A stretch of DNA of 43,540 nucleotides from the IMG/VR virus record IMGVR_UViG_3300045733_000193, positions 1 through 43,540 of that record. One strand, given 5' to 3'. This document shows, piece after piece, positions 1-43,540 of the stretch. The DNA is from a virus. Numbering within the stretch: the stretch's first letter is position 1; the number at the start of each line of letters is the position of its first letter. Under the pieces are notes generated by a model, which saw nothing but the letters and a program-made list of their open reading frames with translations, was not told the origin of the DNA and did not search any database. Position numbers and translations under genes: made by a program.

Positions 1-127
1 GACCAAAACGACCCAAGTCCTCATCGCCATCATCGCAATCCTCGCGCTATTCGCGGGCGGACTCATGATCTACTCGGGCCATGAGAAGAAACTGTATTTG
101 ATCGACAAAGGCAAGGCCCAAGTCCTC
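1..127. repeat. Terminal direct repeat, left copy (circular closure)
   Basis: These 127 bases are identical to the last 127 bases of the window. The repeat lies inside one open reading frame that starts at 43412 and continues at position 2. An exact 127-base overlap is what a k-mer assembler gives when it closes a circular or circularly permuted molecule, so I read it as an assembly overlap and not as a physical end. Confidence 0.93.
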
Positions 128-712
128 GCCAAGGAATACGCAGACTACAAGGCCAGCGCGGAGCCGCAGATCGTCGCACTCACCACCGCCTCCGCGAAGG
201 CCAAGGCCGACAAGGAAGCCGCCCTCGCCGCCGCAGTTGTTGCAGAAAATGCAAAGGCTGCGATTCAATCCGCCCTCGATGCGGAGAAAGCAAAGACGCA
301 CGCCCTCCCGCCGGATGCCTTATCAGGCGCAATCAATACGCGCATTGGCGCGAACCAATCCTGGCCAACGGAGGGCGGTGTCTTTACCTTCACGCGCCCG
401 GGGACGGAAAGCGTCCTCAACCGCTTCCTCAATGGAGAGGCGAGCGAATCGAAGTATCAGGCGGAGGCGGTCGTTACCGTGAATCTCCGAGCCGCCATTG
501 ATGCGGCGGAGCGCGGGACGGCCTCCATTTCCGGACAGCTCGCCCTCACCGCGGGCGAACGCGACAAGGCGATTGCGGCATGGGGCGCGACGGGCGATGC
601 TCTCAAGCACATGGAGCGGGCTCAGTTCGGGCTCGGGCTCAAGCATTATGTCATCGGCGCGGGCGTCGGCGCGGCCGTCCTCGTCATCCTCCATGTGTTC
701 AAGGTCATCTGA
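1..712 (+). CDS. Two-TM coiled-coil membrane protein, downstream of endolysin (start at 43412)
   Basis: The gene wraps around the circle. Its ATG is at 43412 and overlaps the endolysin stop (ATGA), so the full protein is 237 aa. Residues about 6-25 form a hydrophobic segment (VLIAIIAILALFAGGL). An Ala/Lys/Glu-rich stretch that should form a coiled coil follows, then a globular region, then a second hydrophobic segment at the extreme C-terminus (VIGAGVGAAVLVILHVF). Position directly after the endolysin suggests a spanin or other lysis accessory. A classical i-spanin has only the N-terminal anchor and a u-spanin has a lipobox, so this shape matches neither. The reading frame is certain; function is inference. 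Confidence 0.85.
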   Translation, partial: TKTTQVLIAIIAILALFAGGLMIYSGHEKKLYLIDKGKAQVLAKEYADYKASAEPQIVALTTASAKAKADKEAALAAAVVAENAKAAIQSALDAEKAKTHALPPDALSGAINTRIGANQSWPTEGGVFTFTRPGTESVLNRFLNGEASESKYQAEAVVTVNLRAAIDAAERGTASISGQLALTAGERDKAIAAWGATGDALKHMERAQFGLGLKHYVIGAGVGAAVLVILHVFKVI

Positions 713-723
713 CGGAGTAGACC

Positions 724-1122
724 ATGCCAAATAAACCAGACAAGTCCTACGGCCCGAACATCCAACAGCTTGAATGCCTGATTCACGGAGGCGAAACCAT
801 AGCCGGGAAAGGCGGATGGAGTAACGGCATGGCGAAGCTAGCCCAAGTCCTCTACAACGATGCGGACATGGCCATCGACCGCGTTACCATGCCCGCTGGA
901 ACTATTTTTAAGGACCACGCCCACTCCTTGACCGAAGTCCTCATTTGCGTATCGGGTCAACTGAGCGTCAGGACGACGGACGAACATCACCAGTTAAGGC
1001 GGGCCGATGTCTTGAAGATTTCGGCCGGGACCGTCCATTCGTGTGAGGCGGTCGAAGACGCGGCGGTGATCGGAATCCTCGTAGCCGCCGAATCCCTGAA
1101 GTCGCAAGGACCGGTGCTGTGA
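724..1122 (+). CDS. Cupin-domain protein
   Basis: 132 aa. The cupin signature 1 pattern, G-x5-H-x-H-x3-E-x6-G, is met exactly at G59, H65, H67, E71 and G78. H105 in the second motif (ISAGTVHSCE) supplies a likely fourth metal ligand. The protein is therefore probably a small single-domain metal-binding beta-barrel. Cupins range from dioxygenases and isomerases to sugar epimerases and plain binding proteins, so the substrate is unknown. It lies between the membrane protein ending at 712 and the XhlA-like gene, whose GTG overlaps its stop. A link to lysis or packaging is unproven; it may be a metabolic or wall-related accessory gene. Confidence 0.85.
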   Translation: MPNKPDKSYGPNIQQLECLIHGGETIAGKGGWSNGMAKLAQVLYNDADMAIDRVTMPAGTIFKDHAHSLTEVLICVSGQLSVRTTDEHHQLRRADVLKISAGTVHSCEAVEDAAVIGILVAAESLKSQGPVL

Positions 1123-1343
1123 GCGAAGACAACAATGGTGACGAGGGCAGCAATGGCAACTGGGATTCCTGCAAGATGTGGGTATTGAGGGAACTCAAGC
1201 GCATGAATAATATGTTGTCTAAAATGGACGATGACATCGGTGGTATCTCAATTCAGATGACTTCTCTTAAAGTCAAGATGGCCTTTATCGGAGCGATAGC
1301 CGGTCTCGTGGCCGGTGCGATCCTGAGGCTCGTTATCAAATAG
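1119..1343 (+). CDS. XhlA-like lysis-associated membrane protein
   Basis: 74 aa with a GTG start that overlaps the cupin stop (GTGA). The N-terminal half is hydrophilic with a short amphipathic helix (LKRMNNMLSKMDDDIGG). The C-terminus is one hydrophobic segment (KMAFIGAIAGLVAGAILRLVI). This layout, a short coiled coil followed by a single C-terminal membrane anchor, is that of the XhlA/haemolysin family, which helps phage holins and endolysins in PBSX-like systems. Family membership is by layout and length only. Other single-anchor phage proteins remain possible. Confidence 0.6.
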   Translation: MSEDNNGDEGSNGNWDSCKMWVLRELKRMNNMLSKMDDDIGGISIQMTSLKVKMAFIGAIAGLVAGAILRLVIK

Positions 1344-1346
1344 CCC

Positions 1347-1574
1347 ATGCCGAATCCGAAGCCCGCCGCCCGCCCGAAGACGAAGGCGGAGCCCGTGCGC
1401 GTCGCGTTCACCGGCGTCATCAAGTCCATCCGCGTTGCCATCGACGCCGTCGGCGACAAGGCCGGGACGCTCACCGTTTCGTTCCGGCCCGAAGGATCAA
1501 CCGTCGCGGACATGGACGCGCTCCAGGTCCCCGACAAGGAAGTCTTCGTTGTAATAGCAGAGAAATCGGAATGA
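1347..1574 (+). CDS. Hypothetical small protein before the terminase
   Basis: 75 aa. The first 15 residues are Pro/Lys/Ala-rich and basic. The rest alternates polar and hydrophobic residues and looks like a small beta-rich domain. It starts 4 bases after the XhlA-like stop, and its TGA overlaps the ATG of the small terminase, so it belongs to the same transcript. No family recognised. Confidence 0.7.
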   Translation: MPNPKPAARPKTKAEPVRVAFTGVIKSIRVAIDAVGDKAGTLTVSFRPEGSTVADMDALQVPDKEVFVVIAEKSE

Positions 1575-1948
1575 TTCAGGAAAAGACTGGCCGCAAGAAT
1601 AAGCCCGGAGCTGGGCGTCCGCTTATGGCACGCCTCGATTTGGAAGAGATGGGCCGGCTCATCATGTGCAGTAACGCTTCCAACCGGGAATTAGCGTTGA
1701 TTTTCGGCGTCGACGACAAGACGATCGCAAATAATTATTCCGCGTTTATCGCCAAAAAGAGAGCCGAGAGACGACTCGGGTTGAAGTCAGAGCAAACCAA
1801 GCGAGCGCTCCGGGGCGACACAACCCTGCTCATTTGGCTCGGGAAGAATGAGTTGGAGCAGACAGACAAGCAGGCCGTGGCTCATTCCGGAGAGGTAAGC
1901 ACCGTCCTCCGCTTCGACTATGGAAACGGCAACGGAGACGGGAAATGA
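1571..1948 (+). CDS. terS: Terminase small subunit (putative)
   Basis: 125 aa, directly upstream of the large terminase, with an ATGA overlap at both ends. Residues about 25-65 contain a helix-turn-helix (SNRELALIFGVDDKTIANNY), as expected for the DNA-recognition domain of a small terminase. The middle is basic (KKRAERRLGLKSEQTKRALRG). The C-terminus holds a short beta-like segment followed by Gly/Asn repeats. Role: binds the packaging site on concatemeric DNA and recruits the large subunit. The call rests on the HTH, size and position. Confidence 0.8.
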   Translation: MIQEKTGRKNKPGAGRPLMARLDLEEMGRLIMCSNASNRELALIFGVDDKTIANNYSAFIAKKRAERRLGLKSEQTKRALRGDTTLLIWLGKNELEQTDKQAVAHSGEVSTVLRFDYGNGNGDGK

Positions 1949-3162
1949 GGGTTGTCGGATTCACCCCCCGCCCCGACCAGGCCGTCGTCCTGCGTCACCC
2001 GGCCCGCTTTAAGGCGATGGATTGCGGGCGGCGCTGGGGGAAGACGCTCACTGAATCAAACTGGCTCGACGAAGGGGCCATAAACAACGGCGGCGAGAAT
2101 TGGTGGATATCTCCGATCTTCGCTCAGGCCAAGGCGGTCTTTCGCCGGAAGACGGCGGCCGCCAAAAAGGGCGGAGCCGATGCGGCCTTTAAAGACGTGT
2201 CTCAGTCCGAATTGAGAATCGAATACAAGACGGGCGGGGTTGAGCATTTTAAGTCTGCCGATAATCCCGAGACCCTGCGCGGCGAAGGACTGAAGCGCGT
2301 CGTCGTCGACGAAGCGGCCCGATGCAAGCGCGAAGTCTGGGAAGAGGTCATTCGCCCGTCCGTCTCAGATACTCACGGTTCGGTTCTTTTCGGGTCGACG
2401 CCGAAGGGAAAGAATTGGTTCTATGAAATTTATACGCGGGGACAAGACCCGCTTCAACCTGAGTTTAAGTCATGGAAATTTCCGACTTCCGATAATCCCA
2501 TGATATCGGCCGAAGACATCGAACACGCCCGGGAGTCCCTTCCGCTCGACGTGTTCAATCAAGAATACCTTGCCGAATTTCTAGACAACCAAGCGGGTGT
2601 CTTCCGCAACATCGCGGCCTGTTCAACGTCGGCCCCCGCCGATCCCATCAAGGGCGGCGTGTATGTCGGCGGGCTGGACCTGGCCCGACTCACGGACTTT
2701 ACCGTCCTGACGATCCTCGACGCGAAGGGCCGCCAGGTTTTTATTGACCGCTTTAATCTTCTCGATTGGTCGATCCAAAAGCGGCGGATCATCGACGTGG
2801 TGACGCGCTATAACGCGGCGCTCCTTCTCGATTCAACGGGCATAGGCGATCCAATCTTCGAGGACTTGCGCGATTCCGGGCTGAATGTTGAGGGCTATAA
2901 ATTTACATCCGAATCAAAGGGAAAGCTTATCGAAGCCCTCATGATCGCGTTCGAGAAAGGCGAGATCGGAATAACTACAGACCAGACCCAGCGGAATGAA
3001 TTGGACATCTACGAGTACACCATGAACCGGAGCGGGTCCGTCAGCTATAACGCCCCGGACGGATATCACGATGACTGCGTTGTCGCGCTGGCTTTGGCAT
3101 GGTGGCAATTCAATCATCGGGCGTCGGCCTTCATCGGGTTTTCCAAGAAGCCGGTTTACTGA
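1945..3162 (+). CDS. terL: Terminase large subunit
   Basis: 405 aa. The ATPase domain has a Walker A (GRRWGKT, residues 28-34) and a Walker B (RVVVDEA, residues 118-124, acidic pair D122/E123), followed by the coupling motif FGSTPKG. The C-terminal RNase H-like nuclease has its acidic residues in GGLDLARLTDF, LLDSTGIGD and DGYHDDCVVAL. It packages DNA into the procapsid through the portal and cuts the concatemer. Length and motif order are typical of the family. ATGA overlap with terS; the portal starts 8 bases downstream. Confidence 0.96.
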   Translation: MRVVGFTPRPDQAVVLRHPARFKAMDCGRRWGKTLTESNWLDEGAINNGGENWWISPIFAQAKAVFRRKTAAAKKGGADAAFKDVSQSELRIEYKTGGVEHFKSADNPETLRGEGLKRVVVDEAARCKREVWEEVIRPSVSDTHGSVLFGSTPKGKNWFYEIYTRGQDPLQPEFKSWKFPTSDNPMISAEDIEHARESLPLDVFNQEYLAEFLDNQAGVFRNIAACSTSAPADPIKGGVYVGGLDLARLTDFTVLTILDAKGRQVFIDRFNLLDWSIQKRRIIDVVTRYNAALLLDSTGIGDPIFEDLRDSGLNVEGYKFTSESKGKLIEALMIAFEKGEIGITTDQTQRNELDIYEYTMNRSGSVSYNAPDGYHDDCVVALALAWWQFNHRASAFIGFSKKPVY

Positions 3163-3170
3163 GGCAATAG

Positions 3171-4658
3171 ATGAGAATACAAACGCGACGCCAACAGATT
3201 CAGGAATTGCAGGCTGCGAATACGAAGCTCGTCAAGGCGCAAGAGCTCATCGTCGAACAGGTCGACAACATCCTCACCGTTCAGGCCGAAGAGAAAAAGA
3301 ATTACACGGGCAACCGTTATAAGACGGCGGGCGTTGCCGTCATCGAGCTGGCTCGCAAGTACACGGGACTCTCCGACTGGGGCGTCCTCCAGGTCGGCAA
3401 CATCATCGACCTCCGCGCCGCCTATATCGTCGGACAGGGCATCAAGGTCAGCAAGGTCCTCCCTAAGGACGCGGACGATTCCGAGAAAGCGGGCGCCGAT
3501 GCGGCCTATGCCTTCGCGGATCGGTTCATCAAGTTCAACAGTTTGGATCATGAGCTCCCTCAGTCTCTGGCGCGTGAAGCCGAGATCGAAGGTAAGACGC
3601 TTCTCAAGATATTCCCGGTCCCATCCAAGGACACCGCGGCAATCGAGGGCACGGACATCGGCTTGCGGTGGATATCCTGGACGTCGCACGGCTACACGGT
3701 CACGACCGACACGAAGGATTATCTGAAAATCGAGAGCATCGAATGGGGCGGAGGCGAGAAGCTGCTCCCCGCCGACTGCGTCTTCAAGCGGTTCGCCGGG
3801 CGCCTGGATATGCTCAACGATTCCATGCCGCGCACCGCGAAGTGCCTGACGCAGATCGAGGATCTGGACATGGCGCTCTGGGACTGGCGGAAGATCAACA
3901 GCCTCTACGCGGGCCCGAAGCTTCATGTCGAATGTGCGACGGCGGCCCAGGCCAAGGAAATGCAGGAGGGCATGGACGGGCTGAATTACAAGATCGGGCT
4001 CGGCATCGCCCATACCGGGGTCATGGGATACCTCCAGCCGTCGGCGGAAGGGCAACGGGCCATCGAGTCGGAGATCCTGACGAAGATGAAGCTCATCAGC
4101 GGGACGACGGGCGTACCCATCAATGCGCTGGGAGCGCCGGAGCTCACCACGAAACTCGGCGCCGACTCTCAGGCCCAGCTCGACCTCATCGCCATGTCGA
4201 CGGTTGAGGAAAGAGAAGTCTGGCGGGGCGGGTATCAGGAAGTCATCGAAAAGGCCATGCGACTGTGGAATGCCGAGACGAAGAAGACGCCGCTCCGGCC
4301 CGAGCTTATCAGGGTCGATATCGTCGTCGTAACGGCGGAGCAATGGAAGCGGATCATTGACACGTGGCTCCCGCTCAAGAATAGCGGGGAGATTACGCGG
4401 AAGACGCTTCTGTCTCAGGTTCCCGGGCTCGATGCGGAAGCGGAGCTCGAGGCGCTCGAGAACGAGGACGCGGCGAGCATGGATAAGTTCGCGGGCCAGG
4501 CGGACGCGGGAGCGGACCCGAACGCCGACCCCAACGCGGACCCTAATGCGCCGGCCGACCCGAACGCGCCCAACCCTCCGGGGAAGATAGGCGGGCTCAA
4601 CGGGCAGACGCTCCGGTACAAGTCTAATCCCGGAAACATTACGAAGAAAGGGAGCTGA
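3171..4658 (+). CDS. Portal protein
   Basis: 495 aa, directly after the large terminase. The N-terminal helical part (NYTGNRYKTAGVAVIELARKYTGLSDWGVLQVGNIIDLRAAYIVGQG is split here: key parts are GVLQVGNIIDLRA and YIVGQGIK) and the stem/crown region with VPINALGAPELTTKLGADS resemble SPP1 gp6/phi29-type portals. Twelve copies form the ring for DNA entry and tail attachment. The C-terminal tail carries four DPNA units in a Pro/Ala/Asp-rich, disordered stretch around 4516-4573. Start chosen at ATG 3171, behind a CTGAGG ribosome site 8 bases after the terminase stop. Confidence 0.9.
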   Translation: MRIQTRRQQIQELQAANTKLVKAQELIVEQVDNILTVQAEEKKNYTGNRYKTAGVAVIELARKYTGLSDWGVLQVGNIIDLRAAYIVGQGIKVSKVLPKDADDSEKAGADAAYAFADRFIKFNSLDHELPQSLAREAEIEGKTLLKIFPVPSKDTAAIEGTDIGLRWISWTSHGYTVTTDTKDYLKIESIEWGGGEKLLPADCVFKRFAGRLDMLNDSMPRTAKCLTQIEDLDMALWDWRKINSLYAGPKLHVECATAAQAKEMQEGMDGLNYKIGLGIAHTGVMGYLQPSAEGQRAIESEILTKMKLISGTTGVPINALGAPELTTKLGADSQAQLDLIAMSTVEEREVWRGGYQEVIEKAMRLWNAETKKTPLRPELIRVDIVVVTAEQWKRIIDTWLPLKNSGEITRKTLLSQVPGLDAEAELEALENEDAASMDKFAGQADAGADPNADPNADPNAPADPNAPNPPGKIGGLNGQTLRYKSNPGNITKKGS

Positions 4659-4659
4659 C

Positions 4660-4986
4660 ATGGCAATTCTAACCACGCGGAATCTGAAATCACCGGCGAA
4701 GGTCGAGTCTCAAAAGCTCAGCCACATTACGACCGCGATCATCCCGAACGCCGCGCCGCAGCCGGAGCCGGTGGCGTCGGACCCGTCGCGCATGATCACC
4801 ACGCACGATGATCCGGTCAAGGTCGCCGACAGTATGTTTGAGGCGCTCGGGTTCAAACGAGCCGACAGGGTCGACGTGAAGGTGGATGAGCCGATCGACG
4901 TGGCCCCGCCCGTCGCCCCCGCGCCAAAGGCCGCGGCCAAGCCTACGAAGCCCAGGAAGCCGCGCAAGGTCAAGACGGCCAAGTAG
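4660..4986 (+). CDS. Hypothetical protein with basic Pro/Lys-rich tail
   Basis: 108 aa between the portal and the protease/scaffold, starting 1 base after the portal stop with a GGGAGCTG ribosome site. The first 75 residues are mixed. The last 35 are Ala/Pro then Lys/Pro/Arg-rich (KPTKPRKPRKVKTAK), likely disordered and able to bind DNA or an acidic surface. Position suggests a head-assembly accessory. No family recognised. Confidence 0.7.
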   Translation: MAILTTRNLKSPAKVESQKLSHITTAIIPNAAPQPEPVASDPSRMITTHDDPVKVADSMFEALGFKRADRVDVKVDEPIDVAPPVAPAPKAAAKPTKPRKPRKVKTAK

Positions 4987-4995
4987 GAGACTTCG

Positions 4996-6144
4996 ATGAA
5001 ATTCCGTATCGCGGGCGAACAGATCCAGGAAATGGCATCGGATGAAATTCTGGATCACGTCAGCGCGTCCGCCTATAAGCGCATCAAGGCCACAGACGCC
5101 AAGCCCATGTTCCGTGCCTACTGCATCGGGCACGAAGGCGAGTCTACGGGCAAGGTCGTCGGCATGGGCCGCGTCGTGAAGCATTGGGCCCGCTCCGCCA
5201 TCGAGGGCATCAACTCCAAGCTCGCCATCGGGACGAAGTTCTTCCACCTGCACGGCCAGGAGACGAATGACCACGACGGCCGGAAGCCCATTGCCGAAGT
5301 CGCGGGGAAGGCGCTCTCGGATATCGCGGGCAAGCTGTCTTCGATAGCCATCGCCTACATCTACCCCGCCTACCACGATATCCCGCTCGACGTGGCGTCA
5401 ATCGAGGCGGATATCAATATGCCCGAAACAGTCAACCCCAACGCGCGGGCGGTGGATGTTGACGTCGAGGAAATAACGGGGATCGCCCTTGGCAATTCCC
5501 AGATCGTCAAGCCGGGGTTCGCCGGGGCGACGCTCCTTGCCTCAATGCAAGAGTTCGCCGAAGCGGGCCACGAGAAACCCCCCAAGGAGGGAGATAAGCC
5601 GATGACCAAAGACGAAGTCCGTCAAGCCATTCGAGACCTCAAACTCAACCTCTCGGACGTTTTCAGCCCGAGGGAGATCGCCGATGACGTCAGCGTCCAG
5701 GACGTCATCCGAGACAAGCGTCGGAACGAGGAAGGATTCGAGGGGCGCCAGTCCGCGAAGCTCGAAGCAGAGAAAGCGAAGCTCGAGCAGGACAAGAAAG
5801 ACCTGCAGGCCAAGCTCGACCTGGCGAACAGGTCCACCCTCAAGACCCGGGCTACCGAATCGCTCAAGCCCGCCATCGAGAAGCGCAAGTTGGATGAGAA
5901 GCAGTCCGCTTTCATCCAGAAGAACGCGGCCAAGTTCAGCCCGACGAGCGAGGAATTGCTCCCGGGCGAGCTCGATAAGTTCCTCGACGCGCAGCTCGAC
6001 GATCTCAAGACCTTCAATGAGATTTACGGGATCAAGGGGAGCGGGGCCGCCGCGGCCGCTGGGGTCGGAGCCGGGAAAGCGGATAACACGTCCGTCGAAG
6101 ATTTGCTCACGCCCGACGCACTCAAGGACGAAGTCAAAAAATAA
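4996..6144 (+). CDS. Prohead protease fused to scaffold (putative)
   Basis: 382 aa. Residues 1-195 look like a compact domain, with FFHLHGQETND and EITGIALGNSQIVKPGF, the latter resembling the conserved core of phage capsid-maturation proteases and Mu gpI-like proteins. Residues 203-330 are highly charged and helical (KLEAEKAKLEQDKKDLQAKL), typical of scaffolding proteins. An Ala/Gly linker and a short C-terminal helix follow; such a helix often binds the capsid protein. The expected role is to template the procapsid and then degrade the scaffold. Catalytic residues cannot be assigned with certainty. Ribosome site TAGGAGA precedes ATG 4996. Confidence 0.75.
   Translation: MKFRIAGEQIQEMASDEILDHVSASAYKRIKATDAKPMFRAYCIGHEGESTGKVVGMGRVVKHWARSAIEGINSKLAIGTKFFHLHGQETNDHDGRKPIAEVAGKALSDIAGKLSSIAIAYIYPAYHDIPLDVASIEADINMPETVNPNARAVDVDVEEITGIALGNSQIVKPGFAGATLLASMQEFAEAGHEKPPKEGDKPMTKDEVRQAIRDLKLNLSDVFSPREIADDVSVQDVIRDKRRNEEGFEGRQSAKLEAEKAKLEQDKKDLQAKLDLANRSTLKTRATESLKPAIEKRKLDEKQSAFIQKNAAKFSPTSEELLPGELDKFLDAQLDDLKTFNEIYGIKGSGAAAAAGVGAGKADNTSVEDLLTPDALKDEVKK
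5602..6144 (+). CDS. Nested scaffold protein from internal in-frame start
   Basis: An in-frame ATG at 5602 (Met203 of the 382-aa protein) follows a strong Shine-Dalgarno sequence, AAGGAGGG at 5584-5591, about 11 bases upstream of the ATG. Translation from here gives a 180-aa scaffold alone, with the coiled coil and C-terminal helix. The same arrangement is known in lambda (C/Nu3) and related phages, where free scaffold is made in excess of protease-scaffold. What is seen is the SD and the domain boundary. That the start is used is inference. Confidence 0.65.
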   Translation: MTKDEVRQAIRDLKLNLSDVFSPREIADDVSVQDVIRDKRRNEEGFEGRQSAKLEAEKAKLEQDKKDLQAKLDLANRSTLKTRATESLKPAIEKRKLDEKQSAFIQKNAAKFSPTSEELLPGELDKFLDAQLDDLKTFNEIYGIKGSGAAAAAGVGAGKADNTSVEDLLTPDALKDEVKK

Positions 6145-6159
6145 CACAGGAGAAAACAC

Positions 6160-6531
6160 ATGGCCGAAACTGGCTTAATGCTTCGAGTCGACGGTGCGCG
6201 GCAGGAGTCGTTCATCGTCACCGCCATCTCGCCCGGCGTAACCGCCGGACAGGCCGACTACATCCACGACACCGTCGGCGTCTACGCCACGGCCGCAGAC
6301 ACGGGTGAGGAAGTCGCATTCATCTACCGCGCCTGCAAGATCCGCGTCCCCAAGCGCACCGGGTCCACTAACGGAATCCTGGAAGCCGGCGACAAGGTCT
6401 ATTTTGACCACGCCGCCGCGGACTTCAGCAACGATTCCTCCGGCAACGTCCTCTGCGGCATCTGCCTGGAAGCCGCCGGCGCCGCCGACACCACGATCCT
6501 GATCGACCTCTTTGGGTTCGTCGGGATCTAA
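6160..6531 (+). CDS. Capsid decoration protein (DUF2190-like)
   Basis: 123 aa with an AGGAG ribosome site before ATG 6160. Rich in beta-strand and small residues; contains VYFDHAAADFS and LVxxxxxAAGAADTTILIDLFG-like segments typical of DUF2190-type head proteins that sit between protease/scaffold and capsid genes. The expected role is to stabilise the capsid from outside. Position directly before the major capsid protein supports this. Assignment is by pattern, not by alignment. Confidence 0.7.
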   Translation: MAETGLMLRVDGARQESFIVTAISPGVTAGQADYIHDTVGVYATAADTGEEVAFIYRACKIRVPKRTGSTNGILEAGDKVYFDHAAADFSNDSSGNVLCGICLEAAGAADTTILIDLFGFVGI

Positions 6532-6541
6532 CGGAGACAAC

Positions 6542-7546
6542 ATGAGCATACTCATCAAAGACTGGCAGAAGTTCAACTTCAAGGACCCCTCCCACCTCAA
6601 CCAGCTCGCCAAGAACCTCGGCAAGTTCCTCTCCGGACCTTCGACCGAGGAATACCGGAGCGCAGTCGCCAAGGTCCAGGAGTTCGCAACTCCCGGGGAC
6701 TTCCCGACTTCCGTCCTGGACATCCTGGCGAAGTTCCACCAGACCACGCCCTATGACATGGGCTGGCAGCAGATCTACAAGGTCCTCGACCTCACCGGCT
6801 CGAAGCGCAACGGCTTCGACATCTCCGACGTGACGAGCGGCCTGACCTTCGACAAGATCCCGGTCGGCGGGAAGCTCGAAGTCAAGAAGATGTGGGGCGA
6901 CCGGGCGCACGTCTACTTCGACAACTACGGCGGGGCGCTCGGCTGGCACCAGAACCTCATCGACGACGAAGAGTACTGGACCCTCGAAGACACGGCCATC
7001 GAGTTCCGCAACGCGGCCTATTACAAACAGGCCTCCGTCTTCTACGCCCTGATCGAAGCCGTGGGCGCGACCGGCGCCGTCGACTGGGCCGCTCATGCCG
7101 ATGCCGTGACCTCCGGGACGGCTGGCTATCATGCCGGGCGCGACATCGCCACCATGAACGCCGCCGCCCAGCAGATCCTCCTGGCCGTCGGCTCCAAGGG
7201 CTACAACGCGACGCCCCAGAACGCGCAGTTCATCGTTCTGACCCCGCTCCAGCTCCAGCAGCGCGTCAAAAACGCATTGGGCATCCAGCTCCAGTCGTTC
7301 GCGGGCAGCCTCAACCAGGCCAACTTCAACTTCAAGATGATCGTGGCGGCACCGGGGATGCTGGCGGACCTGACTCACGCCTGGGTCATCCTTCCCGGCA
7401 ACAAGATCATGGCCGGCATCCGGCAGGACCTCAAGTACTACTCGTCCTACGACATGCTGTCCAACTCGGCGGCGCAGGCCGGGTGGATGCGCTACGGCGG
7501 CGCGATCGGTGACACCGACCAGATCGCCCGCATCGCCTTAGCCTGA
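6542..7546 (+). CDS. Major capsid protein
   Basis: 334 aa. Start taken at ATG 6542 behind CGGAGACA. An upstream in-frame ATG at 6512 would overlap the decoration gene and lacks a ribosome site. The protein has an N-terminal helical arm followed by a long mixed fold (KIPVGGKLEVKKMWGDRA, FIVLTPLQLQQRVKNAL, AGIRQDLKYYSSYDM), and ends in a beta-rich region as in HK97-fold capsids. Length, codon bias (strong GC3) and position after the scaffold and decoration genes all fit the shell protein. A strong hairpin follows, consistent with a highly expressed transcript unit ending here. Confidence 0.88.
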   Translation: MSILIKDWQKFNFKDPSHLNQLAKNLGKFLSGPSTEEYRSAVAKVQEFATPGDFPTSVLDILAKFHQTTPYDMGWQQIYKVLDLTGSKRNGFDISDVTSGLTFDKIPVGGKLEVKKMWGDRAHVYFDNYGGALGWHQNLIDDEEYWTLEDTAIEFRNAAYYKQASVFYALIEAVGATGAVDWAAHADAVTSGTAGYHAGRDIATMNAAAQQILLAVGSKGYNATPQNAQFIVLTPLQLQQRVKNALGIQLQSFAGSLNQANFNFKMIVAAPGMLADLTHAWVILPGNKIMAGIRQDLKYYSSYDMLSNSAAQAGWMRYGGAIGDTDQIARIALA

Positions 7547-7576
7547 GTCTGAGGGGTACGAGACAAACGGAAAACC

Positions 7577-7602
7577 GGGGGAGGGTCGAAAGGCCCTCCC
7601 CC
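7577..7602 (+). terminator. GC-rich hairpin after the capsid gene
   Basis: A perfect 9-bp stem (GGGGGAGGG at 7577-7585 and its complement at 7594-7602) with an 8-base loop sits in the 73-base gap after the major capsid gene. There is no real T-tract (CTTCACC follows), so it may be a partial terminator or an mRNA-stabilising hairpin that raises capsid expression over the glycosyltransferase genes downstream. Confidence 0.7.
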
Positions 7603-7619
7603 TTCACCACAAGAGAACG

Positions 7620-9176
7620 ATGAGCGCAATGATTCGAACGAACGATCCCCGGGTAACGAGGATCATGGCACAGAAGGTCAGCATGGCAAAGCGGACCTAC
7701 CGCGCCACAAACCCCATCGACAACGCTTGGGCGGAATTGAAGAAGATCGGACGCCAGCGAATTGAGATGATCGGGGGAGCGCTCACCTTCGACAACTACC
7801 CCGACGGCGCATGGAAGGGCCAGCGGTGCTTCATCGTCGGCGGCGGTCCGTCGCTCAAGGGGTTCGACTTCAACCGACTGCGCGGCGAGCGCGTCATCGC
7901 CATCAACAAATCATATTTCGACGTCCCGTTCGCGGACGTCATGTTCGCGATGGACAAGGACCTACTCGGCTGGATAACGGAAGGCAAGCTCGGAGAGGAC
8001 TACCGCCAAGCGTTTGAGTCTTTTGCTGGCGCGAAGGCATGGCTTGACCTTTCGAACGGTTCCTATCCATCCGGCGTCTATTCCATCCCGAGCGCCGGGG
8101 AGATCGGATGGACGCAGAGCATCAAGGAAGGTCTATTCCACGGCCAGAACAGCGGCTATGGGGCGCTCAACCTAGCGCTTTGTTTGGGCGCGGACCCGAT
8201 CTACCTGCTTGGCTTCGACTGTTCGATCGGCAAGGACGGGGAGAAGCACTATCACTCCGGATATCAGCACGGCTCGAATCCGGACGCCATGAACATCTTC
8301 CGGAGGGCCTTCGAAGCGGGCGCGGCGATGCTCGAGGGACGGGCCAAGGTAGTCAACCTCAACCCGGATTCGGCGCTCCGATGCTTCGAGTTCGGGAACG
8401 TCGACGATGTCCTGGCCGAGGCGAAGGCTCCAACGGGCCAGACGATCACGGCGATCACGCCCACGGGTGACCGGCCACTCGCGTTCCGGCTCTGCCAGGA
8501 ATGGATGGCGAACCAGACGCGAAAACCTGACCAGTGGGTGATCGTCGATGACGGAAAGACTCCCAGGGCCTATGATGTGGACTGGTTCAATGCTCATGTT
8601 CCCGGGTCGGTCTGCGTCCGCCGCGAACCCCGCGCCGACGATCCCCAGCACACGCTCGATCAGAACATGCGAGCGGCCCTGCCGCATATAACCGGCGACA
8701 AGGTCCTCATCATCGAGGACGACGAATACTACGCCCCCGGCTACGTCGCGGAGATGTCGCGCCACCTCGACACCCATGAGGTCGTCGGGATTATGGACTC
8801 GAAATACTACCACTTGCCCACGGGCGGGTATACGACCTGCGGGAACACCCGCCACGCCTCGCTCGCCGAAACCGGGTTCCGGAAGTCCTTCCTCCCGACC
8901 TTCGAGCGGATCGTCAACGAGGGCTCGAAGCCGCGGTGGATCGACGACCGGCTCTGGGCGCACGTGAAGGCGGGCGGGGTCGATCACGAGCTCTTCCTCG
9001 ACCCCCATGTCCCGCTCTACGTCGGCATGAAGGGGTTGCCCGGCCGCTCCGGGATCGGAGTCGGGCACAAGGAGAGCATCTACCACAGAAAGGACGACGC
9101 CGCGCGGACGAAGCTCCGGGCTTGGATCCCCGGCGACTTCCAGGTCTATCTCGACGTCCTCGAGGGAATGAAGTGA
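7620..9176 (+). CDS. Two-domain DUF115/MptE-like and GT2-like glycosyltransferase
   Basis: 518 aa. The N-terminal domain has a Rossmann-like nucleotide-binding turn (FIVGGGPSL, residues 71-79) and later NSGYGALNLALCLGADPIYLLGFD, the pattern of DUF115/MptE-like proteins that include sugar-transfer and flagellin-glycosylation factors. From about residue 275 a second domain of GT-A type begins (TITAITPTGDRPLAF, WVIVDDG), with an acidic metal motif (IIEDDEYY, near 365). The protein probably adds a sugar to a virion or host surface glycan. First gene of a coupled four-gene cassette; the next GTG overlaps its stop. Confidence 0.82.
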   Translation: MSAMIRTNDPRVTRIMAQKVSMAKRTYRATNPIDNAWAELKKIGRQRIEMIGGALTFDNYPDGAWKGQRCFIVGGGPSLKGFDFNRLRGERVIAINKSYFDVPFADVMFAMDKDLLGWITEGKLGEDYRQAFESFAGAKAWLDLSNGSYPSGVYSIPSAGEIGWTQSIKEGLFHGQNSGYGALNLALCLGADPIYLLGFDCSIGKDGEKHYHSGYQHGSNPDAMNIFRRAFEAGAAMLEGRAKVVNLNPDSALRCFEFGNVDDVLAEAKAPTGQTITAITPTGDRPLAFRLCQEWMANQTRKPDQWVIVDDGKTPRAYDVDWFNAHVPGSVCVRREPRADDPQHTLDQNMRAALPHITGDKVLIIEDDEYYAPGYVAEMSRHLDTHEVVGIMDSKYYHLPTGGYTTCGNTRHASLAETGFRKSFLPTFERIVNEGSKPRWIDDRLWAHVKAGGVDHELFLDPHVPLYVGMKGLPGRSGIGVGHKESIYHRKDDAARTKLRAWIPGDFQVYLDVLEGMK

Positions 9177-10171
9177 GCGCCAAATTCATCGTCATCACCA
9201 CGGTCAACCAACCGAGCGAGGGCATCGCCCGGTTCCGTTGGGACGGGTGGACGGTTGTCGTCGTCGGAGACAAGAAGACGCCTCCGGACTGGCATTGTGA
9301 CGGTGTCACCTATCTCGGCCCCGAGCATCAGCTCGATATGTTCGGCGACTTGGCCGAAGCGATCCCCATGAGCACGTACCGCCGCAAAATGATCGGATAC
9401 GCTTACGCCATCCAGCGCGGCGCGACGGCCATCTTCGAGAGCGATGACGACAACATCCCCTATGCGGACGCGGCAGCTATCGTTGACGCCGAGCTGTTCT
9501 GGGACCGCAAGGAAGGGGAGCGCCGGGGTACGAGCAATGCCTTCCTCAACGTCTATGAGCTCTTCGGGGCGCGGAACGTCTGGCCGCGGGGATTCCCGCT
9601 CGAGCACGTCCGCGACTTCACGATTGAGGCCAGGGAAGGCCGGGACACGAATCCTTGGGCCGTAATGCAGTTCATGGCCGACGAGGACCCGGACGTCGAC
9701 GCCGTCTATCGCATGGTTCGCGGTCAGCCCGTCTACTTTGCCAGAAAGCGCAAGTTCATCTTCGACGCCGGGACCTATTGCCCCTTCAATTCCCAGGCCA
9801 CACTCTGGACCCCGGAGTCGTTCCCGCTGATGTTCCTACCGGGAGGAGTGACGGACCGGGTGACGGACATCCTCCGGAGCTACATCGCGACGCGCTGTCT
9901 CTGGCACGCGGGCCTCGCCGTGGCCTTCGCGAGCCCCATCGTCTATCAGGCCCGTAATCGCCACGACCTGCATGACGACTTCATCCGGGAAATGGAGCTC
10001 TACGTCCACGCGAGTTCGTGGTGCTGGATGCTCAACCTGATGGAGATGCGGTCAAGGGACATGGCCGGTCGATATCGGGAGTGCATCGAGAAGCTCGGGT
10101 TGCGGACCGACTTCCTGGACGAAAACAGATCGGTCTATCCTCTGTTCCTGAAAGCGGCGGGGCTCGAATGA
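9173..10171 (+). CDS. STELLO/DUF288-type glycosyltransferase
   Basis: 332 aa with GTG start at 9173 inside GTGA, the stop of the previous gene. The N-terminus matches the STELLO/DUF288 pattern: FIVITTVNQPSEGIARF, then WTVVVVGDKKTP (residues 26-37), then KMIGYAYAIQRGATAIFESDDDN with the DDDN metal motif at 91-94. STELLO proteins in eukaryotes have such a domain, and bacterial and phage relatives sit in glycan loci. The likely reaction is transfer from a nucleotide sugar. Coupled on both sides (ATGA with the next gene). Confidence 0.85.
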   Translation: MSAKFIVITTVNQPSEGIARFRWDGWTVVVVGDKKTPPDWHCDGVTYLGPEHQLDMFGDLAEAIPMSTYRRKMIGYAYAIQRGATAIFESDDDNIPYADAAAIVDAELFWDRKEGERRGTSNAFLNVYELFGARNVWPRGFPLEHVRDFTIEAREGRDTNPWAVMQFMADEDPDVDAVYRMVRGQPVYFARKRKFIFDAGTYCPFNSQATLWTPESFPLMFLPGGVTDRVTDILRSYIATRCLWHAGLAVAFASPIVYQARNRHDLHDDFIREMELYVHASSWCWMLNLMEMRSRDMAGRYRECIEKLGLRTDFLDENRSVYPLFLKAAGLE

Positions 10172-11589
10172 CATCCGAATTTAGCGACCTCATGGAAACC
10201 TTGAAAAAGGACGGGAAGCGATTGAATCAGCACATCCCCGAGTGGAAGGCCTACCTCGAGCTCGCGGCCGGCTACTTCAAGGCCCGGGCAATTTCCCGTC
10301 CCGTCGTCGTCGAGATCGGGATACTCGATGGAGCGCAACGCCGATTCTACGAGCAGATTCTGGGCGCCGAATATGTCGGGATCGACGTCAACCCCAAGGC
10401 CCCGGCGGATATCCACGGCGACTCTACAGCGCCTGGCACCTTGGCCAAGCTAAATGCGCGGCTCGCGGGCCGTCCGATCGACCTTCTCTTTATCGACGGA
10501 CTTCATACCTATGCGGGCGTGAAGGCCGACTATGAGATCTACGGACCGCTCGTCCGGCACATCATCGCCATCCACGACATCCACACGCCGAAGCTCACGC
10601 CGGCGGACAGCGTCGACGTGGCCAGGCTCTGGAACGAAATCCTGGCGACGAACACGACAGACACGATCATCACGATCCAGCGCCACAATCCCCGCCGCCC
10701 GGAGGAGTTCAACGGCCGTCCGCTGGGCATCGGGATTATCGTCAAGGACGCGCCGGAGGAGGTCAACCCTGCCCAGGGTAGCCCCCAGGCTGCGAAAGCC
10801 CCGGAGAAATGCGCTGGACGCATTGGAGAGGCATCCCAGGGGCGCCCGCTCAAGGTTTCCGTGATCTCCAGGTGGATGAATGAGGAATTCTTCGCTCCGT
10901 ACTTCCTCTCCCACTACGCCTTCGCCGACGAGATCATCATCCTCCTCGAGCGGTCGACGTCGGACCGGAGCGCCGAGATCATCGGCCGCTTCCCGAACGC
11001 CAGGATCGAATACACGGACACGGGCGGCGTCATCAACGACCGCATCTTCAGCGACGCCATGAGCGACCTGGCCGCGAGCCTCAAGACCGACTGGGTCATC
11101 CGGGCGGATGCGGACGAGCTGATCTACTTCGAGCCTCAATTTTGGAATCCGAGGGGCGTGCTCGCGGAAGCGGACGGCAACTGCATCGAAGTCCTGTTCC
11201 GCTGGATCTTCCGTCACAAGGACGACCCCGACCTCGACCCCTCGAAGCCCGCTGTCTTTCAGCGCCCGCACGGCGGGGTCTACTCGATGTGGCCTGGGAT
11301 GGGCTCGACGTTCATCAAGCCGTCGATCGTCCGCCCCGAAGCGAAGATCCGCTGGCGCCCGGGCGAGCAGGGTTACGAGAACAGCCCGAACGTGAGGATG
11401 TCGGAGGCGCGCGCCGACGGTGTCCATTGGCAGATGGTCGACGTGGAAGAGGCGGTGCGGCGCCTCCTGAGCGCCGAGGCGCGGCTCTCCGACGTCAACA
11501 AGAAGAACAACTGGGGCGTGCGCCGGTTCACGGAGGCCCAGATCCGGGAGTGCTGCGCCGCCCATCTCAACGACCCGGTGGTGATCTGA
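10168..11589 (+). CDS. Methyltransferase-glycosyltransferase (GT2) fusion
   Basis: 473 aa from ATG 10168, overlapping the previous stop (ATGA). Residues 1-195 form a class I SAM-dependent methyltransferase of the Methyltransf_24 type: VVVEIGILDG (46-55), GIDVNP (71-76), LLFIDGLHTYAGVKADY (106-122) and IAIHDIHT. After a Pro/Ala/Gly-rich linker, a GT2-like domain starts near residue 227 (KVSVISRWMNEE, DEIIILLERSTSDRSAEII), with the DxD-like motif RADADEL near 312. Joining sugar transfer and O-methylation in one chain suggests that it builds a methylated sugar cap. Target glycan unknown. Confidence 0.87.
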   Translation: MTSEFSDLMETLKKDGKRLNQHIPEWKAYLELAAGYFKARAISRPVVVEIGILDGAQRRFYEQILGAEYVGIDVNPKAPADIHGDSTAPGTLAKLNARLAGRPIDLLFIDGLHTYAGVKADYEIYGPLVRHIIAIHDIHTPKLTPADSVDVARLWNEILATNTTDTIITIQRHNPRRPEEFNGRPLGIGIIVKDAPEEVNPAQGSPQAAKAPEKCAGRIGEASQGRPLKVSVISRWMNEEFFAPYFLSHYAFADEIIILLERSTSDRSAEIIGRFPNARIEYTDTGGVINDRIFSDAMSDLAASLKTDWVIRADADELIYFEPQFWNPRGVLAEADGNCIEVLFRWIFRHKDDPDLDPSKPAVFQRPHGGVYSMWPGMGSTFIKPSIVRPEAKIRWRPGEQGYENSPNVRMSEARADGVHWQMVDVEEAVRRLLSAEARLSDVNKKNNWGVRRFTEAQIRECCAAHLNDPVVI

Positions 11590-12095
11590 TGGAAGCAATA
11601 AAGACCTTCCCCTATGGCGTCGTTGGCCCGGATACTATCCCGGAAGTTGCGGACGCTATCCTAGCTGAATTTTTTGAGATTACTTTTCGCCTTGGAATCA
11701 AAGCGGCTATTATCTTGGGAACGTGCCTGGGATTCTACCGGGATGGAACCTATTTGCCCGGCGATAATGATTTGGATTTGGTCGTCATTGTTGACGATGA
11801 GGACCGTTCCTACCTAACCAAGAAACTCATCGCCTACGGCTATCTGCTTGGGAGAACCTACCTGGCGGCCCCCGGACAGCCCGACACCTCGAAGAATGTG
11901 CATTTCGTAAAGGACAGGATTCTCCTCTCTATTTCCTGGCGCAAGGCCGAGGGGTTCTATGCCGAGTTCGGGAGCGTTCCCTATAAGGGCAGGACGGCCT
12001 ATCCCATCCCGGCCAAGATCGACGAATACCTGACGGCCTGCTATCGGGACTGGCGCGACAAGACGAACAAAATCGAATCCATATACGAGGGATAA
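11589..12095 (+). CDS. LicD-like nucleotidyltransferase-fold protein
   Basis: 168 aa, ATG at 11589 overlapping the previous TGA by one base. Contains the LicD/fukutin nucleotidyltransferase signature: ILGTCLGFYRDGTYLPGDNDLDLVV, with the G-x-x-L-G turn at 44-48 and the metal acids in DNDLD (D59, D61, D63). LicD proteins move phosphocholine or a similar phospho-alcohol onto glycans. Last gene of the cassette; it could decorate a sugar made by the three upstream enzymes. Codon usage is more AT-rich than upstream, suggesting separate acquisition. Confidence 0.85.
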   Translation: MEAIKTFPYGVVGPDTIPEVADAILAEFFEITFRLGIKAAIILGTCLGFYRDGTYLPGDNDLDLVVIVDDEDRSYLTKKLIAYGYLLGRTYLAAPGQPDTSKNVHFVKDRILLSISWRKAEGFYAEFGSVPYKGRTAYPIPAKIDEYLTACYRDWRDKTNKIESIYEG

Positions 12096-12096
12096 C

Positions 12097-12561
12097 ATGA
12101 GCGGCGAAATCGGATACCTTTCCCTGGCGGATGCGGACCTGTACTTTTCGACGCGGCTTGCAGCGGAGCCGTGGACGTCTATCCCGGCGGATTCAAACCA
12201 CATCAAGAAAATCGCCGCGCTGACGACGGCCTATGACCGCCTCTATTTCTCCGGGCTTTTCGATCTTCCGCTTTTGCTAATCGCGACGGCCGACCAACTC
12301 GTCGTTCTGAAAAAAGCCCAGTGCGAGCTCGCATTATATATGCTTTTACATCTCGCTGACGAGGACCGGCGCAAGGGGCTCCAGGCCCAGGGCGTAACGG
12401 TGGCCGGAATCGTCAAGGAAACCTATAAAGATACGGACATGAACTATCTCCCGATCCCGCCTTTCGTGATCGGGTTGCTTGCGGAGTTCGCCATAGAGGA
12501 TAGCCCATTCTACGTCTCTTCGATTGACCGCGATGAAGACAACGACAGTATGAAATTATAG
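12097..12561 (+). CDS. Head-tail connector/adaptor (putative)
   Basis: 154 aa. The N-terminus (YLSLADADLYFSTRL, then AALTTAYDRLYFSGLF) matches the helical adaptor proteins found after capsid genes, often annotated DnaT-like or gp6-like head-tail connectors. It should bind the portal ring and start the neck. ATG 12097 is 1 base after the LicD stop. The glycan cassette separates it from its usual neighbour, the capsid gene. Confidence 0.75.
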   Translation: MSGEIGYLSLADADLYFSTRLAAEPWTSIPADSNHIKKIAALTTAYDRLYFSGLFDLPLLLIATADQLVVLKKAQCELALYMLLHLADEDRRKGLQAQGVTVAGIVKETYKDTDMNYLPIPPFVIGLLAEFAIEDSPFYVSSIDRDEDNDSMKL

Positions 12562-12572
12562 GAGAAATAAAA

Positions 12573-13151
12573 ATGCCTTACACGACGGCCGGGAAAAATC
12601 TAATGTTGAACGCCCTCGGGGCGGCGGCGGGTTATGTTGGCCTGCTCACGGCGGGGACCGCGAAAACTGGAGTCACGGGCGTAGCCGCGACGGACCTTTT
12701 GACCAAGGCCAGCCACGGGCTCACGAACGGGGACCTTGCGGTCCTGACCTCGGTTACCGGCGGCACGGGGCTCCGGGCGAATTACCCGTACTACGTCGTC
12801 GGGGTCAACGGAAACGACTTCCAGCTCTCGGAGACGTCTGGCGGCGCGGCCGTCAATTTCTCGACGGCGCTCACCGACGCGACGGTCGTCAAGCTCACGG
12901 AAGTCACCGGGGGCAACCCCGCGTACGCTCGCAAGGCCATCGCCTGGTCCGCTGCGGCACTCGGCACGATGGACGACAGCACGAACGGAGCCGTCGTCGA
13001 CTGTCCCGCCGCTGCGGTGGTGGACTACGTCGGCTTCTTCAGCGCGGCCACGGCGGGGACCTGCTACGGAATCGACGATGTGACCCAGGAGACGTTCGGC
13101 GCTCAGGGAACATATACCGTTACCGACGCCGACCTCGACCTGAACGCCTAA
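12573..13151 (+). CDS. Minor tail/fibre-like protein
   Basis: 192 aa with a strong GGAGAAATAAAA ribosome region. N-terminus MPYTTAGKNLMLNALGAAAGYVGLLTAG is like the start of phage tail-fibre or minor tail proteins. An inserted segment (HGLTNGDLAVLTSVTGGTGL, YYVVGVNGNDFQLSETSGGAAV) is a common beta-rich module of virion surface proteins. The C-terminus is beta-rich. Probably a virion surface protein and first member of the adhesin block. Confidence 0.75.
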   Translation: MPYTTAGKNLMLNALGAAAGYVGLLTAGTAKTGVTGVAATDLLTKASHGLTNGDLAVLTSVTGGTGLRANYPYYVVGVNGNDFQLSETSGGAAVNFSTALTDATVVKLTEVTGGNPAYARKAIAWSAAALGTMDDSTNGAVVDCPAAAVVDYVGFFSAATAGTCYGIDDVTQETFGAQGTYTVTDADLDLNA

Positions 13152-13200
13152 TATGGCCGCTATCCCCGACATCGGGGCGCATGAATCGCAGGAGAGTGCT

Positions 13201-13509
13201 ATGGCAACAAAGAAGACTGCTCCATTCTCGTTGACGGTGACGGCGGCGCCGGATTTTTTTCCGGGGATCTCCCCGGCCGAGCTCTCTGTAGTGAAGGGTG
13301 TCGTGGCGGTTTATAACGTGACGTTCACGGGCGTGGGCGGATTCACCGGTCCGATCACGCTCGCCGTCCTTAACCTGCCGACGGGGGCCGTGGCCTCATT
13401 CGACAAGCCCTCTATCAACGTCTCAGAGAAGTCCGTCCTCAGTATTGCGACGGCGGGCGCGGCCCTCGGGACGTTCGCGCTTTCGCTTGAAGGGACGGCA
13501 AATGTCTAA
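13201..13509 (+). CDS. Ig-like surface domain protein
   Basis: 102 aa from ATG 13201 behind CAGGAGAG. An in-frame ATG at 13153 would add 16 residues carrying the IPDIGAHESQ motif, but it has no ribosome site. The body (VTFTGVGGFTGPITLAVLNLPTGAVASFDKPS) matches the repeated Ig-like fold seen in bacterial surface proteins and phage tails, where it aids weak carbohydrate binding. Single domain, no signal peptide, so probably a virion decoration or tail accessory. Confidence 0.72.
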   Translation: MATKKTAPFSLTVTAAPDFFPGISPAELSVVKGVVAVYNVTFTGVGGFTGPITLAVLNLPTGAVASFDKPSINVSEKSVLSIATAGAALGTFALSLEGTANV

Positions 13510-13529
13510 GAATCCGAAGGACAAATAAA

Positions 13530-14981
13530 ATGGCTGTATACTATGTCGACTTCACAACCGGCGATGACGGCGATAGCGGTCTGACCGAAGCCCTGGCGTG
13601 GAAAACGATTGCCAAGGTAAACGCCCATACCTTCGCGGGCGATGATTCCTGCCTATTCAAGTGCGGCGAGACTTGGAGGGAACGGTTGGACCCGAATGGC
13701 GTTGGGAGTGCGGGCCATCAGATTACCTATGATGCGTATTCGACGGGGGCGAAACCGAAGATACTCGGGTCAACGGCGGTCTCAACGTGGACTGACCAGA
13801 CGGGGAATCATTGGTCTGCTACGCTCGCCGCCTTGCCTGCGGTTGTTTGGTTTGTTGCCCCGACTACGGGGACGGTGACTTGGGGAGTAAAAAAGACATA
13901 TTCCAATCTTTCCGAACTCACGGCTGAATACCAATGGTGCTATAACGGGACGACCCTCTACGTCTATGCCGCCACGACTCCCGGAACTCGATATGCGAGC
14001 GTTGAGGCGTCGGCTAGAAACGACGGGGTTCGTGCGGTCGGAGGATCGAACTATCTCACGGTCCAAAATCTTGAAATCGGATTCTGTGGAGAGCGCGGGA
14101 TAAACTTTGACTCCTCCACGGGTTGTATCGCGAACGGAAATACGATTCACCATTGCGGCGCGAAAATGGCCGGGACCGGACTTGCGGCGGGAATCTGCCT
14201 CACCGGGACATCAAACATTGCCAGATACAACACCGTCTATGAGACGGGAATCCACGGCATCGAGTTGATGACCACCTGTGTAAATAATCTCATCGAATAC
14301 AATATCGTCTATAACAGTTACCATTCGCTCATTGATTTTCAGAATATCAATGGGACGTTCTCGGGCGCGATCTGTCGCTATAATCTTCTCTACTGCGATG
14401 CGACATACGATAATGTTTTGGAGTGCGGCGGAATCAACATTGGAGAGAATAGCGGAGGCGCGAGCGTCAGTTATCTCCAAGTTTATTATAATGTCATTTA
14501 CGATATTCCGGGGCCGGGAATAAGCCTCTACGGGGCGATCGACCATCTTTCGCTTTATAACAACGTCATCGTCGGAACGCATAGTGGGTATGCCGGATAT
14601 TCGACGGCAATCAATGTCGCCCAAGATACGGCGGCCTCTGCCACGATAAAAAACAATATCGGGATGAACTTTGCGAGCGGGTGCTTTTACATTAAGGGCG
14701 TAAACAGACTCACGGCTTGCGACAATAATCTCTGGTATCAGGCGGCTGGAGGAACGGCCATTTATGCGGCGATAGAGGACGTAGCCAGTTATCACTACAA
14801 CGACCTCTCAGCCTATAAGACGGCAATGGGCGGTACAATGGAACAGCATACCCTCTGGCAAGACCCGCTATTCGTCAACGCCGTCGCCTATGACTTCAAT
14901 CTTCAGGCTGGATCGCCCTGTATCAACGCCGGGGCGAACGTGGGCCTGACGGGAGATTTCGAGGGTCATCCGATCGTTTAG
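13530..14981 (+). CDS. Right-handed beta-helix tailspike-like protein
   Basis: 483 aa. N-terminus YYVDFTTGDDGDSGLTEALAWKTI is the typical entry of pectate-lyase-like beta-helix proteins. Residues about 170-400 show parallel beta-helix turns with Asn ladders (NLEIGFCGERGINFD, GNTIHHCG, IARYNTVYETGIHGIEL, YNVIYDIPGPGISLY, LYNNVIVG). This is the fold of phage tailspikes that bind or cut capsule or O-antigen. The C-terminus (SPCINAGANVGLTGDFEGHPIV) stops where related proteins usually continue into a PDIGAYE tail. More AT-rich than the capsid genes, consistent with acquisition from another source. Enzyme activity is unproven. Confidence 0.85.
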   Translation: MAVYYVDFTTGDDGDSGLTEALAWKTIAKVNAHTFAGDDSCLFKCGETWRERLDPNGVGSAGHQITYDAYSTGAKPKILGSTAVSTWTDQTGNHWSATLAALPAVVWFVAPTTGTVTWGVKKTYSNLSELTAEYQWCYNGTTLYVYAATTPGTRYASVEASARNDGVRAVGGSNYLTVQNLEIGFCGERGINFDSSTGCIANGNTIHHCGAKMAGTGLAAGICLTGTSNIARYNTVYETGIHGIELMTTCVNNLIEYNIVYNSYHSLIDFQNINGTFSGAICRYNLLYCDATYDNVLECGGINIGENSGGASVSYLQVYYNVIYDIPGPGISLYGAIDHLSLYNNVIVGTHSGYAGYSTAINVAQDTAASATIKNNIGMNFASGCFYIKGVNRLTACDNNLWYQAAGGTAIYAAIEDVASYHYNDLSAYKTAMGGTMEQHTLWQDPLFVNAVAYDFNLQAGSPCINAGANVGLTGDFEGHPIV

Positions 14982-14989
14982 GAAAGCAA

Positions 14990-17233
14990 ATGGCAGGCAA
15001 CTTACTCCACGAATCTTTTGAGGGAGCCTATTCCGGCTTCGATAATACCGGATGGACCGTTCAAAATGGTGCCGGTTCCGTAGTTGACCCCGACAGCACC
15101 GCCGTAACCCCGCCTACCGGGGGCGGGAGCCAAGTCCTCAAGATTCAGAAAGTCTCTCCGAATTTCAACGCTCGGGCTTATTATTCTTTGGCGTCAGAGC
15201 AATCAAAAGTTTGGCTTACCGTCCACGTCAGGGTTGAGGCAGAGGGGCTGTCTAGCGGTGACGAAGTTGAATTGATTATGCTCCCGGACAGCGGGGGGGC
15301 CAACGCGGCTTGGACAGTTAAACTTCGCAAGGACGGAACGGCCCTTTCTTTTAATTCCTATGTTTATAATAATGGGGCATTTCACTATTATCAATCATCG
15401 GCCATCTCGCTCGGAACATGGTACACGATAGACTTAAAATATGATGTGGCGAGCGCAACTAAGACCTTCGAGGTTCGGTTAAATGGAACATCCGTTGGGA
15501 GCGGGACATTAACCGGCTCACTTCGGTCTGGTATTCGATACCCAATTTTAGGTAATTCCGGAGACAGCAAAACCGTCACGGCCTATTTTGATCTGCTAGA
15601 TATTTCCAGCACCGGATATGAACCGCAGACGGAACTCCACTCCGGGAGTTCTGCTGTTTCTGGGAAGGGTGTGGTTGCCTCTGCCGACAAAAAAAACGGA
15701 TCGGCTATCGGCGCGATCTCTCGCAAGGGAACCATTGCCGCGCTCGGATTCGCGGCCATGCTGGGGCTCGCGTCTATTACTAGCGGCGGTGCCGTAGCCA
15801 CGGTTGGGAAAAAGGCGGCGATTTCGGGAACGGCTATCGCTGGCGCGGGTGCGGTATCGATCGCGGGACAGAAGAGTGGCTATACGAACGTCCCCATTCC
15901 CGATATCGGGGCTTACGAATATCAAGGCAACTACGGTACGGTCATCTCCGGCGGCGGTTCGGTCTCCGCATCCGGGACCGCCGCTGAATTCCACTCGGGC
16001 GCTCCCGCTATTTCCGGAAACGGGTATGTGACGGGCGCGGGCGCAAAGAGCGCGAACCGCTCCCCCGCCATTTCGGGGGGCGGAGACCTGACCGATATCG
16101 GATCAAGGCAAGCCCCCGGTGCGCCCTCAGTCTTCGCAAGCGGCAATACGGCCACGGCCGGGGCGAAACAGGGGCAAGGCGGATCGGTCATCTCCGAGAA
16201 TGGCTCTATTGTCGCAACGGGGACGGTCAGCATAATCGTAGAGTTCTCCGGCGCGGCCGCCATATCGGGCGGGGGGGCGGTCGCATCCGAAGGCGTCAAG
16301 GCCGCGACCCCGCCAGCCGCCATATCGGGGAATGGCACCGTCGATCATGGGGGAGAGAAAGCCGCATCCGGGACGATAGTTGTCTCCGGGGACGGCTCGG
16401 TCTCAGCTTCCGGAACGGCGGAAGAGCTTCATTCCGGGTCCGCCTCTGTCGTCGGTGATGGGTCAGTATCCGGATCGGGAACGAAGTCCGCCTCTTCTGG
16501 CGCTGCGGTCCTTGGGGCCGGGGCTTTGGACTCGTATGGAGCAAGGGACGGGAGCGGCCTGGCCAGCGTCTCCGGGGGGGGCCTCGTAGCCAGCGAAGGC
16601 GCGAAGGCCTCCCGGGGTGTTGTCAGCGTTTCCGAGAATGGTTCCGTCGCCACGACCGGGATAGTGGCCGAGAATCACTCCGGATTCGTCTCGATTTCAG
16701 GAAGAGGCGGATTGGCCGCGGTCGGAACGAAATCCACCTTCTCGGTTTCCCTTACCCCTGGGAATGGGGTTATCGCCACAGGGGGAAGGAAGTCCGCATC
16801 GGGAGCAGAAATCATCTCCGGAGGTGGATCTGTCTCGGTAGCCGGGGTGGTGCTTGAAACTCGCTTTGGGTCCGCGTCTGTCTCTGGGCGTGGCGTTATT
16901 GCTGGCGCGGGGACAAAGGAAGCAACGTCTCGCGTCCTAGCCTCGGTGAAGGGAGAAGTTTACTCGGCTGGGCTGAAAGCCACGTATGACCTAGCAGCTA
17001 TATCAGGCAATGGTTCAATCTCGATCGAGCAAGGCAAGAAAGGCGCGGCGGTCTTATCCACGGCAGGCCATTTAGTCTCATCTGCGGCCGCGTGGTGGTA
17101 CGACGCTAGCCGACGCACCATAAAGCATCGGCCGAATATCGGCGGCGGGCGCTCCATCGGTCAAGGCCGCTCTACTCAATCTGTCCATCCTTTGAATCGA
17201 CCGAAACTTCAACGGAAAATGAGGATTCATTAA
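14990..17233 (+). CDS. Tail fibre: lectin-like domain plus tandem repeats
   Basis: 747 aa. Residues about 1-210 look like a concanavalin A/LamG-type lectin (HESFEGAYSGFDNTGWTV, WLTVHVRVEAEGLSSGDEV, GTWYTIDLKYDVASATKTFEVRLNG). From about 213 to 690 there are roughly a dozen degenerate repeats of 30-35 aa of the type ISGGGSVSASGTKSA, a common phage fibre repeat. The motif IPDIGAYEYQ interrupts the repeats at about 303-312. The C-terminus is short and basic. The protein most likely binds surface sugars of the host. Start at ATG 14990 behind GGAAAG. Confidence 0.82.
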   Translation: MAGNLLHESFEGAYSGFDNTGWTVQNGAGSVVDPDSTAVTPPTGGGSQVLKIQKVSPNFNARAYYSLASEQSKVWLTVHVRVEAEGLSSGDEVELIMLPDSGGANAAWTVKLRKDGTALSFNSYVYNNGAFHYYQSSAISLGTWYTIDLKYDVASATKTFEVRLNGTSVGSGTLTGSLRSGIRYPILGNSGDSKTVTAYFDLLDISSTGYEPQTELHSGSSAVSGKGVVASADKKNGSAIGAISRKGTIAALGFAAMLGLASITSGGAVATVGKKAAISGTAIAGAGAVSIAGQKSGYTNVPIPDIGAYEYQGNYGTVISGGGSVSASGTAAEFHSGAPAISGNGYVTGAGAKSANRSPAISGGGDLTDIGSRQAPGAPSVFASGNTATAGAKQGQGGSVISENGSIVATGTVSIIVEFSGAAAISGGGAVASEGVKAATPPAAISGNGTVDHGGEKAASGTIVVSGDGSVSASGTAEELHSGSASVVGDGSVSGSGTKSASSGAAVLGAGALDSYGARDGSGLASVSGGGLVASEGAKASRGVVSVSENGSVATTGIVAENHSGFVSISGRGGLAAVGTKSTFSVSLTPGNGVIATGGRKSASGAEIISGGGSVSVAGVVLETRFGSASVSGRGVIAGAGTKEATSRVLASVKGEVYSAGLKATYDLAAISGNGSISIEQGKKGAAVLSTAGHLVSSAAAWWYDASRRTIKHRPNIGGGRSIGQGRSTQSVHPLNRPKLQRKMRIH

Positions 17234-17235
17234 TT

Positions 17236-18153
17236 ATGCCTAAAACCGTTGGCCTCGTCCCGATGAAAGCGCAGATCGAGCGGATTCAGTCTGCCTACTC
17301 GAGCGCGGCCAAGCGGATCGTCGATATTCTCTCCGGGCTCGACCCGGCCACGTTCACGACGGTCGAACACGGCGCAGCGCTGAGGAAGGTCAAGGATATC
17401 GTCCTCACCCTCAATGACCAGGTCCGAATGTGGGCTCCGCCGGCGATCCGGACCGCGTACGAGGAAAGCGCGGGCGTTGCCCGGACGCGGCTTGAACTCA
17501 TCGGCGCGAAGCAGGTTCCGCATTGGAAATACAACCCGGCCCGGCATGACCGCAAGATCGACGCCCTTGTCCGGTTCGTCTCCCGCGATTTCTTCAAAGC
17601 GAACCTGACGATCGAGAAGACGGCCCGCAAGTTCCTCGGCGTCATGGCGCAAGCTGCCGCGGGGGTCGCCAAGGTTGCGGCGCAGGTCCAGGAATTCGAT
17701 ATGTCGGACGCATGGCCGTGGATCAACCGTCTGCTAAAAAAGGCGCGGCCGGCTGATTTGGCGGCGGAGACGTTGTCCCGGGGGACGCTGAGCAAGCAGA
17801 TCCAGGACTATTTGCTGGGCAAGCTCGGGGGGCAGGATTTTATCAAAATCAACGGCCGGAATTACAACCTCAAGGATTATTCGGAGTTGGTAGCCCGGAC
17901 GCGGATGCGGGAAGCTCAGAGCGAGGCGACGAAGGAACTCGCGCAGCAATTCGATAATGACCTCGTCCAATTCTCGAAGCATGATTCGCCGTGCGAGGAA
18001 TGCGGCCCGCTGGAAGGAATGATTTTTTCTATCTCTGGAAAGGACGAAGAATACCCGGAGTTGACGGACGAAGTGACGCCGCCGATTCATCCCCGCTGCG
18101 AGCATAATTTGAACCCGACATCTCGGGAAGTCATCTCCTGGAGGAACGCGTGA
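17236..18153 (+). CDS. Minor head protein (Mu gpF/SPP1 gp7-like)
   Basis: 305 aa. The helical body is followed by a C-terminal metal-binding signature: CEECGPLEGMIF, then PPIHPRCEHNLNP, matching the CxxC...HPxC(x)H pattern of Mu gpF-like head morphogenesis proteins. One or two copies usually sit in the capsid near the portal and enter the cell with DNA. In most phages this gene is next to the portal. Here it lies 13 kb downstream, after the adhesin block. Confidence 0.82.
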   Translation: MPKTVGLVPMKAQIERIQSAYSSAAKRIVDILSGLDPATFTTVEHGAALRKVKDIVLTLNDQVRMWAPPAIRTAYEESAGVARTRLELIGAKQVPHWKYNPARHDRKIDALVRFVSRDFFKANLTIEKTARKFLGVMAQAAAGVAKVAAQVQEFDMSDAWPWINRLLKKARPADLAAETLSRGTLSKQIQDYLLGKLGGQDFIKINGRNYNLKDYSELVARTRMREAQSEATKELAQQFDNDLVQFSKHDSPCEECGPLEGMIFSISGKDEEYPELTDEVTPPIHPRCEHNLNPTSREVISWRNA

Positions 18154-18449
18154 TCAAGAGTTATTTGATTGACGACGTCATCATTAAGAACCTCGTTTCG
18201 CTCGACCAATGGCAGGAGCCGACGTGGTCGACCGTCGCGGTCAAGGCCCGGATCGAATGGGCCAGCAAGTTGATCCGCAACGCCCAGGGGGAGCAGGTCG
18301 TCTCAGCGGCGCTGGTTTATTTTGACTCCGATGTTGTCGGGTTGACCATTGACGACCGGATTATCATCGACGGCGTTGAGCACGTTATCATGCGCGTGGA
18401 CAAGAAGACAGACTTTTCAACTTCGCATTACGAGGTATGGATTCAATAA
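18150..18449 (+). CDS. Head-closure/head-tail joining protein (putative)
   Basis: 99 aa with a GTG start overlapping the previous stop (GTGA) and an SD of CTGGAGGA. Mostly beta-strand (IDDRIIIDGVEHVIMRVDKK), like SPP1 gp16/HK97 gp7-type stopper proteins. It should close the portal channel after packaging. The next gene starts in TAATG at its stop. Call by size and synteny. Confidence 0.72.
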   Translation: MIKSYLIDDVIIKNLVSLDQWQEPTWSTVAVKARIEWASKLIRNAQGEQVVSAALVYFDSDVVGLTIDDRIIIDGVEHVIMRVDKKTDFSTSHYEVWIQ

Positions 18450-18931
18450 TGGCAAACGAAGCCTTCAGCCTGGATTTCGCGGACTTCAATAAAAAGTTCA
18501 TAGAGTACGCGCTGAAGACTGCGCCGGCCGTGGCGGAAGACGGGATGTTCAAAATGATGACGGCGCTGAAGATCGATGCCGATGAAGTGACGCCCAAGAC
18601 GCCTCACCTCGAAGGGAACTTGCGCGGCGATTATACGATCATCCTTGAGGGGATAACTCAGAGCAAGGTTGCGAACCATTCAGGCGGCAAGGGTAGCGAT
18701 CACAAGTCGAGCGGCGAAAGCGCGGCTGAGCGTTTCGGCGCGAGCAATATCATCGCCAAACTGGTTTTCCGCCAGCCTTACGCCGCGAAGTGGCATGAGG
18801 CGGTTAATCGTAAAGTGAATTGGTCAGAGCCCGGAGTCGGGCCGAAATTCCTCGAGAGCAAGATGATGATGTTCGGAGCGAAATACATCAAGAAGATCGC
18901 CGACATGATCAAGGCGACAACGGAGAAATGA
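18449..18931 (+). CDS. HK97 gp10-like tail-completion protein
   Basis: 160 aa. Start taken at ATG 18449 in TAATG; an ATG 12 bases upstream is also in frame. The protein has an N-terminal helix, the KTPHLEGNLRGDYTI segment, and GASNIIAKLVFRQPYAAKWHEAVN, all characteristic of HK97 gp10-like minor tail proteins (residues in PHxxGxLR and Y...HE). It acts at the head-tail interface. Tight spacing with both neighbours. Confidence 0.85.
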   Translation: MANEAFSLDFADFNKKFIEYALKTAPAVAEDGMFKMMTALKIDADEVTPKTPHLEGNLRGDYTIILEGITQSKVANHSGGKGSDHKSSGESAAERFGASNIIAKLVFRQPYAAKWHEAVNRKVNWSEPGVGPKFLESKMMMFGAKYIKKIADMIKATTEK

Positions 18932-18932
18932 C

Positions 18933-19355
18933 GTGATTAAGGAATTGAGCGTGTGGCTCGTCTCTCGGCTCAACGGCCTCGGGGCCTCTCCCGCGCTCGT
19001 CATCGGCGGCAACGTCCAGACCGGATTCCGCGCCCTTGACGCCCCGGTCCGCTGCTACACGATCCTGGAGTCTGGCGGAGGGATTCCCGCGTTCGAGCTC
19101 ACGGACCGGATCGACTATATGGTCCAGATAGCGACGCGGGCGGCGACTTACATGACCGCGCGCGCGGACGCATGGGCGATATTCGACGCCATCAACGGCA
19201 CGGCCGGCTGGCGTATCGCGGCGCTCACGTCGGGCGGGCAGGCCTACGAGGCGCAGGTCATCGAGGCGCTCGCGGCGCCACAATACATCGGCCAGGATGA
19301 GAAGGGCGCGTTCGAATTCTCAACAAATTACCAACTGAAAATGAAGAAAGCATGA
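18933..19355 (+). CDS. Tail terminator protein (putative)
   Basis: 140 aa with GTG 18933 one base after the previous stop. An N-terminal helix (LSVWLVSRLNGLG) is followed by a beta-rich core (YTILESGGGIPAFELTDRIDYMVQI) as in tail terminators and minor capsid proteins of siphophages. It should cap the tail tube and set its end. Position directly before the tube gene supports this. Confidence 0.78.
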   Translation: MIKELSVWLVSRLNGLGASPALVIGGNVQTGFRALDAPVRCYTILESGGGIPAFELTDRIDYMVQIATRAATYMTARADAWAIFDAINGTAGWRIAALTSGGQAYEAQVIEALAAPQYIGQDEKGAFEFSTNYQLKMKKA

Positions 19356-19368
19356 TTCATAGCAACGC

Positions 19369-19393
19369 TAGAAATGGGATCGATCCCGTTCTA
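19369..19393 (+). promoter_or_regulatory. Bulged hairpin in the leader of the tail tube gene
   Basis: TAGAA and TGGGA (19369-19379, one bulged A) pair with TCCC-G-TTCTA (to 19393) around a TCGA loop. It lies in the only sizeable gap of the tail operon, 25 bases before the strong ATGGAGGTG ribosome site of the tube gene. It could stabilise or process the mRNA to raise tube protein output. No T-tract, so not a clear terminator. Confidence 0.5.
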
Positions 19394-19417
19394 AATATTT
19401 CTCATGGAGGTGCCTAA

Positions 19418-19927
19418 ATGGGCGCTTTACAAATCAAGGACCTCGGTCCCTGCCAGGTACTGTACAACAGCATCGACCTCGGGCCCACCCTCGGCGGCGT
19501 GACGCTCAAGGAAGAGCAGCACTCCGTCGACATCAAGGAAGACGGCCACGCGGACACGCCCGTTGACGCCATCACCACGGGCAAAGTCACCACGGTGGAG
19601 GCCAACTTCACCCGCTCCTCGCTGACTCAGCTCGAGCAGATGATCGAGAGCGCGGTGAAGACCGCGACGAACCTCAAGGTGAAGAACAGCGTCGGGAACG
19701 CCATGTATGCCGACTCCCACGAGCTGATCCTCAAGCCCCTCGTGGACAACGTCGCGTCCGTCACGGCGGCCGAATGGCTTCACGTCCACAAGGCCTATCC
19801 GCTCGGCGCGCCGGAGTTCAAGTTCGACAACGCCAACCAGCGGGTCATTAAGGTCGTCTTCAAGTGCTTCCCGGACCAGACGTCCGCCAATGTCGGCTAC
19901 ATCTGGCGCATGGGCCCGGCGTCCTGA
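19418..19927 (+). CDS. Major tail tube protein
   Basis: 169 aa with the strongest local ribosome site (GGAGGTG). Beta-rich with DLGPTLGGVTLKEEQHSVDIKEDGHADTPVDAI split across strands and VEANFTRSSLTQLEQM, the look of siphophage tube proteins. It has high GC3 codon bias like the capsid gene, as expected for an abundant protein. It lies between terminator and chaperone genes. It polymerises around the tape measure to form the tail tube. Confidence 0.87.
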   Translation: MGALQIKDLGPCQVLYNSIDLGPTLGGVTLKEEQHSVDIKEDGHADTPVDAITTGKVTTVEANFTRSSLTQLEQMIESAVKTATNLKVKNSVGNAMYADSHELILKPLVDNVASVTAAEWLHVHKAYPLGAPEFKFDNANQRVIKVVFKCFPDQTSANVGYIWRMGPAS

Positions 19928-19945
19928 TCGGGCTGAGGTGAAGCC

Positions 19946-20266
19946 GTGAAGCGATTCGTAATCGAAACTTCTCTCTTCGAGCCGTTCGAGGTCGAAATCC
20001 TGGGTAAGGTCTACACGACCCAGCCCATGTCGTCGAAGCTCATCCGCGAGATCAACGAGCTCGACGCCCAGCGGCGGGACAAGAAGATCCCGGAGCTGGA
20101 CGCGGTTGTCAGGATTTGCGCCCTGATGTTTGGGGCGGACCCGGCGGAACTCGATACGGTGGACCTCCGGGCGTTGACCCCCGCGATGGAGTACGTTTAT
20201 TCCGAGATGAACGCGGGCCGGCCGAAGGGGAAGGTGCAGGACGGGCCGGAAGACCCAAAAAAGTAA
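19946..20266 (+). CDS. Tail assembly chaperone, G-type product
   Basis: 106 aa with GTG start behind GAGGTGAAG. Small helical protein located between the tube and tape measure genes, the place of lambda gpG. Ends with GAC CCA AAA AAG TAA, so its last sense codons form a -1 slippery site. It coats the tape measure and recruits tube protein during assembly. A fraction of ribosomes is expected to shift and make the longer GT form. Confidence 0.85.
   Translation: MKRFVIETSLFEPFEVEILGKVYTTQPMSSKLIREINELDAQRRDKKIPELDAVVRICALMFGADPAELDTVDLRALTPAMEYVYSEMNAGRPKGKVQDGPEDPKK
20257..20263 (+). promoter_or_regulatory. Programmed -1 frameshift site A AAA AAG
   Basis: The heptamer A AAA AAG lies in the correct zero frame (CCA AAA AAG TAA) one codon before the G stop. 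It is a canonical and very efficient bacterial -1 slippery sequence. The -1 frame then reads GTA AGG GAG and stays open to 20571. The GGGAGG just after the stop could act as an SD-like stimulator only if the spacing fits, which it does not clearly do. Confidence 0.88.
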
Positions 20267-20571
20267 GGGAGGCCCGGGGAGAGCAATTCGCGGTTATCGC
20301 GGCGGCTTTCCCCGGCCTCTTCTCGTATCACGCGCTGCTGAATCTCGATATCCGGGATTTGGAGTACTGGATCAATGAAGCCCAGAAGAAACTTGTCTAC
20401 GACAAGATCAAGGCCGCCTTCGCGGCTCGGATGGGCGCGGTGACGGGCGAAGGATTTAATGCGGTGATCCAGAGCTACCAGGACCAACTTGCCGAGATCG
20501 AAGGGAAACATCCGGACGAGGAACGGGTAGCGGACGCTTGGACGATGCTAAAGGCCAGAGGCAAAGGATAA
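20263..20571 (+). CDS. Tail assembly chaperone, T extension (via -1 frameshift)
   Basis: This frame has no good start of its own. Read after slippage at 20257-20263 it adds 102 residues (VREARGEQFAVIAAAFPG...) to the 106-aa G product, for a 208-aa GT fusion. The extension is helical and ends with AWTMLKARGKG just before the tape measure gene. By analogy with lambda gpGT, the T part binds tube protein while G binds the tape measure. Frame relation (-1) and slippery site are seen directly. Confidence 0.83.
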   Translation, partial: VREARGEQFAVIAAAFPGLFSYHALLNLDIRDLEYWINEAQKKLVYDKIKAAFAARMGAVTGEGFNAVIQSYQDQLAEIEGKHPDEERVADAWTMLKARGKG

Positions 20572-20577
20572 CCCAAA

Positions 20578-23500
20578 ATGGCATTTGATGCTGGCGCGAT
20601 CGTAGCACGGATGGAGTTGGCCCTTACGGGTTGGACGAAGTCTGTTGAGACGGTCAAGGCCGACCAGCAAAGCATGACCGGCTTTGCGCTCCGGCATAGC
20701 GATGAAATCCAAAAGCTGGGCGTGAAGTTCGCCGCGGCCGGGGCGGTTATCACTGGGGCGCTCTCGGCCATCGTCCTAAAGACCGTTGAATCCGAGCATG
20801 AATTCGGGCATATGTCCGAAAAGACGGGCATGACTACGGAGGAATTATCCCGCCTCGCCCTGAGCGCCAAGAAGGGAGATACGGACATCGGCTCCATGAC
20901 GATGGGGCTTAAGTTCCTGGCCACGCAAATGATCGCCACGGCGGGGGCTACGGACAAACAGAGCACCGTCCTGGGGGCGATGGGAATTTCGGCGACGGAC
21001 GCCGCCGGAAAGCTCCGGCCCTTTAGTGACATCCTCCCCGAAATTGCCGATCACTTCAAGGGCATGGAGGACGGCGCGGTGAAGGTCAAGTTGGCCGTCG
21101 CGCTGTTCGGCCGGGCCGGGATGGACCTTATCCCGGTCATGAACATGGGGAGCGCGGGGTTTAAGGAAAACGCGGAGCTCGCGTCCCGGTTCGGGACCGT
21201 CGTCTCGAAGGAAGCGGCGAAGGCGGCGGCGGAATTCAAAGACAAGTTAATCGACCTCCAAGCGTCGGGGGCGGGATTGACGCACGCGCTTGGCGAAGCG
21301 CTCATGCCAGCGGCCGAAAAATTGATCGCCAAGCTTACGGATACGGTCGTCAAGGTCAAGGATTGGATCAAGGAAAACCCCGCATTGGTGAAAGGGGTCC
21401 TTGAATTCGCCGGGGGGCTTGGGATCGCGGGCACGGCTGCCGGGACGTTCCTGGTCGTCTTGGCGAACATCGTCAAGGCGTTGGCCATCCTGAAGATTCA
21501 TGCTGCCACTCCGATCCTTATTACCGTCGGAATCGTTGGGGGCGTAGCCGTTGGCGAGGCCCTATTGAAAATTCGGGAGTTTTACGAAAAGGAAGTCAGT
21601 CACAAATTCGTAGATAGCGCTACGGCGGACTGGGCAGCCCTCGGCCTTCGGATGGGCGAGACCACGGGAACGATAACGGCCATCAAGTCGGAGTTTTACA
21701 AGCTCGATAAAGACATAATGGACAATGCCGAACTCACGGCGACGCTAACTGACGTCTGGGAGAAATATGGAGGGAGTTTCCATGACGTTTTGACGGCAAT
21801 CCTAAAGGGAGAGGCCGGGGCCAAGGCCAAGGAAATTCTTATCGGCCTAATGGACGCGCACGGGGGCGCAGCGCAGGCCGCCGAATACCACGCGGCGGCG
21901 ACGGACAAGGTAACGGACGCAAGTAAGAAGCTCGACCCCTCGCTCCAAGCCGTGCTGGATGCGCTGGACAAGGGCAACAAATCAACCAAGGACGCGGTCA
22001 CTATCGATAACACCTTCCTCGGGGTGTCCCGCGATCTGACGAAGGCCCTTTGGGACATGGGCGTTGCGGTTAAAGACGCCGGACTAAAACTCGAAAACAC
22101 CTTCCTCCCGCCCGCTCGGGATATGAGGATCGCGTTATTTGAAATGGGCGTTTCGGCCAAGGGCGCCGGGCTCCAAATCGTTGACACGCTTCTCCCTGCC
22201 ATGCGTCAGTTACCCAAGGAAGTCCAGGCGATGATCCCCGGCTTCAAAAACATGGGGGCCGAATGGGGCAAGGTCAATTCGCAGATCGCGGCGGACTTTA
22301 TTCGTTCCGTCGGGTCGATCCTGACGGGACAGACGACGTTCAAGGACGGCTTTAAGTCGCTCATGAGCTCGATCACCAATTCGTTCATCAGCGGATTCAG
22401 CGACCTACTTAAAGACGGCAAGAGCGCGACGGAAGCCTTGAATGCGGCCATCTCAACGACGCCGGGGGTTATCAGCCTTGTAGTCACCGCCGTCAACATT
22501 CTCGTCGCTTCCATCGAAGCATACAAAAAGCAGATAGCCGCATTTGACGCACAGGCGTTGAAGGGCGCGATGGACAGCGTCAAGCAGTCCGTCGCGTTTC
22601 TCGGGCCAATTACGGATGAACTCGCCAAGAAGATGTACGACTACTCCCGGTCAAATTCCCAGGCCGCGACGGAGGCCAAATTTCTCGGCGACATGATGCG
22701 CGAGACCGGGATCGACGCCCACAACTTCGACATTTATCTCGCCAAGGCGACGAACACGCTGACGCTCTACGAGACGGGCGCGCTTTCGGCCGCGGACGCG
22801 ACGGAGCTGGCCAACGATCAATTCGGGCAGCTCCTAGAGGCCGCAAAGAAGCTGGGCAAGGAAGGTTCGGAGGCGATGATTAATTTCATCAAGACCGCCC
22901 AAGCCGCCGGCCTAGAAGTCGCGTCCATCAATGCCTATGTCATCGAACAGCTCGATAAGGTTCCGGATGCGCTCTCCGTAATGATCACGGCGGCGGGCGA
23001 TTCCGCCGAGGCGCTGGCGGGACTCGGGGACATCGCGCTCCTGACATTCGACAGCATGATTAGGGCTGGCGTTCCCTATCGACAGGCCATCGAAAAGCTG
23101 GGCGGGGCGTTCGCACCACTCCTCGATGAGCACGCCGCGCTGCTCGAACAAATGAAAAAGGTGGATGTCGGAACCGACGCCTATAAGAAGCTTGCCGAGG
23201 CGCTCGCCCTCAACGAAGACAAGATGAAAAAACTTGGCTTCGGGAGCGGGGGTGCGCTCGATGAGATGATGAAGGTTGTCAACATCACCCGCGAGCATAA
23301 GGACCTGTTCGACGCGATTGAGGCAAACGATACCGTCATGAAGGCCCTCAGTAATAGCGGCTCCCTCATGGGCGAATCCGGGGCCAAGGCCTTCAAGAAG
23401 CTGGAAGACAACGCCAACAGCTATTATAACCAGCTTCTCGCGGCCGGTATGACAGAGGGCCAGGCTCAAGCGGCGATGAAGCAATCGCTCCAAGACATCT

Positions 23501-24459
23501 ACGACGCTTCGGTGGCCAACGGGATCCCGCTCGACGAGAACACGCAGAAACTGGTCGACCAGGCCAAAAAGGCCGGACTCGTCAAGGACAAGGTCGACAT
23601 GGGTCAGGTTGCGACGGACACGCTGACGGTCCTCGGAAAGATCGCGGACATGTTCGAAACGTGGCTCAGGTCACTAGGCTTGATCGTCGGCAAGGTAGGA
23701 GAGATGGGCCGGGCGATCGGTGACCTTCCGTCTCTGCCGAATATCCCGGACCCTGGCGCACCCGGCCAACCGCCTCCGGGAACCTGCTTCGTCTATGGGA
23801 CTCCGGTCACGATGGCCGACGGATCGAAGCGGCCGGGCGAACAGGTCAAAATCGATGATCCCGTACGAGCGTACGATACTGAAACGGGAGAATTCCTGAC
23901 GGACTACGTAGACGCGGTTATCGTCCACGAGGCCGGGGAAGTCAAGCGGCTCGTTTGGATCAACGGAATCGGCGTCACGCCAGAGCATCCTTTCTGGATT
24001 AATGGCGTCTGGAAACAGGTCGGCGATGCCCAGGTCGGCGATCACCTGATTTCTGATAGCGGTTGGGTCGTCGATGTCATGACGAAAACCTGGGGGCCGG
24101 GAGGCGTCAAGGTCTGGAACCTTACGCTGAGGGGCAAGACGCACGACTATTTTGCTGGAGGAGTGCTCGTCCATAACGTCGCGAAGAAGCCCGAGTATGA
24201 CCTGGGCGGCTTCGTCCCGTTCACCGGGCCCGCGATCGTTCACGCCGGCGAATACGTCATCCCGCCGGACCAGGTAGCGGCGATGAGCAGGGGCGGCGGG
24301 GGTGGGGCGGGTGCGGCAGCCAGCGCCGGCATGACGGTCAACATCACCCAGACGATCAACGCCCAAAAGCTCGACCGGCAGACGATCCGGGACGCCGGCG
24401 AACTCCTGGGACAGGAAATCAAATTCCAGCTCAGCCGCCTAGGATTCCAAAATGCCTAA
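20578..24459 (+). CDS. Tape measure protein with internal Hint domain
   Basis: 1293 aa, the longest gene. It has long helical stretches, a hydrophobic region at about 274-327, and many Ala/Lys/Glu-rich segments, as in siphophage tape measures. The C-terminus (YDLGGFVPFTGPAIVHAGEYVIP) is the conserved tail-end of these proteins. Between the helical body and this end sits a 131-aa Hint (intein-like) domain at 1070-1200, annotated separately. By the rule of about 1.5 angstrom per residue the tail would be roughly 190 nm if the whole chain measured length, less if the C-terminal part is removed. It also forms the channel for DNA entry. Confidence 0.93.
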   Translation: MAFDAGAIVARMELALTGWTKSVETVKADQQSMTGFALRHSDEIQKLGVKFAAAGAVITGALSAIVLKTVESEHEFGHMSEKTGMTTEELSRLALSAKKGDTDIGSMTMGLKFLATQMIATAGATDKQSTVLGAMGISATDAAGKLRPFSDILPEIADHFKGMEDGAVKVKLAVALFGRAGMDLIPVMNMGSAGFKENAELASRFGTVVSKEAAKAAAEFKDKLIDLQASGAGLTHALGEALMPAAEKLIAKLTDTVVKVKDWIKENPALVKGVLEFAGGLGIAGTAAGTFLVVLANIVKALAILKIHAATPILITVGIVGGVAVGEALLKIREFYEKEVSHKFVDSATADWAALGLRMGETTGTITAIKSEFYKLDKDIMDNAELTATLTDVWEKYGGSFHDVLTAILKGEAGAKAKEILIGLMDAHGGAAQAAEYHAAATDKVTDASKKLDPSLQAVLDALDKGNKSTKDAVTIDNTFLGVSRDLTKALWDMGVAVKDAGLKLENTFLPPARDMRIALFEMGVSAKGAGLQIVDTLLPAMRQLPKEVQAMIPGFKNMGAEWGKVNSQIAADFIRSVGSILTGQTTFKDGFKSLMSSITNSFISGFSDLLKDGKSATEALNAAISTTPGVISLVVTAVNILVASIEAYKKQIAAFDAQALKGAMDSVKQSVAFLGPITDELAKKMYDYSRSNSQAATEAKFLGDMMRETGIDAHNFDIYLAKATNTLTLYETGALSAADATELANDQFGQLLEAAKKLGKEGSEAMINFIKTAQAAGLEVASINAYVIEQLDKVPDALSVMITAAGDSAEALAGLGDIALLTFDSMIRAGVPYRQAIEKLGGAFAPLLDEHAALLEQMKKVDVGTDAYKKLAEALALNEDKMKKLGFGSGGALDEMMKVVNITREHKDLFDAIEANDTVMKALSNSGSLMGESGAKAFKKLEDNANSYYNQLLAAGMTEGQAQAAMKQSLQDIYDASVANGIPLDENTQKLVDQAKKAGLVKDKVDMGQVATDTLTVLGKIADMFETWLRSLGLIVGKVGEMGRAIGDLPSLPNIPDPGAPGQPPPGTCFVYGTPVTMADGSKRPGEQVKIDDPVRAYDTETGEFLTDYVDAVIVHEAGEVKRLVWINGIGVTPEHPFWINGVWKQVGDAQVGDHLISDSGWVVDVMTKTWGPGGVKVWNLTLRGKTHDYFAGGVLVHNVAKKPEYDLGGFVPFTGPAIVHAGEYVIPPDQVAAMSRGGGGGAGAAASAGMTVNITQTINAQKLDRQTIRDAGELLGQEIKFQLSRLGFQNA
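23785..24177 (+). other. Hint (intein-like) self-processing domain inside the tape measure
   Basis: Residues 1070-1200. It starts with Cys1070 in CFVYGTPVTMADGS (block A) and has the TxxH motif in VTPEHPFW (T1134-H1137, block B). It ends in VWNLTLRGKTHDYFAGG (block F) and VLVHN with His1199-Asn1200 (block G). It has no homing endonuclease. The residue after Asn is Val1201, not Cys/Ser/Thr, so normal splicing chemistry is not expected. N-terminal thioester cleavage at Cys1070 and Asn cyclisation at 1200 remain possible, as in bacterial intein-like and pretoxin Hint domains. Cleavage would release 93 C-terminal residues. Confidence 0.88.
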
Positions 24460-24829
24460 TATTTATCTCGGAATCTCGGGAAGCGAAGTCCTCCTCCCCG
24501 TCCTCCGCAAAATCGGAGCCTCCCCTTCGATCAGCGTCAACGAATCGAAACAGGTCCGGGAAGCAACGATGTCCGACGGTTCGCGGCGGGTCGGATTCCT
24601 TGCGACGAAGCGGTCGTGGAGTTATCCGTGGGACGCGCTCACGGCGGCGGAGCTGGCCACGTTCCGGGCCCTCAACGCCCTTTTTGTCCCCCTTCGGCTC
24701 CAGGATAACCATGAGGGATCGACCTGGTATGACGTCTATATTTCCGAATTCGCATACAGCCCCGACCTTTCGATGAGCGGCGACGGCGGAACCTGGTTCT
24801 CCGTCACGCTCTCGCTCCGGGAGCTGTAA
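24452..24829 (+). CDS. Distal tail/tail-tip protein (putative)
   Basis: 125 aa; ATG 24452 overlaps the end of the tape measure gene by 8 bases. Beta-rich (WDALTAAELATFRALNALFVPLRLQD, GTWFSVTLSLREL). It resembles the small distal tail proteins that follow tape measures, in length and in the pattern of a ring-forming N-domain. No firm family. Confidence 0.65.
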   Translation: MPNIYLGISGSEVLLPVLRKIGASPSISVNESKQVREATMSDGSRRVGFLATKRSWSYPWDALTAAELATFRALNALFVPLRLQDNHEGSTWYDVYISEFAYSPDLSMSGDGGTWFSVTLSLREL

Positions 24830-27565
24830 ATGCAGGATCTTCAGGGGGTGACGGCGGCTGAATTCAAGGCGTCCGTCCAGTCCCCCAAGGCGAAATTCGA
24901 AATCTTGACCTATCCGTCCGGCGTCGCGACCTGGATCGACTTGACGAACCTCGGGGCCGTCCCCATCGCTCCGGTTGTTGCCCCCGATATTGGAGCATAT
25001 GAATTTCAACGGGGCCCCGTCCCCGACATAGGGGCGTATGAGTATCAGCAGGGCTACGCGATCGAAGGCGGCGTGAATTACCTCAAGTCCTTTTCGATGT
25101 CTCTAGGCGGGGCGTCGATGACGCCGGACCCAGTAGCCGGAACATGGTCCGCGACGATCGACAACCCCGATGGGATGTTCTATCCGGAGAACACGGAATC
25201 GGCCTATTGCGATTATTTCGTAACCGGGCGCAAGGTCCGGATCTCCGTCGGAGGCACGTTCGCCGGGGTCGATAAGTACTGGCAGAGATTGATCGGCGTC
25301 ATGGATTCGCCGAGGTTTGGGGCGGAGATCGGCGGGGAAGTCCAGCTCAAGGGAATGGATTATTTTCAGTACCTGGCCGACTTCAAACTCAAGAGCCCCG
25401 ACAACTATTGGGGCGACGTTGCCGTGATATCGACGCTCGATCCGGTCGAATCCTTGGGCGCGGAGATCTACGCGGAGAATGACGCGCTCGAGGTCGGAGC
25501 CGGGGAAGCGAATAACATCACAAACTGGGGCGCTCCGGCGGAAATCACCCTGTCCGTAGAGGCCGACGCCGGAGGCGGATCGACCTACGTCATGAAAGCC
25601 GTCTTAGGATCGGCTCCGACGGCGACCGTCGAAACCTTCACGACGCCGGGCGACCTGACATGGACTTGTCCGGATGGCGTGATGTCGATTGACGTTGAGG
25701 CTTGGGGCGGTGGCGGAGGTGGCGGCGGGACGGTCTATCCGGCCTATGGCGGCGGAGGAGGCGGTGGTGGCGCGTATTCAAAGAAAACGAGCATTGCCGT
25801 CACCCCTGGTCAGACCTACGCTTTCAAGGTCGGAGCCGGCGGACTTCTCGGATGGGCGAATTATTACGATGGCTATAATGGAGAGGATTCTTATTTCATC
25901 GACCTCTTGACGGTCCTGGCCAAGGGCGGGCAGGGTGGTCAGTATCCCCGTAGTGGGATTGGCCCGAACGGGATAAGCGGTTACGGCGGCGCCGCGGCCT
26001 CCGGGGTTGGCGATACGAAGTATAGCGGTGGAGACGGAGGCGGGGGGACGAATAACGGCTCCGGGGGCGGATCGTCGGCTGGCACCGGCGCGGCTGGCGG
26101 GAGTGGCGGGGACGCGAGCGCTTCATATGGCGGCGTTCGCGGAATCGCCCCGGCGGGCGGGACAGACGGCGGGGACGGCGGAAATGCTGGCCTAGACGGG
26201 CAGTCGGCCCCGGGGAATGGAGGCGGCGGTGGAGGCGCGGGGCGGGATGGGCGAGGAGGCGGAGATGGAGCCGGGGGGAAGGTCGTCGTCTCCTATACCA
26301 TCGACGGCGCTTTTGCGTCCCCGATCACGAACATAGATATCGGGAACGTTACGGCCGGGACGAAATATAAGGTCACTCTCAAATATAATATTTCAAGCGG
26401 AGCGACGCCCTCGCTGACTGCCGGGATATACGTCGGCGCAATCCGGCAAGGTGAGGCGTCCGCCCTGACATCGACGGCGTGGCCGCCGGTCACGATTTAT
26501 TTCACAGCCACGGACTCGGGAGCGGCCAAGGTCATCTTCGACCTATCGGTCCCTTCGGGGTCCGCCGAGTTCGAGTTCGACCAAATCAGCCTAAAAGAGG
26601 TCTCGTCGATCGGAATCCTTCCGCGCTATGCGCTTCCCGCCGATTGCACGGGCGTCTATTACGTGACGCTCAATGGCACCCAGATCTGGTATGGCGTCGA
26701 TCCGAACGGCTGGTTCTACGACGCCGAGCATAACGAGATATACTTCTCTCCGAATTCAACCGTGGTGGCCGGGACAAATAATCTCATCGTCTATTACCAC
26801 ACCGCTCAAATCCCGCTTTACGTCGTCGCCGACATCCTGGTCGATGCCGGGCTCTATGCGACGCGGGCGGAGGCACTCGCGGCCATGATCTACAACCAAG
26901 TCGGACCGAGCATCGACCGCGTCTGGTTCGAGGCCGGAACATCGGCTCTTGCCGCGATAACCATGCTCTGCGAACGATGTAATTTCAGGTTCTATTTTGC
27001 CTATGATGGGGCTCCGGTATTCATTCCCGAGTCCCCTGTCAAGGCGGCCGGGGCCGAGGATTTCGCGTTTGAGCAAAACCACATTGCCTCGCCCGAGCGC
27101 TTTGACGATGCCTCGGAATTATTCAACTCCATAAATATCGAAGGCGAGAAGATCTCCCAGCCCATCGGGCTCGACCAGACCATGCCGAGCAATTACAAGG
27201 GCTCGGATTCGGACGCCGCCTCGATAGCGGCTTATGGAGAGAAAACGAAGTCGATATCGAATTATCTATTCCAATCCGATGCGGCTTGCGCGGCGATGGC
27301 CACGGCGCTCCTCGCGGCGTTCAAGGATGGGAAGAAGCACCTTTCTTTTAACACTGAATTCTTCCCGGCCCCGCTCGAGCTTGGGGACACGGTCCGGGCG
27401 CAGGTCCGGCTGGCTTCGGGGTCCGGGGCATTATGGGGGACTTTCCATTGGAGCGACGGAACGCTTTGGGGGTCGAATGGTACGGTGATCGTTCACCGGG
27501 GAAAGATCCGCGATATCAAGATAGACAACTTCGGTACGACTCACATATTAGAACTAGCGGAATGA
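24830..27565 (+). CDS. Baseplate hub/tail-tip protein with glycine-rich adhesin insert
   Basis: 911 aa. The N-terminal part has two PDIGAYE(F/Y)Q motifs at 51-60 and 64-73 and a hub-like domain. Residues about 283-490 are a polyglycine domain (AWGGGGGGGG, GGAGRDGRGGGDGAGG) like glycine-rich phage adhesins such as S16 gp38. It is followed by a jelly-roll-like carbohydrate-binding module (YKVTLKYNISSGATPSLTAG, FEFDQISLKEV). The C-terminal 320 residues look like a phage hub (VADILVDAGLYATRAEALAAM, RCNFRFYFAYDGAPVF). The protein thus joins tail-tip structure and receptor binding in one chain. Confidence 0.75.
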   Translation: MQDLQGVTAAEFKASVQSPKAKFEILTYPSGVATWIDLTNLGAVPIAPVVAPDIGAYEFQRGPVPDIGAYEYQQGYAIEGGVNYLKSFSMSLGGASMTPDPVAGTWSATIDNPDGMFYPENTESAYCDYFVTGRKVRISVGGTFAGVDKYWQRLIGVMDSPRFGAEIGGEVQLKGMDYFQYLADFKLKSPDNYWGDVAVISTLDPVESLGAEIYAENDALEVGAGEANNITNWGAPAEITLSVEADAGGGSTYVMKAVLGSAPTATVETFTTPGDLTWTCPDGVMSIDVEAWGGGGGGGGTVYPAYGGGGGGGGAYSKKTSIAVTPGQTYAFKVGAGGLLGWANYYDGYNGEDSYFIDLLTVLAKGGQGGQYPRSGIGPNGISGYGGAAASGVGDTKYSGGDGGGGTNNGSGGGSSAGTGAAGGSGGDASASYGGVRGIAPAGGTDGGDGGNAGLDGQSAPGNGGGGGGAGRDGRGGGDGAGGKVVVSYTIDGAFASPITNIDIGNVTAGTKYKVTLKYNISSGATPSLTAGIYVGAIRQGEASALTSTAWPPVTIYFTATDSGAAKVIFDLSVPSGSAEFEFDQISLKEVSSIGILPRYALPADCTGVYYVTLNGTQIWYGVDPNGWFYDAEHNEIYFSPNSTVVAGTNNLIVYYHTAQIPLYVVADILVDAGLYATRAEALAAMIYNQVGPSIDRVWFEAGTSALAAITMLCERCNFRFYFAYDGAPVFIPESPVKAAGAEDFAFEQNHIASPERFDDASELFNSINIEGEKISQPIGLDQTMPSNYKGSDSDAASIAAYGEKTKSISNYLFQSDAACAAMATALLAAFKDGKKHLSFNTEFFPAPLELGDTVRAQVRLASGSGALWGTFHWSDGTLWGSNGTVIVHRGKIRDIKIDNFGTTHILELAE

Positions 27566-27579
27566 AAAGGAGGTAACCA

Positions 27580-28062
27580 ATGCCGATAACATGGCAGGTA
27601 TTAAGCGGAGCGGATGTGGCTTCCTTCGCGCAGCAAAATTTACTGCAGACGGAAAAGGTTGACCGTGACGGGGCTATCCCGTTCACGGGTCCTATAACCG
27701 GGACGAGTGCCACATTTAATAATCCAGGATCAGCCATTGCCCAGAATGCGTGGACGGAAGTCCTCGACGTCTCCATGTCGAACTCATGGGTGAACTTCGG
27801 CGGGACGAGCGTAAATTCGGTCGGCTATTACAGGGACAGCCTAGGCCGTGTCAAGGGGAAGGGCGTCATTAAAAGCGGGACTATCGGATCAGCGGCATTG
27901 ACACTTCCCGCCGAATATAGGCCCTCAAGGCGATGCTACTTCGCGGCGGTATCAAACGGCGCGTTTGGGTTTTTCACCGTTGAGGAAAACGGGGATGTCA
28001 TTCCCCAAGCCGGAAATAACACATATTTTTCACTTGACCAGATGGACTTCAGGGTCGCGTGA
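27580..28062 (+). CDS. Receptor-binding-like tail protein
   Basis: 160 aa with a strong AAGGAGGTAACC ribosome site. N-terminal linker, then a beta-rich head domain (VNSVGYYRDSLGRVKGKGVIKSG, TLPAEYRPSRRCYFAAVS, GDVIPQAGNNTYFSLDQMDFR) that strongly resembles the C-terminal head domains of phage receptor-binding proteins. Last gene of the tail module; the lipoprotein gene starts at its stop. Confidence 0.75.
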   Translation: MPITWQVLSGADVASFAQQNLLQTEKVDRDGAIPFTGPITGTSATFNNPGSAIAQNAWTEVLDVSMSNSWVNFGGTSVNSVGYYRDSLGRVKGKGVIKSGTIGSAALTLPAEYRPSRRCYFAAVSNGAFGFFTVEENGDVIPQAGNNTYFSLDQMDFRVA

Positions 28063-29177
28063 TGACCCGCCGCACCGTCCTCCCGATCCTCCTCCTGGCC
28101 CTGCTGTTCGCGGCGTGTCCTCCGCCTCACCCGCCCGCGCCCGTCATGGTCAAGGTGACGGTGTGCGCGGAAAGCCTATTACTTCCCAATCCTTTTTGTC
28201 CCTCAACCGAAGTCCGCGAATTCCGCCCCGACGCGGTTCCGACTGCGGTCTGCACGCTCCACGTCGCCCCGCCCGAGCCGCCGGCAATCCCGGTGTGCGC
28301 GTCACCCTGGCCAGAGTCGGGGAAGCTCCGCATTTGGAGCGGGACACTCTTGGGCGGGTTATCCACGCGGGACAATGCGACATTCAAGGAGTCCGACCTC
28401 CCAGCCTATTATGACGCGATCGCGGAGGACGGGCCAAACTGCGAGCGGAATTTCGCCTATTTCGAAGACGATGGCGCCTGGACATCCTACCGCCCGAGCG
28501 ACCCCGACTATTATCAGCACTTGATTTACCGGATCAACCTGGCCGTCCAACGGAAGATAACCGAGATACTTTGCCTCACGCCCTACGGGATAACGAATTC
28601 CGACGATGAGATCCGGACGATCATTCGGGCGACGAAACAATTTCTCCCATACATTATTTACGAGGCGGTCAACGAACCTCGCGACAACGAACGGCAAAAA
28701 GAAATCGTCGCAATTCTCCAGGCCGAGGGAATCCCGAATAAAAACATCCAGATCGAATACGTGGACTCCGGCGCGTTCTTCGACCTGCTCGCCACCACGC
28801 TCAAGGGCGAAGGGCTGGCAACCCTCCATTGGGTCGGCACGATGGACACGGTCGACGCCGATTGGCCGATGGGCTGGTCGACGTCGGACGGCACGATGAA
28901 ATTGATGGGTTATGGGATGTACGGCTCCAACGATGGCCAGGACGCGGCGCGCGCGGCCAAGGGACTCAATTGGTGGGCGCATTCGCAGATGACTCCGCCG
29001 GTGACAGAATACAGGCGTCCGGACAATCCGCAACTTGCGGAAGTGACGCCCTGGATGTTGGCGAACGGACGCGGGTATGAACACCTGTCCGCCGCAGGAT
29101 TCCAGGCCAGCGCGACGCCGGACCTCCGGGCGGCTATCGAACTTGGCCGCGCAGAGCGCCGGGCCATGCGGCGGTAA
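28062..29177 (+). CDS. Lipoprotein with glycoside-hydrolase-like barrel
   Basis: 371 aa. Start at ATG 28062 in TGATG; GTG 28059 is an alternative adding one residue. N-terminus RRTVLPILLLALLFAACPPPHPP has basic residues, a hydrophobic stretch and a lipobox-like LFAAC, followed by a Pro-rich spacer. The body resembles clan GH-A (beta/alpha)8 glycosidases: IIYEAVNEPRD has the Asn-Glu-Pro acid/base motif, LATLHWVG is a typical strand-end, and PVTEYRRP could hold the nucleophile Glu. It would sit in a membrane of the infected cell. That it cuts host surface sugar or blocks superinfection is inference. Confidence 0.75.
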   Translation: MTRRTVLPILLLALLFAACPPPHPPAPVMVKVTVCAESLLLPNPFCPSTEVREFRPDAVPTAVCTLHVAPPEPPAIPVCASPWPESGKLRIWSGTLLGGLSTRDNATFKESDLPAYYDAIAEDGPNCERNFAYFEDDGAWTSYRPSDPDYYQHLIYRINLAVQRKITEILCLTPYGITNSDDEIRTIIRATKQFLPYIIYEAVNEPRDNERQKEIVAILQAEGIPNKNIQIEYVDSGAFFDLLATTLKGEGLATLHWVGTMDTVDADWPMGWSTSDGTMKLMGYGMYGSNDGQDAARAAKGLNWWAHSQMTPPVTEYRRPDNPQLAEVTPWMLANGRGYEHLSAAGFQASATPDLRAAIELGRAERRAMRR

Positions 29178-29178
29178 C

Positions 29179-29361
29179 ATGACCCTCGAAGAACGGCGGC
29201 GGCGGATCACCGAACGCAAACTCGAATGGCTCGAGGAGTTCTACTGTGCGTGGCTGCGCAACGATGGCCTAAAAATCTACAACGGTGAGGACCGAAGGCA
29301 GGCTAGGAAGGATTATATGGCGATGCGGGAAGCGATCATCGCCGAAGGGGACACAAAATGA
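29179..29361 (+). CDS. Small hypothetical protein
   Basis: 60 aa from ATG 29179, 1 base after the lipoprotein stop, overlapping the next gene by 4 bases. Highly charged and helical (LEERRRRITERKLEWLEEFY). No family recognised. An upstream in-frame ATG at 29077 was rejected since it runs within the lipoprotein gene without a ribosome site. Confidence 0.7.
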   Translation: MTLEERRRRITERKLEWLEEFYCAWLRNDGLKIYNGEDRRQARKDYMAMREAIIAEGDTK

Positions 29362-29858
29362 CGATCATCGAACAACGAATCGCGGCGTGCATCGCCCGTC
29401 ACCCCGATTGGGACGCGACGCGGGTAACAAACTCCATCGCGGGCGCGCACGTCGCGCAAGTCCGGGCGATCATGAGCGGGGCCGCGCCGGGGCCCGGGGA
29501 GACGATTTACCCCGGTCATCCCAAGGCCGACATCGAGCCGGCCGCAATCGCGCCGGTCAAGTCCGTCCCCCTGTCCGGATTCGTGACCCTGGACAAAATC
29601 CGGGCGCGATACGATACCCGCGAATCCATCCTCCGCGAACTCGGGAAGATTCCGCGCGGCAAGCTCATCAGCGAAAACGACCTGGCCCAACGCGCCGCCG
29701 GCAAAGACCGGAGCCGGTTCCGCCGGACGGTCGAAAACAACGCCGACGATTTCGAACCGCACCGGGTCAAGCTCCGCCTCGATGATTCCGCCGACGGAAA
29801 GTTTTACTGGGGCGGCCGGGATGACATCGCGGAGGCGAAAAGGATATGCGACCTATGA
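29358..29858 (+). CDS. Hypothetical protein paired with the phosphoesterase
   Basis: 166 aa. The N-terminus (RHPDWDATRVTNSIAGAHVAQVRAIMSG) could be a small helix-turn-helix. The middle is Pro-rich, and the C-terminal half is basic (KDRSRFRRTVENNADDFEPHRVKLR). It overlaps the metallophosphoesterase start (ATGA), so the two are coupled. DNA binding is plausible but unproven. Confidence 0.7.
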   Translation: MTIIEQRIAACIARHPDWDATRVTNSIAGAHVAQVRAIMSGAAPGPGETIYPGHPKADIEPAAIAPVKSVPLSGFVTLDKIRARYDTRESILRELGKIPRGKLISENDLAQRAAGKDRSRFRRTVENNADDFEPHRVKLRLDDSADGKFYWGGRDDIAEAKRICDL

Positions 29859-30754
29859 GAAAAGAAATCAGCCTGGCCGAACTCGGGAACGCCCTTGCCG
29901 AAGGCCCGGCGGGACGGGAGAAGATCGAGAAACAGAAACGCGCTATCCAGGACTTGACAGAGGCGATTGTCCTCATGGCCAAGCGGCAACGGCCGTATGA
30001 GGTTCCGGTATCGACGCGGGACAACGAGATCAAATTCGGCCTCATCTCCGATACCCATATCGGGAGCCTCTACCAGCGGACGGACGCGCTCAAGGCGTTC
30101 TATGGCCATTGCGAGCGGGAAGGGGTCGAAAACGTATTGCACGCTGGCGACGTGCTCTCGGGATTCAACGTCTACAAGGGCCAGATTTTCGAGCTTCACC
30201 CGAACGGCCGGAGTTGGCCGGAACAGCGGGATATGTTCACCGACCTTGTCCCGAGGATCAAGGGAATCTCCACGCACTTTATTACCGGGAACCATGACGC
30301 GAGTTTCAAAAAGCTTGTTGGCCTGGTTGCCGGACCGGACCTGGAGCGGGCACGCCCCGACTGGCACTTCGTCGGGCAGGATGTCGGCACGGTGACGCTC
30401 AAAGCAAAGGGCGGGGCATCCTTCCGCGTCATGCTCTATCATCCCGGAGGGGGAAGCGCATATGCCTTGTCCTATCGGATGCAGCGGATGATCGAATCCC
30501 TTTCGGGCGGGACGAAGCCGGACATGGTAGCCCAGGGCCATCTCCATAAAGCCCAGGCGATTCCCGCCTATCGAAACATTTACGGAATCGACTGTGGATG
30601 TTTCGAGGATCAAACTCCGTTTATGGCGTCCCGCGCGTCGGCCGCTCACGTTGGGGGCTGGATCATAACCGTCGTTTTGGGCGACAGGAAGAACCTGACG
30701 AGCCGGGTCAAGGCTGAATGGATAGGGTTTTTCCATCCTCAAGAGGCCGCATAA
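29855..30754 (+). CDS. Calcineurin-like metallophosphoesterase
   Basis: 299 aa from ATG 29855; ATG 29846 is an alternative. All family motifs are present in order: ISDTHIG (D66, H68), HAGDV (97-100), ITGNHD (143-148), YHPGG, and a final GHLHKAQ. These bind two metal ions for phosphodiester or phosphomonoester cleavage. The N-terminal 50 residues are a charged helix (REKIEKQKRAIQDLTEAI). Nuclease (SbcD/Mre11-like), nucleotidase or tail-associated roles are possible. Last plus-strand gene before the inverted methyltransferase-helicase pair. Confidence 0.88.
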   Translation: MRKEISLAELGNALAEGPAGREKIEKQKRAIQDLTEAIVLMAKRQRPYEVPVSTRDNEIKFGLISDTHIGSLYQRTDALKAFYGHCEREGVENVLHAGDVLSGFNVYKGQIFELHPNGRSWPEQRDMFTDLVPRIKGISTHFITGNHDASFKKLVGLVAGPDLERARPDWHFVGQDVGTVTLKAKGGASFRVMLYHPGGGSAYALSYRMQRMIESLSGGTKPDMVAQGHLHKAQAIPAYRNIYGIDCGCFEDQTPFMASRASAAHVGGWIITVVLGDRKNLTSRVKAEWIGFFHPQEAA

Positions 30755-30821
30755 TATCCACGTCCCGATCTGGCGCGGGGAGTCGCTCGCGGGGAGTATG
30801 GTCGAGAGGTTCAAAAGCTGA

Positions 30822-31805
30822 CTATTCGTCGCTCTCTTTTTCTTCCGGGACAACCGAATCGAATAGCCCGCCCTGACTTATCGTCCGGGCATGGGCGATA
30901 TTCTTGACGGCCTGGCGGTAATAGGACGGCTTGAGCTCAACACCAATGCCGCGCCGTCCGAGCCGAACGGCCTCGAATACCTCGGACCCGACGCCCATAA
31001 ACGGCGTCAGGACGTTCTCTCCGGCGTTCGACCAAAGGGTAAGCGCCCGCTCGATAACGTCAAGCTGTAACGGATGGACGTGCTTTTCGTCCTCCTGGTC
31101 CCGAGCTGCCTTGAACGGAAGGACGCGGTCGATCCGGATATCATCCCAAAAGGCGGAGGCGTATTGACGCCAAATCCAATGCGAGAAGCGGTTCTCGATT
31201 TGGTTCCCAGAGAAGTTCCGAAACTGTAAAAGTTCGGCGGGGATGACGCGCTCTCCTGCGTATTCGGTTAACCCGGTCGGATGGGTTATCGGGACGGGGT
31301 TATTTCCCTTGCGGCGGAAAACGAGAAGATAGTCGGCGCTCGCAACGGTGCAACGGGAGGAATCTTCGACAATGGTTTTATGGGCGAGATTCTTCGCCAT
31401 CGTCCGGTTGCGGACCCCGAGCGGTTCCTTCCAGACGTGATAGCGGGCGACGTAGTGGAATCCGATCTTCTCGTGGAGGCGGATTATGTCGCCGGGGAAG
31501 TCGGTCAGATAATCTGTCCCGGTGTTCCCGCTCGGAACGTCCATGCAATGCACAGCGGTCATTCGCCCCGGCATGGTCAGGCGGAAAATCTCCCGGACGA
31601 CAAACTCGTAATGCTCGAAAAATTGGTCCCGGTCAAGGCAGTTGGAAAGGTCGCGCTCGGATGAGCTGTAATGGTAGAGTCCGGCGAACGGCGGGGAATA
31701 AACGGAAAGGTGAATCGACCCGTCCGGGAGCGACGGCATTACTTCGAGACAATCGCCCAAATAGATTGCGTAGCGGTCTTTGATAACCTGTTCGGTTATA
31801 GCCAT
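30822..31805 (-). CDS. DNA methyltransferase, SPPF type (N4-C or N6-A)
   Basis: 327 aa on the minus strand. Catalytic motif IV SPPF is at residues 37-40, and the SAM-binding motif (LTPFMGVGSEVFEAV) is near the C-terminus, so the order is class beta. SPP(Y/F) is usual for N4-cytosine enzymes, though N6-adenine cannot be excluded. Its start overlaps the upstream helicase stop by 10 bases. No cognate endonuclease is visible, so the likely role is to mask the phage DNA from restriction or to regulate expression. The C-terminus is acidic. Confidence 0.9.
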   Translation of the reverse strand: MAITEQVIKDRYAIYLGDCLEVMPSLPDGSIHLSVYSPPFAGLYHYSSSERDLSNCLDRDQFFEHYEFVVREIFRLTMPGRMTAVHCMDVPSGNTGTDYLTDFPGDIIRLHEKIGFHYVARYHVWKEPLGVRNRTMAKNLAHKTIVEDSSRCTVASADYLLVFRRKGNNPVPITHPTGLTEYAGERVIPAELLQFRNFSGNQIENRFSHWIWRQYASAFWDDIRIDRVLPFKAARDQEDEKHVHPLQLDVIERALTLWSNAGENVLTPFMGVGSEVFEAVRLGRRGIGVELKPSYYRQAVKNIAHARTISQGGLFDSVVPEEKESDE

Positions 31806-33202
31806 TTTGGAGTCCTCACTTTCGTTGTGTAATTTACGCCACGGTCGAGGCGCATTGAATCGTTCATGTGTCCGACAAGGGCGGTAAACATTCGATCCGC
31901 CGCCTCCGCTTTCCGGCGGAGGTTCTCTTTTATGTTCGCTTCCCCTTCCGCCGAAATCAGGTCAACGATAACGGGCCGCGTTTGCCGGAACCGCCAGCAC
32001 CGGCGGACGGCCTGATAATACTGCTCATAGGAATGGGAGGCGAACGAAATGACATGGGAACAATGTTCCCAATTCAATCCGAACGCGCCGATCTTCGGCT
32101 TGATAATCAGGACGCGGAGCGAGCCGTTGACGAAGGATTCAAAAGCCTCCTCCTTGGATTCGTCCGAATCCTGCCCGCTGACTTGCCGGCCGTCGGGGAT
32201 AATCTTTTCGAGCAGGTCGCCCTCGGGGTTAAGATGGCACCATATCACGGCTGGCCGGTCGGTGCCCTTGACGAGGGACGCGGCCATTTCACACCGTTCG
32301 GTTATCGTCCGGCGGCGCTCCTCTCTCTCCTCCCAAAAGTTAGTTGCGGGAAGATCGAACAGCGTTCCCGGAGCGAGCGTCCGGGCCTTTACGGTATGGT
32401 CCTGTTCGGTAAGCGGGGGAAGGATGAAAGCCTTATCCTCAAAGCCAAGGTCAGACGGGCGGCGGCAAGCTCGAGCCCAGGAGCATACCCATTTCCAAAA
32501 GGCGTCCTCGGCATGGCCCTTGAATCGCCAGTTTCCGCGTCCGCCTCCCGCCGATAGGCTTGCCCATCCTGTCTTCTGGGCGGTCCACCGGCGAACGGGC
32601 TTGGACGAGTTTTGGTCGTTTACGAAAAACCTTTGAAGCATATCCATATGCCCCATTTCGCCAAGGGCCTCGGCCGACGTTCCGAGTTCGACATAATCAT
32701 TCGGTGCGGCCGTCGCCGTGCAAAGCAACCGATACGGGACGTGCCGCATGAACTCCGTTACTTCGGCCCGGCGCACGCCGTCGAAGGATTTAATGGCGCT
32801 CGATTCGTCGCACACGACCCCGCCGAAGTCGGCCCGGTTGAAGTGGGAAAGTTTCTCGTAATTCGTGACGACGATATGCGCCCCCGGCTCGATCGTCCCC
32901 GCCGACCGGCGGCAATCAATCGAGAACTTCCCCGCCTCCCGGACGGTCTGTTGCGATACGGCGAGCGGGGTTAGAATCAGGGCCGGCTTATTCGTCTTGC
33001 GGACGACGTTCTCGGCCCACACTAATTGCATGGGAGTTTTTCCGAGCCCACAATCCGCGAAGATCGCCGCCCTTCCTTTTCTTATAGCCCATTCGACGAG
33101 GGCGCGCTGGAAGTCGAACAGGAACTCCGGTATCCAAATGGGCTCGAATCCCTGGGCCTCCCCGAGTTGCGCCTTCCGTTCTAGGAACTCTTTATATTCC
33201 AT
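31796..33202 (-). CDS. SF2 (SNF2/DEAD-like) helicase
   Basis: 468 aa, minus strand, ribosome site AAAGGAGG just before ATG. Motif I is CGLGKT (51-56), motif II CDESS (131-135), then LLCTATAAPNDY (motif III). The second RecA lobe carries LRVLIIKPKIGAFGLNWEHC and YYQAVRRCWRFRQ (motifs V and VI). It pairs with the downstream methyltransferase, an arrangement seen in other phages. It could unwind or translocate on DNA during replication or protect it. The two-gene unit is the only minus-strand transcript in the genome. Confidence 0.92.
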   Translation of the reverse strand: MEYKEFLERKAQLGEAQGFEPIWIPEFLFDFQRALVEWAIRKGRAAIFADCGLGKTPMQLVWAENVVRKTNKPALILTPLAVSQQTVREAGKFSIDCRRSAGTIEPGAHIVVTNYEKLSHFNRADFGGVVCDESSAIKSFDGVRRAEVTEFMRHVPYRLLCTATAAPNDYVELGTSAEALGEMGHMDMLQRFFVNDQNSSKPVRRWTAQKTGWASLSAGGGRGNWRFKGHAEDAFWKWVCSWARACRRPSDLGFEDKAFILPPLTEQDHTVKARTLAPGTLFDLPATNFWEEREERRRTITERCEMAASLVKGTDRPAVIWCHLNPEGDLLEKIIPDGRQVSGQDSDESKEEAFESFVNGSLRVLIIKPKIGAFGLNWEHCSHVISFASHSYEQYYQAVRRCWRFRQTRPVIVDLISAEGEANIKENLRRKAEAADRMFTALVGHMNDSMRLDRGVNYTTKVRTPKWL

Positions 33203-33221
33203 CGGTCCTCCTTTCCCCTCT

Positions 33222-33236
33222 ACCTTATATTAAGGT
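33222..33236. promoter_or_regulatory. Inverted repeat over the minus-strand -10 (operator candidate)
   Basis: ACCTTA-tat-TAAGGT is a perfect 6-bp inverted repeat with a 3-base spacer. It overlaps the -10 box of the promoter for the helicase-methyltransferase unit. Such a site could bind a small repressor, for example the HTH protein encoded at 33531. Confidence 0.5.
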
Positions 33237-33250
33237 TTTGCCGGTGTCAA
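33224..33250 (-). promoter_or_regulatory. Promoter for the helicase-methyltransferase unit
   Basis: On the minus strand: -35 TTGACA (complement of 33245-33250), 15-base spacer, -10 TATAAG (complement of 33224-33229). The -35 is perfect, the spacer is short. It lies about 20 bases before the ribosome site of the helicase. Confidence 0.65.
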
Positions 33251-33268
33251 TACTTTTCTGAAAATAAA

Positions 33269-33292
33269 TTGAAAATTCGCTTGACTTTTCAA
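33269..33292. promoter_or_regulatory. Inverted repeat over the plus-strand -35 (operator candidate)
   Basis: TTGAAAA (33269-33275) and TTTTCAA (33286-33292) are perfect 7-base arms with a 10-base spacer that holds most of the -35 box. A dimeric repressor bound here would block the early rightward promoter. Confidence 0.5.
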
Positions 33293-33308
33293 AACGGGGG
33301 TATATTAT
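33281..33308 (+). promoter_or_regulatory. Early rightward promoter
   Basis: -35 TTGACT (33281-33286), 16-base spacer, -10 TATTAT (33303-33308). It lies 30 bases upstream of the first early gene, whose ribosome site AAAAGGAG follows. It should drive the long early operon 33340-36614. Confidence 0.7.
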
Positions 33309-33339
33309 AGGAGAGGATAAAGGACAAAAGGAGCCGAAC

Positions 33340-33534
33340 ATGATAGACCGCAAGCTAATCAAAACGATCAACACCCTGGCCAAAAGGACGAATGGCAATC
33401 GGGTGTTCATGGCCCGCCTTATCGCCGACGGCCCGGAGGCGTTACGCGCCCACGCCGATAAGCACGCCCTGTCCTGCATCGCCCGGATCGAAGCGGCCCG
33501 GAAAAAGATGGTAGAAGGCTGGTGGCAGAAATGA
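33340..33534 (+). CDS. Small early protein
   Basis: 64 aa, first gene after the early promoter, with an AAGGAG ribosome site. Helical and basic (KLIKTINTLAKRTNGNRVF, IEAARKKMVEGWW). No family recognised. First-transcribed small phage proteins often act on the host, but nothing here proves that. Its stop overlaps the next ATG. Confidence 0.75.
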   Translation: MIDRKLIKTINTLAKRTNGNRVFMARLIADGPEALRAHADKHALSCIARIEAARKKMVEGWWQK

Positions 33535-33728
33535 GAAAACGAATCGACCCCCGCCTTGTCAAACTCCGGGCGTATATCAATTCCAACGGCGTCCGCCTCG
33601 AATCCGTCGCCCGGGAAATCGGCGTAACGGGACGGACTATCGCCTATTGGATGGAGCGTCCGACGTGCCGAGTTTCGCCGCTCGCGTCAAGGCCGTTGGA
33701 CGACTTCCTGGCCGGAATCTCCCAATGA
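33531..33728 (+). CDS. Small helix-turn-helix protein (Cro-like candidate)
   Basis: 65 aa from ATG 33531 in ATGA. Residues about 22-45 (RLESVAREIGVTGRTIAYWM) form a clear helix-turn-helix. Size and position, just downstream of a divergent promoter region with two inverted repeats, suggest a Cro-like repressor of one or both promoters. No CI-like partner is seen. Confidence 0.78.
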   Translation: MRKRIDPRLVKLRAYINSNGVRLESVAREIGVTGRTIAYWMERPTCRVSPLASRPLDDFLAGISQ

Positions 33729-33985
33729 CCCCCGCGCCCGTCGCCACAATGCCCGGGGAAATGATCGGGGACGCGTTGTGCGGGGTTATCGAGGGCTCCC
33801 CCGCCCTTCCGGGCGCCTGCGGTCAACCGTTCGCGCAGAAGCGCTCCTGGCACGTTTTCTGTTCCGACCGTTGTCGGAAGGAAGTTGACCGCTTAAAGCG
33901 CAAACACAAAGTCCCATCCGACATCCGGGCGACGCTGACGCGGATCGAGGCGAAGGTGGACCAAATTCTCGCGGGGACGAAATGA
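33725..33985 (+). CDS. Small zinc-finger-like protein
   Basis: 86 aa from ATG 33725 overlapping the HTH gene stop. It contains CGQPFAQKRSWHVFCSDRCRKEV, here described as CG-x-x-F ... FCSDRC, a pattern of treble-clef or FCS-type zinc fingers. A helix with Ile/Leu heptads follows (IRATLTRIEAKVDQILAG). May bind nucleic acid or a host protein. Confidence 0.72.
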   Translation: MTPAPVATMPGEMIGDALCGVIEGSPALPGACGQPFAQKRSWHVFCSDRCRKEVDRLKRKHKVPSDIRATLTRIEAKVDQILAGTK

Positions 33986-34128
33986 CCGACATCGACGTCC
34001 ACTACCTCAGCGCGCCTGACGACATCGCCAAGAGATGCCAAGTTTGCGGACTGACGTATCTCGTCCGGTTCGGCTGCACCTATTGCGGGGCCAAGCCGGA
34101 CGAAGCCGATATCGAAAAGGAGGATTGA
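33982..34128 (+). CDS. Tiny zinc-ribbon protein
   Basis: 48 aa, ATG 33982 overlapping the previous stop (ATGA), stop at 34126-34128. It carries two CxxC knuckles: CQVC and CTYC, 9 residues apart, which make a zinc ribbon, and an acidic C-terminus (DEADIEKED). Its last codons hold the AAGGAGG ribosome site of the next gene. Confidence 0.75.
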   Translation: MTDIDVHYLSAPDDIAKRCQVCGLTYLVRFGCTYCGAKPDEADIEKED

Positions 34129-34131
34129 ATC

Positions 34132-34341
34132 ATGAATAGCGTTATCTCGGGACTCAGGGAGGACATTAAGAGGAATCGGGCCTGGCTGGCAAATGCGACG
34201 TCCGACCTTCATCAGCACGAGGGCTACGTCGCGCAAGCGAAGCTCCATGTCGCCGGCCTAGGGGCCGACATTGCCTGCATCGAATCGGCTATCCGTGTCC
34301 TCGAGGCAGCCGAGAACTTCCCCGACAAAAAGGGAGCGTAA
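34132..34341 (+). CDS. Small coiled-coil protein
   Basis: 69 aa with an AAAAGGAGG ribosome site. Mostly helical (LREDIKRNRAWLANATSDLHQHE, IACIESAIRVLEAAENF). No family recognised. Confidence 0.72.
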   Translation: MNSVISGLREDIKRNRAWLANATSDLHQHEGYVAQAKLHVAGLGADIACIESAIRVLEAAENFPDKKGA

Positions 34342-34343
34342 CC

Positions 34344-34535
34344 ATGAAGCCCGACAGAGACGACAACCACGCCGAGGCCTTGAAGTCGCGCAAGGGCGTC
34401 AATCCGCTCGACATTACCATGCCGGAGCCGAGCGCGAAGGTTGAGCCGATATTCAACGACATCATCGGGTTGCATTGCCGGGCCGTGGCGGTGGCCTCGT
34501 TCGTGGCGAACCAGGCGAGCAAGGCCAAGTCGTGA
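34344..34535 (+). CDS. Small early protein
   Basis: 63 aa starting 2 bases after the previous stop with a GGGAGCG ribosome site. N-terminus charged, C-terminus Ala/Val helix (LHCRAVAVASFVANQASKAKS). The last codons belong to a 17-base direct repeat shared with the end of the next gene. No family recognised. Confidence 0.68.
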   Translation: MKPDRDDNHAEALKSRKGVNPLDITMPEPSAKVEPIFNDIIGLHCRAVAVASFVANQASKAKS

Positions 34536-34538
34536 ACG
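34522..34538. repeat. 17-bp direct repeat, copy 1
   Basis: AGGCCAAGTCGTGAACG here is repeated exactly at 34776-34792, 254 bases away. Each copy holds the end of one gene (AKS-stop) and the GTG start of the next. The two copies thus bracket exactly one gene. Confidence 0.9.
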
Positions 34539-34789
34539 AAACAAAGAAAATGGCTAGGTTTCAACAGTTATCAAACGACATGTATTGGGAAGTCTTTTGT
34601 CCCGTCTGTTTCAAAAAACCGGGAGAAAGGATTACGTTTACTCCCCTAAAATGGATCGGTTACAACGATGCGCGTTGGTGGGAGACCGTCGCCCCCAGGC
34701 AAAAGAAGCGGGAATGCCCGTCCTGTAAATCAATTATAGAAATTGATTTTGAGACAAACGAAATCACGGTCCTTGAGGCCAAGTCGTGA
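34532..34789 (+). CDS. AT-rich zinc-ribbon protein bracketed by direct repeats
   Basis: 85 aa from GTG 34532 in GTGA; ATG 34550 is an alternative start. It has CPVC near residue 25 and CPSC near 67, a split zinc-ribbon pair, with WIGYNDARWWETV between. The DNA is clearly more AT-rich than both neighbours and lies between two exact 17-bp repeats, so it looks like a late-acquired gene cassette. Function unknown. Confidence 0.75.
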   Translation: MNETKKMARFQQLSNDMYWEVFCPVCFKKPGERITFTPLKWIGYNDARWWETVAPRQKKRECPSCKSIIEIDFETNEITVLEAKS

Positions 34790-34792
34790 ACG
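34776..34792. repeat. 17-bp direct repeat, copy 2
   Basis: Second copy of AGGCCAAGTCGTGAACG. Recombination between the copies would remove the gene at 34532-34789 and leave an intact junction between its neighbours. Confidence 0.9.
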
Positions 34793-35094
34793 CCCGCGCG
34801 ATCCGCGCCGCGCACGCCGCAACCGTCAGCGCCGAGTTCACCCGCGACGACGTTCCCGGCATGGGCGACAAGGTTGTGACGTTCACCGCGGCCTCAACGT
34901 CAATCGCCTATGACGACGTTCGGCGCCGGGCATACGTCGAAGGCTATGAGCTCGAGGGCGTGAAGGTCGACGGGGAATCGCCCGTATTTGAAAAGGTTGG
35001 GGCCATCCTCGCCAAACGCATCATGGCCAACAAGGCCATCGACGAGACGATCAACGAAAAGCTCGATGAACTCGCCAACGGATTCAACGGCTAA
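34786..35094 (+). CDS. Small early protein
   Basis: 102 aa with GTG 34786 in GTGA. It has a beta-rich start (AEFTRDDVPGMGDKVVTFTA, then DDVRRRAYVEGYELEGVKVDG) and a helical C-terminus. No family recognised. Located directly before the Sak4-like gene. Confidence 0.7.
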   Translation: MNARAIRAAHAATVSAEFTRDDVPGMGDKVVTFTAASTSIAYDDVRRRAYVEGYELEGVKVDGESPVFEKVGAILAKRIMANKAIDETINEKLDELANGFNG

Positions 35095-35121
35095 TATTTC
35101 CAGAAGGAGGAAATGAATATC

Positions 35122-36216
35122 ATGAGTTTACTTCAACCCGCCAAGCCCGAGGCGGCATTTCTCAAAATGGGCATTTACGGAGACGCGAAGTCGGGGAAGA
35201 CGTTCACCTCCGCTTCCGTTCTTATCGGTTTTCACAAGTTCATGAAATCGGATAAGCCGATAGCGTTCATGGACACGGAAACCGGAAGCGACTACGTCCA
35301 GCATCGCTTCAGGGAGTCCGGGATTCCGCTTCTCGTCGCCAAGACGCGGTCTTTCAAAGACCTGTTGGCGATCACGGACGAAGCCGAGAAATCATGCTTC
35401 GCGCTTTTGGTCGATTCCATCACCCATCCTTGGGATGAGCTGATGAACGCCTATCAGAAACAACACAACAAAACAAGGCTATCCCTCGGGGACTGGATTC
35501 CGATCAAGGCCATGTGGCGGGAGTTCACCACAAAGTACATCGGCTCAAGGCTCCATATAATCGTTTGTGGACGAGCCGGGGACAAGTGGGAAGACGTTAC
35601 CGATGAGAACGGAGTCAAGGAACTCCGCAAGACCGGGACACGTATGCGCACGGAAAAAGAACTCGGGTATGAGCCGAGTCTTTTGGTTGAAATGGAATCC
35701 GTCCAAACCGAAGCGAAATTCGGCGGCTCCATCCTCCATCGCGCTTATGTCAAGGGGGATCGATTCGACGTTATCAATGGCCGAATCTTTGAAGATCCAA
35801 CTTTCGAGACGTTCCTTCCGCATATCCAAATGCTGAATTTGGGCGGCGAACACAAGGCCCTGGAACCAGATCGCTCAAGCGTCGGGATGTTCGACGATCC
35901 GAACATGGGCGAGAAGCGGGCGCTCAACAAAGAGATCCTCTGCGAGAAGATCGCCAATGAGATCAAGAAGCTGTTCCCGGCCCAAACCGAAAAAGACAAG
36001 GCCGATCGCGTCAAGCTCATGGAGGAAGTATTCGGGACGAATTCCTGGACCGAGATTTCGACGCTGTTCAAGAATGACCGCTTGGCCATCGGACTGGAAA
36101 TCCTCCAGGGCAAGGTCGCTGCGGCCTTCGCCCCGTCAACCGACGTGCCGGCCGCGTCCACCATGACCGTTGTCCCCGAAGCCGTCAAGGTCGGGAAGAA
36201 GGAGAAGAAATCATGA
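35122..36216 (+). CDS. Sak4-like RecA-fold ATPase
   Basis: 364 aa. The ribosome site AAGGAGG ends at 35110, so ATG 35122 (11-base spacing) fits better than ATG 35113 (2 bases). Walker A is GDAKSGKT near residue 20. A Walker B-like strand is CFALLVDSITH. The order P-loop, MDTETGSDY, DSITHPWDELM matches the AAA_24/Sak4 group of phage single-strand annealing or RecA-like recombinases. Longer than typical Sak4, with an extra C-terminal helical part. It overlaps the SSB-like gene (ATGA), the usual partner. Confidence 0.82.
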   Translation: MSLLQPAKPEAAFLKMGIYGDAKSGKTFTSASVLIGFHKFMKSDKPIAFMDTETGSDYVQHRFRESGIPLLVAKTRSFKDLLAITDEAEKSCFALLVDSITHPWDELMNAYQKQHNKTRLSLGDWIPIKAMWREFTTKYIGSRLHIIVCGRAGDKWEDVTDENGVKELRKTGTRMRTEKELGYEPSLLVEMESVQTEAKFGGSILHRAYVKGDRFDVINGRIFEDPTFETFLPHIQMLNLGGEHKALEPDRSSVGMFDDPNMGEKRALNKEILCEKIANEIKKLFPAQTEKDKADRVKLMEEVFGTNSWTEISTLFKNDRLAIGLEILQGKVAAAFAPSTDVPAASTMTVVPEAVKVGKKEKKS

Positions 36217-36614
36217 AATGGCCCGAACCGGAAAACAAACTCATCCCCGAAGGTCACTACACCTTTCGGCTCAACAAAGAGCCGGAGTTTCGCAAGTTCA
36301 CCTACAACGGGAAGGACGGACAGAAAGAAGGGATCAAGGTCATTCTCTACCTGTCCGGGCTGAACGAAAAAGGAGAGTTCCGGCACATCGAGGGGATCCC
36401 CGTTTGGGATACCCGCTATGCGAAGCTCTGCGAAGTCCTCGGGGTCGAACACGGGAAGGATATCGAGATGGCCGAGTCGGTTATCGACGGCGACATCAAG
36501 CACGAGGCCGACAAGAACGATCCGACCAAAACCTACGCCCGACTCTACGGGATCGTGCCGCATATCGACGTGGCCGAAGTCCCCGATCCGTCCGATGGGG
36601 ATGTTCCCTTTTAG
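36213..36614 (+). CDS. SSB-like protein (DUF669-type)
   Basis: 133 aa. It has the LIPEGHYTFRLNKEPEF start and a beta-rich middle, as in DUF669 proteins. It ends in DPSDGDVPF, an acidic tail with the terminal Pro-Phe that in SSB proteins recruits replication and repair factors. It likely coats single-stranded DNA for the upstream ATPase. Last gene of the first early operon. Confidence 0.78.
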   Translation: MKWPEPENKLIPEGHYTFRLNKEPEFRKFTYNGKDGQKEGIKVILYLSGLNEKGEFRHIEGIPVWDTRYAKLCEVLGVEHGKDIEMAESVIDGDIKHEADKNDPTKTYARLYGIVPHIDVAEVPDPSDGDVPF

Positions 36615-36623
36615 GATTTACCC

Positions 36624-36755
36624 ATGCCCACCACGCCGCGCCGCCCCCTGCTGACTCCCACCAATGGCTCGGCGTTCACGGCCGGGGCTGTCGTCATGGC
36701 GGCTCCGGCCATTTCTTTTCAAAAGGGTATTGACACGGGCCGGGATTCGGAGTAG
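36624..36755 (+). CDS. Possible 43-aa small protein
   Basis: ATG 36624 to TAG 36753-36755 with a weak AGGA upstream. Residues are Pro/Thr/Ala-rich with a short hydrophobic middle (AFTAGAVVMAAPAISF). The stop codon is part of the -10 box of the next promoter. Could be a real peptide or only an open stretch; no similarity recognised. Confidence 0.35.
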   Translation: MPTTPRRPLLTPTNGSAFTAGAVVMAAPAISFQKGIDTGRDSE

Positions 36756-36758
36756 ATT
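36730..36758 (+). promoter_or_regulatory. Promoter of RNA element 1
   Basis: -35 TTGACA (36730-36735), 17-base spacer, -10 TAGATT (36753-36758). Perfect -35 and ideal spacing. The expected start point, about 6-7 bases downstream, is the first base of the structured RNA. Confidence 0.78.
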
Positions 36759-36764
36759 ATGGGC

Positions 36765-36877
36765 GTGACGAGTAGGAAACGGCTCAATGCAAAACGTCAA
36801 ACATAACCCCTGTCGTCGTCTGCCTAACGGCTGTTCCCTGCTCGTCACTCGGACAAAGACGGCGACGGGGGTTTTTT
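36765..36877 (+). ncRNA. Structured RNA element 1 with interlocked stems and terminator
   Basis: Arm A (36765-36784) pairs with A' (36829-36848) in a 20-bp stem with one A-C mismatch and a few G-U pairs; the outer 8 bp (GTGACGAG/CTCGTCAC) are perfect. Arm B (36807-36820) pairs with B' (36858-36871) in a 14-bp stem with two G-U pairs, followed by TTTTTTATTTT, so B/B' is an intrinsic terminator. The order A-B-A'-B' means the stems either form a pseudoknot or exclude each other. It may be a small RNA or an attenuator for the gene at 36897, whose AAGGAGG follows at once. Confidence 0.78.
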
Positions 36878-36896
36878 ATTTTACAAGGAGGATGAA

Positions 36897-37622
36897 ATGA
36901 ACGAGGACAAGGTGAACGTTTTTCAATCGCTCATAAAGTGCCAGCCTCACTTTTTGGAGCGTCCTCTGGCAGACCTTCTGCCGATGCGGTTCATGGGGGA
37001 GGTTGCCGTCAACGCCTATCGGGGATTGATGAAGCACCTGGACAGCCTCCCGCTTTCGCTGGAAGAAAAGGAATCGCGGCTCCGTGATGGCCAGGACGCG
37101 GGGCGGGCGCTTCTGATGATCGAGGCCAAGATCGGGGAGTTGGCGGCGAAAACTCCGCAGGTACAAGCCCCGATCGTGAAAGGTCGGAGGCCGCCTTCGG
37201 GCGAGCGACCTAAGCATGAACGTCTCGGCATGACCCACACTCAATTGAAGCGGGCCGAGGAAATCCATTCCCACCCCGCCGAGGTCGCCGAGGTCATCCG
37301 CGAGGCCGAGGAAAACGAGGACATTCCGACCAAGACAGCCGTCCTCAACAAGATCGCCTACAAGCGGGAATTGGAGCGGGTAAAGGGGACACGGGAAAAG
37401 ACCAACATGGAAATGGCCGCCGACGCCTATCTCTACTATTCAAAACTCGAAGATGCTCTCCGGCTCATTCCCGCAACCCCGCCGCATGAATTCAAGGAAA
37501 GGGATTTTCTTCAAATCAAAGCCGTCGCGCTTTTGATAATTAAACGATTGGAGGTTTTCAATGGGACGAAATCTGAAGGTTCAACCGGGTCAAGTAAAAG
37601 ACTTTCTCAAGGAAAACGGTAA
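36897..37622 (+). CDS. Hypothetical early/replication protein
   Basis: 241 aa behind a strong AAGGAGG, directly after RNA element 1. N-terminal helical region, a Lys/Arg/Pro-rich linker near 95-110, then a charged helical segment (QLKRAEEIHSHPAEVAEVIREAEENE) that faintly recalls ParB-like linkers. The C-terminus is Ser/Lys/Gly-rich. It overlaps the next gene by 62 bases. Function unknown; DNA binding is possible. Confidence 0.75.
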   Translation: MNEDKVNVFQSLIKCQPHFLERPLADLLPMRFMGEVAVNAYRGLMKHLDSLPLSLEEKESRLRDGQDAGRALLMIEAKIGELAAKTPQVQAPIVKGRRPPSGERPKHERLGMTHTQLKRAEEIHSHPAEVAEVIREAEENEDIPTKTAVLNKIAYKRELERVKGTREKTNMEMAADAYLYYSKLEDALRLIPATPPHEFKERDFLQIKAVALLIIKRLEVFNGTKSEGSTGSSKRLSQGKR

Positions 37623-37977
37623 CGCCGTTACGGTCGCAAACATCGCCGACGAATTTGGTGTTTGCAAAAAGACGATCGGGAAAAGACTCAATACTCTTCG
37701 CGGAGAAGGTGAGCCCATGCTCCCGACAAGGGAGGGCATACTTTATGCCGACAAGGTAACGGACGAGGCTCGGGCCAAATTGGTCAAGGACGCCGTGGAG
37801 TGGGTTGTATCCTCTCTCCGGACGCTTGTAGGAATTGCCGCCGTCGAAAAGAGACCGCTCCTACAGGCAAGGAAAATCTTGGAATCGGCCGAAGATCGGA
37901 GACAAATCAAGGCTCAACTGATGATGTTGGCCCATGCCATTGACATCATTGACATCGACCGCCAGCTGGAAGAATAG
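37561..37977 (+). CDS. Winged-helix DNA-binding protein
   Basis: 138 aa. The ribosome site TTGGAGG 6 bases before ATG 37561 supports this start in spite of the 62-base overlap with the previous gene. Residues about 8-60 (VKDFLKENGNAVTVANIADEF, VCKKTIGKRLNTLRGEG) are a winged helix-turn-helix, with the wing at TREGILYADK. A C-terminal helical region may dimerise. Likely a transcription regulator, perhaps of the promoter just downstream. Confidence 0.8.
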   Translation: MGRNLKVQPGQVKDFLKENGNAVTVANIADEFGVCKKTIGKRLNTLRGEGEPMLPTREGILYADKVTDEARAKLVKDAVEWVVSSLRTLVGIAAVEKRPLLQARKILESAEDRRQIKAQLMMLAHAIDIIDIDRQLEE

Positions 37978-37992
37978 GGGATTTTTTATCGC

Positions 37993-38020
37993 TTTACAAT
38001 ATGACAGAAAAGCGTATTAT
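37993..38020 (+). promoter_or_regulatory. Promoter of RNA element 2
   Basis: -35 TTTACA (37993-37998), 16-base spacer, -10 TATTAT (38015-38020), with a second -10 candidate TATATT at 38018-38023. The expected start falls at the first base of RNA element 2, the same geometry as element 1. Confidence 0.65.
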
Positions 38021-38027
38021 ATTCTAT

Positions 38028-38140
38028 GTGCATACCGAAAATGAAACTGCATAATCAAGAACCCGACGCCAGAGGACTGTCCTTTTTCCTCATCCCGAGG
38101 ATAGGTATGCACCAGGAAGCTCAGCGTCGGGTTTTTATTT
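38028..38140 (+). ncRNA. Structured RNA element 2 with interlocked stems and terminator
   Basis: Arm A, GTGCATACC (38028-38036), pairs perfectly with A' (38104-38112). Arm B, AACCCGACGC (38060-38069), pairs perfectly with B' (38124-38133), which runs into TTTTTATTTT. The A-B spacer is 23 bases (22 in element 1), the A'-B' spacer 11 (9 in element 1). The B-A' spacer is longer (34 versus 8) and holds GGAC/GTCC and CCTC/GAGG mini-stems. Sequence is unlike element 1, but the plan and total length match. It lies just before the replication initiator gene. Confidence 0.78.
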
Positions 38141-38152
38141 TGCGGGTTTCAA

Positions 38153-38494
38153 TTGAAAAAGGGTAAACGCGATGTTAGCCACGCCCCCTTCGTTAGAATG
38201 GGGCGGGACGTCATTCTTAACGGAAAAGAATGGCATGGGCTTCATCCCGGATCGCGAGACATTTACCTTCTCCTTAAGTCAAAATTCAACGGCGTCAATA
38301 ATGGGCAAATTTTGCTCCATTATTCTGAGATTATGGCGAAGGGGGTTAAGGGTCTCCAAAGCCATTCGGTCATCTCTCGGGCGTTTTCAGAATTGGAGGT
38401 ATCGGGATGGATCGAAAGAACGAAAATCGGGGGTCTGTTCCGATTCAAGAACTCCTACCGACTCACCGGAAGATTCGATTCCCTGCTTGGGTGA
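38153..38494 (+). CDS. Replication initiator, N-terminal winged-helix part
   Basis: 113 aa from TTG 38153; ATG 38198 is a shorter option. Contains the phage replication winged helix: LLKSKFNGVNNGQILLHYSEI, then SHSVISRAFSELEVSGWIER. In many phages this domain is joined to a C-terminal FWxxYP domain in one lambda O-like protein. Here the frame stops at 38492-38494, and the C-terminal half continues in the +1 frame. The domain is expected to bind the iterons downstream. Confidence 0.78.
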   Translation: MKKGKRDVSHAPFVRMGRDVILNGKEWHGLHPGSRDIYLLLKSKFNGVNNGQILLHYSEIMAKGVKGLQSHSVISRAFSELEVSGWIERTKIGGLFRFKNSYRLTGRFDSLLG

Positions 38495-38498
38495 TTCG

Positions 38499-38945
38499 AT
38501 GATGGGGTCTGGTAGATATATAAATACAGTTCCGAAAAGGAACCGTCGGGATGACGTTGACGGTATCAAAAAGGAACCGTCGGTGGAAAGTCTTGCCTTA
38601 CCGGGCTTTGAAGAACTGATAGAAGAAATGGCGACGGTTTCAAAAAAGAACCGTGACGGTATCAAAAAGGAACCTATGTTCCAAGGCTCCGACGATGCTT
38701 TCCGGGAATTTTGGGATGCGTATCCCGAGAAGCGGAACAAGCCCGACGCTCTCAAGGCATTCAATGTTTTGCGGAGGACGGTTCCGGTGGAAACGATCGC
38801 CAAGGCGTTCAATGGATATATGGATTTTCTCAAACATCAGCGGGTCGACAAGGGATTCGAGCAGGCACCAATGTATCCGGCAACGTTCCTTCGGTCCGAG
38901 CGGTGGAAGGAATATCTAGATTTCAAGTATAAGGCGAAATTGTAA
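38499..38945 (+). CDS. Replication initiator, C-terminal part (FWxxYP domain)
   Basis: 148 aa from ATG 38499, 4 bases after the previous stop and in the +1 frame. The first 65 residues are a linker that contains three (I/V)(K/S)K(E/N)-type repeats, coded by the iterons. Then comes FREFWDAYPEKRNKPDALKAF, followed by YPATFLRSERWKEYLDF, the typical C-terminal domain of phage replication proteins that recruits the helicase loader. No ribosome site of its own, so it needs coupling or a +1 shift at CTT GGG TGA. Confidence 0.75.
   Translation: MMGSGRYINTVPKRNRRDDVDGIKKEPSVESLALPGFEELIEEMATVSKKNRDGIKKEPMFQGSDDAFREFWDAYPEKRNKPDALKAFNVLRRTVPVETIAKAFNGYMDFLKHQRVDKGFEQAPMYPATFLRSERWKEYLDFKYKAKL
38528..38675. 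repeat. Four iterons: candidate replication origin
   Basis: Four related repeats start at about 38528, 38558, 38632 and 38654. The shared core is CGGT-(A/T)-TCAAAAAGGAACCG; each full copy is a dyad with arms GACGGT and ACCGTC around an A-rich centre. An AT-rich stretch (AGATATATAAATAC, near 38512-38525) sits just upstream. The arrangement, iterons inside the initiator's linker, is that of lambda ori inside gene O. Confidence 0.75.
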
Positions 38946-38956
38946 GGGGGAATGAC

Positions 38957-39466
38957 ATGAACGCGAAGAACACCATGATCGTATGCGCCGCCATCCTCGG
39001 GGCGCTTCTCACGGGCCTCGTCCTGGGCCTGTGGTTCGGCGAAAACATCGGCGAAGGTGTGGCCCGCATGGAGCTCGCGCCGCTCATCGAGCGGAACGCG
39101 CTGGACGTCGCCGCGCTTGACGCGAACCTCGCCGCCATGACCGACCGCCTGATCGCGCTCAGCGAGAGTATGGCCTATGTCGGGCTCGCATCCTGGTATG
39201 GAACGGGCGGTGAACATGGGCGCATCGGGGCAAATGGCAAGCGGTTTGACATGAACGAAATGACCGCCGCCGCGAAAAGGCTACCGTTTGGATCTCGGTG
39301 GATCGTTCGCCGAATGGACACGGGAGCGAGCGTTATCGTCACCGTGACGGACGATGGGCCGAATGTGTCTGGTCGGATGATCGACCTGAGCTTCGCCGCC
39401 GCGAAGTCAATCGGGATGCTGGACGCCGGGCTCGTCAAGGTCCGCATTTCGCCGATAGGAGAATGA
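38957..39466 (+). CDS. RlpA-like double-psi barrel protein, catalytic residues altered
   Basis: 169 aa. Residues 7-27 are a membrane anchor, 35-72 a helical stalk, and 76-165 an RlpA-type double-psi beta-barrel: GLASWYG, GANGKRFDMNEMTAAAKRLP, TDDGPNVSGRMIDLS, GLVKVRIS. In lytic RlpA enzymes the NGE Glu and the AAH His lie 11 residues apart. Here they are K95 and A106, while the DxGP Asp (D132) is kept. The protein is thus probably a wall-binding or structural protein, not a transglycosylase. Confidence 0.82.
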   Translation: MNAKNTMIVCAAILGALLTGLVLGLWFGENIGEGVARMELAPLIERNALDVAALDANLAAMTDRLIALSESMAYVGLASWYGTGGEHGRIGANGKRFDMNEMTAAAKRLPFGSRWIVRRMDTGASVIVTVTDDGPNVSGRMIDLSFAAAKSIGMLDAGLVKVRISPIGE

Positions 39467-39759
39467 CCATGAAGCCTGACGCGGGGGAACTGCTGGATTT
39501 CCTGAGAGGGGTCGATGGTTTATTGCGTTACCAGAACAGGGCCGCCTTGAAGCCGATGCAATTCTCAATCACGGAGAAAGACGGCGTAGCCCTCACCGCC
39601 CTCCGCGAACTCGTCTCCAATCAGCCGAAGGTTGATGCGCTGGTCGATGAGGCGGAAGTCGTGCTTAATTCCATCGACATCATGGGGATGGATTCTAGAA
39701 TACTGAATACCAAGAGACTCCGCAAATGCCTTGCCGCCCTCGCGCAGGAGCGAACATGA
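39463..39759 (+). CDS. Hypothetical protein
   Basis: 98 aa from ATG 39463 in ATGA; ATG 39469 is equally placed behind TAGGAG. Helical (LLDFLRGVDGLLRYQNRAALK, VDALVDEAEVVLNSIDIM). No family recognised. Its stop overlaps the next ATG. Confidence 0.68.
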   Translation: MTMKPDAGELLDFLRGVDGLLRYQNRAALKPMQFSITEKDGVALTALRELVSNQPKVDALVDEAEVVLNSIDIMGMDSRILNTKRLRKCLAALAQERT

Positions 39760-40076
39760 AGCGCAGGTTCGGGGATGAGGCGCTTATTTCGATTGGGCGA
39801 ACGATAGCATCGACTGAGCGTGGCATAGATTTCTTGTCTACCCCTGAGATGAGGCCAACTTACGAAAAGACACGCCGAAGGAACACGGGAATTATGCGCG
39901 CAGAATTACGCGAACTCCGCGCAATTTCCGCGATGATTCGGGCGGCTGGGTCGATGAGGGAAATTGAACTTGTGTCCCTCATTGGAAATTTCAAAGGGCA
40001 AACGAATTGGGGAGTCGTGAAATTGTGCCGCGCCATCCTGCGCGTCCGCGAGATCGAGGCAAGGAGGAAGCCATGA
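39756..40076 (+). CDS. Hypothetical basic protein
   Basis: 106 aa from ATG 39756 in ATGA with a GGAGCG ribosome site. Very basic and helical (KTRRRNTGIMRAELRELRAI, LCRAILRVREIEARRKP). May bind nucleic acid; no family recognised. Confidence 0.68.
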   Translation: MKRRFGDEALISIGRTIASTERGIDFLSTPEMRPTYEKTRRRNTGIMRAELRELRAISAMIRAAGSMREIELVSLIGNFKGQTNWGVVKLCRAILRVREIEARRKP

Positions 40077-40456
40077 GCAGACAGATTACGATTGAGGCGT
40101 GTGGGGATTGCCCGTTTTCCAGCCCCGGAGAATGGTGCCAAAAGGAGAACAGGTCTTTTTTGGGACAGGGAACTATTCCATCCTTCTGCCCCCTTCCCGA
40201 ATCCCCCGAAGTCCAGATTTCAAAAGCTACGCTCAAGTTCGTCCTCGGAGGGAAAGAGGCTAACGCCATCGACTACGAGGGGAACCCCATAACGCTAGAC
40301 ATCAGGGGAACCGCTGAACCCGCCGCCTCCCCCGCGCCCGTGGCCGTGGTCAGCGAAGAAGCCCTATGGGACATCCTGTGCGTCGAAACCAAGGACGAGG
40401 CTATTGGTCAGTTAAAGAAACTACTCATGCCGTGCGGCGTTTCGGTGAAGCCTTGA
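40073..40456 (+). CDS. Cys-rich hypothetical protein
   Basis: 127 aa from ATG 40073 with AAGGAGG. The N-terminus has CGDCPFSSPGEWC and FCPLPESP, a Cys cluster that may bind zinc or iron. A Pro/Ala linker and a short helical C-terminus follow. No family recognised. Confidence 0.7.
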   Translation: MSRQITIEACGDCPFSSPGEWCQKENRSFLGQGTIPSFCPLPESPEVQISKATLKFVLGGKEANAIDYEGNPITLDIRGTAEPAASPAPVAVVSEEALWDILCVETKDEAIGQLKKLLMPCGVSVKP

Positions 40457-40725
40457 AGACGCTCCTGCTGGTTCCGGTGGACGAGGCTACAAACTTTGGC
40501 CTAGAGCGATACGTTGACACGGTTCGGGATAGCGAAATCAAGCAAGCCCAATCTCGCGCCGAGGCGCTGGTCGCGGTTGTGGAGGAACTCAGGAACATTT
40601 CGAGCGCCAAGCACACCAATTTCTTGGACGCAGAGGAATTTCGCAGCTGGGCGCGGAATCGAGCACAACACGCGCTCGCCAAATACGACGCCATCGCGGA
40701 GAAGGCGAAAGGAGCGGAGAAATGA
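40453..40725 (+). CDS. Hypothetical coiled-coil protein
   Basis: 90 aa if it starts at TTG 40453 in TTGA at the previous stop. ATG 40366 would give 119 aa with a 91-base overlap. Helical (IKQAQSRAEALVAVVEELRNIS, ALAKYDAIAEKAKGAEK). Start uncertain. Confidence 0.62.
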   Translation: MKTLLLVPVDEATNFGLERYVDTVRDSEIKQAQSRAEALVAVVEELRNISSAKHTNFLDAEEFRSWARNRAQHALAKYDAIAEKAKGAEK

Positions 40726-40832
40726 CAATCACATTGCACCTCTGGCATATCGCGCTCATCGTCTGCGCCGTCGTCATCGCCCTCGAATTCCGGCTCTTCT
40801 GGAGGTGGGACAGGCGCGGGAGACGGCCATGA
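40722..40832 (+). CDS. 36-aa membrane peptide
   Basis: ATG 40722 overlaps the previous stop (ATGA) and the TGA at 40830-40832 overlaps the next ATG; ribosome site AAAGGAG. One hydrophobic segment (HIALIVCAVVIALEFRLFW) is followed by a basic tail. Coupling on both sides supports it as a real gene. Function unknown. Confidence 0.7.
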   Translation: MTITLHLWHIALIVCAVVIALEFRLFWRWDRRGRRP

Positions 40833-41194
40833 ATGACCTCACCCCCGCCATCCTCGAAGCGCTTGACACGGTCATGAAGTCCCACATAGGCCGGGAGAGC
40901 GCGCTGAAATTCGCCGCGCTCAAGTATCAGGTCAACCGCGCCCTCTACGATGACGGAATTGTCGTCGGAGAGCGTGTCCTGCGCGGGATCATCGAGTCGC
41001 AACGTCCGCAGATATGCTTTTGCACGGCTCAACCGGGCGGGTACTTCCTCCCGTCCCCCGACGCCGATATCCGCCGTCGCGAGGTCGGCGCGTGCGTGAA
41101 CTCGCTCAACGGCTACATCAGCGGCGCGGCGAAGCGGAAGGCCGCGATACTCAACGCGTATCCGGATCTCAGACAGGGAGAATTACCGCTATGA
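40829..41194 (+). CDS. HTH-like phage protein
   Basis: 121 aa from ATG 40829 behind GGGAGACG. GIVVGERVLRGIIESQRPQI then QPGGYFLPSPDADIRR match a common small phage winged-helix family whose members end in a GGYFLP turn. Probably DNA-binding or replication related. Tight coupling with both neighbours. Confidence 0.72.
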   Translation: MNDLTPAILEALDTVMKSHIGRESALKFAALKYQVNRALYDDGIVVGERVLRGIIESQRPQICFCTAQPGGYFLPSPDADIRRREVGACVNSLNGYISGAAKRKAAILNAYPDLRQGELPL

Positions 41195-41343
41195 CACACT
41201 TCCTTGCCTTCATCAGCGGCATGATCGTCGGCGCGTTTCTCGTCATCGTATGGGCCGCGTGCGCCGCAGCGGGCATGGCGAGCGATGCGGAGTCCGGGCT
41301 GACCCGCGTCCCGCTCGTCAAGCTGCGGAGGGACGGCGAATGA
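41191..41343 (+). CDS. Small membrane protein (DUF3789-like)
   Basis: 50 aa from ATG 41191 behind CAGGGAG. N-terminal hydrophobic segment FLAFISGMIVGAFLVIVWAAC, with a short polar tail. The pattern is that of tiny phage membrane proteins of the DUF3789 type. Confidence 0.7.
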   Translation: MTHFLAFISGMIVGAFLVIVWAACAAAGMASDAESGLTRVPLVKLRRDGE

Positions 41344-41726
41344 AGATCACGCTCTTGACCCTCCCGCCATCTGGGTCGGTCTATTCTCGGCTCCACTTCG
41401 GCGCGAAGGCGAGGCTCCGCAAGCGGTTCGGGTGGACGTTCCGCATGGAGGCGCAGCTGTGCGGATTCGACTCCCGGCCAAAGGAACAGATCGGAAAGGT
41501 GAGGCTCGGCATCAAGGTGTTCCGCGCCGGCCGGAGATACGACCCCGACAATGCGGTCTCTGGACTAAAGCCGCTTTTCGATGGGATGCGAGACGCTGGA
41601 TATCTTCGCAACGATTCCCCGGTCTGGCTGGAGCTCAAGCCGTGGCCGGAGCAAGTTAAGTGCGACGCGGACAGCGAGCGCGTGGAAATTGAGTATACGG
41701 AAATCGAACATGAAAAAGAAAAGTAA
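41340..41726 (+). CDS. rusA: RusA-type Holliday junction resolvase
   Basis: 128 aa from ATG 41340 in ATGA. The family signature is present: RRYDPDNAVSGLKPLFDGM then YLRNDSPV, with acids D68, D70, D81 and D92 and Lys77. It cuts four-way junctions during recombination and before packaging. Fits with the Sak4-like ATPase and SSB-like protein encoded upstream. Confidence 0.92.
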   Translation: MKITLLTLPPSGSVYSRLHFGAKARLRKRFGWTFRMEAQLCGFDSRPKEQIGKVRLGIKVFRAGRRYDPDNAVSGLKPLFDGMRDAGYLRNDSPVWLELKPWPEQVKCDADSERVEIEYTEIEHEKEK

Positions 41727-41937
41727 ACCCCGCTCATGTCCTCTCCCGCCTGAGGTGTTCGGCCTTTTGGGGGCTCAGCGCGTTCAGTCAATCGACGCCG
41801 TTTGGGTCAATGGCGTCAAGGTGGACATCGACAACCTTTCCGAAATTGCGAAGATAAAAAAGATCAAATCGCTCCTCATCCACGAAACGGTAACTTTTAA
41901 GTTCACACCCGCAAGCGGCCCCGCCGCTAGGGAATAA
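41710..41937 (+). CDS. Small hypothetical protein
   Basis: 75 aa from ATG 41710, overlapping rusA by 17 bases. Basic start (MKKKSKPRSC), then a small beta-rich domain (VWVNGVKVDIDNLSEIAKI, HETVTFKFTP). No family recognised. Confidence 0.65.
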   Translation: MKKKSKPRSCPLPPEVFGLLGAQRVQSIDAVWVNGVKVDIDNLSEIAKIKKIKSLLIHETVTFKFTPASGPAARE

Positions 41938-41949
41938 CGGAGAGTGTTC

Positions 41950-42249
41950 ATGACACCCGAAACTTTGGTTCTTCTGACGGCGGTGCTCGCCATCATCAAC
42001 GGCGAAACCGCGACGGCGATCGTCAACTGGCTCAAAAAGCAGCTGGGGATCGTCGGGGGCGTGAAGGCCATGATCTTGACCGCGGTCGAGGTCTCGGCGG
42101 TGACGGCGGGGTATCTCTTGCTCGTCACCAAGACGTTCGGCTGGGGGACGTTCGCGGCCTGTGCGCTTTGGGCGTTCCTCAGGGCCAGCGGAATCTACAC
42201 GGACAAGAAAGCCGTGGCGGACGCTGCCGCCGCGAATCCGAAGGCCTGA
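41950..42249 (+). CDS. Holin candidate
   Basis: 99 aa from ATG 41950 behind CGGAG. Two to three hydrophobic segments: LVLLTAVLAIINGETATAIV, MILTAVEVSAVTAGYLLLV and WGTFAACALWAFLRASGIY, separated by a Lys-rich turn. Size, segment number and position 1 kb before the endolysin fit a holin that opens the inner membrane for lysis. Confidence 0.75.
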   Translation: MTPETLVLLTAVLAIINGETATAIVNWLKKQLGIVGGVKAMILTAVEVSAVTAGYLLLVTKTFGWGTFAACALWAFLRASGIYTDKKAVADAAAANPKA

Positions 42250-42302
42250 CGGAGACACGCCGGGGCGGGTCAATCGCGGCCCGTCCCGGCATGGAGGGAA
42301 AC

Positions 42303-42758
42303 ATGAAAACTAAGCATACCTTCGCATTTTGCACCACCTGCGGAGCGGCGTTGATGAGGCCGACGAAAACCGGGCTGTGCAAGCCCTGCGCCTCACGCGC
42401 CGCTACGCTCCGCACCATGACGCGGACGTGCGGGGAAGATGGATGCACCGCCAAGGTCCGCAATCGCAACGAGAGCGGTCTATGTCTCATCCACCGGAGG
42501 GCCGCGGACATAAGCCGCAGGGCCAAGGCCGACTCGAGCATCGACAAATGGGGCGGTCCGGACCCAGCGCAACCGGAGCGCGTCTGCCAGCGTGCGGGGT
42601 GCCGAAAGCTGTTCGTCCCCGCCGGGCCGTTCAACAAATACTTCTGCTCGCCCCAATGCCAGGACGCGGCGAACGACGACCTGGGCTATGCGTATCGGAT
42701 GGAGAGGGGCGCGAACACGCCGCGGCGGGGAATTAGGGTGAGGGAGACGATGGCATGA
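42303..42758 (+). CDS. Multi zinc-ribbon protein
   Basis: 151 aa from ATG 42303 behind GGAGGG. Has four Cys clusters: CTTCG, CKPC, a CGEDGC...CLIH unit and CQRAGC...FCSPQC, with basic linkers. Likely several zinc fingers or ribbons that bind DNA or RNA; a late gene regulator is one option. Function unproven. Confidence 0.75.
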   Translation: MKTKHTFAFCTTCGAALMRPTKTGLCKPCASRAATLRTMTRTCGEDGCTAKVRNRNESGLCLIHRRAADISRRAKADSSIDKWGGPDPAQPERVCQRAGCRKLFVPAGPFNKYFCSPQCQDAANDDLGYAYRMERGANTPRRGIRVRETMA

Positions 42759-42931
42759 GCAATGCCATCCCCGCATGGGGATCATCGGCGTCAACCTTCA
42801 TGGGGAGCTTTCTCAGCCAAGTGCGACGTCGCGAGGGCTATCAGCGGCTATGCCTGACGTGCCGGAAAAGGTGCCGCGTGCTGAATGGGACGAACTCGAA
42901 ATTTCAATGCTTTTCCAGGGTCAAAAGATAA
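42755..42931 (+). CDS. 58-aa Cys-rich protein
   Basis: ATG 42755 overlaps the previous stop (ATGA); stop TAA at 42929-42931. It has CLTCRKRC and a later Cys (KFQCF), so it may bind a metal as a single knuckle. The coupling supports translation. No family recognised. Confidence 0.6.
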   Translation: MSNAIPAWGSSASTFMGSFLSQVRRREGYQRLCLTCRKRCRVLNGTNSKFQCFSRVKR

Positions 42932-42944
42932 TTCAAAGTTTTAC

Positions 42945-42973
42945 TTGACTTTTAGATTTAAATACCCGATATT
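42945..42973 (+). promoter_or_regulatory. Candidate late promoter before the endolysin
   Basis: -35 TTGACT (42945-42950), 17-base spacer, -10 GATATT (42968-42973). It lies in an AT-rich patch after the last zinc-protein gene. It could drive the endolysin and the lysis-packaging genes that follow across the circle junction. Confidence 0.6.
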
Positions 42974-43001
42974 GCGGCCGTGCGGTATCCCTCCTTCTTT
43001 C

Positions 43002-43415
43002 ATGATTTCCTCCATTCGCGGGCGGGAGTCTAGATTTTTGCTAACTCCCGCCCCTCTTTCCCTTTCCATAACGGAGAAGCAAATCCGCTTCGAGCGTGCG
43101 TCAGCGCGGTTCGTCCTCGCCTGCCAGATCAACGATATCAGCGTCGTCTGCTACCGCTACATCGCAACCCTCGATGAAGAGCTCGCGCATTTCCTTGCCG
43201 GGCGTAGCGAGATCGACCCGCGGCTCCATCGGACGATGCACCAGGACCGGCTCGCCAAGGATTACTTCATCGTCCGGGCGGACGGGACCGTGGCCTGGGA
43301 AGGCATGGACTATCAGAAGTTTGGAGAATTAGCGGAAGGCGTCGGGCTTCGTTGGGGCGGCAGGTTCACGCGATTATTGGATTACGGCCACGTCGAGTAT
43401 CAGGCGAGCACATGA
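43002..43415 (+). CDS. Endolysin, M15 peptidase family (start unclear)
   Basis: With ATG 43002 the protein is 137 aa. The M15 zinc peptidase motifs are clear: MHQDRLAKDYF (ligands H80, D87) and LRWGGRFTRLLDYGHVE (D127, H130), the same spacing as D130/H133 of T5 endolysin. It likely cleaves L-Ala-D-Glu or D-Ala-D-Ala bonds in peptidoglycan. Homologues usually start near (M)TEKQ-RF, which here falls at ATA 43068. Neither ATG 43002, TTG 43038 nor ATA 43068 has a ribosome site, so the true start is open. Stop overlaps the next ATG (43412). Confidence 0.78.
   Translation: MISSIRGRESRFLLTPAPLSLSITEKQIRFERASARFVLACQINDISVVCYRYIATLDEELAHFLAGRSEIDPRLHRTMHQDRLAKDYFIVRADGTVAWEGMDYQKFGELAEGVGLRWGGRFTRLLDYGHVEYQAST
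43019..43054 (+). terminator. Strong hairpin at the 5' end of the endolysin frame
   Basis: A 10-bp stem, GGGCGGGAGT (43020-43029) with ACTCCCGCCC (43044-43053), with a 14-base loop holding TTTTTG. It is followed by CTCTTTCCCTTTCC, a pyrimidine tract but not a pure T-run. It sits between the promoter at 42945 and the conserved part of the endolysin. It may attenuate transcription or limit translation. Confidence 0.65.
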
Positions 43416-43540
43416 CCAAAACGACCCAAGTCCTCATCGCCATCATCGCAATCCTCGCGCTATTCGCGGGCGGACTCATGATCTACTCGGGCCATGAGAA
43501 GAAACTGTATTTGATCGACAAAGGCAAGGCCCAAGTCCTC
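43412..43540 (+). CDS. Start of the two-TM membrane protein (continues at position 2)
   Basis: ATG 43412 in ATGA at the endolysin stop, giving MTKTTQVLIAIIAIL and so on. The frame runs off the window and continues on the same bases at 1-712. This supplies the missing start and 22 N-terminal residues, including the first membrane segment. Confidence 0.9.
   Translation, partial: MTKTTQVLIAIIAILALFAGGLMIYSGHEKKLYLIDKGKAQVL
43414..43540. repeat. Terminal direct repeat, right copy
   Basis: Exact copy of bases 1-127. See the left copy. Unique genome length is 43,413 bp if the overlap is collapsed. Confidence 0.93.

Follow-up and report, generated by a model that had tools for sequence, protein, structure and literature searches.

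In the pT181 and pIP501 attenuators, a pre-emptor sequence pairs with the 5′ arm of the terminator, and an antisense RNA sets the balance between the two folds (PMC5703833). In the RCd22-abiF leader of a C. difficile prophage, a promoter is followed by an ∼100-nt structured RNA, a terminator and a gene that is expressed by read-through (PMC12373285). Type III toxin–antitoxin operons have the same order, and their antitoxin RNAs are H-type pseudoknots (PMC5086642). The putRNA of phage HK022 comprises two stem-loops that are separate but share sequence and that suppress terminators at a distance (PMC9378689), and ZMP/pfl-type riboswitches combine a pseudoknot with terminator competition (PMC7337938).

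We analysed a phage record (IMG/VR record IMGVR_UViG_3300045733_000193; its whole stretch of 43,540 nucleotides is hereafter the window) that carries two intergenic stretches of the same plan in its replication module. Both contain a sigma70-like promoter, an arm A at the predicted start, two stems whose arms interlock in the order A-B-A′-B′, and a T tract into which arm B′ runs. The window also carries an exact 127-nt direct terminal repeat (1–127 and 43414–43540); the record is probably a complete genome, either circularly assembled or terminally redundant.

As in pT181 and pIP501, a leader terminator lies directly before a replication initiator gene and an early alternative fold would decide read-through. 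An intrinsic terminator in an initiator-gene leader is present for element 2 and for the element of another phage (G009), while element 1 precedes a different gene. The pre-emptor pairing with the 5′ arm of the terminator that is typical of pT181/pIP501 was not found (A pairs with A′), and a minus-strand consensus scan gave no suitably placed antisense promoter within elements 1 and 2. With RCd22-abiF and the type III operons, the elements share the order of promoter, structured RNA, terminator and gene, but not the content: (i) one of their two interlocked helices is the terminator stem itself; (ii) they have no repeats (none in tandem was found inside them) and no abiF motif (RF03085); and (iii) no toxin-like gene follows, as judged by the lack of any Pfam or PADLOC match to ToxN/CptN/TenpN or Abi_2 behind them. 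Like HK022 putRNA, which acts on transcription in cis, they would be phage leader RNAs near +1, but the pairing observed in them is interlocked rather than side by side, includes the terminator and is formed by helices without common sequence. The pseudoknot topology beside an intrinsic leader terminator recalls ZMP/pfl riboswitches; by contrast, the elements have no conserved ligand-binding core and no Rfam match and are mutually dissimilar. Compared with Rfam, the window gave 0 matches at the gathering score, and the L012 and L024 elements gave none with E values up to 1, consistent with an initial annotation of this DNA that knew of no named family with this plan. No description of the layout was found in the open-access literature, subscription journals being outside that search. 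Leader attenuation is a known kind of control; the 5′-anchored interlock with the terminator is the variant. The layout looks like a real, undescribed gene switch, with its action predicted from sequence.

Layout of the two elements and their downstream genes

The features of the window are as follows.

36680–36710, + strand: conventional hairpin terminator (terminator scan, 14-pair stem)
36730–36758, + strand: predicted promoter of element 1, TTGACA-17-TAGATT (consensus scan, 10/12)
36765–36784, + strand: arm A of element 1, at the predicted 5′ end (pairing scan)
36805–36821, + strand: arm B of element 1, 5′ arm of the terminator (pairing scan)
36829–36848, + strand: arm A′ of element 1 (pairing scan)
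36857–36882, + strand: arm B′ of element 1 (36857–36873) and T tract (pairing scan, sequence)
36897–37622, + strand: P0001 gene, 3′ of element 1, coding for a 241-aa helical protein
37561–37977, + strand: P0002, HTH protein, second gene of the pair (PF08279, E=5e-4, below the curated cut-off)
37993–38020, + strand: predicted promoter of element 2, TTTACA-16-TATTAT (consensus scan, 10/12)
38028–38036, + strand: arm A of element 2 (pairing scan)
38060–38069, + strand: arm B of element 2 (38057–38069 with extra A-T pairs; pairing scan)
38104–38112, + strand: arm A′ of element 2 (pairing scan)
38124–38141, + strand: arm B′ of element 2 (38124–38133) running into the T tract (pairing scan, sequence)
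38153–38494, + strand: ORF after element 2 (translation; start codon uncertain, TTG shown)
38499–38945, + strand: C-terminal half of the replication initiator (phrog_270 replication initiation protein, E=4e-13)
38524–38674, + strand: four 21-nt iteron-like repeats inside the initiator gene (repeat scan)

The hairpin terminator at 36680–36710 forms the end of the upstream operon just 5′ of the element 1 promoter. Because that operon has a terminator-like hairpin of its own, element 1 looks like a separate transcription unit. Its −35 box (TTGACA, 36730–36735) and −10 box (TAGATT, 36753–36758) are separated by a 17-nt spacer, and the −10 box ends 6 nt 5′ of arm A. In element 2, the −35 box (TTTACA, 37993–37998) and −10 box (TATTAT, 38015–38020) are 16 nt apart. 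The predicted promoters place arm A at +1 in both elements, as claimed in the initial annotation.

In element 1, A/A′ has 19 of 20 positions paired (3 G-U, 1 mismatch) and B/B′ all 17 (2 G-U); TTTTATTTT follows directly 3′ of arm B′, and the T tract is followed by a Shine-Dalgarno sequence and the P0001 gene. Both stems of element 2 are perfectly paired, with TTTATTTT directly 3′ of arm B′. The A–B spacer is 20 nt in element 1 and 21–23 nt in element 2, and the A′–B′ spacers are 8 and 11 nt. Sequence and pairing scan thus confirm the two interlocked elements with promoter and T tract that were first reported with spacers of 22/23 and 9/11, values that differ from ours only by where the arms are cut. 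The elements have no common sequence beyond the terminator tail. No short-loop hairpin adjoining either T tract was reported by the terminator scan, so that termination would need arm B.

Within the arms, nearly every imperfect position is a G-U pair. This fits an RNA better than a DNA operator, although the scoring itself rewards G-U, and it disfavours operator-type DNA palindromes as an alternative. A leader peptide was also considered, as a leaderless GTG at the predicted +1 opens frames of 13 and 8 codons in elements 1 and 2; such a mechanism is disfavoured by the G009 copy, which has no start codon at that position.

The P0001 gene heads a conserved pair with the HTH gene P0002. Its family is small and helical, carries a nearly invariant ENEDIP.KTAV motif and includes relatives in seven other phage records, making eight records in this dataset. 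The predicted P0001 structure (helical, pLDDT 77) has no PDB relative at E <0.1, and two genome-contig scans and a motif scan gave no further useful relatives. The ORF at 38153–38494 has no family or profile match; judged from sequence pattern and position, it is likely the winged-helix N-terminal half of the replication initiator. The iteron-like repeats probably mark an origin inside the initiator gene, an arrangement also seen in lambda. A 12-nt perfect palindrome, TTTCAATTGAAA (38147–38158), lies between the T tract of element 2 and the initiator and is a possible operator. The initial annotation placed each element just before a replication or regulation gene. This holds for element 2, but P0001 behind element 1 has no known function, although it is paired with an HTH gene.

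Comparison with shuffled sequences

We scanned for A-B-A′-B′ interlocked stems that end in a T tract and took 40 dinucleotide shuffles of the whole genome as the null. Elements 1 and 2 score 85 and 53, respectively, while the best score per strand in shuffled genomes is 44–60, with 0.45 matches of at least 53 per strand. By score, element 1 is therefore far beyond chance, and element 2, taken alone, scores no better genome-wide than chance would give. When only the intergenic stretch that holds it is shuffled, element 2 outscores 60 of 60 shuffles, as does each of the four elements found by the scan here and in other phages in its own stretch (see below).

Adding a joint criterion (a promoter scoring 9/12 or more, with arm A beginning at its +1) leaves 0.17 matches per Mb in shuffles; four were found, in three phages. 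Element 2 is thus non-random despite its chance-level score once promoter and position are taken into account. With B/B′ held fixed, an A/A′ pairing as good at the start-site position arose in 0 of 3000 shuffles for element 1 and 6 of 3000 for element 2; the corresponding counts in three other phages are 1 (G003), 0 (G009) and 16 (G006) of 3000. Promoter-like sites alone are not enriched (7 found vs 5.3 expected).

Two other lines were discarded. Interlocked pairs picked by eye 5′ of initiator-like genes of Leptospira phage LE1 and Bacteroides phage C3_41T2LP fall within the shuffle range, and a duplex-based scan that tolerated large internal loops proved too permissive and was set aside.

Recurrence in other phages

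Phages with P0001 relatives were fetched without reference to RNA and then scanned. The same plan is present in three other phages, two recognized by the scan (G003 and G009) and a weaker one (G006) by inspection, so that the whole set is small, with five elements in four phages.

G003:38732–38826: element 5′ of a small ORF and an MT-A70 methyltransferase gene
G009:11058 (= L012:8293–8454): element 5′ of a winged-helix replication gene (HTH_36)
G006: B 2280–2296, B′ 2340–2356, A near 2241: weaker element, from the long-loop terminator scan

Record G008 carries the same match as G009. The G006 element has a poor −10 box and precedes a 65-aa ORF and then the P0001–P0002 homologues. All five elements end directly 5′ of a same-strand gene of the replication module, and these downstream genes differ. 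For four of the five, a flank scan found no strong promoter between the T tract and the downstream gene.

The B arms are 10–27 bp and enclose loops of 35–54 nt; such stem loops are far longer than those of ordinary terminators. The A′–B′ gap is 0–1 nt in G003, G009 and G006, vs 8 and 11 nt in the window. Since A′ abuts B′ in these three phages, the A/A′ and B/B′ helices could stack coaxially, which would put the 5′ end of the transcript at their junction.

The initial annotation saw selected structure in the fact that pairing is kept while sequence differs almost completely. The sequences do differ, but since no alignment of the elements is possible, this does not amount to covariation; that the plan recurs in phages fetched independently is the stronger argument.

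The plan is not universal. In G001 and G007, which bear P0001, no such element lies ahead of the P0001 homologue. None was found in 1.37 Mb, both strands counted, from 52 relatives of a neighbouring gene (mostly isolate prophages) and three annotated phages, and there is no interlocked element in the lambda right end or in phage c2. Annotated phages also gave no nucleotide homologues of window positions 35800–39200 or of the G003 and G009 elements.

Other leaders of this replication gene are structured in different ways. The replication genes of G004 and G005 share 69% and 48% identity with that of the window over the C-terminal part, and their leaders are strongly structured (z-scores of −5.2 and −4.0 on folding). 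These leaders are a tandem pair of terminator-like hairpins, each a three-way junction with a T tract (L006:3387–3447 and about 3468–3535), and a single three-way junction that lacks one (L007:3450–3551). Structured RNA leaders thus recur ahead of this initiator, the interlocked form being one of their versions.

Further RNA-like or repeat features were noted in the collected records: (i) a Hammerhead type II ribozyme (RF02276, 47.5 bits vs a gathering score of 37) at L012:1276–1343, on the same record as the G009 element; (ii) a hairpin, GTGGTGGCGA/TCGCCACCAT, in the gap before an HTH gene of Bacteroides phage C3_41T2LP (L037:19640–20010), where a sequence complementary to the start-codon region is also present, suggestive of leader control and not significant; and (iii) TTAGCCGA/TTGGCTAA inverted-repeat arrays at L043:2591–2695, L059:7580–7708 and L084:6591–6695, in prophages with the P0004 gene family.

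Folding order and proposed mechanism

Growing transcripts were folded by energy, giving predictions in which pseudoknots are ignored save for a crude estimate (both stems + 9.6). Once A′ is out, A/A′ is the best fold in element 1 (−35.7 kcal/mol), element 2 (−24.6), G003 (−25.4) and G009 (−37.9). Counting lengths to the end of B′, nested B/B′ overtakes only at 107 of 109 nt in element 1, 103 of 106 in element 2, 92 of 95 in G003 and 152 of 162 in G009, and then by 2–7 kcal/mol. The G006 values of this calculation were offset by one base and are left out. A/A′ therefore dominates until about the last 3–10 nt of B′ emerge. By the crude estimate, the pseudoknot is clearly the most stable fold in element 1 (−61.8 kcal/mol, much more stable than either single fold) and in G003, and roughly level in element 2 and G009.

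This order fits the competition between A/A′ and terminator B/B′ that was first suggested, but A pairs with A′ and not with B. The helices are not mutually exclusive, a pseudoknot is equally drawable, and A/A′ need not prevent termination because it does not pair with the terminator arm; it may hinder termination, have no effect on it or be required for it.

We propose that the elements are operon 5′ leaders that act in cis as transcription attenuators, a reading to which we assign a probability of about 0.5. Transcription would start at arm A. When A′ emerges, the 5′ end would fold back as A/A′ and hold B in the loop, so that with RNA polymerase at the T tract, B′ must find B inside the closed A/A′ loop. 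Should B/B′ form quickly enough, by itself or as a pseudoknot added to A/A′, transcription would stop and leave a stable RNA of ∼110 nt; if A/A′ and inner pairs delay B/B′, polymerase would read through into the downstream genes. The leader would thus terminate most transcripts and let some through. Read-through of element 1 would reach the P0001–P0002 pair, and that of element 2 would express the replication initiator and transcribe the probable iteron origin. Transcription that starts at the upstream gene may also run into element 2. The analysis shows the pairing and its non-randomness, the placement of promoter and T tract, the recurrence and the computed folding order; actual transcription, real termination, the winning helix and any signal that would shift the balance are inferred. 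We found no trigger or ligand, no antisense promoter and, among the ORFs scanned, no antiterminator gene, and pairing of the elements with the downstream ribosome site is not above that in shuffles.

Alternative explanations

The initial annotation left open whether the elements are small RNAs or attenuators. They could be stable small RNA genes that act in trans, with near-complete termination, both ends protected and downstream genes served by other promoters. Each element has its own promoter and terminator, its 5′ end and 3′ arm are both paired, and the estimated pseudoknot of element 1 lies far above single-fold stability, all of which would suit such genes. However, no antisense target above chance was found in the phage's own genome, the window elements have no shared sequence, and the elements always lie close before a downstream gene, a different one each time. 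The different genes and lack of shared sequence disfavour one trans-acting RNA; together with the order of promoter, element and same-strand gene and the absence of an antisense target, they favour a role in cis. Position thus favours the attenuator, and we regard small RNA genes as unlikely.

A less probable reading, for which we see little room, is that these are terminators close to their promoters that depend on an antitermination factor from phage or host, like those at lambda late promoters, with A/A′ being secondary. A promoter followed ∼100 nt on by a terminator, twice in one genome and before replication-module genes, would be expected from such a system. No N-, Q- or put-like component was found among the subset of ORFs scanned, however, and the reading does not account for an A/A′ stem that begins at +1 and is interlocked each time.

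Chance stems beside ordinary promoters and terminators are more improbable still: shuffles reach the score of element 2 alone and the by-eye pseudoknots in two other phages are not significant, but the joint criteria predict ∼0.17 matches per Mb against the four found, and the further 1.37 Mb of other phage DNA has none. Least probable of all is that the RNA of element 2, or transcription from its promoter, activates or primes the iteron origin 400 nt downstream, since, although the iterons (38524–38674) lie inside the gene behind element 2 and the lambda origin is also inside its initiator gene, element 1 and the G003 and G006 copies do not adjoin an initiator gene and the terminator sits before the origin.

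Biological implications

Attenuators are usually drawn as nested, mutually exclusive hairpins. It is conceivable, although on present evidence doubtful, that the cis-acting leaders proposed here belong to a widespread, undescribed class of phage leader switches in which the 5′ end of the transcript is woven into an intrinsic terminator as a pseudoknot, the class being defined by topology without conserved sequence and events at the 5′ end, such as choice of start site, 5′ processing or the binding of a protein or ribosome, deciding the transcription of replication genes. If the class is real, its lack of conserved sequence would explain why sequence-based RNA searches have missed it; a leader defined by topology and free of conserved sequence would escape covariance searches such as those of Rfam. 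It would also raise a biophysical question, namely how a long terminator stem can form while a closed loop confines its 5′ arm. For the phages themselves, the finding hints that uncultured phages, little of whose regulation is known, control the initiation of replication at the level of RNA.
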